DNA of 49,492 nucleotides, taken from Phycisphaerae bacterium. GTDB taxonomy: Bacteria > Planctomycetota > Phycisphaerae > Phycisphaerales > SM1A02. Each line of letters begins with the position of its first letter. Position 1 is the stretch's first letter. The DNA is taken from contig JABIWU010000040.1 in the NCBI GenBank assembly GCA_018701395.1, positions 1 to 49,492 on the forward strand, written 5' to 3'. The notes under the pieces were generated by a model. It was not told the DNA's origin. It saw nothing but the letters and a program-made list of their open reading frames with translations, and ran no database searches. This document shows positions 1-49,492 of the stretch, one piece after another. The position numbers and the translations under genes were made by a program.

Positions 1-131
1 AAACAATCTGTAAAGCCGCCAACATTGCAACCAAGATCGGCACACGTCATGCCTGAAACGTCGAAATCAAATTCCTTCAGGGCATGTTCAAGTTTAAGTC
101 CTGCTCGCGAAACAAAAGTTTTGTCATCCAT
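1..131 (-). CDS. TlyA/FtsJ-like rRNA 2'-O-methyltransferase, N-terminal part only
   Basis: Reading leftward from an ATG at 131, the 43 codons present give an N-terminus with [12 protein letters not shown] followed by the SAM-binding motif [14 protein letters not shown]. This is the signature of the TlyA / FtsJ-like group (16S/23S rRNA cytidine-2'-O-methyltransferases, formerly 'hemolysin A'). The gene runs off the window at base 1. Family TlyA proteins normally carry an S4 RNA-binding domain of about 60 residues before the VSRGGLKL motif; here the start codon lies directly in front of it, so the S4 domain is absent. The ATG is 1 base downstream of the lpxI stop codon, so the two are probably translationally coupled at the end of one operon. 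Family is clear from motifs; exact substrate unknown. Confidence 0.75.
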
Positions 132-132
132 T

Positions 133-1008
133 TCAGACACCCACTAATGCGATACCTGCATCGTTTGCTGCGGCAATAACTTTGGGTGCGTCTAGCAAAA
201 TGACTCGGCCTGTACCAACAGCTATGCACCTGCATCCAGCGGATGCTACTTGCTTGATGGTATCAGTGCCAATGGATGGTACATCCGCACACATGTCGTG
301 GTCGTCTGCTGCAGTTTTAAGTAATGTCCAACCAGTTTTATTGCACAACGATCCAGCACGCTCAATCAATGCAGCTGTCCCTTCGAGTGCTTCAACGGCA
401 AGCACATCACCTTCGCGCACAGCAATACATTGACCAATGTGCATGGTTACATTTTGTAAAAGCAATGGCCACCCAAATTCGATGTCAGCACTTTGCATTT
501 GGCTAGGTTGAACCTTCCCTAAGACGCCGGCTCCTGCAAGGTGTTCTGAAATGTGTGTGGTTGAATCGATGAGAGTAACTCCTGATTTTCGCAATTCGTC
601 TGCAATGGCTGACAGCACTGTAGCATCTCGGCGGTCATGTCGAAGGCGACGGTACCAAAGAAGCAGAGTTGTAAGATCGGGAGTTAACCTGAGCACACTG
701 AATTTTTTGTGCATCGCTGTTTTGCCAACACCTCCGACCATAATGGCATCATTAACTCCCCATTTTTTTAAAAGGCGAATCCAGCGCCCGACTCGAGCCA
801 TGCCAGCTATGGAAAAACTATCGCATTCGCTGGGCAATTCTGAATCGTATTGATTGCGTAATCCAACACAGCAAACACGATAGCCTGCTTGTCTTGCTCC
901 ACGCGCAACAAGCACCGGCAATATGCCGTTGCCTGCAATCATGCCTAAGATTGGTTTTTTGGTCGCCATTTTCAGCAGTATACCTCTTGCTCGTTGCTTA
1001 GAATTCAC
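133..1008 (-). CDS. lpxI: UDP-2,3-diacylglucosamine pyrophosphatase LpxI
   Basis: Lipid A biosynthesis enzyme that hydrolyses UDP-2,3-diacylglucosamine to lipid X plus UMP, the LpxH-independent route. The N-terminal domain contains [12 protein letters not shown] near residues 22-33, and the C-terminal domain contains [10 protein letters not shown] with Asp242, matching the conserved DVPTIG motif whose Asp is catalytic in the family. Length (291 aa, or 278 from the inner start) fits LpxI. Two starts are possible: GTG at 1008, overlapping the upstream stop by 4 bases, or ATG at 969 (MATKKPILG), which fits the family N-terminus better. Its presence implies an outer membrane with lipid A. Third gene of the leftward chain that begins with the dsbD-like gene. 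Confidence 0.93.
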
Positions 1009-1589
1009 CCGTGCATCGGCAGAATATCTTCAGGTGATGGCTGTGCGTTGTCGCCAGAAGAAATATAGTCAAGCACTGCATTAGGACAATCGTCAATAAA
1101 CATCAATTGGCGCAGCGCAGGGCGCATAAAATTACGATTTATTCCGTGCTCAAGCATTGTAATTAACGGGTCAAAATAACCATCTACATTGATAATGCCA
1201 ATTGGTTTTGCGTGATCACTAAGTTGCCTACCAACGAGAACTTCAAAAAACTCTTCGTAGGTGCCAATTCCACCGGGGAGAACGATAAACGCATCGCTTC
1301 TTTCCATCATTAACGTTCGCCGTTCTTGCATTGTGTTAACAACAATGAGTTCGTCACACTTTTCATTCGCTTGTTCATGTGCAACAAGTTTATGTGTAAT
1401 AACACCAACAACGTTTGCTCCATGTTTTGCTGCAACAGTTGCAATTTCACCCATCAAGCCAATACAGCCACCTCCATAAACAAGTTCTAAATTTCTTTCG
1501 GCTAATCCCTTGCCAACGGCACTTGCTGCTTCATGAAAGCATGGTTCAAGTTGTGTGGAAGAAGCACAATAGACAGCAACGGATTTCAT
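1005..1589 (-). CDS. LOG family protein (Rossmann-fold nucleotide phosphoribohydrolase)
   Basis: A 194-residue LOG-family protein (TIGR00730 type). These enzymes cleave nucleoside 5'-monophosphates, including cytokinin riboside monophosphates, to the free base and ribose 5-phosphate. The protein starts MKSVAVYCASS, has the glycine-rich YGGGCIGLMGEIA near residues 38-51 and the diagnostic PGGIGTYEE at 105-113, preceded by QERRTLMM with the conserved arginine. Family length is about 180-200, so it looks complete. The start overlaps the dsbD-like stop by 4 bases (ATGA) and the stop overlaps the GTG start of lpxI. A cytokinin role in this organism cannot be inferred; nucleotide housekeeping is more likely. 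Confidence 0.9.
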   Translation of the reverse strand: MKSVAVYCASSTQLEPCFHEAASAVGKGLAERNLELVYGGGCIGLMGEIATVAAKHGANVVGVITHKLVAHEQANEKCDELIVVNTMQERRTLMMERSDAFIVLPGGIGTYEEFFEVLVGRQLSDHAKPIGIINVDGYFDPLITMLEHGINRNFMRPALRQLMFIDDCPNAVLDYISSGDNAQPSPEDILPMHG

Positions 1590-3514
1590 TCATTGTTCCT
1601 AGATTTTTTGATCGCTTCAAGGACTTGGTTTACTGTGTAAAAATCTCCGCGGAAATCTTCTTCGCCATCTGGCCCCATGACGATAAGCAGCGGAATTCGC
1701 AACCCGCCAACTTCATGTAGAAGTGCATTTCCAGAGACATTATTACCAGTCAGGTCTATTTTTATTGGTGTTACATTTTCCGCATTAAGTGCTTCGACGA
1801 CTCGGCTATCGTGCAGGACTGTTGACTCTAACCATTTGCAATTTAGACACCATTCTGCTGTAAATTCGAGTACAACAACATCGCCTTCTTCAAGTTTTTC
1901 TTGAAGTATTTCCGGGGTGTAATAAGACCAGTCGATTGGACCATCTTCTGTTAATCGATTGCCGGCAATGACAGAACTGACGGTAAGGAATAAACCAACA
2001 AGAACAAAGAAGGTTTTGGCGAATCTATTTTTTGCGACTTGAAGAGTTCGCCAAGCAAGCCAAATTCCAGATGCAGCAACGCAACCAGCAACAAGCCAAA
2101 GATAGAGTCGTGATGGCGGCGCGCCTTCCTGTTGAAGCAGCCCACTAAGGCCGACGCCAAGAAAATATACTGCAGCTGCTAGCATGAACAAGCCCATTAC
2201 TTGCTTGATGACCTCACTTGCGGCGCCAGCTTTTGGCATTTTGTCAACGAGGCTGGGGAACGCAGCAAGAACTAAGTAAGGAAATGCCATTCCAAAACCA
2301 ATCGACCCAAACACAGTGAGTGTTAGAATCGCAGATTGTGTAGCAGCCCAAGCAGCAGCAGCACCCATGAATGGCGCCGTGCAGGGCGTAGATAAAATTG
2401 CAGTCATTACACCAAACAAAAATGACCCATACCAAGAATCATGTTTTGGGTTTACTTTATAGACAGCGTTTGGTAAGCGGATTGAAAATAAACCGCCCAT
2501 TCCAATTGCCATAATGCCAATAAAGACACCTAGAATAATTGTAAAAGAGGGATATTGGAAAAGTTGATTTATAGCTGTAAATCCTGCAACAACAGCGATG
2601 GCAACACCAATCAACACCCATAGTGACATCACGCCACACATCATCCACGCTCCAAGAATGAACGTTTGTTTTCGATTGCTAGCACTTGCGCTTAAGCCCA
2701 TGATTTTGATTGGAATTACAGGTAAAACGCAAGGTGTTAAGTTAAGTAAAAAACCGCCGCCCATCGCTACGAGTAGTAGCAAAAGTAAACCTGAGGGACC
2801 GTTGGCATCAATTTCAAATGTGATTCCAAATGCATCAAATTTAATTACATTTTCACTTGGTGGAACAATTCCAGCGTGAATATCTGAAAAGACGGTGCTA
2901 TCAAACAAATCAAACATATTTGATGTTTGCGTTGAAGAAATATTTTCAGGTGCAACAATAGAAATGTTTTCATGCATTCCGTATGTGTCCCAGCCGTATT
3001 CATCAGGTCCTGGCGTTGGTGCAAGACAAGTAGTGTCGTCACATGTTTGAAAAATCGGCTTGACAATAAAACTAGCGTCGCCAATTTTTGCGTCAAGAGC
3101 AATTGTGACGGGAATGTAAATAATTGCTTGTTCTGAGAACACACCATAATCAACGGGTTCTCCAGTAAAACCGACTTCCACAACAGTCACGTTTGGCCAT
3201 TGAATGTACCCAGTATGAAAAGTGAGCGGAGAATCTTCTGGAACTTCGAATACAATGGCAGTTGCGATGTAATCTTCTGGGTCACCGAGGATTTCTGGAA
3301 CTTGCGGATTATTTGTGTGTGAATGCCAATGCTCATCGTGTTCAAGGATTACTGCGATGATGGCATCGCTTCCAGCTACAACACTTTTATGACTAATTTG
3401 AACTGAAACAGTAACTTTATCTCGGGAATCATGAAAATTGCTGGGTTGGGCAAATGCAGCATTTGCTACAAACAGGCAAAAAATCGTCAAAAAGAGCGTT
3501 TTATGTAATTTCAT
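1586..3514 (-). CDS. DsbD-like protein-disulfide reductase (thiol:disulfide interchange)
   Basis: A 642-aa membrane protein that would carry electrons from cytoplasmic thioredoxin to the periplasm. Start at 3514 is chosen because it begins MKLHKTLFLTIFCLFV...AFAQ, a typical signal peptide. A periplasmic DsbC/DsbD-N-like domain follows (about 25-220), then a multi-helix DsbD core containing both expected membrane cysteines, NLTPCVLPV and LSTPCTAPF, and finally a thioredoxin-like domain with EWCLNCKW (Cys556 and Cys559). All three electron-relay cysteine sites are therefore present, as in a full DsbD / ScsB-type protein. First gene of the leftward operon with LOG, lpxI and the TlyA-like gene. 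The upstream 412 bases are shared with the candidate RNA facing the other way. Confidence 0.88.
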   Translation of the reverse strand: MKLHKTLFLTIFCLFVANAAFAQPSNFHDSRDKVTVSVQISHKSVVAGSDAIIAVILEHDEHWHSHTNNPQVPEILGDPEDYIATAIVFEVPEDSPLTFHTGYIQWPNVTVVEVGFTGEPVDYGVFSEQAIIYIPVTIALDAKIGDASFIVKPIFQTCDDTTCLAPTPGPDEYGWDTYGMHENISIVAPENISSTQTSNMFDLFDSTVFSDIHAGIVPPSENVIKFDAFGITFEIDANGPSGLLLLLLVAMGGGFLLNLTPCVLPVIPIKIMGLSASASNRKQTFILGAWMMCGVMSLWVLIGVAIAVVAGFTAINQLFQYPSFTIILGVFIGIMAIGMGGLFSIRLPNAVYKVNPKHDSWYGSFLFGVMTAILSTPCTAPFMGAAAAWAATQSAILTLTVFGSIGFGMAFPYLVLAAFPSLVDKMPKAGAASEVIKQVMGLFMLAAAVYFLGVGLSGLLQQEGAPPSRLYLWLVAGCVAASGIWLAWRTLQVAKNRFAKTFFVLVGLFLTVSSVIAGNRLTEDGPIDWSYYTPEILQEKLEEGDVVVLEFTAEWCLNCKWLESTVLHDSRVVEALNAENVTPIKIDLTGNNVSGNALLHEVGGLRIPLLIVMGPDGEEDFRGDFYTVNQVLEAIKKSRNNE

Positions 3515-3632
3515 AGTTATATATAGTACGCTTAAGTTAGGGGTTGAGTTGCGTTTTTGTGAAGGTGAGAATACCCTGTACGGTTTCCCGTTGTCTACGT
3601 TGACAACATTGGTCCTTAGTAGGAGTGTAGTA

Positions 3633-3680
3633 ATGATTCTCACAGAATCCTTACAACTTTTTTCCAGTTATGGCTGCTAA
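3633..3680 (+). CDS. Possible 15-codon leader peptide upstream of the candidate RNA
   Basis: A short frame, ATG to TAA, 15 residues long, preceded by AGGAG at 3621-3625 with 7 bases to the ATG, which is the best Shine-Dalgarno spacing in this intergenic region. It ends 10 bases before the candidate structured RNA. A frame this short arises easily by chance, and a possible promoter (TTACAA at 3651) would start transcription downstream of it. Recorded as a possibility only. Confidence 0.2.
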   Translation: MILTESLQLFSSYGC

Positions 3681-3687
3681 TTGCAGT

Positions 3688-3862
3688 CATCCCGTGGCTC
3701 TGAGCCCCGTGACCTCCCCAATATTTGGGTGCGGTATTCACATGGAGGTTCAGGCATGATCTGAGTGATTTCACAAAGATCTTGCAGGTGTGTCAATCCC
3801 CGATTTGACACATAAACAACCATTTGGTTGTGCCACGGGTTCGCAATGCGACCCGTTTTTTA
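3688..3862 (+). ncRNA. Candidate structured RNA upstream of nusA, family unknown
   Basis: About 170 bases with dense pairing. A perfect 8-bp closing stem (CCCGTGGC 3691-3698 with GCCACGGG 3832-3839) encloses four smaller helices: GACCTCC 3711-3717 with GGAGGTT 3744-3750; GATCT 3758-3762 with AGATC 3777-3781 plus inner GTGA/TCAC; GTGTCAA 3790-3796 with TTGACAC 3805-3811; ACAACC 3816-3821 with GGTTGT 3826-3831. It runs directly into a Rho-independent terminator (3839-3861). A weak promoter-like pair (TTACAA 3651-3656, GCTAAT 3676-3681) would start it near 3688. Size and terminator suit a free small RNA such as 6S, or a regulatory leader of nusA. I see no consensus of a riboswitch, SRP RNA, RNase P or tmRNA, so no family is assigned. 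The multibranched shape is read by eye, not computed. Confidence 0.5.
3839..3862 (+). terminator. Rho-independent terminator before nusA
   Basis: ACGGGTtCGC and GCGACCCGT pair around a short AAT loop with one bulged T, followed by six T. The hairpin sits between the structured RNA and nusA, about 65 bases upstream of the nusA start. It either ends a separate small RNA or acts as an attenuator for the nusA operon. Its G+C-rich stem overlaps the last bases of the closing stem of the RNA (GCCACGGG), so the two structures compete, which is typical of attenuators. Confidence 0.8.
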
Positions 3863-3926
3863 ATTACCTATTTACATTTAAACAATCAAACATCCAAACA
3901 ACTCAATAAGACAGAAAGAATCAGAC

Positions 3927-5264
3927 ATGAACCGCGAAGCAATAGAAATTATCGAAACCATCGCAAAGCAGCGTAAGATTGAAAAGCAAGTCATCATCGG
4001 CGACCTTGAACTAGCGATGGTAAGCGCAGCTCGTAAGCACTTTAACTCTCTCGATACAGAAGAGTTTTCCTGCAACATGGATTTGTTAACAGGCGAGATT
4101 TGTATTTGGCGTCACCTTGATGAAGGCGCAGTTGAAATTTCACTTGAAGAACTTGGAAGAATTCCAGCGCAGACATTTAAGCAAGTCATGATTCAACGTT
4201 TCCGCGAAGACGAACGTTCAGGTATTTTTGATGAGTACATTGACAAAGCGGGCGAATTAACCACTGGCACTTGCAGTCGATACGAGGGTGGCTCACTTAT
4301 AGTACAACTCGATAAAGGCGGACGTGTTGAAGGTTTCATGCCGCGTTCGGAACAAATTCCAGGCGAACAATTTCGACCAGGCGACCGTGTTCGTTGTTTC
4401 ATCTTAGACGTTCGCGACACAGGAAATCAAGTCAAAATTGTTCTTTCAAGAAGTCATCCAGATTTCATTCGACGATTATTTGATGCGGAAGTTCCTGAGG
4501 TTCAAGAGCACGTCATTGAAATTCATGCGATGTCAAGAGAACCCGGATTTAGAACGAAGATTGCAGTTACTTCTAACGATTCCAAAGTAGATCCTGTTGG
4601 CGCTTGCGTCGGTGTGCGCGGTAGCCGCATTAGAAATATCGTCGAAGAACTTGGTGGCGAAAAAATTGATATTGTTCGATGGAACGAATCAAGCCAAGTA
4701 CTCATTTCAAACGCATTGAAGCCAGCAGAAGTTGACGACGTAAGTTTGTGCTTCGAACTTGGACGAGCAACTATTATTGTTCGAGACGATCAATTATCAC
4801 TCGCAATTGGCAGACGAGGTCAAAATGTTCGACTTGCAGCACGGCTAACTGGTTGGGATATTGACATCCTTACACCAGAAGAATATCAAAAGGGTTTAGA
4901 AATTTTATGGGAAGCACTCAAGCCAATTGATGGGGTTACAGAAGAGATGCTTGACCGCATGGCAGCACTTGGAATTATTAGCATATTTGATGTTGAAGAA
5001 ATCGGCAGAAATGTATTGGAAGAAGATTTGGAATTCTCAAAACAAATCGCTGATAGATGCATCGAAATTGCTGTTATTCGTTCTAAGGAAGTTACTTTAG
5101 AGCAAGAAGAGGCGAAAGTCGCCGCAGAAGCACAGCGTATTGAAGAGGAAGCAGCAGCCGCTGCAGTTCTTGATGCACAAATAGATGATGAAAGCGCCGC
5201 GGCTGCAGCTTCAATTTTAGATATGCCAGCAGAAGAAACAGAATCAACAGATGTTAACGCTTAA
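3927..5264 (+). CDS. nusA: Transcription termination/antitermination factor NusA
   Basis: RNA polymerase-binding factor that modulates pausing, termination and antitermination. The 445-aa protein has the N-terminal polymerase-binding domain (1-105), an S1 domain (about 110-175, with GGRVEGFMPRSEQ), KH1 (about 200-265, GACVGVRGSRIRNIVEELGG) and KH2 (about 275-345, LAIGRRGQNVRLAARLTGW). A C-terminal helical part follows, then a Glu/Ala-rich acidic tail from about 400. ATG at 3927 gives the family N-terminus. It is followed after 23 bases by infB, the classical order, but the usual upstream neighbour rimP is absent and replaced by the candidate RNA plus terminator, which may control this operon. 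Confidence 0.97.
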   Translation: MNREAIEIIETIAKQRKIEKQVIIGDLELAMVSAARKHFNSLDTEEFSCNMDLLTGEICIWRHLDEGAVEISLEELGRIPAQTFKQVMIQRFREDERSGIFDEYIDKAGELTTGTCSRYEGGSLIVQLDKGGRVEGFMPRSEQIPGEQFRPGDRVRCFILDVRDTGNQVKIVLSRSHPDFIRRLFDAEVPEVQEHVIEIHAMSREPGFRTKIAVTSNDSKVDPVGACVGVRGSRIRNIVEELGGEKIDIVRWNESSQVLISNALKPAEVDDVSLCFELGRATIIVRDDQLSLAIGRRGQNVRLAARLTGWDIDILTPEEYQKGLEILWEALKPIDGVTEEMLDRMAALGIISIFDVEEIGRNVLEEDLEFSKQIADRCIEIAVIRSKEVTLEQEEAKVAAEAQRIEEEAAAAAVLDAQIDDESAAAAASILDMPAEETESTDVNA

Positions 5265-5287
5265 TTGCAGTAACGGAGAATACACAC

Positions 5288-7831
5288 GTGGCTAAAAAGG
5301 CAACGACAAATCGAGTTCACAAAATAGCGAAGTCACTTGGCGTAAATTCCAAGGATATCGTTGCTAAATGTAAAAGCGAAGGCATTCCAAATATTGTGAA
5401 TTACCAGTCAGCAGTTTCTGCAGGTCTGGAAGCGACAATAATGGAATGGTTTAGTGAATCTGGCGACAAATCTTCAGCTGTTGAAACAGCAGAAAAAGTA
5501 GATATCACTAAAGTTAAAGCTAAGGCGAAAAAGAAACCTAAGAAGAAAGTTCCTTCAAAGGTGGCTACTAAGAATCCCTCTTCTAAAGGCAAAGCGCCTG
5601 CGCAAGAAGAGGGTTCTGAGAAGGTTACTCCTCAAGGTCGCTTGATGGATGCACCAGTTAAAGCAAAAATGACTGGTCCTCGAGTAATTAGAATTGAAAA
5701 ACCAGAACCAGAACCAAAACCGCGTCAACCAAAAAGACGACCTGGTCCAACGCCTCAAGGTGGCTCTGGTGTGCGAACTCCACAACAACAAGCGCCACCA
5801 CCACAGGACGATTCGGGCCGTGGTTCAAGGCGGAATAAACGCCGTGATACTGCCGCGCCTCGTCAAACCGAAAGAGGATCTCGAAGCCAAAATCCTACGC
5901 AGGATAAGGGTGATTCAAATTGGCGTAAACAAGATCTGCTCGAAAGAGAAAACCGTCTTCGAAGAAGCGGCGGTTTTTTCCGACAAGCTCGTAGGGATAG
6001 CCAGAAACGAGACGGGAAACCAACTGTTCGCGCTAAAACGTTAAAACAAACGGGCGGCAAAGTTGTAATTTCAGAGCCAATTTCAGTTAAAGAATTATCA
6101 TCATCAACAGGTATTAAGGCAAATGAAATTTTGCGTAAACTCGATTTATCTGGTGTGGTACTTACAGTGAATGACAATATTGAAACTAGTCAAGCGATGG
6201 AATTGATGATGGAATGGGGAATTGAACTTGAAGTAACAGAACAACAATCTGCGGAAGCTACGATTGTTGAATCATTCACTTCTCGGGAAATGGTAAATGA
6301 ACAATCACGTTCACCTGTTGTCACTATTCTTGGTCACGTTGACCACGGTAAAACCTCACTTCTCGATAAAATTCGCAAAGCGAATGTTGCAGATGGCGAA
6401 GCAGGTGGAATTACACAAGCAACTAGTGCTTTTTGTGTTCCAGTAAAAGCGGGCGAAACAGAACGTGTTGTTACATTTATTGACACTCCTGGGCACGAGG
6501 CATTTACAGAAATGCGTTCTCGCGGAGCAAAAGTCACAGACATCGTTGTATTAGTTGTTGCAGCAGATGACGGTGTTATGCCACAAACAATTGAATCTAT
6601 AAACCACGCAAAGAGTGCTGGAGTTCCAATTGTCGTTGCTCTAAATAAAATTGATAAAGAACAAGCAACGGATGATAATATTCAACGAATTCTTGGTCAG
6701 TTGGCTGAACATGATTTGAACTCTGTCGACTGGGGCGGCACAACTGAAGTAATTCGAACAAGTGCGATAAAAGAAATAGGCATTCAAGATCTATTAGATA
6801 TTCTTGATTACCAAGCCGAGCTACTTGAGTTAAAAGCAGATTTTGGTGGTGCAGCAGAAGGCTCAGTCATCGAAGCACATATTGCTGAAGGTCGTGGACC
6901 CGTTGCGAACATTCTTGTTCAACAAGGCAAATTGAAAAAAGGCGACTTCATTGTTGCTGGCAAAGGGTACGGACGAATTCGTGCGCTCATAGATGAGAAC
7001 GGCAAACAAGTAAACGAAGCTGGTCCATCTACACCACTAGCGATATTGGGATTGAATGCAGTTCCTGAAGCAGGCGATAAAATTTATGTTGTTAAATCCT
7101 TGAAGGAAGCAGAATCATCCGCCAAGGAACGTACGCAACAAGCAAGAGAATCGGCACTTTCTCGCGAGAACATTACGCTAGACAATATTTTCGATCAAAT
7201 GAAAACTGCAGACATTCGCGAACTTCCAGTTATCGTGAAGGGTGACGTTCAAGGTTCTATTGAAACACTTCGCTCGACTATTGGAAAAATCGGAAATAAT
7301 GAAGCCGCAATTGCAATTAAGCATTCTGCTGTTGGTGGAATTAACGAATCTGATGTGAATCTAGCTGAAGCATGTGGCGGAATAATTGTCGGTTTCAACG
7401 TTACAAGTTCCGCTAAGGCGCGTCGCCTTGCTGAGCAAAAAGGGGTAGAAATTCGCTATTATGAAGTTATCTACAACTTGATTGATGATCTTAAGAGTGC
7501 TCTTGAAGGCCTTCTTGATCCAGAAATCAAACTTGAAGTTCTCGGACACGCAGAAGTCCGCGAAGTATTTACAGTGTCTAAAATCGGCATGATTGCTGGT
7601 TGTTATGTGACAGATGGCACGATTGAACGAAATGCACAAATACGTGTAACTCGTGATGGGATTGTTGTTGAATCTGATCGCAAACTAACTCAACTGAAAC
7701 GCTTTAAAGACGATGCTAAAGAAGTTAAATCTGGCCAAGAATGTGGGATGAAAATTGAAGCATACAACGACATTAAAGTTGGCGATGTAATCGAATGTTA
7801 TAAATCACTTGAGGTTAAGCGTACGCTTTAA
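5288..7831 (+). CDS. infB: Translation initiation factor IF-2
   Basis: GTPase that recruits fMet-tRNA to the 30S subunit and promotes subunit joining. GTG start at 5288, preceded by CGGAGAA at good spacing. The 847-aa protein has an IF2_N motif at residues 8-35, a long low-complexity basic, proline- and glutamine-rich linker (about 70-245), a second IF2_N-like segment (260-310), then the G domain: G1 GHVDHGKT at 349-356, DTPGHEAF at 399-406, NKID at 453-456. Domains II, III and the fMet-tRNA-binding C-terminal domain follow. The linker is strongly lysine/arginine-rich, as in other IF-2 proteins. Lies between nusA and rbfA in the conserved order. Confidence 0.98.
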
Positions 7832-7840
7832 TGTAGTGCA

Positions 7841-8221
7841 ATGACACAAAGAACTGAACAAGTAGCATCAACATTAAAACGCGCATTGCAAGAAGTATTG
7901 TCTCGTGGGATTGCAGATCCACGAGTGCAGGGCTTAATAACGATTACACGCTTAGAAGTTTCTCCAGATTTGGCTAATGCAACTGTGTTTTGCACGGTTA
8001 CTCCACATCAACATGAAGAGCTATCTTTGCACGGCTTACAATCGGCTTCAAAGTGGATTAGAAGGCAGGTGGCGGACAAAGTTCGCTTTCGTAGAATGCC
8101 CCAATTTAGATTTAGAGTTGATGAGCAATTGCTCAAACAACAAGAAGTCCTTGCAAGTATCGCAGAGGCAACTCGAGAAGATGAGCGCAGAGCAAATCTA
8201 AAAAACAAGAAGGAAAATTGA
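7841..8221 (+). CDS. rbfA: 30S ribosome-binding factor A
   Basis: Cold-shock and late 30S assembly factor with a KH-like fold. The 126-aa protein shows the family pattern: MTQRTEQVASTLKRALQEVL, then GIADPRVQGLITITRLEVSPDLANATVFCTV, and a C-terminal KVRFRRMPQFRFRVDEQ segment. Starts 9 bases after infB without a clear Shine-Dalgarno, so coupling to infB is likely. Its stop (TGA 8219-8221) touches the GTG start of the next gene. In many genomes truB follows rbfA; here it does not. Confidence 0.95.
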   Translation: MTQRTEQVASTLKRALQEVLSRGIADPRVQGLITITRLEVSPDLANATVFCTVTPHQHEELSLHGLQSASKWIRRQVADKVRFRRMPQFRFRVDEQLLKQQEVLASIAEATREDERRANLKNKKEN

Positions 8222-9082
8222 GTGAAAAACGCTACTGAATTTGCAAAGAAATTTAAAACGTTCCGGAAAAAATTGCCTAAAGAGGAAGTTGTTTACAGGA
8301 ACCACGGTCCAATTGGCGAGGTGATTTATTCTCATTTGCTCTGGAACGCTACAGCCAAACAAGCAAATGCTGCATACGAAAAATTGATGCAAGCCGCAGT
8401 TGACATGAATGATTTGCGCATGAATCACGTTTTCGAGATGGTGGAAATCATTGGTGTGTCCTATCCGCAAGCGGAAGAACGTGCAAAGCGATTGAAGTCG
8501 GTCTTGAACGCAATATATAAGCGAGAGCACAATGTTACTCTTGACAGTTTAGAAGGTGTTGGCAAACGAGATGTTCGAGAATATTTTGAAACACTAAATG
8601 GAATAACACCGTTTGTGTGCAACCGCGTTATATCAATGAGTTTTGAAGTTGCTGCAGTCCCAGTAGATGATAGAACACTTGATGCTTTGATTGCAAATAA
8701 TATTGTTCATGAAGAAGTAGATGTCGTTGAAACATCCGCATGGATTGGAAGGCAAGTAAAAGCGACAGAAGTTTTAGAAGTGCATGCTTGTTTGCAAGCT
8801 TGGGTTGAAGTGCAACCAGCCCGTAAGCCAGTTTTTAAGAAAGCACCTGCTAAAAAGAAGGCGGCTAAAAAGGCAACCAAGAAGAAGATTGTAAAGAAAG
8901 TCGCTAAAAAAATATCCAAAAAGAAAGTTTCAAAGAAAGTCGCTAAAAAAGTAGCCAAAAAGAAAGTTTCAAAGAAAGTCACTAAAAAAGTAGCCAAAAA
9001 GGTAGCTAAAAAAGTAGCCAAAAAGGTAGCTAAGAAAAAAGTGGCCAAGAAAACAACAACTAAGAAGAAAACCAAGAAGTGA
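8222..9082 (+). CDS. Degenerate HhH-GPD (endonuclease III-like) protein with histone H1-like lysine-rich tail
   Basis: A 286-aa protein of two parts. Residues about 25-195 look like the helix-hairpin-helix/GPD fold of endonuclease III relatives: LNGITPFVCNRVISMSF occupies the HhH position and VPVDDRTLDALI supplies the conserved aspartate (149/150) of the VDTHV segment. The lysine expected in the hairpin of bifunctional glycosylases is replaced (Pro-Phe), and the four-cysteine iron-sulfur loop is absent (only Cys133 and Cys190). Residues about 201-286 are almost pure Lys/Ala/Val/Thr repeats of KKVAKKVAKK type, like histone H1 or chlamydial Hc proteins. GTG start abuts the rbfA stop. It may bind DNA non-specifically; enzymatic activity is doubtful. 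The function is not recognised. Confidence 0.8.
   Translation: MKNATEFAKKFKTFRKKLPKEEVVYRNHGPIGEVIYSHLLWNATAKQANAAYEKLMQAAVDMNDLRMNHVFEMVEIIGVSYPQAEERAKRLKSVLNAIYKREHNVTLDSLEGVGKRDVREYFETLNGITPFVCNRVISMSFEVAAVPVDDRTLDALIANNIVHEEVDVVETSAWIGRQVKATEVLEVHACLQAWVEVQPARKPVFKKAPAKKKAAKKATKKKIVKKVAKKISKKKVSKKVAKKVAKKKVSKKVTKKVAKKVAKKVAKKVAKKKVAKKTTTKKKTKK
8845..9076 (+). repeat. Lysine-codon tandem repeat encoding the H1-like tail
   Basis: In-frame imperfect repeats of units such as AAAAAAGTAGCC and AAGAAAGTTTC. The longest near-exact copies lie at 8920-9050. The reverse strand gives a long spurious hydrophobic Phe/Leu/Ala frame, which is an artefact of the same repeat. Such arrays are prone to length change by recombination, so copy number may vary between strains. 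Confidence 0.75.
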
Positions 9083-10527
9083 ACTGGCTCGGCTTAATTG
9101 CGAGCATCTCTTTGATCGCTTCTGTTCAGGTTTACGCTGAACAGAACAGTGCACAGGATTACATCGAAGCATTTGCAGGATCAACTCCAGTAATGCAACC
9201 TATGCCAACAATCAGGCAATCAGCAAGGGAGTACATACTTGGCAAGCAGTTCGCTTCTGAAGGTAAGCATGGACATGCGGTCAGACATTTTAAAAAATCG
9301 ATTGAATACGACAACAATTCTGCTGCGCCGTGGGTAGGCCTGGCGCTTTCTTTGTCAGAAATTGGTCGCGAAGAAAGTATTTTAGACGCATGGCGAGAGG
9401 TATTGCGCCGTGACCCAACAAATGGAAACGCACTTCTCGTTGTAGGTCTTGCGTCAGCACGGCTTGGTGAATTTGAATCTGCGCTGCGGTATCTATCACA
9501 GAGATGGTTGCAACAGAACGATGATTCAGTTGAAGCATTACTCCAAGATTCAGCATTAAATTCAGTTTTAAGGCAATTGAGTTATGACGAGGCATCGACA
9601 GCACTGATGGGTGAGTTTCAGCAGACTTTTGATTCTGCTGTAACTACATTAATCAATAATAGCGATCGAGGTGCGTGGCTTGGTGTATTACAACAATTAG
9701 TTGACGTTGGTGCAGCGAAGATTGCTTCGCAAGTAGCCGCAGCCGGCGCGCCACATGTTGAGGCAAAGGAATTAGGTTCACTATTAACGGTGTTACCTCT
9801 TTTAGAGGCGGCAAGAAATGGAGATGGTTCATTGACCGAAAGTGTTTATGCAACGCTCGCTTCTACGAATGACCTACTTCCTATTGCGCCAAAATGGGAC
9901 GAACCTGTAACACACGCCGAAGCGTTATCTACTGCTGCACAAACAATGTCATTGGTCGGAGCAACAGACGGCGCTATTAATTTGAATATCGCATCTTTGG
10001 CGCTCAACCCAGTAAATGCTCTCACAGCAAATAACATTGCTTGGATGAAATTAATTCGAGATGGTGCAACAGATGAAGTGGTTACGCTTTGTACATATGC
10101 GTATGAATTAGCACCAGAAGAGCCTTATATTATGGATACCGTTGGATGGATGTTTGCTCTACATGGTGAACCAGACAAAGCAGTGCCATTACTCGTAAGC
10201 GCTTTGCGAAATTCGCGTCAGCCAAGCCCTGAAACATATGATCATCTTGGAGATGCCTATTGGATGCTTGGTAAATCTGACAATGCGGTCCGAGCGTGGC
10301 AGACAGCGGCATCGTTGTTAAACACAACTGAATCTCGACAAGCATATCTTGAAGGATATCGATCGATGGTTCGTTCTGTGTGGGGTATTTCTGTCGCAAC
10401 ACCCGAGGCAATGTATGATTTAGAGCTAGGCGAGATGGCTCGCAATGTATTGAAAAAATTAGCCGCAATTGAAAATGGCGAAGAGCCAGTAATTGCAATT
10501 AGTTCAAGTAAGAATGGAGAGCAGTGA
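9079..10527 (+). CDS. Exported TPR-repeat protein
   Basis: A 482-aa protein of unknown function. GTG start at 9079 overlaps the preceding stop by 4 bases (GTGA) and gives MNWLGLIASISLIASVQVYAEQ, a Sec signal peptide with a likely cleavage near residue 20. The body contains tetratricopeptide-like helical pairs at about 50-125 (GKHGHAVRHFKKSIEYDNNSA) and 300-430 (NAVRAWQTAASLL). It is probably periplasmic or anchored, acting as an interaction scaffold. It sits in the nusA-yebC operon, which says little about its job. No catalytic motif is visible. Confidence 0.85.
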   Translation: MNWLGLIASISLIASVQVYAEQNSAQDYIEAFAGSTPVMQPMPTIRQSAREYILGKQFASEGKHGHAVRHFKKSIEYDNNSAAPWVGLALSLSEIGREESILDAWREVLRRDPTNGNALLVVGLASARLGEFESALRYLSQRWLQQNDDSVEALLQDSALNSVLRQLSYDEASTALMGEFQQTFDSAVTTLINNSDRGAWLGVLQQLVDVGAAKIASQVAAAGAPHVEAKELGSLLTVLPLLEAARNGDGSLTESVYATLASTNDLLPIAPKWDEPVTHAEALSTAAQTMSLVGATDGAINLNIASLALNPVNALTANNIAWMKLIRDGATDEVVTLCTYAYELAPEEPYIMDTVGWMFALHGEPDKAVPLLVSALRNSRQPSPETYDHLGDAYWMLGKSDNAVRAWQTAASLLNTTESRQAYLEGYRSMVRSVWGISVATPEAMYDLELGEMARNVLKKLAAIENGEEPVIAISSSKNGEQ

Positions 10528-10528
10528 A

Positions 10529-11272
10529 ATGGCTGGTCATAGTAAATGGGCAAATATAAAGCATCGAAAAGCTAGGCAAGATGCAGTTAAAGGCAAAGCT
10601 TGGTCGAAATGCAGCCGCGCAATTATGGTTGCAGTTAAGAATGGCGGGGCTGATCCTGACACCAACTTAACGCTACGTTACGCAATTGTTGATGCTAAGG
10701 CCGTCAACATGGCAAAGGATACTATTGAAAAAGCAATTAAAAAAGCCAGTGGCGAAGGAGACGAAGGCGTTCGTTATGAAGAAGTTCGCTACGAGGGTTA
10801 TGGTCCAAATGGAATTGCAATTATCGTAGATGTTCTTACTGACAACGTAAAACGTACCGCCCCAGAAATGAGAAAATTGTTTGAAAAAGGAAATGGCAAT
10901 CTTGCAAAACCAGGTTCCGTTGCATTTAGTTTTACAAGCACAGGCGTCTTCTTAATTGAAGAATCTGAAACAACGGAAGAACAAATAATGGAAGTGACAC
11001 TGGATGTAGGCGCAAACGACATTACACAAAGTGATGGCGGCTGGGAAATAACATGTGAACCGCATGACTTTTTGAATGTTCGGCAAGCGATTGAAAAGGC
11101 AGAAATAAAACTCATGTCAGCAGAAGTAACTATGGTTCCCGCAAACACAATTGCTTGCGATGCGAGCACGGGTATAAAAATGCTTAATTTTATTGATGCC
11201 CTAGAAGAACATGAAGATGTACAAAATGTGTACACAAATGCAGATATTCCAGAAGAAGCGATGGAAGAATAA
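10529..11272 (+). CDS. yebC: YebC/PmpR family protein
   Basis: Family known as a DNA-binding transcriptional regulator (PmpR) and, more recently, as a translation factor that relieves ribosome stalling. Start at 10529 gives the highly conserved MAGHSKWANIKHRKARQDA; GGAGAGC lies upstream. The 247-aa length is normal. Further conserved stretches are YEGYGPNGIAIIVDVLTDN and GNLAKPGSVAF, with an acidic C-terminus. One base separates it from the TPR stop. In many bacteria yebC lies near ruvC; here it sits in a translation-factor operon, which suits the stalling role. Confidence 0.96.
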   Translation: MAGHSKWANIKHRKARQDAVKGKAWSKCSRAIMVAVKNGGADPDTNLTLRYAIVDAKAVNMAKDTIEKAIKKASGEGDEGVRYEEVRYEGYGPNGIAIIVDVLTDNVKRTAPEMRKLFEKGNGNLAKPGSVAFSFTSTGVFLIEESETTEEQIMEVTLDVGANDITQSDGGWEITCEPHDFLNVRQAIEKAEIKLMSAEVTMVPANTIACDASTGIKMLNFIDALEEHEDVQNVYTNADIPEEAMEE

Positions 11273-11698
11273 ATGAATAAAATCGCAATGTTTATTTTGG
11301 TAATGTTTGTTGCTGGCTGTTCTACGCCACAACATTCATGGCCTGGCAATTCACGTGATATGGTTTGGAGCGCAATGGTGGCTGCTGCAAATACTCCAGA
11401 TTATGATTCAAATGACCCTAGAAAGCGTTGGATACTAGTTGAAAATGCTGTAGATGCAAATGCAAAGAAAAGCCAAATTATTATTAATCGAAAATTAACG
11501 CGTTCGTTGAAATTGCCACTTCAAAACGAACAAAAAGATACGAGGGACTGGTTGTTTAAAATTCAATTGTTGCCAAACAACCCACCTACTGCAACATTCG
11601 ATACAGTCTACAAAACTTTAATTCCTGCCCGCACTATTGATGAAGCGGACAGGTATTTTGATTTAGTAGATTTACTCTTAGAAAGACCTATCAATTAA
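11273..11698 (+). CDS. Small predicted lipoprotein, function unknown
   Basis: A 141-aa protein beginning MNKIAMFILVMFVAGCSTP, a lipoprotein signal with lipobox VAGC (Cys16). The remainder is a small soluble domain with several tryptophans (SWPGNSRDMVWSAM near 22-35; RKRWILVENAV near 50-60) that I do not recognise. The ATG follows the yebC stop directly, so the two are coupled. Membrane-anchored on the periplasmic side, unless sorted to the outer membrane. Confidence 0.85.
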   Translation: MNKIAMFILVMFVAGCSTPQHSWPGNSRDMVWSAMVAAANTPDYDSNDPRKRWILVENAVDANAKKSQIIINRKLTRSLKLPLQNEQKDTRDWLFKIQLLPNNPPTATFDTVYKTLIPARTIDEADRYFDLVDLLLERPIN

Positions 11699-11710
11699 AG
11701 TAGTACTTCA

Positions 11711-13816
11711 TTGAAAATCAAAACCAAATTACTACTCCTTTTAATACTGGTTTCAGTAATTCCAATTATTGCTGTTGGGTATTCTAGTTTTACATCTCTC
11801 GAAAATCTCGGTTTTCAACTAGCGGGTGAATCATCAGACGCGTTGTTAGCAAATGCCGAAGTTCGTTTGCATGAATTAGTAGAAGAAAATGGAAAAATAA
11901 TTAGTTTAGGTACATTGCAATTGGATATGGCAGTGCGAGTGCAAGTAGTTAATGCTGCAAAAGCTTTAACTACGTCGGAGTTTCCCAAACAGAATATATT
12001 TAGCGTTGAGTCTTTTGATGCACCACTAATAGCACCAATCGAATTGGTTGTACTTGAAATGTTTGATTGTCATTTAATTGATGGCACAATAATTGAATGT
12101 CCCGTGTCGTATGAAACCCAAGCAATCATTCGAGCAGAAGGTGTTTCAGATTCAATCGCAGAATTGCAAGCAAAGCAACTGCAATTGATGAACCCAATCT
12201 ATAAAGCACTTTCGATGAAGCCAGGCGCTCCTGCTCTTCGATATTTCACTGCAACAGTCGATGGAATGGGTGGAACCTTCCCCGGGCATGGTGGAATGCC
12301 AAAGGGCTATGACCCACGAGACCGCGAATGGTTTCAGCAAGCAATTAATTCGGACGGTTTGATTTTGCATACTCTTCCACAAGTTGACGCGAGTACATTG
12401 AGAATCATGGTTGCTGCTGTAGCGCCTGTTTATGCAGAAGACGGAACTTTACTTGGCGTAACTGGAGCAGAAAAATCAGTCATCGATGTTTTACATGAAA
12501 TTGTAATTCCGAAAGAGTGGAGCAAAGATTCAATTGTGAGAGTTGTAGTTCCAAGAAATGACAAACTTGTTGTAATTGCATCGCAAGAAATGATTGGCGG
12601 GAGTTCAAATTGGAACTCAGGAGTAGAAACCACATTTTTATCTGGTCCAACAGATAGTTATAAAACACTAATTGCAGAATTGACATCTCTAAAATCAGGC
12701 GTGATGGATTATTTCGATGGCGATCGTGATTATGTTCTTGCCTACGCGCCAATTGGTGAAATGAATGCGTCACTTATTGTTTGGGTACCTCATGATGTTA
12801 TTGCTGCAGAAGCAATTGCTGAAGAAAAATTACTATCGAAGAGAACCGAGCAACATGCAATTGCAATAATGTTCATTTCAATGGCAACTGTTGTTTTGGT
12901 CATGTTCATTTCTTTGATTGTTTCGCGAACGGTTAGTAAGCCAATTATTCAACTGTCAAACGCAACGGCAGCAATTGCAATTGGCAAGTTCGATGTCGAG
13001 GTTAAAAATTGTGGCGCTGATGAAATTGGCGATTTAACACGTAACTTTAACGCAATGATTCCAAAATTGAAAGAACGATTAGCCCTCCAAGATTCTCTTG
13101 AGGTTGCAAAGCAAATTCAACAATGTTTACTACCAAGTAAAAATCCAGAATTTCCTGGGTGGGCAATTGCTGGCAAAAGCATGTATTGCGATGCAACTGG
13201 AGGCGATTATTACGATTTCATCCCTACCGAGAGCAAAAACGAGTTACGTTTGGTTTTGGGCGATGTAACTGGCCACGGAATTGCATCTGCATTGATGATG
13301 GCAACAGCCCGTTCATTATTGCGAGGTGGTTTGCAGTGCAGCGATGACCCAATTCAAAGGTTGGGGTATGTGAATAATGCGTTGGTCGAAGATACTCCAC
13401 TTGGATGGTTTATGACTTTTTATTCATTAGAACTAAATGCAGAGAACAACGAAGTGCGGTGGGTTTCAGCAGGTCACGACCCAGCCATTGTTGTTGATGC
13501 AAGCGGTAATGTCACCGAACTTGAGGGTGATGATATTCCTCTTGGTGTAAATGCAAATTGGAATTTCACAGGCAAAGGTCCACAGAGGATTGAATCTGGT
13601 TCAGTGCTTGTTCTTGGAACAGATGGTATTTGGGAAGCTTGGAACGAACACCAAATCGAAATGTTTGGCAAGGAGCGCCTTGCTCAAGTGATTAGTTCAA
13701 ATCGAACAAAAACACCAGAAGAAATTTGCGAAGCAATTTGTCATGCAGTATTAACTTTTTGTGGAAGTGCCCCGAGAACAGACGACATTACTTTGATAGT
13801 CGCCAAACGCCTCTAA
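11711..13816 (+). CDS. Membrane sensor with HAMP and PP2C/SpoIIE-type phosphatase domain
   Basis: A 701-aa signalling protein. TTG start at 11711 gives MKIKTKLLLLLILVSVIPIIAVGYSS, a first membrane helix. A large extracytoplasmic sensor of double-Cache type follows (about 30-375, including DPRDREWFQQAI, a Cache signature, and GVTGAEKSV). A second helix lies near 380-402, then HAMP (about 403-455), then a PP2C/SpoIIE serine phosphatase (about 470-701) with GGDYYDFI, GDVTGHGIASALMMA, SAGHDPAIVV and TDGIWEA, which carry the metal-binding acidic residues. It probably dephosphorylates an anti-sigma antagonist or similar partner, but none is encoded nearby. The stop codon lies inside the terminator repeat shared with xerC. 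Confidence 0.92.
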   Translation: MKIKTKLLLLLILVSVIPIIAVGYSSFTSLENLGFQLAGESSDALLANAEVRLHELVEENGKIISLGTLQLDMAVRVQVVNAAKALTTSEFPKQNIFSVESFDAPLIAPIELVVLEMFDCHLIDGTIIECPVSYETQAIIRAEGVSDSIAELQAKQLQLMNPIYKALSMKPGAPALRYFTATVDGMGGTFPGHGGMPKGYDPRDREWFQQAINSDGLILHTLPQVDASTLRIMVAAVAPVYAEDGTLLGVTGAEKSVIDVLHEIVIPKEWSKDSIVRVVVPRNDKLVVIASQEMIGGSSNWNSGVETTFLSGPTDSYKTLIAELTSLKSGVMDYFDGDRDYVLAYAPIGEMNASLIVWVPHDVIAAEAIAEEKLLSKRTEQHAIAIMFISMATVVLVMFISLIVSRTVSKPIIQLSNATAAIAIGKFDVEVKNCGADEIGDLTRNFNAMIPKLKERLALQDSLEVAKQIQQCLLPSKNPEFPGWAIAGKSMYCDATGGDYYDFIPTESKNELRLVLGDVTGHGIASALMMATARSLLRGGLQCSDDPIQRLGYVNNALVEDTPLGWFMTFYSLELNAENNEVRWVSAGHDPAIVVDASGNVTELEGDDIPLGVNANWNFTGKGPQRIESGSVLVLGTDGIWEAWNEHQIEMFGKERLAQVISSNRTKTPEEICEAICHAVLTFCGSAPRTDDITLIVAKRL

Positions 13817-13848
13817 GTAATTGAACGATTGTTCAATTACTTAGAGGC
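13809..13848. terminator. Bidirectional inverted-repeat terminator between the phosphatase gene and xerC
   Basis: GCCTCTAAGTAATTGAAC (13809-13826) is followed by GATT and then its exact reverse complement (13831-13848): an 18-bp perfect stem with a 4-base loop. It lies between two convergent genes and contains the stop codon of the left gene. T-rich sequence follows only weakly (TATTTTAG), so it may work in both directions as a terminator or as an mRNA 3'-end stabiliser. Confidence 0.75.
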
Positions 13849-13852
13849 TATT

Positions 13853-14866
13853 TTAGCCGGCTTCAGCACGAGGATGTGCTTGGTCGTATGTTTCACGCAT
13901 ACGTTTGGTTGTTAAGTGTGTATAAATTTGGGTTGTGGATAAGGATTGATGTCCAAGTAATTCCTGAACACTTCGTAAATCCGCTCCATTATCAAGAAGG
14001 TGCGTTGCAAAACTATGGCGCAACGTATGCGGACTAATTGCTGGGTCAAGTTCAGCTTGTTCAAGATACTTACTTACTTTTCTTCGAACGGAACGCGTTG
14101 AAAGACGAGTGGTGTGCTTGTTAATAAACAATGGATCAGAAGATTCATTTGGAACAGCGTTTGCTTCCATCACACCTAGATAGTGTGCAATCGATTTCAT
14201 TGCGTGTGTGCCGAGAGGAACAATTCGTTCTTTTCGGCCTTTACCGCGAATGACAATCGCTTGTCCAGTTTCATCAATATCACCAAAGTTAATGCCAACT
14301 AATTCGCTAACGCGGATTCCAGTCGAATATAAGGTTTCTAAAATTGCACGATCGCGTGCGCCAAGAAGTGTTTTATCGTTCGGGGCAGATAGAAGTTTTT
14401 CAACTTGTTCGACATCAATCGCTTTTGGAAGACGTTTCTTTTGCCTTGGAGTTCTAATTAACGTCATTGGATTAGCATCAATTGCGCTGTTGCGTTCTAG
14501 CCAACGGTAAAAGCTTCGTAGGGTTGCGATTTTCCTCGCCATGGTTGCAGGGGAGTAATTTGATTCAGCAAGATAGGCTAAAAAACTGCGTAAATACTCA
14601 GTGTCAGCATTAATGATGTGCTCGCTAATAGTTTCTGGACCAACGTGTCCTGCGATTTCTTTTTCACCGCTGGAGTATCGTTGCCAAGCATCTGTTTCTG
14701 CTGGAATATCAAGTGTGAGATTTTGTTCTTCTGTAATCCAGACAAGATATTGTCGAAGATCAGCGCCGTAACATCGACCTGTGTACGCGCTAAATGCACG
14801 TTCATCTATGAGATAGTCTAGGAATGAGGTTACTAGTGGTACATTTTGTTCAAAGTTCTTTTTCAT
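13853..14866 (-). CDS. xerC: XerC/XerD-type tyrosine recombinase
   Basis: A 337-aa site-specific recombinase for chromosome dimer resolution. N-terminal SAM-like core-binding domain (about 10-130), then the catalytic domain with all expected residues: Arg in STGIRVSELVGI, Lys in the RGKGRKER beta hairpin, HTLRHSFATHLL (HxxR), LLGHQSLSTTQIY with His and the nucleophilic Tyr. Length is slightly above the usual 300. It stands without an integron or prophage context, which supports a housekeeping Xer role; XerC versus XerD cannot be decided from this alone. Convergent to the phosphatase gene. Confidence 0.93.
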   Translation of the reverse strand: MKKNFEQNVPLVTSFLDYLIDERAFSAYTGRCYGADLRQYLVWITEEQNLTLDIPAETDAWQRYSSGEKEIAGHVGPETISEHIINADTEYLRSFLAYLAESNYSPATMARKIATLRSFYRWLERNSAIDANPMTLIRTPRQKKRLPKAIDVEQVEKLLSAPNDKTLLGARDRAILETLYSTGIRVSELVGINFGDIDETGQAIVIRGKGRKERIVPLGTHAMKSIAHYLGVMEANAVPNESSDPLFINKHTTRLSTRSVRRKVSKYLEQAELDPAISPHTLRHSFATHLLDNGADLRSVQELLGHQSLSTTQIYTHLTTKRMRETYDQAHPRAEAG

Positions 14867-14881
14867 TGCGTGTTCCAGTTC

Positions 14882-15088
14882 TTATGCAGCTTTGGAGGTA
14901 ATTTTTGACATTTCATGACAGACCATTGCGGCATCAAACCAATCAAAATCTGTTTCGCCTGATTTGGCAATATCGGTAATTGCCCTCACGGCGGAAATTT
15001 CTTGCCCGGGACTCCATTCAAATCGCCAATGATGTTCGCCTTTTACAAGCACGACGCGATGCGGAATGGTGGTGTTTTTGTTGGGCAT
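14882..15088 (-). CDS. Small protein of unknown function upstream of xerC
   Basis: From the ATG at 15088 the frame encodes 68 residues with a well-ordered core: HRVVLVKGEHHWRFEWSPGQ and a C-terminal helical part. It ends 15 bases before the xerC start, so it probably shares a transcript. The same frame stays open upstream and could start at 15193 (102 aa) or 15304 (140 aa), but the extra sequence is basic and low in obvious folds. A second frame overlaps at 15018-15227. I do not recognise a family; coding is supported mainly by composition and position. Confidence 0.55.
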   Translation of the reverse strand: MPNKNTTIPHRVVLVKGEHHWRFEWSPGQEISAVRAITDIAKSGETDFDWFDAAMVCHEMSKITSKAA

Positions 15089-15478
15089 AGAATAGTTCTC
15101 GGTCTTTGAAGCGGTCAAATTGAGCAAATTTTGACGGTTTGCTTGAAATATCGGTCTTTGCTGTGGTGTTGGTAGTTTTCGTTTTCGATCCATAGGTATA
15201 TTGCTTGTGGTCAAAAACCACATCCACATTGTTCGTTCAACTCGCATCCATGAGTTGTCCGTCGCAGGTTGGAATGTTGGGCTCTGAGTTCCACTCAAAG
15301 CCATATCCGGTTAGGACTCTTATCGGACGAGTTCATGGCATTCCTTGAACTTACAAGTGGTACCCATAGAATCACGGTATGTTCGGAATCCTTTCAGGGA
15401 TTACCCCCGATAACATCATATTTCTCTTTTACATTCACTCGCAAAATGACGCGGTTGGGTGTAGAATGGACGATTCTC
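15089..15478. other. Intergenic region before tRNA-Lys with two hairpins
   Basis: About 390 bases without a convincing gene. Two inverted repeats stand out: GGCT-c-TGAGT / ACTCA-a-AGCC around a TCC loop (15280-15302), and AATCC / GGATT at about 15391-15406. Directly before the tRNA, TAGAAT at 15462-15467 is a good -10 element. The rest shows nothing I can name. Confidence 0.4.
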
Positions 15479-15551
15479 GATCGCGTAGCTCAGTTGGTAG
15501 AGCACCTGACTTTTAATCAGGCGGTCTTGGGTTCGAGCCCCAACGCGATCA
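15479..15551 (+). tRNA. tRNA-Lys (anticodon TTT)
   Basis: A complete cloverleaf: acceptor GATCGCG (15479-15485) pairs with CGCGATC (15544-15550). D-arm GCTC-AGTTGGTA-GAGC; anticodon arm CCTGA-CTTTTAA-TCAGG with anticodon TTT; variable CGGTC; T-arm TTGGG-TTCGAGC-CCCAA; discriminator A at 15551. The CCA end is not encoded (next bases TTC). The acceptor end is 4 bases upstream of the first in-frame ATG of the SNF2 gene, so the two may be co-transcribed and separated by tRNA processing. Confidence 0.97.
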
Positions 15552-15569
15552 TTCATGGATGGAGGATTG

Positions 15570-18500
15570 ATGCTTGTTATTCACGCCAACTGGAACGCTG
15601 GCCAACTTCACCTATGGGCTGAATCGTTGGACGAGTTTTGCGCATTGCCTAATTCAATTAACGCTTCCACCATTGCAAATGCACCACATGATGTACACAA
15701 TCTCGGTCTTGAGCGTGGCACGAGCGTTTCAATTTCAACCGATAGCACAACGGCACATTCATTTGCAGTTGCGGCAAGTACTTTGTTGGAGGCGCTTTTA
15801 AGTGCTGGAATTGAACTTGGACGATTTGAAGAATCCAATTTACAGTTGAAATTACCGCATGATTTGCTCGGCCCTTGGCCGAGCGATAGATTGAAAAGCA
15901 TCATGGGCGAACATGACCAAGCTAGCGAACCGCTGCTCGGCGAATTTTCTGTTCCTACAGTTGCTGTGCATCCAGCAGAAGCGCACAAGATTGTAAATAT
16001 CCTTTCACATCATGCCTGTGACGAGAAATTTGAAGTCGGCCAATCAGTTCACTTTTGGTCAAGCGCAGGCCAATTAGTTATTGACTTACTTATTGACCAA
16101 CGATTTATTCCAACTTTGTTACAAGTCGACCGTAAACATTTGTCAGCAAAGTGGACACCTTGGCTGCATGATGAAGAAGTTGTCGAACGTTTTGGATTAC
16201 TTCTTCGCGCTATGCCCCCAATTGCAAGATGCACTGCCGACGACGGCCGAATTTTACTTGAGTCGGCTTTGGAAGATATGACAAACGGTATTGTCAGAGA
16301 CATTCTCATCGAAGACGAATTTGTAGACGCTATTGAAGATTGGGACCCATCAGATGATGCGCATGTGGCATGGCTTTCAGCATTGTTGCACGATCAAAGC
16401 TCTGTTATTGGAAGCCCAGACCGATTGTTAAGCATATTCACTGATGCTCGTAGGTGGCTTGGAAGACTGTGCGATGTTGGTGAAGATTTATCTTGGCGCT
16501 TACTTTTAGAACTTCACGAACCAGATACAGCAGCAAGTGAATGGAAACTAACTTATGCGTTGCAATCTGCAGAAGATGCATCACGCGAAGTTTCTGCAGT
16601 TGAAGTTTGGAGCGAGTCAGGAAGTGAAGGCGGAAGTGATGATCGGCTTCCAGAATTGTTCTTAAATGAACTTGATCGCGCTGCAATGTTGTACCCAAAA
16701 CTTGAAGCATCACTCGAAGAATCAACACCGTGCGAAATTATACTTACGACCGTCGAAGCACATCGTTTTTTAGTTGAATATCTTCCATTACTAGAGGAAT
16801 CTGGCTTTAGAACTTCCGTGCCTCTTTGGTGGGGAAGTGATCAAAGCACTCTAAGTGCTAATTTGCATATTGAATCTCCATCACTTGAAGTCGCACTTTC
16901 AGAACGCGCCGAGGGGACATTTGGATCAACCTCAGTGCTTGGACTTAACGCAATCGTAGAATGTAATTGGCAAGTAGCAGTTGGCGATCATTTACTGTCG
17001 CAAGAAGAATTTGAAGAATTACTAAAACAAAATCAACCCCTTGTACAAGTACAAGGCAAATGGATACATTTGCATAGGGGCGCGATTGAAGAAGCAAAAC
17101 GTTTGTTCGCAGACGGTATCCAATCTAAAATGCAACTTCTTGAGGCGCTTCGTTTGGCGCAAGGAGACGGCGAAACATTACACGCACTTTCAATTGGCGG
17201 CTTGACCGCAACGGGTTGGGTGCATGAGTTGCTTGAATCAACAACAGACAGTGAATCCCTTCCAGAGATCCAACAGCCACCAAAATTTGAAGGCCAATTA
17301 CGCCCTTACCAATTGACAGGCTTACGCTGGATGGCATTCCTCTCTAAATTCGGCATTGGAACTTGTCTTGCGGATGACATGGGTCTTGGTAAAACAATTC
17401 AATTGATTGCACTTCTGCAACATGAGCGAATCGAAGAAGGCGCAGGAGTTGGTCCAACACTTTTGGTTGTGCCTACTTCAGTGATTGGTAACTGGGAACG
17501 CGAACTTGATAAATTCTCTCCAGAAATAAAAGTGCATGTTCATCACGGAATCGACCGACCACTTGAGGACGAGTTCAGAGATATTGTTGCTGGAACAGAT
17601 ATCATAATTACGACGTATGGTTTGGTGCACCGTGACCGCGAAACGTTAAATTCAATTTCGTGGCATCGGGTGGCTCTTGACGAAGCGCAATACATCAAAA
17701 ACCCTCCAACGAAACAAGCGCAATCAATTAGAGCATTGAAAGCGTGGCACCGTGTAGCTTTGACAGGTACTCCTGTTGAAAACAGACTCATTGAACTTTG
17801 GTCAATCATGGAGTTTTTAAACCCAGGTTATCTTGGGCCTGCTGCAACATTTAAACGAACGATTGCAAGACCAATCGAACAACGCCGCGATCCAAAACGT
17901 TCTGAACAATTACGAAGAATGGTTCAGCCATTCGTACTTCGCCGGCTGAAGACAGACGCGACAGTTATTGACGATTTGCCAGATTGCGTACAGACAAAAG
18001 AATATGCAAACCTAACAGCCGAACAAGCGGGCATCTACGAACAAGTAGTTAATAAAATGGTAAGCGAAGTCGAGCGTTCTGAAGGAATTCAACGCAGAGG
18101 CCTTGTGTTATCAACACTTGTCAAACTGAAACAAGTCTGCAACCACCCGGGGCATTACTCACAAGCGGGTCATCGCGATGGAGTCACATTGAGTGGCTCA
18201 TCTGCCCCTGGTTTACAGTCTGCACGTTCTGGAAAATCAAAACGGTTGATGTCGCTTCTTGAAGAAGTTATTGCAACTGGCGAAAAAGCATTGGTTTTTA
18301 CGCAATTTAGAGAAATGGGTCGCCTTCTTTCCGCGATGATTCAACACGACTTAGAGTGTGAAACATTATTTTTACACGGCGGAACACCTCCGAAAAGAAG
18401 ACAGCAATTTATCGATCGATTCCAAGCAGACGATGGTAATGTTCCCATCTTTATTCTGTCACTCAAAGCCGGTGGTGTTGGGTTGAACCTTACAGCGGCG

Positions 18501-18773
18501 AATCACGTTTTTCACTATGACCGTTGGTGGAATCCTGCCATTGAAAACCAGGCTACTGATCGTGCGTTTAGAATCGGGCAAACTAAAACTGTGCATGTAC
18601 ATAAATTCGTTTGCACAGGAACACTTGAAGAGCGCATCGATCAAATGATTGAACAAAAAATGGAACTCGCTGAGAATATCGTCGGCTCCGGCGAACAGTG
18701 GTTATCTCAACTTTCAGCTGGGCAACTGCGGGATATGCTCGTATTGCGAGAATCTGCATTGGATCAAGAGTAA
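15570..18773 (+). CDS. SNF2-family (DEAD/H) DNA-dependent ATPase
   Basis: A 1,067-aa bacterial SNF2/HepA-group protein. Start at 15570 is preferred over 15555 because GGAGG (15561-15565 region) precedes it at good spacing. Residues 1-570 form a bacterial SNF2-associated N-terminal region. The ATPase core has LADDMGLGKT (Walker A, about 598-607), DEAQYIKN (motif II, about 705), LTGTPVENRLIELW (III) and FVLRRLKT. Lobe 2 has LSLKAGGVGLNLT, DRWWNPAIENQATDRAFRIGQT (V-VI; the arginine finger is in the last part). It is expected to translocate on double-stranded DNA and remodel protein-DNA complexes. It overlaps the SWIM gene by one base (TAATG). No nuclease or methyltransferase lies nearby, so a defence role is not indicated. 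Confidence 0.93.
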   Translation: MLVIHANWNAGQLHLWAESLDEFCALPNSINASTIANAPHDVHNLGLERGTSVSISTDSTTAHSFAVAASTLLEALLSAGIELGRFEESNLQLKLPHDLLGPWPSDRLKSIMGEHDQASEPLLGEFSVPTVAVHPAEAHKIVNILSHHACDEKFEVGQSVHFWSSAGQLVIDLLIDQRFIPTLLQVDRKHLSAKWTPWLHDEEVVERFGLLLRAMPPIARCTADDGRILLESALEDMTNGIVRDILIEDEFVDAIEDWDPSDDAHVAWLSALLHDQSSVIGSPDRLLSIFTDARRWLGRLCDVGEDLSWRLLLELHEPDTAASEWKLTYALQSAEDASREVSAVEVWSESGSEGGSDDRLPELFLNELDRAAMLYPKLEASLEESTPCEIILTTVEAHRFLVEYLPLLEESGFRTSVPLWWGSDQSTLSANLHIESPSLEVALSERAEGTFGSTSVLGLNAIVECNWQVAVGDHLLSQEEFEELLKQNQPLVQVQGKWIHLHRGAIEEAKRLFADGIQSKMQLLEALRLAQGDGETLHALSIGGLTATGWVHELLESTTDSESLPEIQQPPKFEGQLRPYQLTGLRWMAFLSKFGIGTCLADDMGLGKTIQLIALLQHERIEEGAGVGPTLLVVPTSVIGNWERELDKFSPEIKVHVHHGIDRPLEDEFRDIVAGTDIIITTYGLVHRDRETLNSISWHRVALDEAQYIKNPPTKQAQSIRALKAWHRVALTGTPVENRLIELWSIMEFLNPGYLGPAATFKRTIARPIEQRRDPKRSEQLRRMVQPFVLRRLKTDATVIDDLPDCVQTKEYANLTAEQAGIYEQVVNKMVSEVERSEGIQRRGLVLSTLVKLKQVCNHPGHYSQAGHRDGVTLSGSSAPGLQSARSGKSKRLMSLLEEVIATGEKALVFTQFREMGRLLSAMIQHDLECETLFLHGGTPPKRRQQFIDRFQADDGNVPIFILSLKAGGVGLNLTAANHVFHYDRWWNPAIENQATDRAFRIGQTKTVHVHKFVCTGTLEERIDQMIEQKMELAENIVGSGEQWLSQLSAGQLRDMLVLRESALDQE

Positions 18774-19612
18774 TGAGCAAGCCAACAACTACGCGAAAAG
18801 GTAAGCCGAGCATGAAACTCAAAACTTCGTTAGAAGATTTGCGAATTCACACACCATCAACTTGGGTAATTGATTCAATTGAAAAGAATTTTTCGATGGA
18901 CCGTTTGGTTGCAGGTCAAAATTATGCAATGGATGGCCAGATTCGTTTACTAAAAATGACGAAGGGTTTGATTACATCTAAGGTGCAGTGCACAGAAGAA
19001 AAACCATTTCGATTGGAAATTGATATTCCAGTTTTATCTTCAGATGAGTGGACGAAAGTTTCCAAGCGAATGGCAGGGGAAGCACGAATTGCTGCTCGTT
19101 TGTCTGCGGGGAAAATACCATCAAGTCTTGCAATGATGATGCATGATTGTGGGCAATCTTCTTTTGCAGATGTAATTACTGTTCGGTGTGGTTGTCGCGA
19201 TAAAAATCCGTGTAAACACGCTGCCGCTGCATTGTTTTTAACAGCGCAGCGTTTGCTAGCTTTTCCTTTGTCTTATTTTGAGTTGAAGGGTACGGATAAA
19301 GACGATTTGTTAATTAAACTTCGGCAAGCGAGAACACTTGAAGCAAAGGGCGAAGCAAGAGCGCACGCGAGTATTCGCGAAGATGATTTGCCAGATTTAC
19401 CCCCGCTTGAAGAGTGCTTAGAAGATTTTTGGCGTTCGCCGCATTCAACCAAAGATGCAGATAGAGCACCAATGCCAACGCACCTTCCTCACACCTTATT
19501 ACGGCGTTTAGGAATTTCGCCAATGAACGGGAAATTTCCGATGGCAGGGCTGTTAGAGACAATTTATGACGATGTTTCAACTTCAGCTCGGAAACAGCGA
19601 CGAGATTCTTGA
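18773..19612 (+). CDS. SWIM zinc-finger protein, partner of the SNF2 ATPase
   Basis: A 279-aa protein starting at the ATG that overlaps the SNF2 stop (TAATG). Residues about 120-160 carry the SWIM signature CxCx5CxH in VRCGCRDKNPCKHAAAALF, a zinc-binding motif found with SNF2 ATPases in bacteria and archaea. The remainder is helical, with a proline-rich segment near 215-250 and a basic C-terminal end (ARKQRRDS). SWIM domains bind DNA or protein; direct coupling to the SNF2 gene suggests a two-component chromatin-like remodeller or repair factor. Exact role unknown. Confidence 0.88.
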   Translation: MSKPTTTRKGKPSMKLKTSLEDLRIHTPSTWVIDSIEKNFSMDRLVAGQNYAMDGQIRLLKMTKGLITSKVQCTEEKPFRLEIDIPVLSSDEWTKVSKRMAGEARIAARLSAGKIPSSLAMMMHDCGQSSFADVITVRCGCRDKNPCKHAAAALFLTAQRLLAFPLSYFELKGTDKDDLLIKLRQARTLEAKGEARAHASIREDDLPDLPPLEECLEDFWRSPHSTKDADRAPMPTHLPHTLLRRLGISPMNGKFPMAGLLETIYDDVSTSARKQRRDS

Positions 19613-19884
19613 AACGACGGTTCTGGGCTTTTGCTGAAGTCGTACAAAGTTATTTGCATTTTTATTTCTGAAGTTGTAAATAAGCTCAAGAGTACAAAAG
19701 GACCTGAATTGAGGCATCTACACAGTTTCTCGAAAGAAATACTTTCGGCAGGTACTTATCTTTGTATGTCAAATAGCATCTAAGTTATTGGACGTACAAT
19801 TTTTTGTTGTTGTGGCAAAAGTAGGGTCAAAAACCCGCCGATAGGTTCACAGCCCCAAGTACATGAAGGCACGGAAAAAACACT
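19613..19884. other. Intergenic region after the SWIM gene
   Basis: No gene seen. A 6-bp hairpin CGAAAG/CTTTCG (19731-19747) and a small GGGT/ACCC hairpin (19824-19836) are present. The second lies just ahead of the small orphan gene at 19885 and could be part of its leader. No riboswitch consensus recognised. Confidence 0.35.
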
Positions 19885-20142
19885 ATGAATAACAGTAACA
19901 AATCATCAGAACATGTCCGCCCAATGCTAGAAGCAATGGCTCGATCTATCGATGCTGCAAGGGCGAAACGTACAGCACCAGAGAAAAGCGCGTGGTCCGG
20001 GTCGTCGGAGGGGACGACCTCGACAAACGCTAACTTTATGATTGGTTCGCCAGTTGCAGACAACGGTAATGCAAAAGCGCAACCAAAATCTCCTGCGAGT
20101 TCTTTCTTTAGAGATAGAGAAGGTTATCGCAAAGCGGGGTAA
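19885..20142 (+). CDS. Small orphan protein, function unknown
   Basis: 85 residues from ATG 19885. N-terminal helix-forming part (HVRPMLEAMARSIDAARAKR) followed by a Ser/Ala/Asn-rich, probably disordered stretch and a C-terminal FFRDREGYRKAG. No signal peptide or transmembrane helix. A strong terminator begins 20 bases after the stop, which supports a real transcription unit. The Shine-Dalgarno is weak. I do not recognise a family. Confidence 0.5.
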   Translation: MNNSNKSSEHVRPMLEAMARSIDAARAKRTAPEKSAWSGSSEGTTSTNANFMIGSPVADNGNAKAQPKSPASSFFRDREGYRKAG

Positions 20143-20162
20143 TATTTTCTGACCCATTTCTG

Positions 20163-20207
20163 AAAAAAAAACGGCTCCCCAAATTAAATGGTGAGCCGTT
20201 TTTTTGT
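20163..20207. terminator. Bidirectional Rho-independent terminator
   Basis: A run of A, then ACGGCTC, a 15-base loop, GAGCCGT and a run of seven T (20163-20205). Read rightward it ends the small orphan gene; read leftward the A run becomes a T run and ends rplS, whose stop is at 20227. A textbook terminator for convergent genes. Confidence 0.9.
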
Positions 20208-20226
20208 GTAGTTTTTTCTTTTTAAA

Positions 20227-20598
20227 TTACGATTTTAAACCGCGACGTCGGTCACGTAATCGCCTTGATTTACCAATTCGGTCACGTAAGAAGTACAACT
20301 TAGCACGGCGGGCATCGCCTTGTCGCACGATTTCAATGTTTGCAATTCGTGGCGAGTGAAGTGGAAAAATTCTTTCAACGCCTTCATTCGCAACGATACG
20401 GCGAACGGTAATGGTTGTATTTACGCCCCGGCCTTTTCTGCCGATGAGAACGCCTTGGAAAATTTGAACGCGTTCTTTATCTCCTTCAACGATGGTGTAA
20501 TGCACATTGATTGTGTCACCTACGCTGAAGTCTGGGAAAAAGTCATCTGCACGAAGTTGATCGGCGGTTACTGATTCGACGGTTTGTTGTTGGCCCAT
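20227..20598 (-). CDS. rplS: 50S ribosomal protein L19
   Basis: 123-aa ribosomal protein at the 30S-50S interface. Recognised from FSVGDTINVHYTIVEGDKER, IQIFQGVLIGRKGRG-like sequence, TITVRRIVANEGVERIFPLHSP, and the C-terminal AKLYFLRDRIGKSRRL. ATG at 20598 is preferred because AGGAAG lies about 10 bases before it; an in-frame ATG at 20616 is possible. Last gene of the rpsP-trmD-rplS operon. The 67-base spacer to trmD holds two hairpins. Confidence 0.97.
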   Translation of the reverse strand: MGQQQTVESVTADQLRADDFFPDFSVGDTINVHYTIVEGDKERVQIFQGVLIGRKGRGVNTTITVRRIVANEGVERIFPLHSPRIANIEIVRQGDARRAKLYFLRDRIGKSRRLRDRRRGLKS

Positions 20599-20621
20599 AG
20601 TGGGACTTCCTTTCATGTTTA

Positions 20622-20668
20622 GTATGCATCTTAAGGAACAGCATACATGTGACTTGAGCCAAAGCTCA
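20622..20668 (-). promoter_or_regulatory. Hairpins between trmD and rplS
   Basis: GTATGC (20622-20627) pairs with GCATAC (20641-20646), and TGAGC (20655-20659) pairs with GCTCA (20664-20668), the latter overlapping the trmD stop. These lie in the short leader of rplS. They may separate trmD and rplS expression, which differ greatly in other bacteria, or bind L19. Read by eye only. Confidence 0.35.
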
Positions 20669-21385
20669 GGGGTCAACTTCCTCTTGTTCGAGCAGTTCTG
20701 GACGACGCGATTTAGTTCGCGAAACCATTTGCTCTTCTCGCCACTTGTCGACGGCACTGTGGTCGCCACTAAGCAGCACTTCTGGCACTTCCTTTTCGTT
20801 CCATACACGGGGACGTGTGTAATGAGGACAGTCGAGCAGGCGTTTGCCTTCACTGCCCCGTTTCGAAAAGGAGTCTTGGTCTGCTGAATCGCAGTTGCCA
20901 AGAGCACCAGGGAGAAGCCGAACTACTGCATCAACAAGAAGCAGTGCTGGGATTTCTCCGCCGCTGAGCACATAGTCTCCTGTACTCAGTTCGAGGGGAT
21001 CTAGAGTTTCAATAACTCGTTCGTCGATCCCTTCATAATGGCCTGCGATTAACAACAAGTGTTTTTCAGAGGCCAGTTGTTCGACTCGCTCTTGTTTCAA
21101 AACTTCACCTTGCGGGGTAAAGTGAATTCGAACGGTCGAACTTTCAATATTCGATTGTCGCTCAACCTCTTGCACTGCGTCGTGCAATGGCTGGCACATC
21201 ATCACCATTCCAGGTCCACCGCCGTAGGGGCGATGATCCACCTTGCGGTGTTTGTTGTCGGACCAATTGCGAATGTCATGCACATGTATTTCAACATGTC
21301 CGCAATCTTGCGCTCGTTTAACGATACTTGTTGCAAGTGTTGCTTCAAGCATCTCTGGGAAGAGTGTAAGGATATCAATCCGCAC
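20666..21385 (-). CDS. trmD: tRNA (guanine37-N1)-methyltransferase
   Basis: 239-aa SPOUT-class enzyme making m1G37 in tRNAs with G at 36, using SAM. It shows MRIDILTLFPEMLE, DHRPYGGGPGMVMMCQPL, GHYEGIDERVIE, the trefoil-knot SAM site LSTGDYVLSGGEIPALLLVDA and a C-terminal CPHYTRP segment. Length normal. Lies directly after rpsP (33-base gap); the rimM gene usually found between them is absent. Confidence 0.97.
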   Translation of the reverse strand: MRIDILTLFPEMLEATLATSIVKRAQDCGHVEIHVHDIRNWSDNKHRKVDHRPYGGGPGMVMMCQPLHDAVQEVERQSNIESSTVRIHFTPQGEVLKQERVEQLASEKHLLLIAGHYEGIDERVIETLDPLELSTGDYVLSGGEIPALLLVDAVVRLLPGALGNCDSADQDSFSKRGSEGKRLLDCPHYTRPRVWNEKEVPEVLLSGDHSAVDKWREEQMVSRTKSRRPELLEQEEVDP

Positions 21386-21418
21386 AATATTCTCCTTGTT
21401 AAACCATGGTCCTTGGAA

Positions 21419-21685
21419 TTAGCTAAGCTTTTTGCCAGGAGTTGGATCAATTTCAACTCGTTTGAGCAAACTAGCTACAGTTCGTGATGGTTGTGCACCA
21501 ACACTTAACCAATAGTCAATTCGGTCAGCTTTAAAACTTAGTTGTTTATCTTCTGGCGCTAATGGATCGAACCAACCTAGTTGTTCAATCACTCTGCCGT
21601 CGCGGGGTGCGCGTTTATCCATTGCGTTAAGTCGGTAGAACGGACGATGTCGCCGTCCCATGCGTTTGAGGCGTAATACCACCAT
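21419..21685 (-). CDS. rpsP: 30S ribosomal protein S16
   Basis: 88-aa protein: MVVLRLKRMGRRHRPFYRLNAMDKRAPRDGR... is the S16 N-terminus in partial form, followed by IEQLGWFDPL and RIDYWLSVGAQPS, both S16 hallmarks. Preceded by AAGGAG at good spacing. First gene of the rpsP-trmD-rplS operon, with an extended -10 promoter about 130 bases upstream. Confidence 0.97.
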   Translation of the reverse strand: MVVLRLKRMGRRHRPFYRLNAMDKRAPRDGRVIEQLGWFDPLAPEDKQLSFKADRIDYWLSVGAQPSRTVASLLKRVEIDPTPGKKLS

Positions 21686-21816
21686 TGGGCATATCTCCTT
21701 ACTTTAGCTTCGTTCGCCAAACCAAAAATGGTTGAACTGCGGACCGTGGAGCATCGATTGGACCATCCAACTGATGCTGTGCGAACCACTTCGCGAAGCG
21801 ATTACTTGAGCCACGT

Positions 21817-21825
21817 ATTATAGCA
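21817..21825 (-). promoter_or_regulatory. Extended -10 promoter for rpsP
   Basis: On the minus strand TGCTATAAT is an exact extended -10 element (TG, one base, TATAAT), with TATAAT at 21822-21817. No TTGACA-like box lies 16-18 bases upstream. Predicted start near 21810 would give a 5' leader of about 125 bases containing a CTTCGCGAAG palindrome. Confidence 0.65.
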
Positions 21826-21882
21826 TTTAATTATCCTTTGGTTTTTTAATCCTTCTAAATCGCTTAATTAGCGGAGGGCTAC

Positions 21883-22548
21883 TTAATGGGTGAGCGACGA
21901 AATGAAAGCAGCGTACTTTGCTGCTCCAATTTGTGCCCATGTAAAGACAACACTGAACATATTTGTCCAAATAAGGAGGAAAAAGAGCAACAAACCCGAC
22001 ATTTGGGCTTGTGGGTGGCGATACCACCCTGCAATGGTATTTGAAAGGTTTGCAAGAATGTTGGAGCCATCAAGTGGGGGCACGGGCAACATATTCAACG
22101 CAAACAAGATGAGGTTCAAAAAGCCACCAGTGAGTAAGAAAATTTCTACGTTGAATCCATTCGAAGTAGAAGTAGCAGTCTGTGGATCAATAATACATCC
22201 TAGAATTGTAAGCACTACAGCAGCGACGAAAAGATTCATCAAAGGTCCCGCTGCCGAGACGAGAATTCGACCCCATTTTCCATGCCGAAATCGATATGGA
22301 TTTACTGGCATCATGCCCCAGGCGATTCCAAGAATAAGAAACATGAGCATTGAAGGAACGCCCATGTGAACAACAGGGTTCGCAGTCATATGCCCAGTAA
22401 CACGTGGTGTATCGTCGCCTTCCCACATTGCAGCCCAGCCATGCGCTAATTCATGAAGCGTAATTGAGGCAATCACCCAAAAAATCCAAGCGACTAGTTC
22501 GGTTCCTCTTCCTGCATTCCACAATTCATGTACCCACCATCCACCCAT
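21883..22548 (-). CDS. M50-family membrane metallopeptidase (site-2-protease-like)
   Basis: 221-aa integral membrane protein with the zinc motif HELAH (His32, Glu33, His36) in the first membrane helix and the third-ligand motif NMLPVPPLDGSNIL near the middle, typical of small M50B proteases (YwhC/SpoIVFB-like without PDZ). Four to five membrane helices are visible. Such proteins cleave membrane-embedded substrates, often in regulated intramembrane proteolysis. Its start touches the stop of the thioredoxin-fold gene, so both share an operon. The ECF sigma/anti-sigma pair is divergent next door; whether it is the substrate is speculation. Confidence 0.88.
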   Translation of the reverse strand: MGGWWVHELWNAGRGTELVAWIFWVIASITLHELAHGWAAMWEGDDTPRVTGHMTANPVVHMGVPSMLMFLILGIAWGMMPVNPYRFRHGKWGRILVSAAGPLMNLFVAAVVLTILGCIIDPQTATSTSNGFNVEIFLLTGGFLNLILFALNMLPVPPLDGSNILANLSNTIAGWYRHPQAQMSGLLLFFLLIWTNMFSVVFTWAQIGAAKYAAFISSLTH

Positions 22549-22854
22549 TTATGACGTTCTCCTAAGTGCTTCTCGAATGTCATCAACACTTGGCAATCCG
22601 CCGCTCCAATTTCGACAACTCGCATTGCCATTTTTAGTAGGTTGAACTCCAAACAAATCCTCATTATTAACCAAAATAGTTGGTGCTCCCCAGCCCAGCC
22701 GAAAGTCATTACTTTCAAGGGACATCAAGTCAACATCTTCGATTTGCAATGAGGGATCAACTTCAACGAGCCGTTTTTTCAGTTCTGGCGTGTTTGGACA
22801 TCCCTCGAAACCGAGAAATGCAATATGTTTTGACGTTGTACAAGATGTGACCAT
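22549..22854 (-). CDS. Thioredoxin-fold (glutaredoxin-like) protein
   Basis: 101 aa from the ATG at 22854. The sequence IAFLGFEGCPNTPELKKRL resembles the active-site region of small glutaredoxin-like proteins (single Cys with a cis-type GxPTILV later: WGAPTILVNNEDLFG). One further Cys lies in GNASCRNW. No good Shine-Dalgarno is present. A longer version starting at 22923 would add a short hydrophobic stretch ending VTSC, a possible lipobox, and would place an 8-base C run inside the coding region. Coupled to the M50 protease gene. Function unknown beyond a redox or thiol role. Confidence 0.7.
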   Translation of the reverse strand: MVTSCTTSKHIAFLGFEGCPNTPELKKRLVEVDPSLQIEDVDLMSLESNDFRLGWGAPTILVNNEDLFGVQPTKNGNASCRNWSGGLPSVDDIREALRRTS

Positions 22855-22926
22855 GAGTATTAGGGGGGGGTATCGTAGTACGAAGTGATTGCGGTAGCAT
22901 CTCTTATAGCGTACGCTGTTCATCAA

Positions 22927-23532
22927 ATGTCTGCAGAATTAGAAAATAGAACTGACGAAGAGCTATTAACGGCGCATATTGAAGGAGATTTTGACGCTTT
23001 TCCAAAATTAATGGACCGATATAAAAATGATTTGTTGCACTTTCTAATCCGCTTTGTCGGCTCTAGAGCAGCGGCAGAAGACGTTTTTCAGGATTCTTTT
23101 CTCCAAATTCACATTTCTGCCGATACATTCGACCCATCACGGCGATTTAAACCGTGGCTTTTTACAATTGCTGCGAACAAAGGTAGGGATTGGCACCGTA
23201 AGCATTCAAAGCGAACAGTATTGTCACTGTCGCAAGATATTGGTGGGGACGGTGAAGGTACGCGCTTCATCGACCTTATGGAAGCGGACCAGGAATTGCC
23301 AGATGCAAAACTTCTCGACATTGAACAAACAAACAGCATCCGTAACGCAGTGGATCAACTGCCGAGCCACCTGCGGGAGATTCTCTTGCTGAGCTATTTT
23401 CAACAAATGAGTTATGTACAAATTGCAGATTCACTGCAAATTCCGCTAGGCACCGTCAAGAGTCGGCTTCACGCCGCCGTTGCTGCATTTAGCCAATCGT
23501 GGCATTCTATTATTAGTGAGGACGATTCATGA
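22927..23532 (+). CDS. ECF-type RNA polymerase sigma factor
   Basis: 201-aa sigma-70 family factor. Region 2 spans about 20-90 (DFDAFPKLMDRYKNDLLHFL, AAAEDVFQDSFLQI, FKPWLFTIAANKGRDWHRK) and region 4 about 130-185 (LPSHLREILLLSYFQQMSYVQIA, with LGTVKSRLHAAV as the -35 reading helix). Region 3 is lacking, as in the extracytoplasmic-function class. Start at ATG 22927. Its stop overlaps the next gene by 4 bases, a membrane protein likely to act as its anti-sigma. Target genes unknown. Confidence 0.94.
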   Translation: MSAELENRTDEELLTAHIEGDFDAFPKLMDRYKNDLLHFLIRFVGSRAAAEDVFQDSFLQIHISADTFDPSRRFKPWLFTIAANKGRDWHRKHSKRTVLSLSQDIGGDGEGTRFIDLMEADQELPDAKLLDIEQTNSIRNAVDQLPSHLREILLLSYFQQMSYVQIADSLQIPLGTVKSRLHAAVAAFSQSWHSIISEDDS

Positions 23533-24416
23533 GCAACGGCTTTGACCACCTTAAACTTTGTAAGCCAGATGCAGAAATGCTCGATCGTCTTGTTGATGTT
23601 GGTTTTGAACTTGACCAACTGGAATATCTAACTCCTGAAGATGAGCAACGAGCAGCGAGCATTTTAAAAATGCTCGGTTTCCTCGATGCTTATCCAGTCG
23701 AAGATGCATCCGATTCACTCATTGATGCAACGCTCGTACGCATAGATCAATATGAATCGCAACGGACTGCTCGAATGCAAATTCACACCCCAGAACTAGA
23801 AACTACAAAACGTGGTTTCCGAATTCGAATGCCAGACCTTATTAGTGTTGCGGCAATGATTCTTGTTACTGTTTCGGTTTTTACAATGATAAGCAACAGC
23901 ACTCGAAATCAATCTTTAACAAATCAGTGCGCAAGCAATATGGCAATGGTGGGAAGAGGTCTTGTGACTTATGCACTTGACCATAACGGGCAAACTCCTA
24001 CAGAAACTGCTCCTGCAATTGCATCACTTTTTGGTGGTCTTGCACCCGAGCGCACGGACGCTCAACTTCTTGCTTCCGAAGGATATTGCGACCATAATCA
24101 TCTCAATTGTCCAGGTCATAGTGGTGAAAGTAGTGGATTTAGTTATCAAACACAACCTGCTGCAATGTGGGATGCAATTCGAAATCAAGGCAAATTGTTC
24201 ATTGTTATGAGTGACCAGAATCCAATTTTGAAACAACTTCTCGCTAATCAAAAATATGACCAACTCACCCCCTCACCAGCGCATGGTTCGCTTGGACAGA
24301 ATCATCTTCGAGATGATGGATCAATTAATTCAGTCGCAGCGCCAATCTTTAAAGGCGACTTGATTTGGATATTAGATGCTCAAAACAAGGGCATTGATAT
24401 CTTTTTAACGCATTGA
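23529..24416 (+). CDS. Membrane protein with N-terminal cytoplasmic part and pseudopilin/H-X9-DG-like C-terminal part; candidate anti-sigma
   Basis: 295 aa, overlapping the ECF sigma gene by 4 bases (ATGA), the usual arrangement for an anti-sigma factor. Residues 1-95 are cytoplasmic and acidic. One transmembrane helix lies at about 100-120 (SVAAMILVTVSVFTMIS). Directly after it comes CASNMAMVGRGLVTYALDHNGQTP, which matches the CxSNLxQxGxALxxYxxDxxGxxP pattern of planctomycete/verrucomicrobial pseudopilin-like proteins. Near the C-terminus HGSLGQNHLRDDG resembles their H-X9-DG motif. The classical zinc anti-sigma motif is absent. Anti-sigma function is inferred from gene order. Confidence 0.8.
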   Translation: MSNGFDHLKLCKPDAEMLDRLVDVGFELDQLEYLTPEDEQRAASILKMLGFLDAYPVEDASDSLIDATLVRIDQYESQRTARMQIHTPELETTKRGFRIRMPDLISVAAMILVTVSVFTMISNSTRNQSLTNQCASNMAMVGRGLVTYALDHNGQTPTETAPAIASLFGGLAPERTDAQLLASEGYCDHNHLNCPGHSGESSGFSYQTQPAAMWDAIRNQGKLFIVMSDQNPILKQLLANQKYDQLTPSPAHGSLGQNHLRDDGSINSVAAPIFKGDLIWILDAQNKGIDIFLTH

Positions 24417-24441
24417 TGACAATTCCGGTGGATTGCATTTC

Positions 24442-24450
24442 TGCTATACT
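24442..24450 (+). promoter_or_regulatory. Extended -10 promoter for rpmI
   Basis: TGCTATACT (TG at 24442, TATACT 24445-24450) with no clear -35. Predicted start near 24457, giving a 5' leader of about 20 bases. A GGAG lies just before the rpmI ATG. Confidence 0.6.
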
Positions 24451-24476
24451 GTGTGGCTCGATTGGAGCAATTAGAA

Positions 24477-24689
24477 ATGCCAAAGTTAAAGTCACATAAA
24501 GCACTATTGAAACGCATACGTATCACAGCCAAAGGCAAGGTGAAAATTCGCCGTGCATTTGGAGGTCACTTACGTAGCCATAAATCTGGAAAGTTGATGC
24601 GTTCCTACAGTGCATCTAATTATGTTGGCAAGGCAGACATTAAGCGTATTTCAGCAATGTTAAAAATGCGCTTAAAGCCAAGTAAGTAA
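24477..24689 (+). CDS. rpmI: 50S ribosomal protein L35
   Basis: 70-aa basic protein MPKLKSHKALLKRIRITAKG... with the L35 pattern: KRRFKxT-like start, RAFGGHLRSHKSGK and a C-terminal KRMLK-like KMRLKPSK. ATG at 24477 is taken since GGAG lies upstream; an in-frame earlier TTG-type start would add eight residues unlike the family. Followed by rplT, the conserved pair. infC, the usual first gene, is not present upstream, so the unit begins here. Confidence 0.96.
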   Translation: MPKLKSHKALLKRIRITAKGKVKIRRAFGGHLRSHKSGKLMRSYSASNYVGKADIKRISAMLKMRLKPSK

Positions 24690-24713
24690 TAAAATTAATC
24701 GAGAAACGTAATC

Positions 24714-24761
24714 GTTTGGCGGGACGAAGTGTGTAGCACAAAGCGACACCTCCGACCAAAC
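24714..24761 (+). promoter_or_regulatory. Hairpin leader of rplT, possible L20 autoregulatory site
   Basis: GTTTGG-CGG (24714-24722) pairs with CCG-a-CCAAAC (24752-24761), with an inner GTGT/ACAC pair; the Shine-Dalgarno AAAGGAGG follows at 24768-24775. A stem-loop in this place, between rpmI and rplT, could mimic the 23S rRNA site of L20, as shown for L20 in other bacteria, though the known leaders sit elsewhere in the operon. Inference from position and fold. Confidence 0.4.
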
Positions 24762-24781
24762 AAAGACAAAGGAGGCAACAT

Positions 24782-25153
24782 ATGCCACGCGTACGAAAAG
24801 GTGCCGCTCGAAATAAGGCACGAAAAAAATTATTGAAAGCCGCTCGCGGTTACTGGGGAACAAAAAGCCGTCATAAACAACAAGCAAAAGTTGCGTTAAC
24901 ACGCGCAGGTCAATTTGCCTATCGCGATCGTCGCGCTCGTCGTCGTGACTTCCGCCGAATTTGGATCACTCGAATTACTGCAGCATGTCGTATGCGTGGT
25001 ACTCGGTATAGCCGGTTCATTAATGGTTTGTCAAATGCCGGCATTTTGCTTAACCGTAAAATGTTAAGTCAAATGGCAATCGAAGATCCCAAAGCTTTTG
25101 ATCAACTTGTAAAAATGGCTGAAGAACAGACCACGGCGCAAGCGAGCAAGTAA
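24782..25153 (+). CDS. rplT: 50S ribosomal protein L20
   Basis: 123-aa 23S rRNA-binding assembly protein: PRVRKGAARNKARKKLLKAARGYWG..., then RDRRARRRDFRRIWITRI and YSRFINGLSNAGILLNRKMLSQMA, all L20 hallmarks. Preceded by a strong AAAGGAGG. Its stop (TAA 25151-25153) overlaps the open frame of the methyltransferase gene that follows. Confidence 0.98.
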   Translation: MPRVRKGAARNKARKKLLKAARGYWGTKSRHKQQAKVALTRAGQFAYRDRRARRRDFRRIWITRITAACRMRGTRYSRFINGLSNAGILLNRKMLSQMAIEDPKAFDQLVKMAEEQTTAQASK

Positions 25154-25200
25154 TCCACTTTCTCATTCAGGCAATTAAACACCGCCGTTCCACGGGTGCG

Positions 25201-25767
25201 GTGGTTCCGTCGTCGCGATTTCTCGCGAGGGCAATTGTGCAATCAATTCCATACTGTGCAAATAAGCGCATCTTGGAAGTTGGGTGTGGAACGGGCGCGT
25301 TTACAAAAGAGATTTTGAAAAAGTTACAAGACGGAGACGAGTTTCACATCGTCGAGCTATCCTCTGATTTTTGCGTAAAGGTAGAAAAGTCACTACTGCA
25401 ACAATTTCGCAAAGACAATCCAGATATTAAAGTGGAAGTGCACAACGCACTAATTGAGGAGGCAAACCTTGAAGGCGAATTCGACGCAATTATTTGCGGG
25501 TTACCTTTTAATAATTTTCCACTTCAAGTTGTTGAACATGTATTTGAAGTGATGCTTGGATTTCTTCGTTCTGGGCGTGAACTCGCTTACTTTGAATATC
25601 TAGGAATGCGGAAGTTAAAGTGTGTGTTTGGTTTACCTACAATTCGTCGTGAAACAAAGCAACGAACAAAAAACATCGATGCTCGCTTCGAAAAACAATC
25701 TGGCTCTCAAGAGATGGTTTGGCGAAACATCCCCTCGTGTAGAGTTGTGCGCCTAACGAAATGTTGA
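25201..25767 (+). CDS. SAM-dependent methyltransferase, phospholipid N-methyltransferase-like
   Basis: 188 aa from GTG 25201. It shows VPSSRFLARAIVQSI and motif I ILEVGCGTGAFTKEIL, matching the PmtA-type phosphatidylethanolamine N-methyltransferase group, plus ICGLPFNNFP. The family pattern clearly continues upstream in frame (LIQAIKHRRSTGAV before VPSSR), yet no ATG, GTG or TTG exists between the previous stop (25120) and 25201. Translation may therefore begin at a non-standard codon (ATT at 25165 or ATC at 25153), or the GTG start yields a slightly short protein. The GTG lies in a hairpin (CACCGC/GCGGTG 25180-25203). The next gene overlaps its stop by 7 bases. Substrate inferred from family. 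Confidence 0.72.
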   Translation: MVPSSRFLARAIVQSIPYCANKRILEVGCGTGAFTKEILKKLQDGDEFHIVELSSDFCVKVEKSLLQQFRKDNPDIKVEVHNALIEEANLEGEFDAIICGLPFNNFPLQVVEHVFEVMLGFLRSGRELAYFEYLGMRKLKCVFGLPTIRRETKQRTKNIDARFEKQSGSQEMVWRNIPSCRVVRLTKC

Positions 25768-26171
25768 TTGACCAAGTTAGCGCTGAAGATTGTTACGTTT
25801 TACGTGAATCAATTTTACGCCCAGGTCAACCAATAGAAAACTGGACATTTGAATTGGACGATGATCCTCGAACTATTCATTTAGCGATGAAAGACGGCGA
25901 AGCTATTGTTGCAATTGTTTCATTGTTGCCAGAAGTAAAAGAAGGATGCCCATGGCGTTTGCGGGGTATGGCAGTCAAAAAGCAATTACAAGGGCAGGGG
26001 GCCGGACAACAATTACTTGTTGCGTTACTTGCCATGGTTAAAGAAGGCGTATGGTGTACTGCGCGCAAAGAAGTCCAAGATTTTTATCTCAATAACGGTT
26101 TTGAAATTTTCGGTGACGAATTTGTGATGAACAACATGCCACATGTGTTTATGCGGAATTATTACCAGTAA
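25761..26171 (+). CDS. GNAT-family N-acetyltransferase
   Basis: 136-aa acetyl-CoA-dependent transferase. Motif A RGMAVKKQLQGQGAGQQLL (about 72-90) contains the Q/RxxGxG/A pyrophosphate-binding loop; the C-terminal part (FYLNNGFEIFGDEFVM...) is the typical end of GNAT. ATG at 25761 overlaps the methyltransferase stop by 7 bases, so they are co-translated. Resembles the 'ElaA-like/PA-X' general GNAT group; substrate unknown. Confidence 0.88.
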   Translation: MLIDQVSAEDCYVLRESILRPGQPIENWTFELDDDPRTIHLAMKDGEAIVAIVSLLPEVKEGCPWRLRGMAVKKQLQGQGAGQQLLVALLAMVKEGVWCTARKEVQDFYLNNGFEIFGDEFVMNNMPHVFMRNYYQ

Positions 26172-26188
26172 AAGAAATTTTGTATTGT

Positions 26189-27296
26189 TTACCCCTTCGC
26201 TGATCGACGCCGTTTCAATTCAGCGTCCACAAAATCTTCGAGTGCACCATCAAGCACAGTTTGCGGGTTTCCAACTTCGTGATTTGTGCGATGATCTTTA
26301 ACACGGTTGTCATAAATCACGTAACTGCGAATTTGTGTTCCCCATCCTTGATCAACTTTACCACCAGTTGCCTTGTCAAGTTCGGCTTGCCTTCGTTCTT
26401 CTTCAAGTTGTTCTAACTTCGCCTGCAAAATACGCAACGCTTGTTTTCGATTCTGCAATGCGGCTTTGTGCGTCGAACTAACAACCATAATTCCAGTTGG
26501 CTTATGCACAATTCGCACTGCAGACGCCACCTTGTTCACGTTTTGACCACCCGGGCCAGATGATCTCGCAAAGAAAGTGAAGTCCACTTCTTTTTCATCA
26601 ATTTCAACATCGTTTTCGTCAAACTCTGGAATGACATCTACCGTTGCGAAACTAGTTTGCCGTTTGCCTTGCGCGTTGAATGGGCTCACTCTCGCCAATC
26701 GGTGCGTTCCTCGTTCACAACTCATGTAGCCATACGCCATCGGCCCTTTAATGAGATACGTAACTTCGCTGATCCCAACTTCCGTACCATGTGTCGTACT
26801 GACTTCTTCCACTTTGAAGTGCATGTTTTCCCAATAACTTTTATACATGCGATCGAGCATAGAAGCCCAATCATCGGCTTCGGTTCCACCATCACGGCTT
26901 TGAATTGAAACAAAGCAATTTCGATAATCGTGCTTTCCATTCAGTAATGATTGTGTTTCCACTTTGTTCATGCGCTTTTGCATTTTGAAAAGTTGTTCAT
27001 CAACTTCGGCTAGTAAGTCAGCGTCATTCGCTTCCTTTGCAAGTTCATACCCCACAAGCGAATCTTCAAAGTCAGCAATAACCTCTTCCAAATCAGCTGT
27101 TTGTGCCTTGAGCACTTTGTACTGATCGATGACTTTTTGGGCGGCGCTCTGAATGTCCCAGAATCCCGCCGCGTTCATATCTTCTTGTAATTGCTCTCGT
27201 TTTGTTACTTTGTTGTCGTAGTCAAAGAGAGTCACGGATCGTTAAAATCCGCGCCTCGAGGCCGTCAATAATTGGTTGATGTGCTTCAAAATGCAT
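26189..27296 (-). CDS. prfB: Peptide chain release factor 2, with programmed +1 frameshift
   Basis: RF2 releases peptides at UAA and UGA. The main frame (27223-26189) shows SPF (RVSPFNAQG), the tripeptide that reads stop codons, and GGQ in SGPGGQNVNKVASAVR. Upstream a short zero frame starts at ATG 27296 (or 27305) and encodes 24 codons ending ILTIRDSL before CTT TGA C (27227-27221), the classical RF2 slip site. Reading past by +1 (skipping T27224) joins DSL to DYDNK, exactly as in E. coli RGYL-DYDAK. Total 368 aa, the normal RF2 length. So the gene is autoregulated by RF2 level. Unlike E. coli no strong Shine-Dalgarno-like run lies just upstream of the slip site. A GTG at 27235 in the shifted frame is therefore not the start. 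Confidence 0.95.
27218..27230 (-). promoter_or_regulatory. prfB programmed frameshift site
   Basis: On the minus strand TCT CTT TGA C: zero-frame Leu codon followed by UGA and C, the poor-context stop that RF2 itself reads. Low RF2 allows slippage from CUU to UUU-GAC and continuation. The site is identical to the conserved RF2 core CUU UGA C. Confidence 0.9.
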
Positions 27297-27367
27297 GGGT
27301 GGCATGGTATCAGAAGGGAGTTGGTTGTACCCTACCAACTATGCAAACATCGACTATCCTTCCCACT

Positions 27368-28573
27368 ATGGAACTATCAGATAGAGCACTTTCAATTCCA
27401 CCATCTATTACTCTGGCAATCAGCGCGAAGGTAAAAGAAATGAAAGCCGCCGGTAAAGAAATCATCGCTTTTGGTGCTGGTGAACCCGACTTCGATACCC
27501 CTGGGGAAATTTCGCAAGCAGCGATTGATTCTCTTCTTTCTGGAGATACACACTACATGCCATCTTCGGGAACACCCGAGGCACGTGAAGCCATTGCTAA
27601 TAAACTTCGTACTGAAAACAACATCGATTGTACCCAAGCGAACATATCAATTAACGCTGGAGCAAAAATGTCAATCAATTTGGCGCTCATGTCCATCCTT
27701 GATGCGGGAAAAAATCAAGAGGTTGTTGTGCCAACACCGGCGTGGGTGAGTTACAAGCCCATGATTGAGCTAGCAGGTGGAACAATGATAGAAGTTCCAA
27801 CGTCTGTTGATTCTAGTTTTAAGTGTACACCTGAAGAAATTGAAGCAGCGATTACACCAAACACAAAAGCAATTTTGCTCAACACGCCGAGTAACCCTTG
27901 TGGCACGATGTATTCGCCAGACGAGTTACGTGCAATTGCAACATTGCTTGAGCGGCACCCAGAAATTTACATAATCAGTGATGAAATATACGAACGATTG
28001 ATTTACAGCGATATAGAACACCTTTCGCTTGGTTCTATTCCAGAGATTGCACGCCAAGTGATTACGATTAACGGGTTATCAAAAGCATTTGCGATGACGG
28101 GTTGGCGAATTGGGTATGCTTGCGCTCCGGAAAACGTAGCAAAGGCCATGAATACTTTGCAAAGCCAGATTAATACTTCGATCACAAGTTTTTGTTACGC
28201 GTCAATTCCAGTTGCGCTGGGCATGAAAGAAGAAGTTGAAAAATTGCGACAGATTTTTGCAAAGCGAGCGTCACTTATGTTTGCTTTGATACAGAAGTGG
28301 CCAAACACCGAGTGTGCAGAACCAACCGGTGCATTTTATGCTTTCCCAAAAGTTTCATCTTACTTCAGCAAGACATCACCTGCGGGAACTGAAATTACAG
28401 ATGCAGTAAATTTCACCAAAGCATTGCTTGAAGAAACTGGCGTCGCAGTTGTTCCTGGCAACGACTTTGGTGGCTGTGGACCTGAACACATTCGTTTGTC
28501 ATTTGCTTGCAGTGAAGAACAAATTACCGAAGGCGTGAATAAAGTTGGTGCGTGGCTCGCAAAATTTGAGTGA
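27368..28573 (+). CDS. Class I/II aminotransferase (aspartate/aromatic type)
   Basis: 401-aa PLP enzyme. Recognised from LSDRALSIPPSITLAISAKVKEMKAAGK, FGAGEPDFDTPGEI, NTPSNPCGTMYS and the lysine motif NGLSKAFAMTGWRIGYA with the Schiff-base lysine. Likely transfers amino groups between aspartate (or aromatic amino acids) and 2-oxoglutarate. ATG at 27368 matches the family start; an in-frame ATG at 27341 is possible, but neither has a Shine-Dalgarno. Divergent from prfB with about 70 bases between; convergent with serA. Confidence 0.9.
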   Translation: MELSDRALSIPPSITLAISAKVKEMKAAGKEIIAFGAGEPDFDTPGEISQAAIDSLLSGDTHYMPSSGTPEAREAIANKLRTENNIDCTQANISINAGAKMSINLALMSILDAGKNQEVVVPTPAWVSYKPMIELAGGTMIEVPTSVDSSFKCTPEEIEAAITPNTKAILLNTPSNPCGTMYSPDELRAIATLLERHPEIYIISDEIYERLIYSDIEHLSLGSIPEIARQVITINGLSKAFAMTGWRIGYACAPENVAKAMNTLQSQINTSITSFCYASIPVALGMKEEVEKLRQIFAKRASLMFALIQKWPNTECAEPTGAFYAFPKVSSYFSKTSPAGTEITDAVNFTKALLEETGVAVVPGNDFGGCGPEHIRLSFACSEEQITEGVNKVGAWLAKFE

Positions 28574-28611
28574 TGGTCACATTATTGCAGTTGCAAGAAT
28601 CAAACTCGTCA

Positions 28612-30216
28612 TTAATCAATCTCAGCGGCAGCGACTTTGCTAACACCATCAACGTTTGAAAGATTTTTCAACAGCTCTGGAGTTACAGCAGCGTTCGTTT
28701 TAATAATCATCATCGCCATGCCTTCATCATCACCGTGACCGATGACCATTTCGTCGATATTTACTTTGGCGCTGCCAAACACTTCGCCAACTTTGCCCAC
28801 CATGCCCGGTGTGTCATCATTGAAGAGGGCAACCATGTGACCAGTTGGAACCATGTCAAATTGTCGACCTTCGATGTTTGTGACTCGTGGTAAACCATCA
28901 GCGTGCACTGTGCCTTCGATCGTGTGTTCATGTTCGCCAATTGTTTTAATAATTAACGAATCGACTGCGTCAATTGCGCCGACAATAGTAGATGCAGTTA
29001 CGCCAAGTTCTCGTGCCATCGCTGTAACATTGATTATTGAAACGGGCTCGTCTGTACAATGTTGTAAAAGTGCAACAAGTGCGTATCTTGCAATGGTGTC
29101 GGCTTTACCATTTGTTGCGTTGCCACGAAGTTCTACGGTAACTTCTTTTGTATTGGAAATTGTTGCAACAGTTCCAAGTAACGTAATCATTCGTTGCGCA
29201 AGTTCTACAAACGTTCGTTGCCTATTGTTTAGTTCAAGATCTAACCCACCTGCGTTTACAGCACTGTCTAATCCTTCGCCTTTTAAGTAACGAAGAAGTG
29301 AAGCGCATGCATTAACGGCGACTGCTTCTTGCGCCTCAACGGTGGAAGCACCAAGGTGTGGAGTGCATAATATTTTTGGGTGAGATCTGAATGGATGATC
29401 TTCAGCGGGGGGCTCAGTCATATAAACGTCAATCGCCGCGCCACCACATTTGCCGGCGTCAAGCGCATCAATTAAATCTTTTTCATCAACGATTCCGCCG
29501 CGTGCAGCATTCACAATAAGTAAACCATCTTTACAAATCGCAAATTGTTCCTCGCCTAGCATGCCAGTAGTTTCTTCGGTACGAGGAACATGGAATGTGA
29601 CAATGTCGACTTGTTTAATAAGGTCGTTGAACGATTGCATCATTTGAACATTACCGTCGAGCGCAGTCGCTTCTTTCATGAATGGGTCAAAGCCGAGGAC
29701 CTCCATGCCAAAAGCAAGTGCCCTGCGAGCAATCGCTTGCCCAATACGCCCCATTCCTACGATCCCAAGTGTTCGACCCGCAAGTTGCACACCGACAAAA
29801 TTAGCCCTGTCCCACCCACCATTTCTAAAAACAGCGTTGGAATTGGAAATATTCCTTGCAAGTGAGATAAGTAGAGCAAACGCATGTTCGGCAGTCGTAA
29901 TCGTGCTCGCCGAGGCAGAGTTCATTACAGCAATGCCATATTTTGTCGCTGTGGGCAAATCGATGTTATCGACTCCAACGCCGGCTCTGGCAATGCCGCG
30001 AAGTTTGCAATCATTGTTTTTGAATGCTTTATCGAGGATTTGTTCAGGTAATTTGACTTCTGAGCGCACAATAACGCCATCAGCGGCAGAAATTGCCTCT
30101 ACGAGCCCGTCGCCCGTAAGTCCTGTGTTTTCAATCACTTCCACGTTTGGTTGTGCTTTTAGGAATGTTGCGCCTTCTGGAGCAAGTTTATCTGCAATAA
30201 GTATGGTAATGGGCAT
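28612..30216 (-). CDS. serA: D-3-phosphoglycerate dehydrogenase
   Basis: 534-aa first enzyme of serine synthesis. Start at 30216 gives MPITILIADKLAPEGATFL. NAD-binding GIVGMGRIGQAIA (151-163), catalytic Arg239 (NAARGGIVDE), Glu near 268, and His287 (TPHLGAST). The C-terminal half has an intervening (ASB) domain and an ACT domain (about 455-534) for allosteric serine binding, so it is a long, type 1 enzyme. Divergent from rpsO; no operon partner. Confidence 0.96.
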   Translation of the reverse strand: MPITILIADKLAPEGATFLKAQPNVEVIENTGLTGDGLVEAISAADGVIVRSEVKLPEQILDKAFKNNDCKLRGIARAGVGVDNIDLPTATKYGIAVMNSASASTITTAEHAFALLISLARNISNSNAVFRNGGWDRANFVGVQLAGRTLGIVGMGRIGQAIARRALAFGMEVLGFDPFMKEATALDGNVQMMQSFNDLIKQVDIVTFHVPRTEETTGMLGEEQFAICKDGLLIVNAARGGIVDEKDLIDALDAGKCGGAAIDVYMTEPPAEDHPFRSHPKILCTPHLGASTVEAQEAVAVNACASLLRYLKGEGLDSAVNAGGLDLELNNRQRTFVELAQRMITLLGTVATISNTKEVTVELRGNATNGKADTIARYALVALLQHCTDEPVSIINVTAMARELGVTASTIVGAIDAVDSLIIKTIGEHEHTIEGTVHADGLPRVTNIEGRQFDMVPTGHMVALFNDDTPGMVGKVGEVFGSAKVNIDEMVIGHGDDEGMAMMIIKTNAAVTPELLKNLSNVDGVSKVAAAEID

Positions 30217-30256
30217 CTGTAATGGACCTGGTGAGGTAGAAAAAGGGTTCAAATTC

Positions 30257-30265
30257 TGGTAGACT
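30257..30265 (+). promoter_or_regulatory. Extended -10 promoter for rpsO
   Basis: TGGTAGACT with TAGACT at 30260-30265 and TG two bases ahead. No -35. Transcription would start near 30272, about 22 bases before the rpsO ATG. Confidence 0.5.
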
Positions 30266-30293
30266 AGCCGATTCAAATAAGTTGAGGAAAAAA

Positions 30294-30551
30294 ATGACAA
30301 CAATGAAGATTGATACGAATGATTTTAAACGACATGATAGTGATTGTGGCTCACCCGAGGTACAAATTTCTGCATTGACTGTTCGGATTGCTGAATTAAA
30401 CGAACATCTAAAAGAACATAAGCATGATAGGCACTCACGAAGAGGTCTTATCATGATGGTTGGTAAACGTAACCGATTGCTTAAATATATTTCACGAACA
30501 AATCATGAATCATATTTGGCAACAATTGAGAAATTAGGCCTTCGTAAATAG
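30294..30551 (+). CDS. rpsO: 30S ribosomal protein S15
   Basis: 85-aa protein. Start ATG 30294 with GAGG six bases ahead; an earlier TTG at 30282 is less likely. Recognised by [50 protein letters not shown], and a C-terminal [12 protein letters not shown]. Followed by pnp, the classical rpsO-pnp order. Confidence 0.97.
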
Positions 30552-30718
30552 ACGGCCGCATTAACGACCCGCAGTTTCTACTTACTGGCTTGCATCCAAG
30601 AGTGGCAGTGGACAAGCGGCAGCCCTACCAAATAATTGGTCTGTCTTTTGTCTTCTGCCTCTTGAATTGCAGAACCCAGTATTCGCAAGGAAATTGCCAA
30701 ACAAGAGGAGTACTTAAA

Positions 30719-32890
30719 ATGAGTACAAAAATAATTGTCGAACGGGAAATTGGAAATCGCATGATGCGATTTGAAACTGGTGAAGTCGCAAAGCAAGCAA
30801 GTGGTGCTGTTATCGCTTCTTATGCTGACACTGTTGTAATGTGTACTGCGATGCGATCAAACCCACGACCGGGATTAGATTTTTTCCCATTACAATGTGA
30901 TTACCGAGAGCGCACAAGTGCCGCAGGAAAATTTCCGGGTGGCTTTCGTAAACGCGAAGGTGCGCCAAATGAAAAAGAAATTTTGACGATGCGATTGATG
31001 GACCGTCCGATTCGTCCGCTCTTTCCAGACGGATACATCGACGAGTGTCAAATTCAAGCATGGGTGATGAGCCACGACGGCGAAAATGACGCTGATGTAT
31101 TGTCGTGTACTGCTGCTTCTGCAGCACTTTGTTTAACAGACTCACCATTTGAAGGGCCTGTTGCAACAGTCCGCGTGGGTCGTATTGTTACTGATGAGGG
31201 CGAGACATTTGTCTTGAACCCAACGCATACGCAAATGCAATATTCAGATCTTGATCTTGTTCTTTCAGGCCACAGTGATGGCGTGAACATGATTGAAATT
31301 GGCGCAGCGCAAGTAGACGAAGCAAGCGTCATGGGTGCAATCAAATTTGGTTACGAAGAAGGAATCAAGCCGATTTTAGAATTGCAAATTGAGTTGATGG
31401 AAAAAGCTGGAACGACTGAAAAGCGTATTGGCGATCTTGCATTACCTAGCGACGAAGTAATGGCGAAAGTCAAAGAACTCGCCGAAACAAAAATGCTCGA
31501 AGCTCGACGTATTCCAGGAAAAGCAGATCGCAGTGACGCAGTTAACGCTTTACGTACTGAAATGATTGATACTCATTTTACAATTCCAGAAGGTTGCACG
31601 TATAGCGATCATATGGCTGCCGAAAAAACACAACGACAAGCAAAAGAAGCATTCCGTAAACTTGAAAAGAAATGTACTCGCAAATTAATCGTTGATGAAT
31701 CCATTCGTGCTGACGGTCGTTCATTCGACCAAATACGCGACTTGTTGATGGATCCTACTTACTTCCCACGTACACACGGTTCTGCACTATTCCAACGTGG
31801 CGAAACGCAATCACTTGTTACATGTACACTTGGTACAGGTCGAGATGAACAAATCGTTGATGGTTTAATGCCCGAGTATGCGAAGAAGTTTTATCTTCAT
31901 TACAACTTCCCACCATTCTGTGTTGGTGAAGCAGGTCGAATCATGGGCCCAGGTCGCCGAGAAATCGGTCACGGCGCTCTCGCAGAGCGATCGCTTCTTG
32001 GAATTCTTCCAGAAGTAGACGATTTTCCATACACAATTCGCTTGGTCAGTGACATTACTGAATCAAACGGTTCGTCATCCATGGCGAGCGTTTGTGGCGG
32101 TTGCCTCGCACTTATGGACGCTGGCGTACCAATTCAAAATACATGCGCGGGCATTAGCGTTGGTCGTTTCAGTAACGACGAAGGAAAAATAGTTCGTGTA
32201 ATGGACATCATCGGCGAAGAAGATTTCTTTGGCGATATGGACTTCAAAGTTTGTGGTACAAAAACTGGTATCACCGGCGTTCAATGCGACCTTAAAGCAC
32301 GTGGACTTTGGTTCGAAGAACTCGAAACAATTTTCGAGATGGCACGAAAAGGTCGATTCGATATTATTGATCAAATGGAAGCAGTTCTTGATGGACCTCG
32401 TAAAGAACTTTCAAAATATGCTCCACGAATGTTGACGATTACAATTAACCCAGAAAAGATTGGTAAACTTATTGGCCCAGGCGGTAAGACAATCCGGCAA
32501 ATCACTGAAGACACAGGTGCAAATATCGATATTAACGATGACGGCATCGTCTTTATTAGCTCGGTTGATTTAGACTCGGCAAACTCTGCACTCGCTGCTG
32601 TTGAAGCAATTGCTGCTGAAATTAAAGTTGGTAGTGTGTTTGAAGGTAAAGTTGTTTCGACACGCGACTTCGGTGCCTTTATCGAAATTGCTCCCGGAAC
32701 AGATGGCATGTGCCACATTTCAGAACTTGCGGATGGTTTCGTAGATAACGTTGAAAACATTTGCAAAGTTGGTGACAAAATTAAAGTGAAAGTCATCGCA
32801 GTAGATGACACCGGTCGCATCAAACTTTCAGTGAAAGCGTTGCTAAAAGATGTAGCGAAAGAAGCTGAAAAAGAGACCGTGGAAAACTAA
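30719..32890 (+). CDS. pnp: Polyribonucleotide nucleotidyltransferase (PNPase)
   Basis: 723-aa phosphorolytic 3'-5' exoribonuclease of the degradosome. Start ATG 30719 with GAGGAG upstream. Domains: two RNase PH cores (about 10-215 and 315-545), a helical linker, KH (IGKLIGPGGKTIRQITEDTGANIDI near 560-590) and S1 (EGKVVSTRDFGAFIEIAPGTDG near 635-700). Key motifs such as MDRPIRPLFP and NGSSSMASVCGG are present. The 168-base spacer from rpsO could hold an RNase III site like that of E. coli. Confidence 0.97.
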   Translation: MSTKIIVEREIGNRMMRFETGEVAKQASGAVIASYADTVVMCTAMRSNPRPGLDFFPLQCDYRERTSAAGKFPGGFRKREGAPNEKEILTMRLMDRPIRPLFPDGYIDECQIQAWVMSHDGENDADVLSCTAASAALCLTDSPFEGPVATVRVGRIVTDEGETFVLNPTHTQMQYSDLDLVLSGHSDGVNMIEIGAAQVDEASVMGAIKFGYEEGIKPILELQIELMEKAGTTEKRIGDLALPSDEVMAKVKELAETKMLEARRIPGKADRSDAVNALRTEMIDTHFTIPEGCTYSDHMAAEKTQRQAKEAFRKLEKKCTRKLIVDESIRADGRSFDQIRDLLMDPTYFPRTHGSALFQRGETQSLVTCTLGTGRDEQIVDGLMPEYAKKFYLHYNFPPFCVGEAGRIMGPGRREIGHGALAERSLLGILPEVDDFPYTIRLVSDITESNGSSSMASVCGGCLALMDAGVPIQNTCAGISVGRFSNDEGKIVRVMDIIGEEDFFGDMDFKVCGTKTGITGVQCDLKARGLWFEELETIFEMARKGRFDIIDQMEAVLDGPRKELSKYAPRMLTITINPEKIGKLIGPGGKTIRQITEDTGANIDINDDGIVFISSVDLDSANSALAAVEAIAAEIKVGSVFEGKVVSTRDFGAFIEIAPGTDGMCHISELADGFVDNVENICKVGDKIKVKVIAVDDTGRIKLSVKALLKDVAKEAEKETVEN

Positions 32891-32892
32891 GA

Positions 32893-33708
32893 ATGTATTC
32901 TTGGACTTGGCTTATTGCAGGCACCGCCCTTGGGGCGGTGTCTGTTTTGCCATATACAATTTGGCGACATAAGCGGGACGTAAAGCGAACAGAAGAAGCG
33001 CGCTCGCGTGCACAAGCATCTGAGCGAATGGCTGAGATTGGGAACATGACATCTGGTCTTGCCCATGAGATTAAAAATCCACTTTCAACTGTAGGTTTGA
33101 ACGCACAGTTGCTCGCTGAAGACATCGACCATCTTGATGCACCCGAAGAAGAAAAAGTAAAAATTACAAAGCGTCTCGATTCGCTTTCTAGAGAAGTCCA
33201 CCGCTTGAAAGGCATACTTGATGACTTTTTGCAATTCGCGGGTAGGATGAAATTACACTGCGAGGAAATAGATCTTCGACTGGTCCTTAGCGAATTAGAA
33301 GATTTTTACCATCCACAATGTGATAGAGAATCAATTGTAATGCGAATGCAAATGCCAGAGAAACCCGTGATGGCGAACGTTGATGCATCGCTTCTTAAAC
33401 AAGCGGTGTTAAATTTGCTTATTAATGCGACCCACGCGATGCAAGACTCTGAACAAAAAGAATTAATGGTTCGTCTTAAAACAACTGAAAATGAAGCGTG
33501 TATTCACATAATTGACACAGGGAATGGAATAGAAGAAGATCGCATTAGTGAAATTTTTCATCCATATGTCTCGTCCAAGCAGGGTGGGACTGGTCTTGGT
33601 TTGCCAACCGCGTTGCGAATAGCGCAAGAGCACGGTGGGCAACTCGTTCTTAATTCCACTGTTGGTCAAGGTAGCGATTTTACACTGTGTGTACCACTGT
33701 ATACATAA
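32893..33708 (+). CDS. Membrane-anchored sensor histidine kinase
   Basis: 271 aa, small for a kinase. One N-terminal membrane helix (TWLIAGTALGAVSVLPYTIW, 5-24), then HisKA with His58 in SGLAHEIKNPLSTVG, then HATPase_c with N box LNLLINATHAM, G1 DTGNGIEEDRI and G2 GGTGLGLPT. No sensor domain; input may come through the membrane or through partner proteins, as in NtrB-like kinases. It lies 2 bases after pnp. The only response regulator in the window is an ANTAR protein on the other strand (34622), a possible partner. Confidence 0.9.
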   Translation: MYSWTWLIAGTALGAVSVLPYTIWRHKRDVKRTEEARSRAQASERMAEIGNMTSGLAHEIKNPLSTVGLNAQLLAEDIDHLDAPEEEKVKITKRLDSLSREVHRLKGILDDFLQFAGRMKLHCEEIDLRLVLSELEDFYHPQCDRESIVMRMQMPEKPVMANVDASLLKQAVLNLLINATHAMQDSEQKELMVRLKTTENEACIHIIDTGNGIEEDRISEIFHPYVSSKQGGTGLGLPTALRIAQEHGGQLVLNSTVGQGSDFTLCVPLYT

Positions 33709-34625
33709 TGCGAGTTATTGTTTTGTACAACCCAATTTCTGGTCGCGGGAGAGCATGTAAATTAGCAGGAGAAATTGCTGAATGTTTTCTTAAAGTGCCA
33801 TGGGATGTTGAACTATTTCCAACGCAAGCAGACGAACTCAGCAATTGGTTAGTGCCAAAAGTACAACAACCACCCGATGCTGTTGTTGTAGTGGGTGGTG
33901 ATGGAACACTAAGAATGGTGGCAAGTGTTCTTGTCGGTACATCAATTCCTGTTTATCACGCTGCATCTGGAACAGAAAATTTGTTTGCAAAAACAATGGG
34001 AACCAATGGCGCGTCTCCAGAACGTGTTGTGGAAACGATTGTTCGTGGCGATGTTCGAGAAATTGACACAGCGACTGCTAATGGCGAGTTTATGTTGCTT
34101 ATGGCCTCCGTTGGTATTGATGCAGATGTAGTTCGAGATTTGTCGAGCCGTCGCGGAGGTTCTATTACACACTTGTCGTATGTTTTGCCCTGCATATGGC
34201 AAGTAGTAAAATGGGGCAAGCATGTAATAACAATTTCTGTTGATGGGGAGGAAATTGTTACAGAGCGACAGGGGTGGGCCGTCATTGCAAATTGCAAATC
34301 GTATGCTCGTGGATTAAATCCTGCGAAAAATGCAGACATTGCTGATGGAGCAATTGATGTCATATTTTTACCGATGAAAAGTCGGATAAAATTATTCTGG
34401 TGGTTATTTTTGATGTTACGTGGTAAACATGTCCAGCATTCAAGTTCTGTCTATGCAAGAGGCAAGCAAATAATTGTTTCGGTTCACGAAGCATCACATT
34501 GGCAACTCGATGGCGATGCTATTGGCGCCAAAATTCAGATGGAACTTGCATGCGTGCCAAATTCGTTACTTGTATTCTCAGGCGAATTGGGGTCAGCCCC
34601 AAAAGGGAACGCCCCAAAACATTAG
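33708..34625 (+). CDS. Diacylglycerol kinase catalytic-domain protein (YegS/BmrU-like)
   Basis: 305-aa lipid kinase. ATG 33708 overlaps the kinase stop (TAATG). It starts MRVIVLYNPISGRGRACKLAGEI, then VVVGGDGTLRMVA with GGDGT at 63-67, and later ASGTENLFAKT and the family C-terminal HWQLDGDAI. The family phosphorylates diacylglycerol, ceramide or sphingoid bases; members also make lipids in wall/LPS metabolism. Coupling to a histidine kinase suggests a shared signalling or membrane context, but that is inference. Confidence 0.88.
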   Translation: MRVIVLYNPISGRGRACKLAGEIAECFLKVPWDVELFPTQADELSNWLVPKVQQPPDAVVVVGGDGTLRMVASVLVGTSIPVYHAASGTENLFAKTMGTNGASPERVVETIVRGDVREIDTATANGEFMLLMASVGIDADVVRDLSSRRGGSITHLSYVLPCIWQVVKWGKHVITISVDGEEIVTERQGWAVIANCKSYARGLNPAKNADIADGAIDVIFLPMKSRIKLFWWLFLMLRGKHVQHSSSVYARGKQIIVSVHEASHWQLDGDAIGAKIQMELACVPNSLLVFSGELGSAPKGNAPKH

Positions 34626-35236
34626 AGTAAATCGTTGCTGTCGATGACAGCACGAGCAACAGAAGCAATTGATTTCCGGGAACTGCGTGATTGTTTTTGT
34701 AGCAACTGCATAGCTTCTGGCTCAGAGATAGATTTTCGCTTCACGATGATCCACTTCGCTTGCTCGATTAATTTCCGGTCGTCTAATCGCTGGCGCAAGT
34801 CAACAATTTCACTTCGTTGGCCGACGTGATCAAGGTATCGCTTCCAAGCAACTGAAAGCCCCGCACTTAGCTGTTCTTTGGATGCTGGTTTAAGAAGATA
34901 TCCAAAGACTCCAGCGGCAATGCTGTTGCGGAGAAAAGTATCGTCCGAATATGCAGTGAGCATCACAACTGGAACATCGTATTCATGAAAAATAATTTGC
35001 GCTGCTTGCATTCCGTCCATTATTGGCATTTGTATATCAAGCAACGCCATATCAGGTTTATCTTCTCGAACTAGAGCAATCGCTTCTTCGCCATTTTTGC
35101 AAGGGCCGATTATTTCAAAACCAAGCGTTTTTAATAATCCAATAATGCCTTGAGCAACGAGCAATTCATCATCAGCAACAAGAATTTTTTGCGGCGCATC
35201 TGGAAGGGATACATGTTGTGAATTTGATTGGGTCAT
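34622..35236 (-). CDS. Response regulator with ANTAR RNA-binding domain
   Basis: 204-aa protein with a receiver domain (about 15-130; phosphoacceptor Asp67 in LLDIQMP; TAYSD and a KPA motif LLKPASK) and a C-terminal ANTAR domain (about 143-198; DLRQRLDDRKLIEQAKWIIV). ANTAR proteins act as antiterminators by binding paired hairpins in nascent RNA. Start ATG 35236 with AGGAG upstream. Convergent to the DAG kinase with stops overlapping by 3 bases. Partner kinase may be the HisKA protein at 32893. Confidence 0.92.
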   Translation of the reverse strand: MTQSNSQHVSLPDAPQKILVADDELLVAQGIIGLLKTLGFEIIGPCKNGEEAIALVREDKPDMALLDIQMPIMDGMQAAQIIFHEYDVPVVMLTAYSDDTFLRNSIAAGVFGYLLKPASKEQLSAGLSVAWKRYLDHVGQRSEIVDLRQRLDDRKLIEQAKWIIVKRKSISEPEAMQLLQKQSRSSRKSIASVARAVIDSNDLL

Positions 35237-35347
35237 TCGTAGGCGTCTCCTATACACTTGCTGTAGGTAACTGACATAGTTATTCCACAATGGCTGAGTA
35301 TTATTAAGCAGTGTACCTTCAAACGTAATCAGATAATCAAGTTTAGC

Positions 35348-36529
35348 TCAATCCAAAAAATCACCTTCTTTGAGGCGCTGTGGAACGTATTCTTCAGTGA
35401 CGTACGAAATGTCTTTCGTAATCAACGATTCAACTTCCATTTTGAACCCGTTGTTAAGCATTGTCTTAATCTCGCGTTGCCATTCTCGTTTTCCTTCAAA
35501 CCAAGGGTATGCGGCAATTTGTTTTGCACGAGTAATGTCACGGTCGTTCAACTCAATTTTGACTTCGTCAGATAAATCCAAACGTTCATAATCTTTTGAA
35601 CGAATACCCATAAATTTTGCGTCTGGAATTGCCATCCGTTCAGATTCAAATGCTAGGTTAATAGACCCTTGTTTGATAACACTGTAAATATAATGTCCCC
35701 AGGGGTCACAATCGAGCAAGCAATAGACAGGAAGTTTGAGTTCCTTGTGCATGCGGTGCAACATGCGCCGTACGCCACGAGGAGGTTGCCCTGATCCTTC
35801 AGTCAATATACAGTTGTGTGTTTCCCAAAAACGGTCTTCGTTAAATCTGCTCCAAACTGTATCTTTCTCGACATGTAAGATAAAGTCGGCGTCACAGTTT
35901 TTGAATTGCATAACGTTTGGTTCACAGATACTTGGAATTGCGTATCCTCCAGAACCCATCTTCCGACAATTGATTTCGTCGCCATTATCAACCACAGTAA
36001 TATTGCCAACCATGGTTCCGCGTTTTTTTGCAAAAATATGAAGCTCTTCTCGAAGGCCGTCGAGTGCGACTTCTAAATCTTCCAAAATACCATCGGACTC
36101 ACTCTGTTCGTTGAAGGTTTTTTCTTTCGTTCCCGGGATAGAGTGTAATCCCATGTAATACATTCCCCGCAAACTAAGCGTTTTTTCTGCTTGGATTAAC
36201 TCTTTGCATCCTTTCGCTAAAAGGAGGGACTGCATAAATTTTCGAGACTGTCCAAGATTAAATAGACTTCTAGTTTGGGTATTTGAACCCATTTCTAAAA
36301 TCCGTTTTTTCTTGTTGTATTTCATATTTGAAACAGAACGAGTAGGTATTTCGAATGAAGGTTCTTTTTGCCCTAAACTTGATTTAACAATGGATGTTGC
36401 AAGCGCATCAATTTTTTTGGTTGTTATCGCATCACGTTTTTTGTCAACGATACGACTAGTTTTACTAGAAACAGTTTTTACCGGAATCTTTTTGGACGTT
36501 TTCTTTTTTGTTGTTTTCTTTTTAGCCAT
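35348..36529 (-). CDS. DNA topoisomerase VI subunit A (Spo11/Top6A family)
   Basis: 393-aa catalytic subunit of a type IIB topoisomerase. WHD with the catalytic tyrosine in RGMYYMGLHS (Tyr124/125), followed by IPGTKEKTF and EQSESD as in archaeal Top6A. TOPRIM metal residues Glu221 (VEKD) and Asp273, Asp275 (LLDCDPWG). The C-terminal half (YIYSVIKQGSINLAFESER) is strikingly archaeal. The N-terminal 35 residues are a lysine-rich extension. Overlaps the top6B stop by 1 base (TAATG). Confident family call; its origin by transfer from archaea is inference. Confidence 0.95.
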   Translation of the reverse strand: MAKKKTTKKKTSKKIPVKTVSSKTSRIVDKKRDAITTKKIDALATSIVKSSLGQKEPSFEIPTRSVSNMKYNKKKRILEMGSNTQTRSLFNLGQSRKFMQSLLLAKGCKELIQAEKTLSLRGMYYMGLHSIPGTKEKTFNEQSESDGILEDLEVALDGLREELHIFAKKRGTMVGNITVVDNGDEINCRKMGSGGYAIPSICEPNVMQFKNCDADFILHVEKDTVWSRFNEDRFWETHNCILTEGSGQPPRGVRRMLHRMHKELKLPVYCLLDCDPWGHYIYSVIKQGSINLAFESERMAIPDAKFMGIRSKDYERLDLSDEVKIELNDRDITRAKQIAAYPWFEGKREWQREIKTMLNNGFKMEVESLITKDISYVTEEYVPQRLKEGDFLD

Positions 36530-38316
36530 TACTTTGCACCTCGTTTACGTGAGGTTTTTTTCTTTGTGGTTTTACGTTTCTTTTTCTTTGCTGTTTTTCC
36601 AAACAATGTTTCTTCTTGCTCAGGAATATCTTGCATTCGATCAACAATGATTACATCTTCGTCATTTCCAAGCCGTCCTCCGCCATCTAAGATATTACCC
36701 TCGTCGTCAAGCTGCGCATCTGCTTCGTCCGTTCTTCGTTTTGCCTGTTTCATTAACGCTTTATATAATTTCTCTTTGTCTGCTCCGACTAGCGAGTGAC
36801 AACACCTTGAAATCTCGCCAATATATCGCTCGAACACGCTTCTTCGTTCAGATTCTCGCGCCATTCGTTTTCGTCTTCGCAAGTATGTGCCTAGTTTTCG
36901 GCCACACTCTTGAAGAGCAAGTTTCATTTCTTTTCGAATTTCATCATAGTCAGCGATCGCTTCTTTTGATTCACTCGTGAACGGTACCCAAACACTAACC
37001 ATGTGAACCATTACAACAAGAGGTCCTGAAGGTATTGAATTTTTTGGTTGCGTTAACCCGTAATTTTTCCAGGAAGTTTCAGCAACTGCTTTAAATGATG
37101 AGCAACTTGATTGAGAATATAAAAGTGGAACTCTGTTTGCAAAACGCAATACTTTCGCGCTGTCGTCTCTTCCTAGACCGCCACCGTATCCAATTGCAAC
37201 TTCAATCTGAAAAGGGTTACCTCGATACACATTGGGAGGTCTTGTTGATGCCGCAAAAAATTCTGCTTTGACTTCTTTTAATAGACCAGCAAGTAATGCT
37301 TTGGAACCAATTGGCACGAGGCAATCTGTATTTGGAGCAATAATACGTGTCTTTTGAATAGAGTCGTAAAGTCTTTCTGCTTCGGTATGCCCAACAGATT
37401 TAAGCCAAGTTTGCCCCGTCATACCTGCGACTTTGCAAATTTCGCGCGCTTTAGTTGCGCCGATTCTGCAAAAATCTTTGGTCAAAAATCCCCCAAGCTG
37501 CCTCTGATCAGTTCGCTCTATCATTTGAATGAGCGTGCCGAGTTCGATTCCTTTTGGATGCGGTTTGATTTCTTTCGGTTCTTCTGGAAGTTCGTCAATA
37601 ACTCGCGGGTACTCAAGCGTTTCATTTGTAGGAGTGACATACGTTATATGAGCGTGAGGGTTTGCAATTGCTGTTTGCTCTAAATATTCGTCGATGGATT
37701 GTCGACCTTTTTGGTATTTGCCTTCAAGTTCAATGGTCACTTGAGTGCCATGCCCATCTTCGAATAGCCCATCATCTTCTGGATGTTCCAAATCACTAAT
37801 TACAGTCGGTCGGTTTTTTGAAGTATCCATTTTGAGAATGACTTCGTGGGCAGGTTTTTTCTTCTTAGTTTTAGAAATAATGATGAGCGGTTTGCCGGTA
37901 GTCATTAAGCCATACATGCCTGCCGCAGAAATTCCGATCCCTTGTTGCCCGCGTGACATTTTTAATCTATGAAACTTAGAGCCATACAAAAGTTTTCCGA
38001 AAATGTTTTCGATTTGTGAACGAATAATTCCAGGTCCATTGTCTCGGATTGTTAATTTGAAACGCGATTCATTTATTTGTAAAACTCGCACGTAAATATG
38101 TGGAAGGATTCCACCTTCTTCACAAGCATCGAGTGCATTGTCAACAGCTTCTTTAATTGCGGTAAGCATTGCTTTTCGCGGGTTATCAAAACCAAGAAGA
38201 TGACGGTTTTTTGCGAAGAATTCACTAACGGAAATATCTCGTTGTCCTGCGGCCATCGTTTCGGCACTTGCATTTGAACGAGTTTTGTTCTTTTTAGGTA
38301 TTTTGGTTTTTGGCAT
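36529..38316 (-). CDS. DNA topoisomerase VI subunit B (Top6B family)
   Basis: 595-aa ATPase subunit. GHKL ATP site: Glu56 and Asn60 in IKEAVDNALDACEEGG, RDNGPGI (91-97) and GQQGIGISAAGMYG (123-136). A helix-2-turn-helix-like and transducer region follow (STRPPNVYRGNPFQIEV near 340-360, GGGLGRDDSAKVLRFANRVPLLY). The C-terminus (about 570-595) is lysine-rich, like the N-terminus of subunit A. Located directly before Top6A in the same order as archaeal operons. Forms a heterotetramer that cleaves both strands with two-base 5' overhangs and passes a second duplex. Confidence 0.95.
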   Translation of the reverse strand: MPKTKIPKKNKTRSNASAETMAAGQRDISVSEFFAKNRHLLGFDNPRKAMLTAIKEAVDNALDACEEGGILPHIYVRVLQINESRFKLTIRDNGPGIIRSQIENIFGKLLYGSKFHRLKMSRGQQGIGISAAGMYGLMTTGKPLIIISKTKKKKPAHEVILKMDTSKNRPTVISDLEHPEDDGLFEDGHGTQVTIELEGKYQKGRQSIDEYLEQTAIANPHAHITYVTPTNETLEYPRVIDELPEEPKEIKPHPKGIELGTLIQMIERTDQRQLGGFLTKDFCRIGATKAREICKVAGMTGQTWLKSVGHTEAERLYDSIQKTRIIAPNTDCLVPIGSKALLAGLLKEVKAEFFAASTRPPNVYRGNPFQIEVAIGYGGGLGRDDSAKVLRFANRVPLLYSQSSCSSFKAVAETSWKNYGLTQPKNSIPSGPLVVMVHMVSVWVPFTSESKEAIADYDEIRKEMKLALQECGRKLGTYLRRRKRMARESERRSVFERYIGEISRCCHSLVGADKEKLYKALMKQAKRRTDEADAQLDDEGNILDGGGRLGNDEDVIIVDRMQDIPEQEETLFGKTAKKKKRKTTKKKTSRKRGAK

Positions 38317-38413
38317 AGGTGCGTGCTAGTAGTAAAGGGCCTTCCATGGCGTGAATTCACGCGTATGTACCGAGTATCCGTACTCGATTCGTTGCAGAAT
38401 ACCGAAAGTGTCC

Positions 38414-38442
38414 TTGAATGGGGGGCGAAAAATCGCCATATT
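38414..38442 (+). promoter_or_regulatory. Possible ndk promoter
   Basis: TTGAAT at 38414-38419 and CATATT at 38437-38442, 17 bases apart, each 4 of 6 to consensus. The spacer contains a GGCGA/TCGCC inverted repeat, a possible operator. The predicted start is about 45 bases upstream of the ndk ATG. Confidence 0.45.
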
Positions 38443-38495
38443 TGGTATCCTTGTCAATCTTACGCACACTTAATGATAAAGAAGGACTACTACCA

Positions 38496-38972
38496 ATGGG
38501 CATGGAACAAACATTAATTATCTTAAAACCAGACGCAGTTCAACGCGGCATCATGGGAAAAATTATTTCTAGATTTGAAGATAAGGGCCTCAAAGTAGTA
38601 GGCGCTAAATTCATGCAAATATCGCAAGAACTTGCAGCTACGCATTACGCTGATCACAAAGAAAGGCCATTTTACGCTGGTTTGGTGAGTTTTATGACTA
38701 GCTCACCAGTTCTTGTTCTAGCACTTGAAGGTGTTGGAGCAATTGCCATTTGCCGTTTGATGATGGGAGCAACCTTCGGTTCGCAAGCTGCATCAGGCAC
38801 TATTCGTGGCGATTTTGGTGTTTCGAATAGCTTTAATTTGATTCATGGTTCAGATAGCCCAGAAGCAGCGGCAAAAGAACTAGGTCTCTTTTTCAGTGAC
38901 TCAGAAGTGCTTGCATGGAATCGAGCCAATGAGAGCTGGGTGTATGATCTTTCTGGTGACGAGCCAGAATAA
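38496..38972 (+). CDS. ndk: Nucleoside diphosphate kinase
   Basis: 158-aa enzyme transferring the gamma phosphate among NTPs and NDPs. Start ATG 38496 with AAGGA upstream; ATG 38502 also possible. Recognised by EQTLIILKPDAVQRGIMGKI, and the catalytic His117 in NSFNLIHGSDSPEAAAKEL. Length is slightly above the usual 140-150 owing to a short C-terminal tail (YDLSGDEPE). Confidence 0.97.
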   Translation: MGMEQTLIILKPDAVQRGIMGKIISRFEDKGLKVVGAKFMQISQELAATHYADHKERPFYAGLVSFMTSSPVLVLALEGVGAIAICRLMMGATFGSQAASGTIRGDFGVSNSFNLIHGSDSPEAAAKELGLFFSDSEVLAWNRANESWVYDLSGDEPE

Positions 38973-39009
38973 GCCAAAAAGAGGGTTGTCCATCCGATAA
39001 CCATTGTTT

Positions 39010-39018
39010 TGGTATAAA
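39010..39018 (+). promoter_or_regulatory. Extended -10 promoter for the sigma factor gene
   Basis: TGGTATAAA: TG at 39010-39011 and TATAAA at 39013-39018, no -35. The 5' leader of about 115 bases holds a strong hairpin at 39055-39079. Confidence 0.55.
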
Positions 39019-39054
39019 AAAGTTCAGAAAAGCAAAAAAAAAATGAAAAGACGA

Positions 39055-39079
39055 TACGCATTTCACCATGAAGTGCGTA
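39055..39079 (+). promoter_or_regulatory. 11-bp hairpin in the leader of the sigma factor gene
   Basis: TACGCATTTCA (39055-39065) pairs with TGAAGTGCGTA (39069-39079) around a 3-base CCA loop. An AGGAG lies just after the stem (39081-39086) and a T8 run (39096-39103) follows, so it may act as an attenuator or leader control for the sigma gene. Confidence 0.5.
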
Positions 39080-39140
39080 GTAGGAGTGCCGTACGTTTTT
39101 TTTGCGGTCATATCTTTTTACAAGGGGTTACATCTAAAAC

Positions 39141-40118
39141 ATGCCAAAAGCAAAAAGGCAATCTAATCGAGTCATGCGTTGCGTCGACTCCACAAATCAA
39201 CGGCATCGACGTCGACGTCGATCAGCTCTTGAAAAAGACCAAATCAACCGAGCTCTAGCAGAACCAGTGATTGTCGTTTCATCTCCTATATTTAATAAAC
39301 GAAATGCCGAGAAATTAGTTTTCGACATTCCAACGAATGTTCCTCGCTTACCTGTTTCGTGGTATTGCCCAGCGATTGACCGGGCAGACCCGCCGAAGCG
39401 CAATGCTGTTCGTCTATTGAGCCGCGAAGAAGAAGCGATTCTGTTTAGGCAGTACAACTATGCACGAATGAAGTGGAGCAGTCTTCAAGATTGCATTAGC
39501 AAGACAAATTCTCCTCAAGATGCCGACCTCGACGAACTTGTTCGATGGTATGACATTTCAATCGATCGTCGAGATCACATAGTCGAGTGTAATTTAGCTT
39601 TGGTGCTTGCGATGGCAAAACGAAGTTGGGCAACTGGCGAGTATGCCGATTTAGTCGCAGAGGGCAATGTAGCATTACTTCGGTCCGTTGATCGATTTAA
39701 TTGCGAACTTGGTTTTAAGTTTTCAACGTATGCATGCAGAGCATTGACAACAGCGTTTAATCGCTTTGGAAAGAAACAGTTGAAGCACAAAGACAATGTG
39801 CCTTTTGAATTCAATCCAGACCGCGAGCCAGTCCATGCAACGGATAATGAAGAGGCTTACGTTAGCCCAGAGCATGTACATGCGATTCGCGAAGCAGTCA
39901 GAAGCGACAATGTACAACTGACAGAGATCGAAAAAGACGTATTGCGGTATCGATTTGGGTTGTTTGCAGGGCAGAATCCACCAAAATTAACGCTAGAAAA
40001 ATCTGGAAAATTGCTGGGTATCTCTAAAGAACGTGTCAGGCAGGTGCAACTTCGTGCACTTCACAAAATTCGAGAAGTCCTCGAACACCGTCTACCCCTT
40101 GATTTACTCGTTGGTTAA
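39141..40118 (+). CDS. Sigma-70 family RNA polymerase sigma factor
   Basis: 325-aa sigma factor. N-terminal basic tail (about 1-45), a region 1.2-like segment, then region 2 (about 150-215: ECNLALVLAMAKRSW, DLVAEGNVALLRSVDRF, FSTYACRALTTAFNRFGKKQ) and region 4 (about 260-315: LTEIEKDVLRYRFG, LTLEKSGKLLGISKERVRQVQLRALHKIREVL). Little sequence lies between 2 and 4, so region 3 is reduced. Looks like a group 3-type factor, more divergent than RpoD and lacking the long N-terminal region 1.1. Which promoters it uses is unknown. Confidence 0.9.
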   Translation: MPKAKRQSNRVMRCVDSTNQRHRRRRRSALEKDQINRALAEPVIVVSSPIFNKRNAEKLVFDIPTNVPRLPVSWYCPAIDRADPPKRNAVRLLSREEEAILFRQYNYARMKWSSLQDCISKTNSPQDADLDELVRWYDISIDRRDHIVECNLALVLAMAKRSWATGEYADLVAEGNVALLRSVDRFNCELGFKFSTYACRALTTAFNRFGKKQLKHKDNVPFEFNPDREPVHATDNEEAYVSPEHVHAIREAVRSDNVQLTEIEKDVLRYRFGLFAGQNPPKLTLEKSGKLLGISKERVRQVQLRALHKIREVLEHRLPLDLLVG

Positions 40119-40131
40119 TAAACCGTAAATT

Positions 40132-40177
40132 GCCCTGGGCTAATTAAATACTCCAAATCCTTTAATTAACCTAGGGC
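40132..40177 (+). terminator. Inverted repeat after the sigma factor gene
   Basis: GCCCTGGGCTAATTAAA (40132-40148) and TTTAATTAACCTAGGGC (40161-40177) pair over about 16 positions with one G-T and one mismatch. No T run follows. Probably a factor-independent end or a structure that protects the 3' end. Confidence 0.6.
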
Positions 40178-40185
40178 TAATTAAT

Positions 40186-40194
40186 TGCTACAGT
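40186..40194 (+). promoter_or_regulatory. Extended -10 promoter for the polyferredoxin gene
   Basis: TGCTACAGT: TG at 40186-40187, TACAGT at 40189-40194. The predicted start falls near 40201, a few bases before the ATG at 40205, so the mRNA may be leaderless. Confidence 0.45.
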
Positions 40195-40204
40195 AAACAG
40201 TGTG

Positions 40205-41992
40205 ATGCAAGAAGCAACCGACAAATCAATTGCGCTGCCAGTGATTCAAAGGAAAAAACACAACCGCAAGCGTTGGCTAGTTCTCATTGCAGTGCAAGTT
40301 TTAATTTTTGCGCACATTGCTCTCTGGCTTCTTGGCGAAAAGCTTGGTTGGTTTGGCGGAAAAACACTCACGCCAATTGAGCCATCTGAAGGGATGGAAT
40401 TTGTAAAAACAGGCGTGATTAACGCTGGCGCAATTTTCTTTGCCGTTGCGTTGCTATCAACATTTTTATTCGGTCGTTGGTTTTGTGGTTGGGGTTGTCA
40501 TATTGTTTTGTTGCAAGATGCTTGCCTATGGATATTACGAAAAATGCACATTCGACCAAAACCGTTTCGCGCACGTTGGCTTATGTGGTTTCCATTTGGT
40601 CTTGCTATTTATATGTTTATCTGGCCACTGTTTTATAGAATTGCCCTTGCGCCTTGGTTGCAACCAGAACTGCGTTGGCCAGAAATTACAGCGCACCTTT
40701 TAACTGAAGATTTTTGGAGTTCATTCCCACCGCTCCTCGTTGCAATTCCCTACTTACTCATTTGCGGCTTTGCAACTGTGTATGTTCTTGGAGCAAAGGG
40801 TTTTTGCACGTATGGCTGTCCGTACGGAGGTTTTTTTAAGCCCCTTGATGCAGTTTCTCCTATGCGAGTTCGGGTAAATGATAATTGCCAACAATGCGGA
40901 AAATGCACTGCAGTGTGTACTTCGAATGTACGTGTTCATGAAGAAGTGCATCTTTACAAAATGGTAGTTGATAGCGGGTGCATGAAGATTATGGATTGCA
41001 TTGATGTATGCCCAAACGATGCGCTTTCAATTGGATTTGGAAAAATTCCAAAAGTCAAGGAAAAAGCATTACGAAAATACGACTTGACTTTAAAGAGTGA
41101 AATCGGCGTGACTCTCTTTTTCCTCTTCGGATTTTTCTCGTACCGAGGGATGTATGCGGTTGTTCCAATGCTAATGGCAGTTGGCATGTCACTCGTCGCT
41201 ACTTGGTTAGTCTGGAAGGGCATTAAAATCCTTACGACTCCAAATGTAAGTTTTCATAAAACGCAACTTCGTTTTCACGGAAAACTAAAGCCGGCTGGTC
41301 GGTTCTTTTTATTGGTGGCGTTCTCTACATTATTGTTTACCGTTCAAAGCGCTGCAATTCTTTCGTGCAATATTCTAGGCGACATGGCTGCGCTAAATAA
41401 CGAGAAAGATTCAGCGATAATGTATTACAAACTTTCAGGACCAATGCATGATGGTGGTTTTGGTTTTACGAGTAACCCAAATATCGATTTGGCGATGGCG
41501 AGAATGCATGAATCTCAAAATGAGTTTAGCGAGGCAGAGCGCTTACTTTGGAGGGTTGATGCAAGAGTCGGATCAGATGAAAATGTGACGATGTTATTAG
41601 GTCAAATGATGCAGTATCACCAACAAGAACTGTATATCAAATCTTTTTATGAAGATAGATTACGCGAAAACAAACACTGGGAACAAGTTTGGGAAGACTA
41701 TGTTGGCTGGTTAAAGCGAGATGGCTTTTATGACTACGCGATTGAAACATCCATGGAATCCGTTCGAGAAAACCCAGATGCAATTCGACTAAATATTCAA
41801 CTCGTATTATTAGAAACAGAGTACGGCAATGTCGAAAATGCAATTGCTCTTGCAACGGCTATGACTGACGTATTTCAGAATGATCCTAGCCCGTGGAGAT
41901 TACTTGCTCGGGCTTTAGATAAGTCTGGCGATTATATTGGCGCCATGAAAGCACAAAGCAAGGCCGCTGAATTACAAAGGGATGCTAATTAA
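40205..41992 (+). CDS. Membrane polyferredoxin (NapH/CcoG-like) fused to a TPR domain
   Basis: 595-aa protein from ATG 40205. Five to six membrane helices in the first half with cysteine motifs GRWFCGWGCH (about 90-99) and FCTYGCPYG (about 200-208), as in NapH/CcoG-type proteins, then two 4Fe-4S clusters: CQQCGKCTAVCTSNV (about 230) and CMKIMDCIDVCPND (about 260). Further membrane helices follow (about 300-400), and the last 180 residues are TPR-like repeats. The cluster protein would move electrons from the quinone pool or to a periplasmic acceptor; the TPR tail would dock a partner. No obvious redox enzyme lies nearby. Confidence 0.85.
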   Translation: MQEATDKSIALPVIQRKKHNRKRWLVLIAVQVLIFAHIALWLLGEKLGWFGGKTLTPIEPSEGMEFVKTGVINAGAIFFAVALLSTFLFGRWFCGWGCHIVLLQDACLWILRKMHIRPKPFRARWLMWFPFGLAIYMFIWPLFYRIALAPWLQPELRWPEITAHLLTEDFWSSFPPLLVAIPYLLICGFATVYVLGAKGFCTYGCPYGGFFKPLDAVSPMRVRVNDNCQQCGKCTAVCTSNVRVHEEVHLYKMVVDSGCMKIMDCIDVCPNDALSIGFGKIPKVKEKALRKYDLTLKSEIGVTLFFLFGFFSYRGMYAVVPMLMAVGMSLVATWLVWKGIKILTTPNVSFHKTQLRFHGKLKPAGRFFLLVAFSTLLFTVQSAAILSCNILGDMAALNNEKDSAIMYYKLSGPMHDGGFGFTSNPNIDLAMARMHESQNEFSEAERLLWRVDARVGSDENVTMLLGQMMQYHQQELYIKSFYEDRLRENKHWEQVWEDYVGWLKRDGFYDYAIETSMESVRENPDAIRLNIQLVLLETEYGNVENAIALATAMTDVFQNDPSPWRLLARALDKSGDYIGAMKAQSKAAELQRDAN

Positions 41993-42456
41993 GGGTTTGC
42001 TGTGTTGAGCGCGTCTTGAAAAAGAGAAAACAACTCGGTCGCATTTTCAGTTGCGTATGCTGATTCTCTGAATGGACGATCAACCATCAAGCGACTGATT
42101 TTCCCAAGCGCTTGAATATGGTCTGAAGTATTTTTAGTTGGAGAAACAAGAAGAATAATAAGTTCAACAGGGCGCTTGTCAGGACTTGAAAAATCAATTG
42201 GAGTGGGTGGTTTTCCCATTGCCATAACCATATTTTCAAGGTGGTCGCAACGCCCGTGTGGAATTGCTAAACCCTCGCCAATTCCGGTAGTTCTTTGTAA
42301 TTCACGTTCCCATACAGCTTGTTTAATGACTTCACAATTTGTAATACAACCTGCTGTAGCAAGCAAATCAACGAGCTCACTAATTGCACCTTGTCGGTCC
42401 TGCGCTTGGAGTGGGACTCGTATAGTATTTTCTTGGATGAGCGTTGCTAGATTCAT
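41989..42456 (-). CDS. ptsN: PTS EIIA, nitrogen-regulatory (PtsN) type
   Basis: 155 aa from ATG 42456. Start gives MNLATLIQENTIRVPLQAQDR; the phosphorylated histidine is His67 in LAIPHGRC. PtsN takes phosphate from NPr and regulates K+ transport, nitrogen and cell envelope stress in proteobacteria; no sugar-specific EIIB/EIIC gene lies near, which supports the regulatory role. Its stop overlaps the polyferredoxin stop by 3 bases (convergent). Last gene of metK-rsmB-ptsN. Confidence 0.9.
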   Translation of the reverse strand: MNLATLIQENTIRVPLQAQDRQGAISELVDLLATAGCITNCEVIKQAVWERELQRTTGIGEGLAIPHGRCDHLENMVMAMGKPPTPIDFSSPDKRPVELIILLVSPTKNTSDHIQALGKISRLMVDRPFRESAYATENATELFSLFQDALNTANP

Positions 42457-42516
42457 GTATTTTCTCAGTGGGTAAGAGGAAGATTTTAGCAATTAAAACA
42501 ACTTTTGCCAAGTGGT

Positions 42517-43809
42517 TTATCTGGCTTGAAGGAGGGCGGCAAAACCACCATCGTGCCAAAGCGTTGGATCTGACCCAGGATATCCAGAGGGCATTGTGCT
42601 GCTGTCAATAATAAATTCGAGTCGTTGTTGACTTGTTAGCCATTGAACCTGAGAAGTATTTTCAGCAGGGTCGATGCTACAAGTTGCGTACAACAGGTGC
42701 CCTTTATTATGAACGATAGACCTTGCGTCTTGGAGGATTTCTTGTTGCAATTCGACGAGTGAATCAATGTGTTTTTTATCATATCGAAATCTTGCCTCTG
42801 GCCTCCGCGCAAATACTCCACTGTTAGAGCAAGGCACATCAACTACAACAAGGTCAAATGGCTCTGTAGGGCCATCTGAGTCTGGTGTGTAGACAACAAC
42901 ATCTATGTTAGGTGCAAGTTCTTCTAAAAATGCCCTCCGAACATCATTTGGCTCGGTTGCTGCAATCATGGCATCTGGAAAAAGTGCTCGAAGTTGCTTT
43001 GTTTTTGTGCCTCGTCCCGCACAAACATCTAAAATTCTTTTTGGGTGAAGGTCTTTTACGAGGTCCAGAGAATTCGAAGAGGTTGGGTCTTGAGCACGCA
43101 GTGTTGGTTGAGATATGAAGAGGTCAGCTAAATCGACATTTTGTGGAACAACACCAAAACGTGGATCATCATGTGTAAGAATAGTCTCAGGTAGTGCTTC
43201 ACCTTCTGGCATAGTGACGATTATTGGTGCTTCCGCAATGCTGCCTACCGCAATTGTTGTTGCTGTTTTTTCTCCAAATTCATGCACAAGCCGAGTCCAT
43301 GACTTCCGTGAAAATCCTGTTTGAAAGTCGATGCTGTCTTTGAAAACAGGCTCTGTTAACTTCCAAGCACTTCCATCACCACGCAAAAAGTGATCTGATT
43401 CACCAACGACACCGTTATCTAGTATTTCAATTCTTAGTCGAGTAATTTTTCGCAATACAGCGTTCACAAATCCTGTTGCGCGTGGGTGTCCATTACTACG
43501 AATCCAATCGACAGCACAATTTATTACTGCATGATCGGGGATACGGTCAAGCAGCATAAGTTGCGCCGTGGCGACTAAAAGTGTTGCACCTACTGGTGCA
43601 TCGAGTTTGTGCACAATTCGATTGCTCGCATGTCCGATGAGTGTTGTTAGAGAAATCCACCTTCGGTGGACAGCGTGATCGATTGCTCGAGCAAGCGAGG
43701 CTTCACGTGCGTCGAGTGAGGAAACATCTAATGGTTTCATTCCAATGTCAGGGAATCGTTTGAATTCAGAACAAATTCGATGCGTGACAACGTGCCTTGC
43801 GTCAGACAT
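42517..43809 (-). CDS. rsmB: 16S rRNA (cytosine967-C5)-methyltransferase
   Basis: 430 aa. N-terminal NusB-like RNA-binding domain (about 20-165, SLARAIDHAVHRRW), then the Rossmann methyltransferase: motif I ILDVCAGRGTKTKQL, motif IV VVDVPCSNSGVFARRPEAR and motif VI YATCSIDPAENT, with both catalytic cysteines. Modifies C967 of 16S rRNA. Adjacent to metK (its SAM supplier) with a 2-base gap. Confidence 0.94.
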   Translation of the reverse strand: MSDARHVVTHRICSEFKRFPDIGMKPLDVSSLDAREASLARAIDHAVHRRWISLTTLIGHASNRIVHKLDAPVGATLLVATAQLMLLDRIPDHAVINCAVDWIRSNGHPRATGFVNAVLRKITRLRIEILDNGVVGESDHFLRGDGSAWKLTEPVFKDSIDFQTGFSRKSWTRLVHEFGEKTATTIAVGSIAEAPIIVTMPEGEALPETILTHDDPRFGVVPQNVDLADLFISQPTLRAQDPTSSNSLDLVKDLHPKRILDVCAGRGTKTKQLRALFPDAMIAATEPNDVRRAFLEELAPNIDVVVYTPDSDGPTEPFDLVVVDVPCSNSGVFARRPEARFRYDKKHIDSLVELQQEILQDARSIVHNKGHLLYATCSIDPAENTSQVQWLTSQQRLEFIIDSSTMPSGYPGSDPTLWHDGGFAALLQAR

Positions 43810-43811
43810 CG

Positions 43812-45014
43812 TTATGAAGTCGCTGAGCTACAGCTACAGGCCTGCCGTAAAACATCTACTTTATCCGTCTTTTCCCATGAAAATGAGCCTTCACAACCTT
43901 CATTTGGTGTACGACCGAAGTGACCGTGATAGGCAGTGTGTGCATAAATTGGTGAAAGCAAACCGAGCGAATTAATAATTCCACTTGGCGTTAGATCAAA
44001 ATTTTTCTTAACAAGTTCTGAAATTTCCGTTTCACTTATTTTTGCAGTGCCTTGGCAATCAACATAAATTGAAACGGGCTCTGCTACACCAATGGCGTAA
44101 CTAAGTTGAACTTCGCAACAGTCTGCAAGATCAGCTGCGACGATGTTCTTCGCAATATATCGAGCCATGTACGCTGCTGACCGGTCAACTTTACTCGGAT
44201 CTTTCCCAGAAAAAGCACCACCACCATGTCGACCAGTCCCTCCGTAGGTATCAACAATAATTTTTCGACCGGTTAATCCACAATCACCTTTTGGCCCACC
44301 TATTTCAAAATTGCCGGTTGGATTAACATGAATTGTAATGTCGTCGTTCCACCATTCACCAAGTACGGGTTTCATTATGTGTTCGACAACAGCGTCTTTC
44401 AGTCCGTCTAAATTTCCAGACCAAATTGGACCGTGTTGAGTTGAGATGACAATGGCCGTAACTCGTTTTGGTGTGTTACCATCGTACTCAACGGTAACTT
44501 GACTTTTTGCATCTGGCCGAAGTTCAGGAATTATCCCAGCTCTTCGTATTTCAGCGTGCTTTGCAACTAAGAGGTGCGAAAGATATATTGGAAGCGGCAT
44601 GTATGAATCGGTATCTTTGCAAGCGTATCCGAACATAAGACCTTGATCGCCAGCGCCTTGAACTTTATGCAAGCCAGAACCAGCATCAACACCTTGACTA
44701 ATGTCGGTAGATTGGCGGTCAAGCGTAACCCATACTGCGCAACTGTCTGCGTCAAAACCAAGTGTTGCATCGGTGTATCCGATTCTTCGGATTGTTTCAC
44801 GGACAACTTTTGGTATATCAATATAGCCATCGCACGTTACTTCGCCAGCAACGACAACGAGCCCTGTTGTGACCAGAGTCTCAACGGCTACTCGGCTTTT
44901 TGGGTCAACTTCTAGCATTGCATCGAGTATTGCATCTGAAATTTGGTCAGAAACCTTGTCTGGATGGCCCATAGAGACAGATTCAGATGTGAAAAGGTGT
45001 ACTTGGTTAGTCAT
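43812..45014 (-). CDS. metK: S-adenosylmethionine synthetase
   Basis: 400-aa enzyme making SAM from methionine and ATP. Signatures: [22 protein letters not shown] (shown here only in part), [36 protein letters not shown]. The C-terminus ends in an unusual Cys/Ser/Ala-rich ACSCSSATS. Start ATG 45014 with AAGGA about 10 bases before it, behind an extended -10 promoter. No SAM riboswitch is visible in the 86-base leader. Confidence 0.97.
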
Positions 45015-45043
45015 TTAGAATATTCCTTCATTCGTTAATCCGG

Positions 45044-45052
45044 ATTATAACA
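45044..45052 (-). promoter_or_regulatory. Extended -10 promoter for metK
   Basis: On the minus strand TGTTATAAT (TG, one base, TATAAT with TATAAT at 45049-45044), an exact match. No -35 at the expected place. The start would be about 35 bases upstream of the metK ATG. Confidence 0.65.
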
Positions 45053-45100
45053 TATAAGGGTGGCTGGGCTCGGTGAATTGGTGCATTATGATACGTTCAA

Positions 45101-45538
45101 ATGCTCATACAAATGGAACTATCTCGAATAGTAATCCGCGAGATTACGGACGCTCAGTTTATTGAACTTAGTGAGATTGACGGTGAGCGAACATTCCCAA
45201 TTGTCGTAGGAAAACTAGAAGCATACGCAATTGATCGGCGGCTTAAGGGCATTGATCCTGAACGCCCACAAACGCATGAACTACTTGCTTCGGTTATTCA
45301 ACAATTTGGTGGAACATTGCTAAGAATTCACATTGATGATTTGCACGAAGGAACTTTTTATTCGAAATTATATGTTCAGCACGGCGATGTTGAACATGAA
45401 ATTGATAGCCGACCATCCGATGCAATTGCATTAGGCGTTGCGATGCAAGTCCCGATTTTTGTTGAAGAGCACGTGCTGGATGCAATAGAGAAAGATCTAC
45501 CAGATGAAGAGCCCAATAATTTTGGCTGGCAAGATTAA
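45101..45538 (+). CDS. Bifunctional nuclease family protein (DUF151)
   Basis: 145 aa. Pattern MELSRIVIREITDAQFIELSEIDGERTFPIVVGKLEAYAI and a C-terminal DSRPSDAIALGVAMQVPIFVEE, both typical of DUF151 (plant BBD-like nucleases with weak DNase/RNase activity). ATG 45101 lies 9 bases after a TATGAT -10 box (45087-45092), so the mRNA may be leaderless; ATG 45113 is the alternative. The stop overlaps the truD start by 35 bases. Confidence 0.88.
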   Translation: MLIQMELSRIVIREITDAQFIELSEIDGERTFPIVVGKLEAYAIDRRLKGIDPERPQTHELLASVIQQFGGTLLRIHIDDLHEGTFYSKLYVQHGDVEHEIDSRPSDAIALGVAMQVPIFVEEHVLDAIEKDLPDEEPNNFGWQD

Positions 45539-46712
45539 AAAATATCCAACCGATTTTGTTGTTGAAGAAATACCGTTATACGAACCCTGTGGTGAAGGGG
45601 AGCATCTCTATATTACGGTTCGAAAAACAAACATGTCGCATGATGAATGTTTACGCCAAATTGCAACTTGTTTTAAAGTCTCAAAACGCGATGTCGGCTG
45701 TGCAGGTCGAAAAGATTTTCGCGCAGTTACGACGCAGATGTTTTCTATATATTTGCGGGGCAAAAAGCCAGAAGTTCCGAAATCAATTGGCTCAATCGAA
45801 GTGCTTGCGTCTTCGTACCACGCCAATAAGTTGCGACTTGGCCATCTTGTTGGCAACGCTTTTGTACTTCGATTGCGAGACATCGTTGAATCAGATTTAT
45901 CATTACTTCAACAGCGATTGGCAACCCTACATGCAGTCGGTTTACCAAATTTCTTCGGTCCGCAACGATTTGGAAACAATAACAACAACCATCTTTTAGG
46001 AATGGCATTAGTAAAAGAAGATTGGGAGTGTCTAATTGCTACGTTACTTGCGGGCAAGGAGCGACAGCACATATTCGCATCAGAGGGAGAATATAAACGC
46101 GCATTGGACGCGTGGCCATTTGGTCAGCCCGCAGAACGGAATGTTCTTGAAGCCCTCGTCGCAGATAAAAGTCCTCAGCAGGCGTGCAAGACAATTTCAA
46201 GGCAACTTCAAAAACTATGGGTGAATGCACTGCAATCACATTTGTTTAATGCGTTACTTCAATATCGAATAACGGACGGAACTTGGAACACTCTGAAGTT
46301 CGGAGATCTCGCATGGAAACACGATGGTGGCGGACGCACGTTTGAAGTTACTAAAGAAGAGTTGGACTCGGACGATCTCCTAGATCGTGTTGATGCATTT
46401 TTACTTTCGCCATCCGGGCCGTTATGGGGTTCAAAAATGCGATTGACAACTGGGGAAGTGCATGAAAAAGAAGTAGAAGTTCGCGAGTCATTTGGGCTGG
46501 ACGATGGGCATTTAGAGACCATGCGTAAATTTGCTGAAGGTGTTAGAAGACCATTACGTGTTGAGGTACGCGAATCGAAAGCTACAATTGGTACTGACGA
46601 ATTTGGAGAGTATGTCCAATTGCAATTTTCATTACCTGCGGGAAGTTATGCCACAGTAGTTGCAAATTATTGCTTATCACCTTCGCCTTGGTTCGAAAAA
46701 GTCGCGAAGTAA
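45504..46712 (+). CDS. truD: tRNA pseudouridine(13) synthase TruD
   Basis: 402-aa enzyme. N-terminal GKIKKYPTDFVVEEIPLYEPCGEGEHLYI-like start, catalytic Asp71 in AGRKDFRAVTTQ, and GLPNFFGPQRFG. Starts inside the DUF151 gene (35-base overlap), so translation is linked. Stops overlap tadA convergently by 36 bases. Confidence 0.92.
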   Translation: MKSPIILAGKIKKYPTDFVVEEIPLYEPCGEGEHLYITVRKTNMSHDECLRQIATCFKVSKRDVGCAGRKDFRAVTTQMFSIYLRGKKPEVPKSIGSIEVLASSYHANKLRLGHLVGNAFVLRLRDIVESDLSLLQQRLATLHAVGLPNFFGPQRFGNNNNNHLLGMALVKEDWECLIATLLAGKERQHIFASEGEYKRALDAWPFGQPAERNVLEALVADKSPQQACKTISRQLQKLWVNALQSHLFNALLQYRITDGTWNTLKFGDLAWKHDGGGRTFEVTKEELDSDDLLDRVDAFLLSPSGPLWGSKMRLTTGEVHEKEVEVRESFGLDDGHLETMRKFAEGVRRPLRVEVRESKATIGTDEFGEYVQLQFSLPAGSYATVVANYCLSPSPWFEKVAK

Positions 46713-47129
46713 TTGCACGCATTCTTCTTCAAGAACTCCACCAGTTACTTCGCAACGATGATTTAGTCTGGGATCGTCTGCAATTTTGTAGAGCGTTCTG
46801 CAGGCACCAGATTTTTGGTCACTTGCACCAAAAATCACACGGTCAAGTCGTGCATTTACAAGTGCGCCAGCGCACATCGGACAAGGCTCAAGCGTGACGA
46901 CGAGTGTACAACCATGCAATCTCCACCGTCCTAACTGTTTTGCGGCATCAGCAATCGCAATAATTTCTGCGTGCGAAGTTGGGTTAAGGTCGGTTTCCTT
47001 TCGATTAAACCCTTCACCGACAATTTCTCCATCACAATAAATTGCAGCGCCGATAGGTACTTCTTCCAATGTCGAAGCAGTTTTCGCAAGGGAAATTGCA
47101 TGCTTCATCATCGCTTCATCAGTCATCAT
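46677..47129 (-). CDS. tadA: tRNA-specific adenosine deaminase TadA
   Basis: 150 aa from ATG 47129 (longer starts exist upstream). Zinc motif His53-Ala-Glu55 in TSHAEIIAIA and PCPMC (Cys83 and Cys86), giving inosine at tRNA-Arg wobble position 34. The C-terminal part (LEEECVQLLRDFFEPRRR) is the usual end. Overlaps the tatC stop by 11 bases and the truD stop convergently. Tightly packed. Confidence 0.93.
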   Translation of the reverse strand: MMTDEAMMKHAISLAKTASTLEEVPIGAAIYCDGEIVGEGFNRKETDLNPTSHAEIIAIADAAKQLGRWRLHGCTLVVTLEPCPMCAGALVNARLDRVIFGASDQKSGACRTLYKIADDPRLNHRCEVTGGVLEEECVQLLRDFFEPRRR

Positions 47130-48087
47130 CTTGTTCACTCGCAAATCGTGACATTGGTACCCAAACGATTAATTGGATTCCAAGTTCGTACAGCAGGTAC
47201 AGCGGAGTTAACATCATTAACATTGAAACAATATCTTGAGGAGTAATGACCGCAGAGATGATTGCAAGAATTAGTAAAGCAAGTCGCCGGTTCTTTCGAA
47301 GCCAATTTGGGTTTACAACGTTAAGCCAACCCAGTAGCAGCATCACCATTGGTAATTGGAATGCTATTGCGATTGAAAACATCATCATGATTACAAATCC
47401 GAGATAACTACTTAGTTGAAATTGTTGCGAGATGAGCGAACCATGGCTCATTGGTGCGGTGAGCGTTTGCAACGCGCTTCCTTCAGTTGCTGGTATTGCA
47501 ATTGTCAGAACACCCTCAGGGATTTTCACCCATGCATCGCCTATCGCTGCAATTTCTGGCTGCACTTCAACAATGGGGAAAGAGATTTCGGAAATTGATT
47601 CGCCAAGTGTAATTGCGCTTGTCTGTAATTCAATATTCCCAGCCATTGTTACCATGAAATCGAGAATCACAGGAAGCATAAAGAAATACATCAGCGCTAA
47701 TCCGGCGGCACCAAGAAGCGTGCTAAGGGGAATTAAAAAATAAACAAACCGACGTTCATGTTGGTGCAAGCCGGGTGAGATAAATTTCCAAAACTGAAAT
47801 AGGATCCATGGCCCAGCAGTCAAAATGGATGCGCCGATTGCAATTTTCATTTCCGCAATAATAAATTCCGGGGGGCTTAATACTTGAACCTGCGTCGGTA
47901 ACCCATGCTCTTTTAGAACGGCATATAAAGGAATTAAAAACCATCGAACAATTGAGTCTGCCACAAAGAAATACAAAATCGCGAGTGGTATTGGTGGAAT
48001 AACGCACCAAATAATTCTCTTGCGGAGCTCTTCTAAGTGGTCGCCAATTGACATGGATTCTTGCTGATTGAAGTTATTTTTTGCCAT
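47119..48087 (-). CDS. tatC: Sec-independent protein translocase TatC, with enlarged periplasmic loop
   Basis: 322-aa six-helix membrane protein that recognises twin-arginine signal peptides. Signatures: [11 protein letters not shown] at the N-terminus and [14 protein letters not shown] near helix 5. Compared with the usual 240-270 residues it has an insertion of about 75 residues (residues 148-222; bases about 47421-47646) in the periplasmic loop between helices 3 and 4. Start at 48087 or the inner Met at 48054 ([11 protein letters not shown]). No tatA or tatB lies nearby. Divergent from dnaJ. Confidence 0.94.
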
Positions 48088-48153
48088 GGTGTAAGTGGTA
48101 CAGGATACCCGTTACAAGGCAAGTTATACTGTCCACAGAACAACGAGATTTAT

Positions 48154-49059
48154 ATGGCAACAACAGACGATTATTACAAATTACTTGGGGTCAGCAGGAC
48201 AGCCACGGCGGATGAGATACGCAAAGCGTATCGGAAACTTGCTCGTAAATACCATCCAGACGTGAATAAGGCGGAGGATGCTGCTACTAAATTTGCGGAG
48301 GTTCAGGAAGCGTATGACACACTTTCTGATGCTGAAAAGCGCAAAATATATGACACATACGGCTCTTCAGGACCAAGCCAAGGCGGTTTTAGGGGAAATT
48401 CTCAGTGGCAATCAGCAGGCGGAGGCTATGGTCAGTCTGTCGATTTCTCAGATATTTTTGGCTCAGCATTTGGAGGTGGTGGGTCGCCATTTGGCGGAGG
48501 AGAAAGAAGCGCACAACCCAGCAAAGGCCAAAACCGTGAAACTGAAATCACAGTGACATTTATGACGGCTCTAAAAGGCGGTGTTGAAGAAATTAACACT
48601 GGCGATTCAATTTCAAAAGTAAAAATTCCAGCAGGGATTGAAAATGGAAATAAACTTCGTTTGAAGGGTAAGGGCCACCCTGGAGCCATGGGCGCTGAAG
48701 CTGGCGACATGATTGTGACAGTTTCAATTGGCGGGCATTTCATGTACCAACGCCATGGTCTTGATGTCGAGATGGATGTTGATGTAAATATCGCTGAAGC
48801 GGCACTTGGTATAAAAGTAACATTGCCACTTCCACTTGGCGGAAGTGTGGACATGGCGATTCCACCAGGAGTTTCAAGCAGCAGCCGGCTTCGTGTTAAA
48901 GGAAAGGGCTGTCAAACTTCAGATGGTAAAACAGGCGATTTTTATGCAGTTATTCATATCGTCGCACCATCGGAGTTGGATGATGAAACGAAGAAACTTT
49001 TAGAAGAAGTGAAAGGCCGTTTGCCAAACCCTCGAGATGACGAACCTTCAGATGCGTAA
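48154..49059 (+). CDS. DnaJ-family co-chaperone without zinc finger (CbpA-like)
   Basis: 301 aa. J domain (3-70) with HPD in KYHPDVNK, Gly/Phe-rich region (about 80-125), then the substrate-binding beta domains ([51 protein letters not shown]). The CxxCxGxG zinc repeats of DnaJ are absent, as in CbpA / type II Hsp40. Start ATG 48154 has GAGA upstream and lies behind a TATACT -10 (48125-48130). Its stop overlaps the queC start by 8 bases. Confidence 0.93.
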
Positions 49060-49492
49060 GTCCGCTGTTATTTTATTGTCGGGGGGGTTAGATTCAGCAA
49101 CAGTTTTAGCAATGGCAAACGCACAGGGCTACAATTGTCACGCATTAAGTTTTGCTTACGGCCAACGCCATAACGGCGAATTGAAATGCGCTGAAAAAAT
49201 TGCGAAAACTCTCGGCGTTGTGTCGCATGTTGTCACGGACATCGACTTGAGTACTTGGGGCGGCTCAGCATTGACAGATGCTATTGACGTTCCTAAAAAA
49301 GGGATAGACAATGGCATTCCAATTACATATGTTCCAGCAAGAAATACAATTTTTTTAAGTCTCGCGCTTGGATATGCAGAAGCAATTGGGTCGAGAGCTA
49401 TTTTTATTGGCGTAAATGCTGTCGACTATTCTGGGTACCCAGATTGTCGCGGTGAATTTATTGAAGCATTTCAATCAATGGCAAATCTTGCA
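49052..49492 (+). CDS. queC: 7-cyano-7-deazaguanine synthase QueC, N-terminal part
   Basis: 147 codons up to the window end. ATG 49052 overlaps the dnaJ stop. PP-loop ATPase motif [15 protein letters not shown] (8-22), then [11 protein letters not shown] and [38 protein letters not shown]. Makes preQ0 for queuosine tRNA modification (and 7-deazaguanine in DNA in some systems). The zinc-binding cysteines at the C-terminus lie beyond the window. Confidence 0.96.

Follow-up and report, generated by a model that had tools for sequence, protein, structure and literature searches.

A complete topoisomerase VI of archaeal ancestry in a Phycisphaerae bacterium, with subunits that appear to descend from two DPANN lineages

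Topoisomerase VI (Topo VI) is a type IIB enzyme, an A2B2 complex that carries out ATP-dependent duplex passage with 2-nucleotide overhangs. The TP6A/Toprim core of its A subunit (Top6A) is common to several other systems, such as Topo VIII, a type IIB enzyme made of one protein and carried by mobile elements, Mini-A, and Spo11/TopoVIBL, in which the TopoVIB-like partner has a degenerate GHKL domain and no H2TH. In most bacteria, the unlinking of sister chromosomes is the job of topoisomerase IV (Topo IV), and cells that lack it require some other enzyme for this task.

The archaeal enzymes of M. mazei (PDB 2q2e) and Saccharolobus shibatae (2zbk) have the same domain order, catalytic residues and two subunits as the pair described here. 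Topo VI from bacteria, including planctomycete families, has already been published (PMC11302465); that paper covers Pirellulales, Sedimentisphaera and Anaerohalosphaera, reports that these bacteria have gyrase but not Topo IV, and leaves the role of the enzyme in bacteria open in its Discussion. Finding Topo VI in a bacterium is therefore no novelty, and in Planctomycetota it is common: Top6B was found in 136 of 294 sampled genomes and Top6A in 133. The earlier note on this DNA had described Topo VI as typical of archaea and plants and patchy in bacteria; within this phylum the enzyme is not rare.

The window, the whole 49,492-nucleotide stretch that was analysed, is a bacterial contig with an intact top6B–top6A pair on the minus strand (35348–38316) among conserved neighbours. 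The top6B gene comes first (36529–38316; 595 amino acids with GHKL ATPase, H2TH region and transducer), followed by top6A (35348–36529; 393 amino acids, a "type 1" Top6A comprising a winged-helix cleavage domain and a Toprim domain); the TAA stop of the former and the ATG of the latter share one A (TAATG). Both assignments combine open reading frames, Pfam/NCBIfam profiles, PDB matches and residue alignments. Domain searches identified a divergent ndk gene (38418–38972, plus strand) on one side and pnp and histidine kinase genes (30590–33708, plus strand) on the other. These also adjoin or lie near top6BA in G251, a genome of the same family, where the order pnp, histidine kinase, top6A, top6B, ndk, sigma is conserved.

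Against Pfam, Top6A clears the cut-offs of TOP6A-Spo11_Toprim (201.8 bits), TP6A_N (55.2) and Topo_VI_alpha (34.5), and Top6B those of Topo-VIb_trans (201.2 bits; the transducer domain, 36847–37335, minus strand), HATPase_c_3 (41.1) and HATPase_c (37.8). NCBIfam equivalog cut-offs are exceeded by both subunits (NF003333, 539 against 465; NF003218, 678 against 274; TIGR01052, 527 against 381). The top PDB matches are 2zbk_A for Top6A (E = 3e-75) and 2q2e_B for Top6B (E = 7e-149); A is nearer S. shibatae (256 bits) than M. mazei (169), and B nearer M. mazei (500 bits) than S. shibatae (305).

The features that characterize Topo VI are present in both proteins (all coordinates on the minus strand). 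In Top6A, besides the winged-helix cleavage domain, these are the Toprim glutamate Glu221 (35867–35869), the Toprim DxD motif Asp273-Cys-Asp275 (35705–35713), and Tyr125 (36155–36157), the second tyrosine of a YY pair, which we take to be the catalytic one. Top6B has the GHKL ATPase motifs, among them the N-box from Glu56 to Asn60 (38137–38151), and a transducer with Lys451 (36964–36966), presumably the lysine that contacts ATP; between GHKL and transducer it aligns without gaps to M. mazei Top6B, and the H2TH is assumed from this alignment alone to lie there. Residues R121, Y125, E221, D273 and D275 of Top6A are invariant across 32 type-1, 38 type-2, 82 archaeal and 5 reference rows, and E56, N60, D92, G96, G123, G126, G128 and K451 of Top6B across 32 type-1, 38 type-2, 83 archaeal and 3 reference rows. 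Among the residues checked, the only variable positions are Y124 of Top6A, which is F in 13 of 32 type-1 rows and in 9 of 82 archaeal ones, and G94 of Top6B, replaced by A in 11 of the 83 archaeal rows. Thus, the description in the earlier note of a complete, archaeal-looking pair with its catalytic residues in place is borne out, with the nuance that the first tyrosine of the YY motif can be phenylalanine in relatives, and the reading of the pair as a complete Topo VI with archaeal ancestors is supported.

Unlike Topo VIII, Mini-A or Spo11/TopoVIBL, the window encodes A and B as separate full-length genes with intact GHKL motifs and an alignable H2TH region. Topo VIII is excluded by the two full-length genes, by the chromosomal locus kept in G251 and by a phage search that returned no Top6B match, and a Spo11/TopoVIB-like system by the GHKL motifs and the H2TH alignment. 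A mobile-element origin was also rejected: in addition to the phage result, none of 101 stretches of viral contigs matching the pattern of a single-protein query encodes a relative, and the only 3 plasmid records with a Top6A match are haloarchaeal.

Top6A was typed in 75 planctomycete genomes, picked as one or few per family from the 133 with Top6A and the 136 with Top6B; 41 of the 75 carry type 2, and these types come from our own sample, not matched to the genera named above. Scores against the window are bimodal for Top6A (404–635 or 157–211 bits) and continuous for complete Top6B (548 to 804 bits). Type-2 Top6A is 31–35% identical to that of the window in three compared loci with A beside B, and the one tested is M. 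jannaschii-like; among 20 planctomycete loci, Top6B is 50–61% identical in 19, and in L051, where it is split in two, the pieces are 48% and 55% identical.

Phylogenies were built from planctomycete rows with A above 300 and B above 450 amino acids and archaeal rows with A above 300 and B of 441–749 (early tree), and then with added DPANN sequences (B of 441–699, A above 300; nine loci of the L207 phylum, partial or duplicate, excluded). The first Nanoarchaeota-side loci were the 30 best-scoring of 143 genomes, and 40 more were hand-picked from the remainder. The careful A tree drops two of every three Nanoarchaeota-side type-2 A rows; the B tree omits L331, whose A is truncated, L283, which has no A at its locus, L308, whose B is incomplete, and the distant outgroups (S. 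shibatae, Diapherotrites, L207 and L241). Planctomycete Top6A comprises two unrelated types, one clade of both being rejected (dlnL 394, AU p = 9e-52; L265 and L268 uncounted), and the 39 planctomycete Top6B rows form one clade (87/92). In the careful A tree, type 1 groups with the DPANN loci L308, L165 and L181 (99/76) and then with L355 (100/99). In the careful B tree, the window lies in a clade of Nanoarchaeota and planctomycetes (100/96), outside which are L165, L355, L181 and Aenigmatarchaeota. Mean identities are also discordant: type 1 to L165 and L181 gives 57.4% for A and 49.3% for B, and type 1 to Nanoarchaeota-side rows with type-2 A gives 33.8% for A and 53.6% for B. The closest DPANN sequences are thus on the Nanoarchaeota side for B and in L165, L181, L308 and L355 for A, and none of the archaea sampled combines the A and the B closest to type 1. 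The phylogeny of both subunits, which the earlier note had proposed as a check, points to different archaeal relatives for A and B. The pair looks mosaic, its subunits appearing from these sequences to descend from two DPANN lineages.

The mosaic would have arisen by replacement of Top6A. In one specific history, somewhat less likely than not, Planctomycetota gained a Nanoarchaeota-type Topo VI (type-2 A plus B) and the ancestor of the window's group swapped A alone for another DPANN Top6A and kept B; the pair would then be a hybrid from two archaeal sources and one case of Top6A as an exchangeable module under a conserved Top6B. A-lineage labels on the B tree require 7 changes (minimum possible 2), none forms one clade in any of 200 bootstrap B trees, and it looks as if a single Top6B lineage has changed its Top6A partner lineage more than once. 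A grouping of type-1 B with L165 and L181 in one clade is rejected (AU p = 6e-9). A first reading from trees with few archaea, in which type-1 B nests in type-2 B and the exchange surely took place inside Planctomycetota, was weakened by the added DPANN sequences and the AU tests.

A somewhat doubtful but serious alternative is that the type-1 and type-2 pairs were acquired intact from two different DPANN donors; the A and B of the window would then have been co-inherited, and any exchange of Top6A would be earlier, in archaea. In this sense, a tree in which all type-2-partnered B form one clade without type 1 fits equally well (dlnL 1.9, p = 0.47; L267 and L281 uncounted), and in a larger set (22 type-1-like Nanoarchaeota-side rows uncounted) the same constraint gains 33 lnL over the quick free tree (p = 0.76). 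Type-1 B as one clade with L355, L330 and L177 (dlnL 48, p = 0.14), or with five Nanoarchaeota-side rows whose A is type-1-like (dlnL 41, p = 0.16), also survives the AU test, as does one with five Aenigmatarchaeota-side rows (dlnL 49, p = 0.067); with L165 alone the AU p is 0.032. Exchange within the Nanoarchaeota side shows up independently: a third A lineage is found in 20 of the 105 rows of the Nanoarchaeota and planctomycete B clade, and 12 of these (an 11-row clade at 100/99, plus L354) sit among type-2-partnered rows. Nonetheless, the loci with the nearest outside A have their B, in L355, L165 and L181, outside the 100/96 clade; L355 B is 47.5% identical to type-1 B, below M. mazei B (48.6%). 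The single planctomycete B clade and the lack of a sampled archaeon nearest in both subunits argue in the same direction. If Top6A can indeed be replaced under the same Top6B lineage, the coupling of ATPase and cleavage has to work with strongly diverged partners (identity between type-1 and type-2 A is about 34%). Exchangeable Top6A would then bear on the pairing of Spo11 with other B-like subunits, and natural hybrids would be on offer for mechanistic work.

We estimate a probability of roughly two in three that the locus encodes a working Topo VI, most likely in the role of Topo IV, and is a DPANN-derived mosaic of two archaeal lineages. Judging from its residues, the pair is probably active. 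It would encode a type IIB topoisomerase, assembled as A2B2 if it follows its family, in which Tyr125 of Top6A would make a transient double-strand break, one duplex would be passed through this break, and ATP binding and hydrolysis in Top6B would drive the passage. Sister chromosomes would be unlinked by Topo VI, the only other type II enzyme found being gyrase. Top6B would come from a lineage common to Nanoarchaeota-side archaea and the sampled planctomycetes, and Top6A from one common to some Aenigmatarchaeota-side and a few Nanoarchaeota-side genomes, distinct from the Top6A paired with related Top6B in many other planctomycetes.

The search for gyrase and Topo IV suggested in the earlier note found, besides one Top6A, one GyrA-type gene (PF00521) with GyrA-box motifs and one GyrB-type gene (PF00204); a PF00521 search detected no second GyrA/ParC-type gene in this 97.7% complete genome of 102 contigs, where an assembly gap is possible. 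In the same order, at least two PF00521 genes occur in 0 of 10 Topo VI carriers (each has one) versus 4 of 5 non-carriers, and in each of these four, which belong to family f4, GyrA boxes are present in only one of the copies. Across the phylum, the figures are 17 of 132 carriers versus 84 of 155 non-carriers (Fisher p = 8e-14, kinship ignored; 7 genomes without a PF00521 match omitted). None of the 34 type-1 carriers has two or more, and one of them has no PF00521 match. Topo VI most likely replaces Topo IV in the genome of the window. Counting against replacement are G172, of the same order, with a single PF00521 gene but no match to Topo VI, the 6 of 41 type-2 carriers with at least two PF00521 genes, and the 71 of 155 non-carriers in the phylum with only one. 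Families of one order thus differ, sampled carriers having one GyrA/ParC gene and sampled non-carriers usually two, so that they can be compared directly by genetics and biochemistry.

It is unlikely that the enzyme serves chiefly as an auxiliary relaxase for positive supercoils, or as a specialized break-making enzyme, and not as a decatenase that substitutes for Topo IV. Some planctomycetes do carry Topo VI together with a second GyrA/ParC-type gene, but no such gene was found in any of the 34 type-1 genomes or in the carriers of the order to which the window belongs, and an unlinking enzyme is required where Topo IV is absent. The archaeal enzymes point both ways: S. shibatae Topo VI, whose A subunit is the nearer to that of the window, is, according to PMC8185306, able to relax DNA but a poor decatenase, while PMC8837201 and PMC9348778 call M. 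mazei Topo VI a preferential decatenase.

Archaeal contamination of the contig, or of the operon in the bin, is very improbable and was rejected: long stretches resemble archaeal proteins and the assembly is fragmented, but Pfam/NCBIfam profiles mark the genes on both sides as bacterial, in keeping with what the earlier note had argued from them, G251 has the same gene order, codon use of B is inside the range of ten neighbours (A slightly above, 0.124 versus 0.068–0.119), close Topo VI relatives occur in records named as planctomycetes (L184, also in the tree, and L211), and the Top6A of the window falls in one clade with its type-1 counterparts from 33 other planctomycete genomes, some of them assembled in one or two contigs (G034, G095 and G167).

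The ends of the proteins are rich in basic residues. Top6A has a lysine-rich N-terminal extension (36434–36529, minus strand), and Top6B ends in a lysine/arginine-rich tail (36532–36597, minus strand), where M. mazei, compared by sequence only, has an immunoglobulin-like C-terminal domain. These extensions had been considered unusual, but they are common in Planctomycetota, and the counts across groups rule them out as a special feature. The median number of lysines plus arginines in the first 45 residues of Top6A, counted from the first methionine of the open frame, is 9 in type 1 (n = 34), 12 in type 2 (n = 42) and 10 in Nanoarchaeota-side rows (n = 29); in the last 60 residues of Top6B it is 11.5 (n = 34), 14 (n = 41) and 11 (n = 30), respectively, and the tail of the window has 16.

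The topoisomerase VI genes overlap by a single nucleotide, the last base of the TAA stop of top6B (36529-38316, minus strand, 595 aa), the first gene of the pair, being the first base of the ATG of top6A (35348-36529, minus strand, 393 aa). Both products exceed the curated Pfam and NCBIfam cut-offs, and the complete Top6B-Top6A operon that the earlier note had read at 35348-38316 is present; the closest solved structures are those of Saccharolobus shibatae Topo VI for Top6A and M. mazei Topo VI for Top6B. The catalytic residues that the note had listed also hold: the motif residues checked (Y124, R121, Y125, E221, D273 and D275 of A; the GHKL boxes including G94, and the transducer K451, of B), with the catalytic roles known for the family, are invariant in alignments of 32 type-1 and 38 type-2 planctomycete sequences (types defined below) and 82-83 archaeal ones, except for A Y124, replaced by F in part of the type-1 and archaeal rows, and B G94, replaced by A in 11 archaeal rows. 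Taken by itself, the operon encodes an ordinary Topo VI, an enzyme that occurs in almost half of the 294 genomes sampled from the phylum (136 with Top6B, 133 with Top6A). Five of the 17 bacterial families with published Topo VI are planctomycete. PMC11302465, where these 17 families are listed, reports gyrase in all of them and no topo IV outside Pseudomonadota and Terrabacteria.

The source assembly comprises 1.94 Mb in 102 contigs (97.7% complete), the window being contig C8. The neighbours of the pair are bacterial, namely pnp, a histidine kinase, a lipid kinase, an ANTAR response regulator and ndk, and further a sigma-70 family gene, a ferredoxin-type membrane protein, rsmB, metK and serA. 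The other sampled genome of the family (G251) keeps the order pnp, histidine kinase, top6A, top6B, ndk, sigma gene; neither a lipid kinase nor an ANTAR gene was detected at its corresponding locus. These neighbours and the shared six-gene order bear out the earlier argument against an archaeal contig. The GC content is 40% in top6A, 42% in top6B and 43.5% in the whole window, and codon use, measured against ten neighbours, gives a distance of 0.124 for A and 0.081 for B (0.068-0.119 for the neighbours themselves). Two records named as planctomycetes, L184 and L211, encode Top6A scoring 561 and 564 bits against that of the window, and L184 groups closely with G251 in an earlier tree; the assignment of the window to Planctomycetota is based on these two named relatives. 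Among the neighbours, the sigma-70 family protein (39141-40118, plus strand) has recognisable regions 2 and 4 and its best NCBIfam match, MzaA, lies far under the cut-off, while the membrane protein (40202-41992, plus strand, 596 aa) is NapH-like with a C-terminal TPR part.

When the fetched planctomycete loci were searched with the window's Top6A, two kinds were distinguished: type 1 (404-635 bits; 33 genomes besides the window's own) and type 2 (157-211 bits; 41 genomes), with no planctomycete Top6A of these loci scoring in between. In the alignment columns occupied by the window, the Toprim region reads D[NC]DPWG.YIYS..[KR]QGSI in type 1 and D[CG]DPY[GA]..IYR[TS].KVGSG in type 2. The window's A scores 256 bits with S. 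shibatae, 169 with M. mazei and 160 with M. jannaschii, and the one type-2 A tested scores 163, 222 and 362 bits, respectively. Complete planctomycete Top6B proteins form a continuous range of 548-804 bits against the window's B (truncated rows are lower), and M. mazei B is nearest to the B of both the window and the type-2 pair tested. A was not found in the fetched loci of three B-carrying genomes. Extra Top6A-like genes outside both score ranges occur in G171 (100 bits) and G141 (65 bits); a second Top6A/Toprim-like gene was seen in addition to Topo VI in these two genomes (loci L133 and L143), in G076 (contig C97) and in G016 (contig C70), those of G171, G141 and G076 being very divergent (94-120 bits to PF21180). 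In addition, the transducer profile is split in two near position 53-60 in Top6B of G076, G110, G141, G121, G205 and G167, where the domain carries an insertion.

In the careful A tree (106 rows; support as bootstrap/SH-aLRT), planctomycete type-1 A forms a clade (100/94) whose sister comprises Aenig_L308, Woese_L165 and Aenig_L181 (99/76), followed outward by Nano_L355 (100/99) and Nano_L330 (99/95). L165 (titled Woesearchaeota) and L181 (titled Aenigmatarchaeota) served as centres for archaeal sampling, and their phyla are labelled here the Nanoarchaeota side and the Aenigmatarchaeota side, respectively. The other 20 Nanoarchaeota-side type-1-like A (L177 apart) form, with two third-phylum rows, a separate clade (100/100), and planctomycete type-2 A joins Nanoarchaeota-side type 2 (100/98), sister to M. 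jannaschii (100/99). An earlier FastTree had placed L165 and L181 within type-1 A with weak support, which raised the idea of a transfer of A from planctomycetes into those archaea, a scenario that the careful tree does not favour. The careful B tree (118 rows) unites the 39 planctomycete B in a single clade (87/92), and the 19 type-1 partners likewise (100/98), within a 105-row Nanoarchaeota-side and planctomycete clade (100/96) that leaves outside L165, L355, L330, L177, M. mazei and the Aenigmatarchaeota side. The branches ordering type 1, type 2 and the nearest archaeal rows inside that clade are weak (30-60% bootstrap). The phylogeny of both subunits, a check proposed in the note, upholds the archaeal affinity and the bacterial contig, with A and B pointing to different DPANN relatives.

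By mean identity, type-1 A is 57.4% identical to L165 and L181, 56.5% to L355, 33.8% to Nanoarchaeota-side type 2 and 34.3% to planctomycete type 2, the corresponding values for B being 49.3, 47.5, 53.6 and 55.1%. When subsets of eight rows are compared, the B of Nanoarchaeota-side type 2 is nearer to type-1 B than that of L165 and L181 by 3.9 points (95% interval from a column bootstrap, 1.5 to 5.9) and than that of L355 by 5.8 (3.0 to 8.5); where Nanoarchaeota-side rows have type-1-like A, their B gains a further small margin of 1.6 (0.3 to 2.9). In AU tests, with groups chosen after earlier trees were known, single clades of type-1 with type-2 planctomycete A (dlnL 394, p 9e-52) and of type-1 B with L165 and L181 (dlnL 219, p 6e-9) were rejected; type-1 B gave p 0.032 with L165 alone, 0.067 with five Aenigmatarchaeota-side rows, 0.14 with L355, L330 and L177, and 0.16 with five Nanoarchaeota-side rows bearing type-1-like A. 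A clade of all type-2-partnered B without type 1 gave p 0.47, and in the larger set such a tree beat the quick free tree by 33 lnL (p 0.76); since the careful B tree gained about 35 lnL over the quick one (-60011.4 vs -60046.2), arrangements with and without this clade are about equal. The A-lineage labels change seven times on the B tree (four of these changes lie within the 105-row clade), and no such label becomes a single clade in any of 200 bootstrap B trees.

There is good support for several exchanges of Top6A lineages under Top6B, in DPANN archaea and planctomycetes. A mosaic origin of the window's own pair is supported by identity and trees, and only in part by the AU tests; its A may have been replaced inside Planctomycetota, or the pair may have arrived ready-made. 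In three single-contig genomes (G127, G287 and G167) A and B lie at least 0.48 Mb apart, so A need not travel with B, and separated genes are a possible route for its exchange. PMC11302465 describes two bacterial clusters for A and two for B and treats the odd position of Bdellovibrio B as anomalous; exchange of single subunits is not proposed in its examined text. PMC9348778 reports, from 35 sequences, archaeal A and B trees that globally follow taxonomy. No single-subunit exchange of Topo VI appeared in the titles or abstracts of the matches listed from the open-access literature.

Among the archaea, 143 of 148 genomes of the Nanoarchaeota side have Top6B and 109 of 115 of the Aenigmatarchaeota side have Top6A, and the 69 Nanoarchaeota-side-labelled rows of the large tree (68 of that phylum plus L177) divide into 46 type-2 and 23 type-1-like A. 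Species genomes were also scanned with a pattern for type-1-like A in which D[GA]DP replaces D[NC]DP. This pattern, built on type-1 features and therefore unable to return S. shibatae-like or type-2 A, gave 90 stretches, and the titles of most of the 80 listed name Diapherotrites, Aenigmatarchaeota or other DPANN. Type-1-like archaeal Top6A also occurs in the otherwise-labelled bins L150, L198 (titled Chloroflexota) and L201 (titled Thaumarchaeota), probably mis-binned contigs or recent transfer; L198 is placed among Diapherotrites in both trees of an earlier set. Three DPANN Top6B open frames (L157:3519-6611, 1031 aa; L175:1354-6189, 1612 aa; L205:2487-5915, 1143 aa) contain large insertions inside the conserved protein, possibly inteins.

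Regarding the role of the enzyme, the window's genome has a single GyrA/ParC-type gene, with two GyrA-box-like motifs, and a single GyrB/ParE-type gene, and no second type IIA enzyme was found in its 102 contigs (97.7% complete). The search for gyrase and Topo IV suggested earlier thus gave a gyrase as the one type IIA enzyme found. Across the phylum, at least two genes of the GyrA/ParC-type family PF00521 occur in 17 of 132 Topo VI carriers vs 84 of 155 non-carriers (Fisher p 8e-14, uncorrected for shared ancestry; seven genomes lacking a PF00521 match left out). Among the 75 typed carriers, this holds for none of 34 with type 1 (one without any match) and six of 41 with type 2 (two without any match). 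In the window's order the figures are 0/10 carriers and 4/5 non-carriers; in the four non-carriers of family f4, and also in G274, which belongs to another family, GyrA boxes are present in one copy and lacking in the second. On the simplest interpretation, Topo VI would perform the unlinking work of Topo IV in this organism. The apparent mosaic ancestry, together with the replacement of one by the other between Topo VI and a second GyrA/ParC-type gene within a single order, makes the pair a variant worth testing. The order's exception is G172 (family f2; 98% complete), which has one PF00521 gene and in whose genome neither Top6A nor Top6B was found; it looks like a relative with gyrase alone, unless the missing genes fall in a gap of the assembly.
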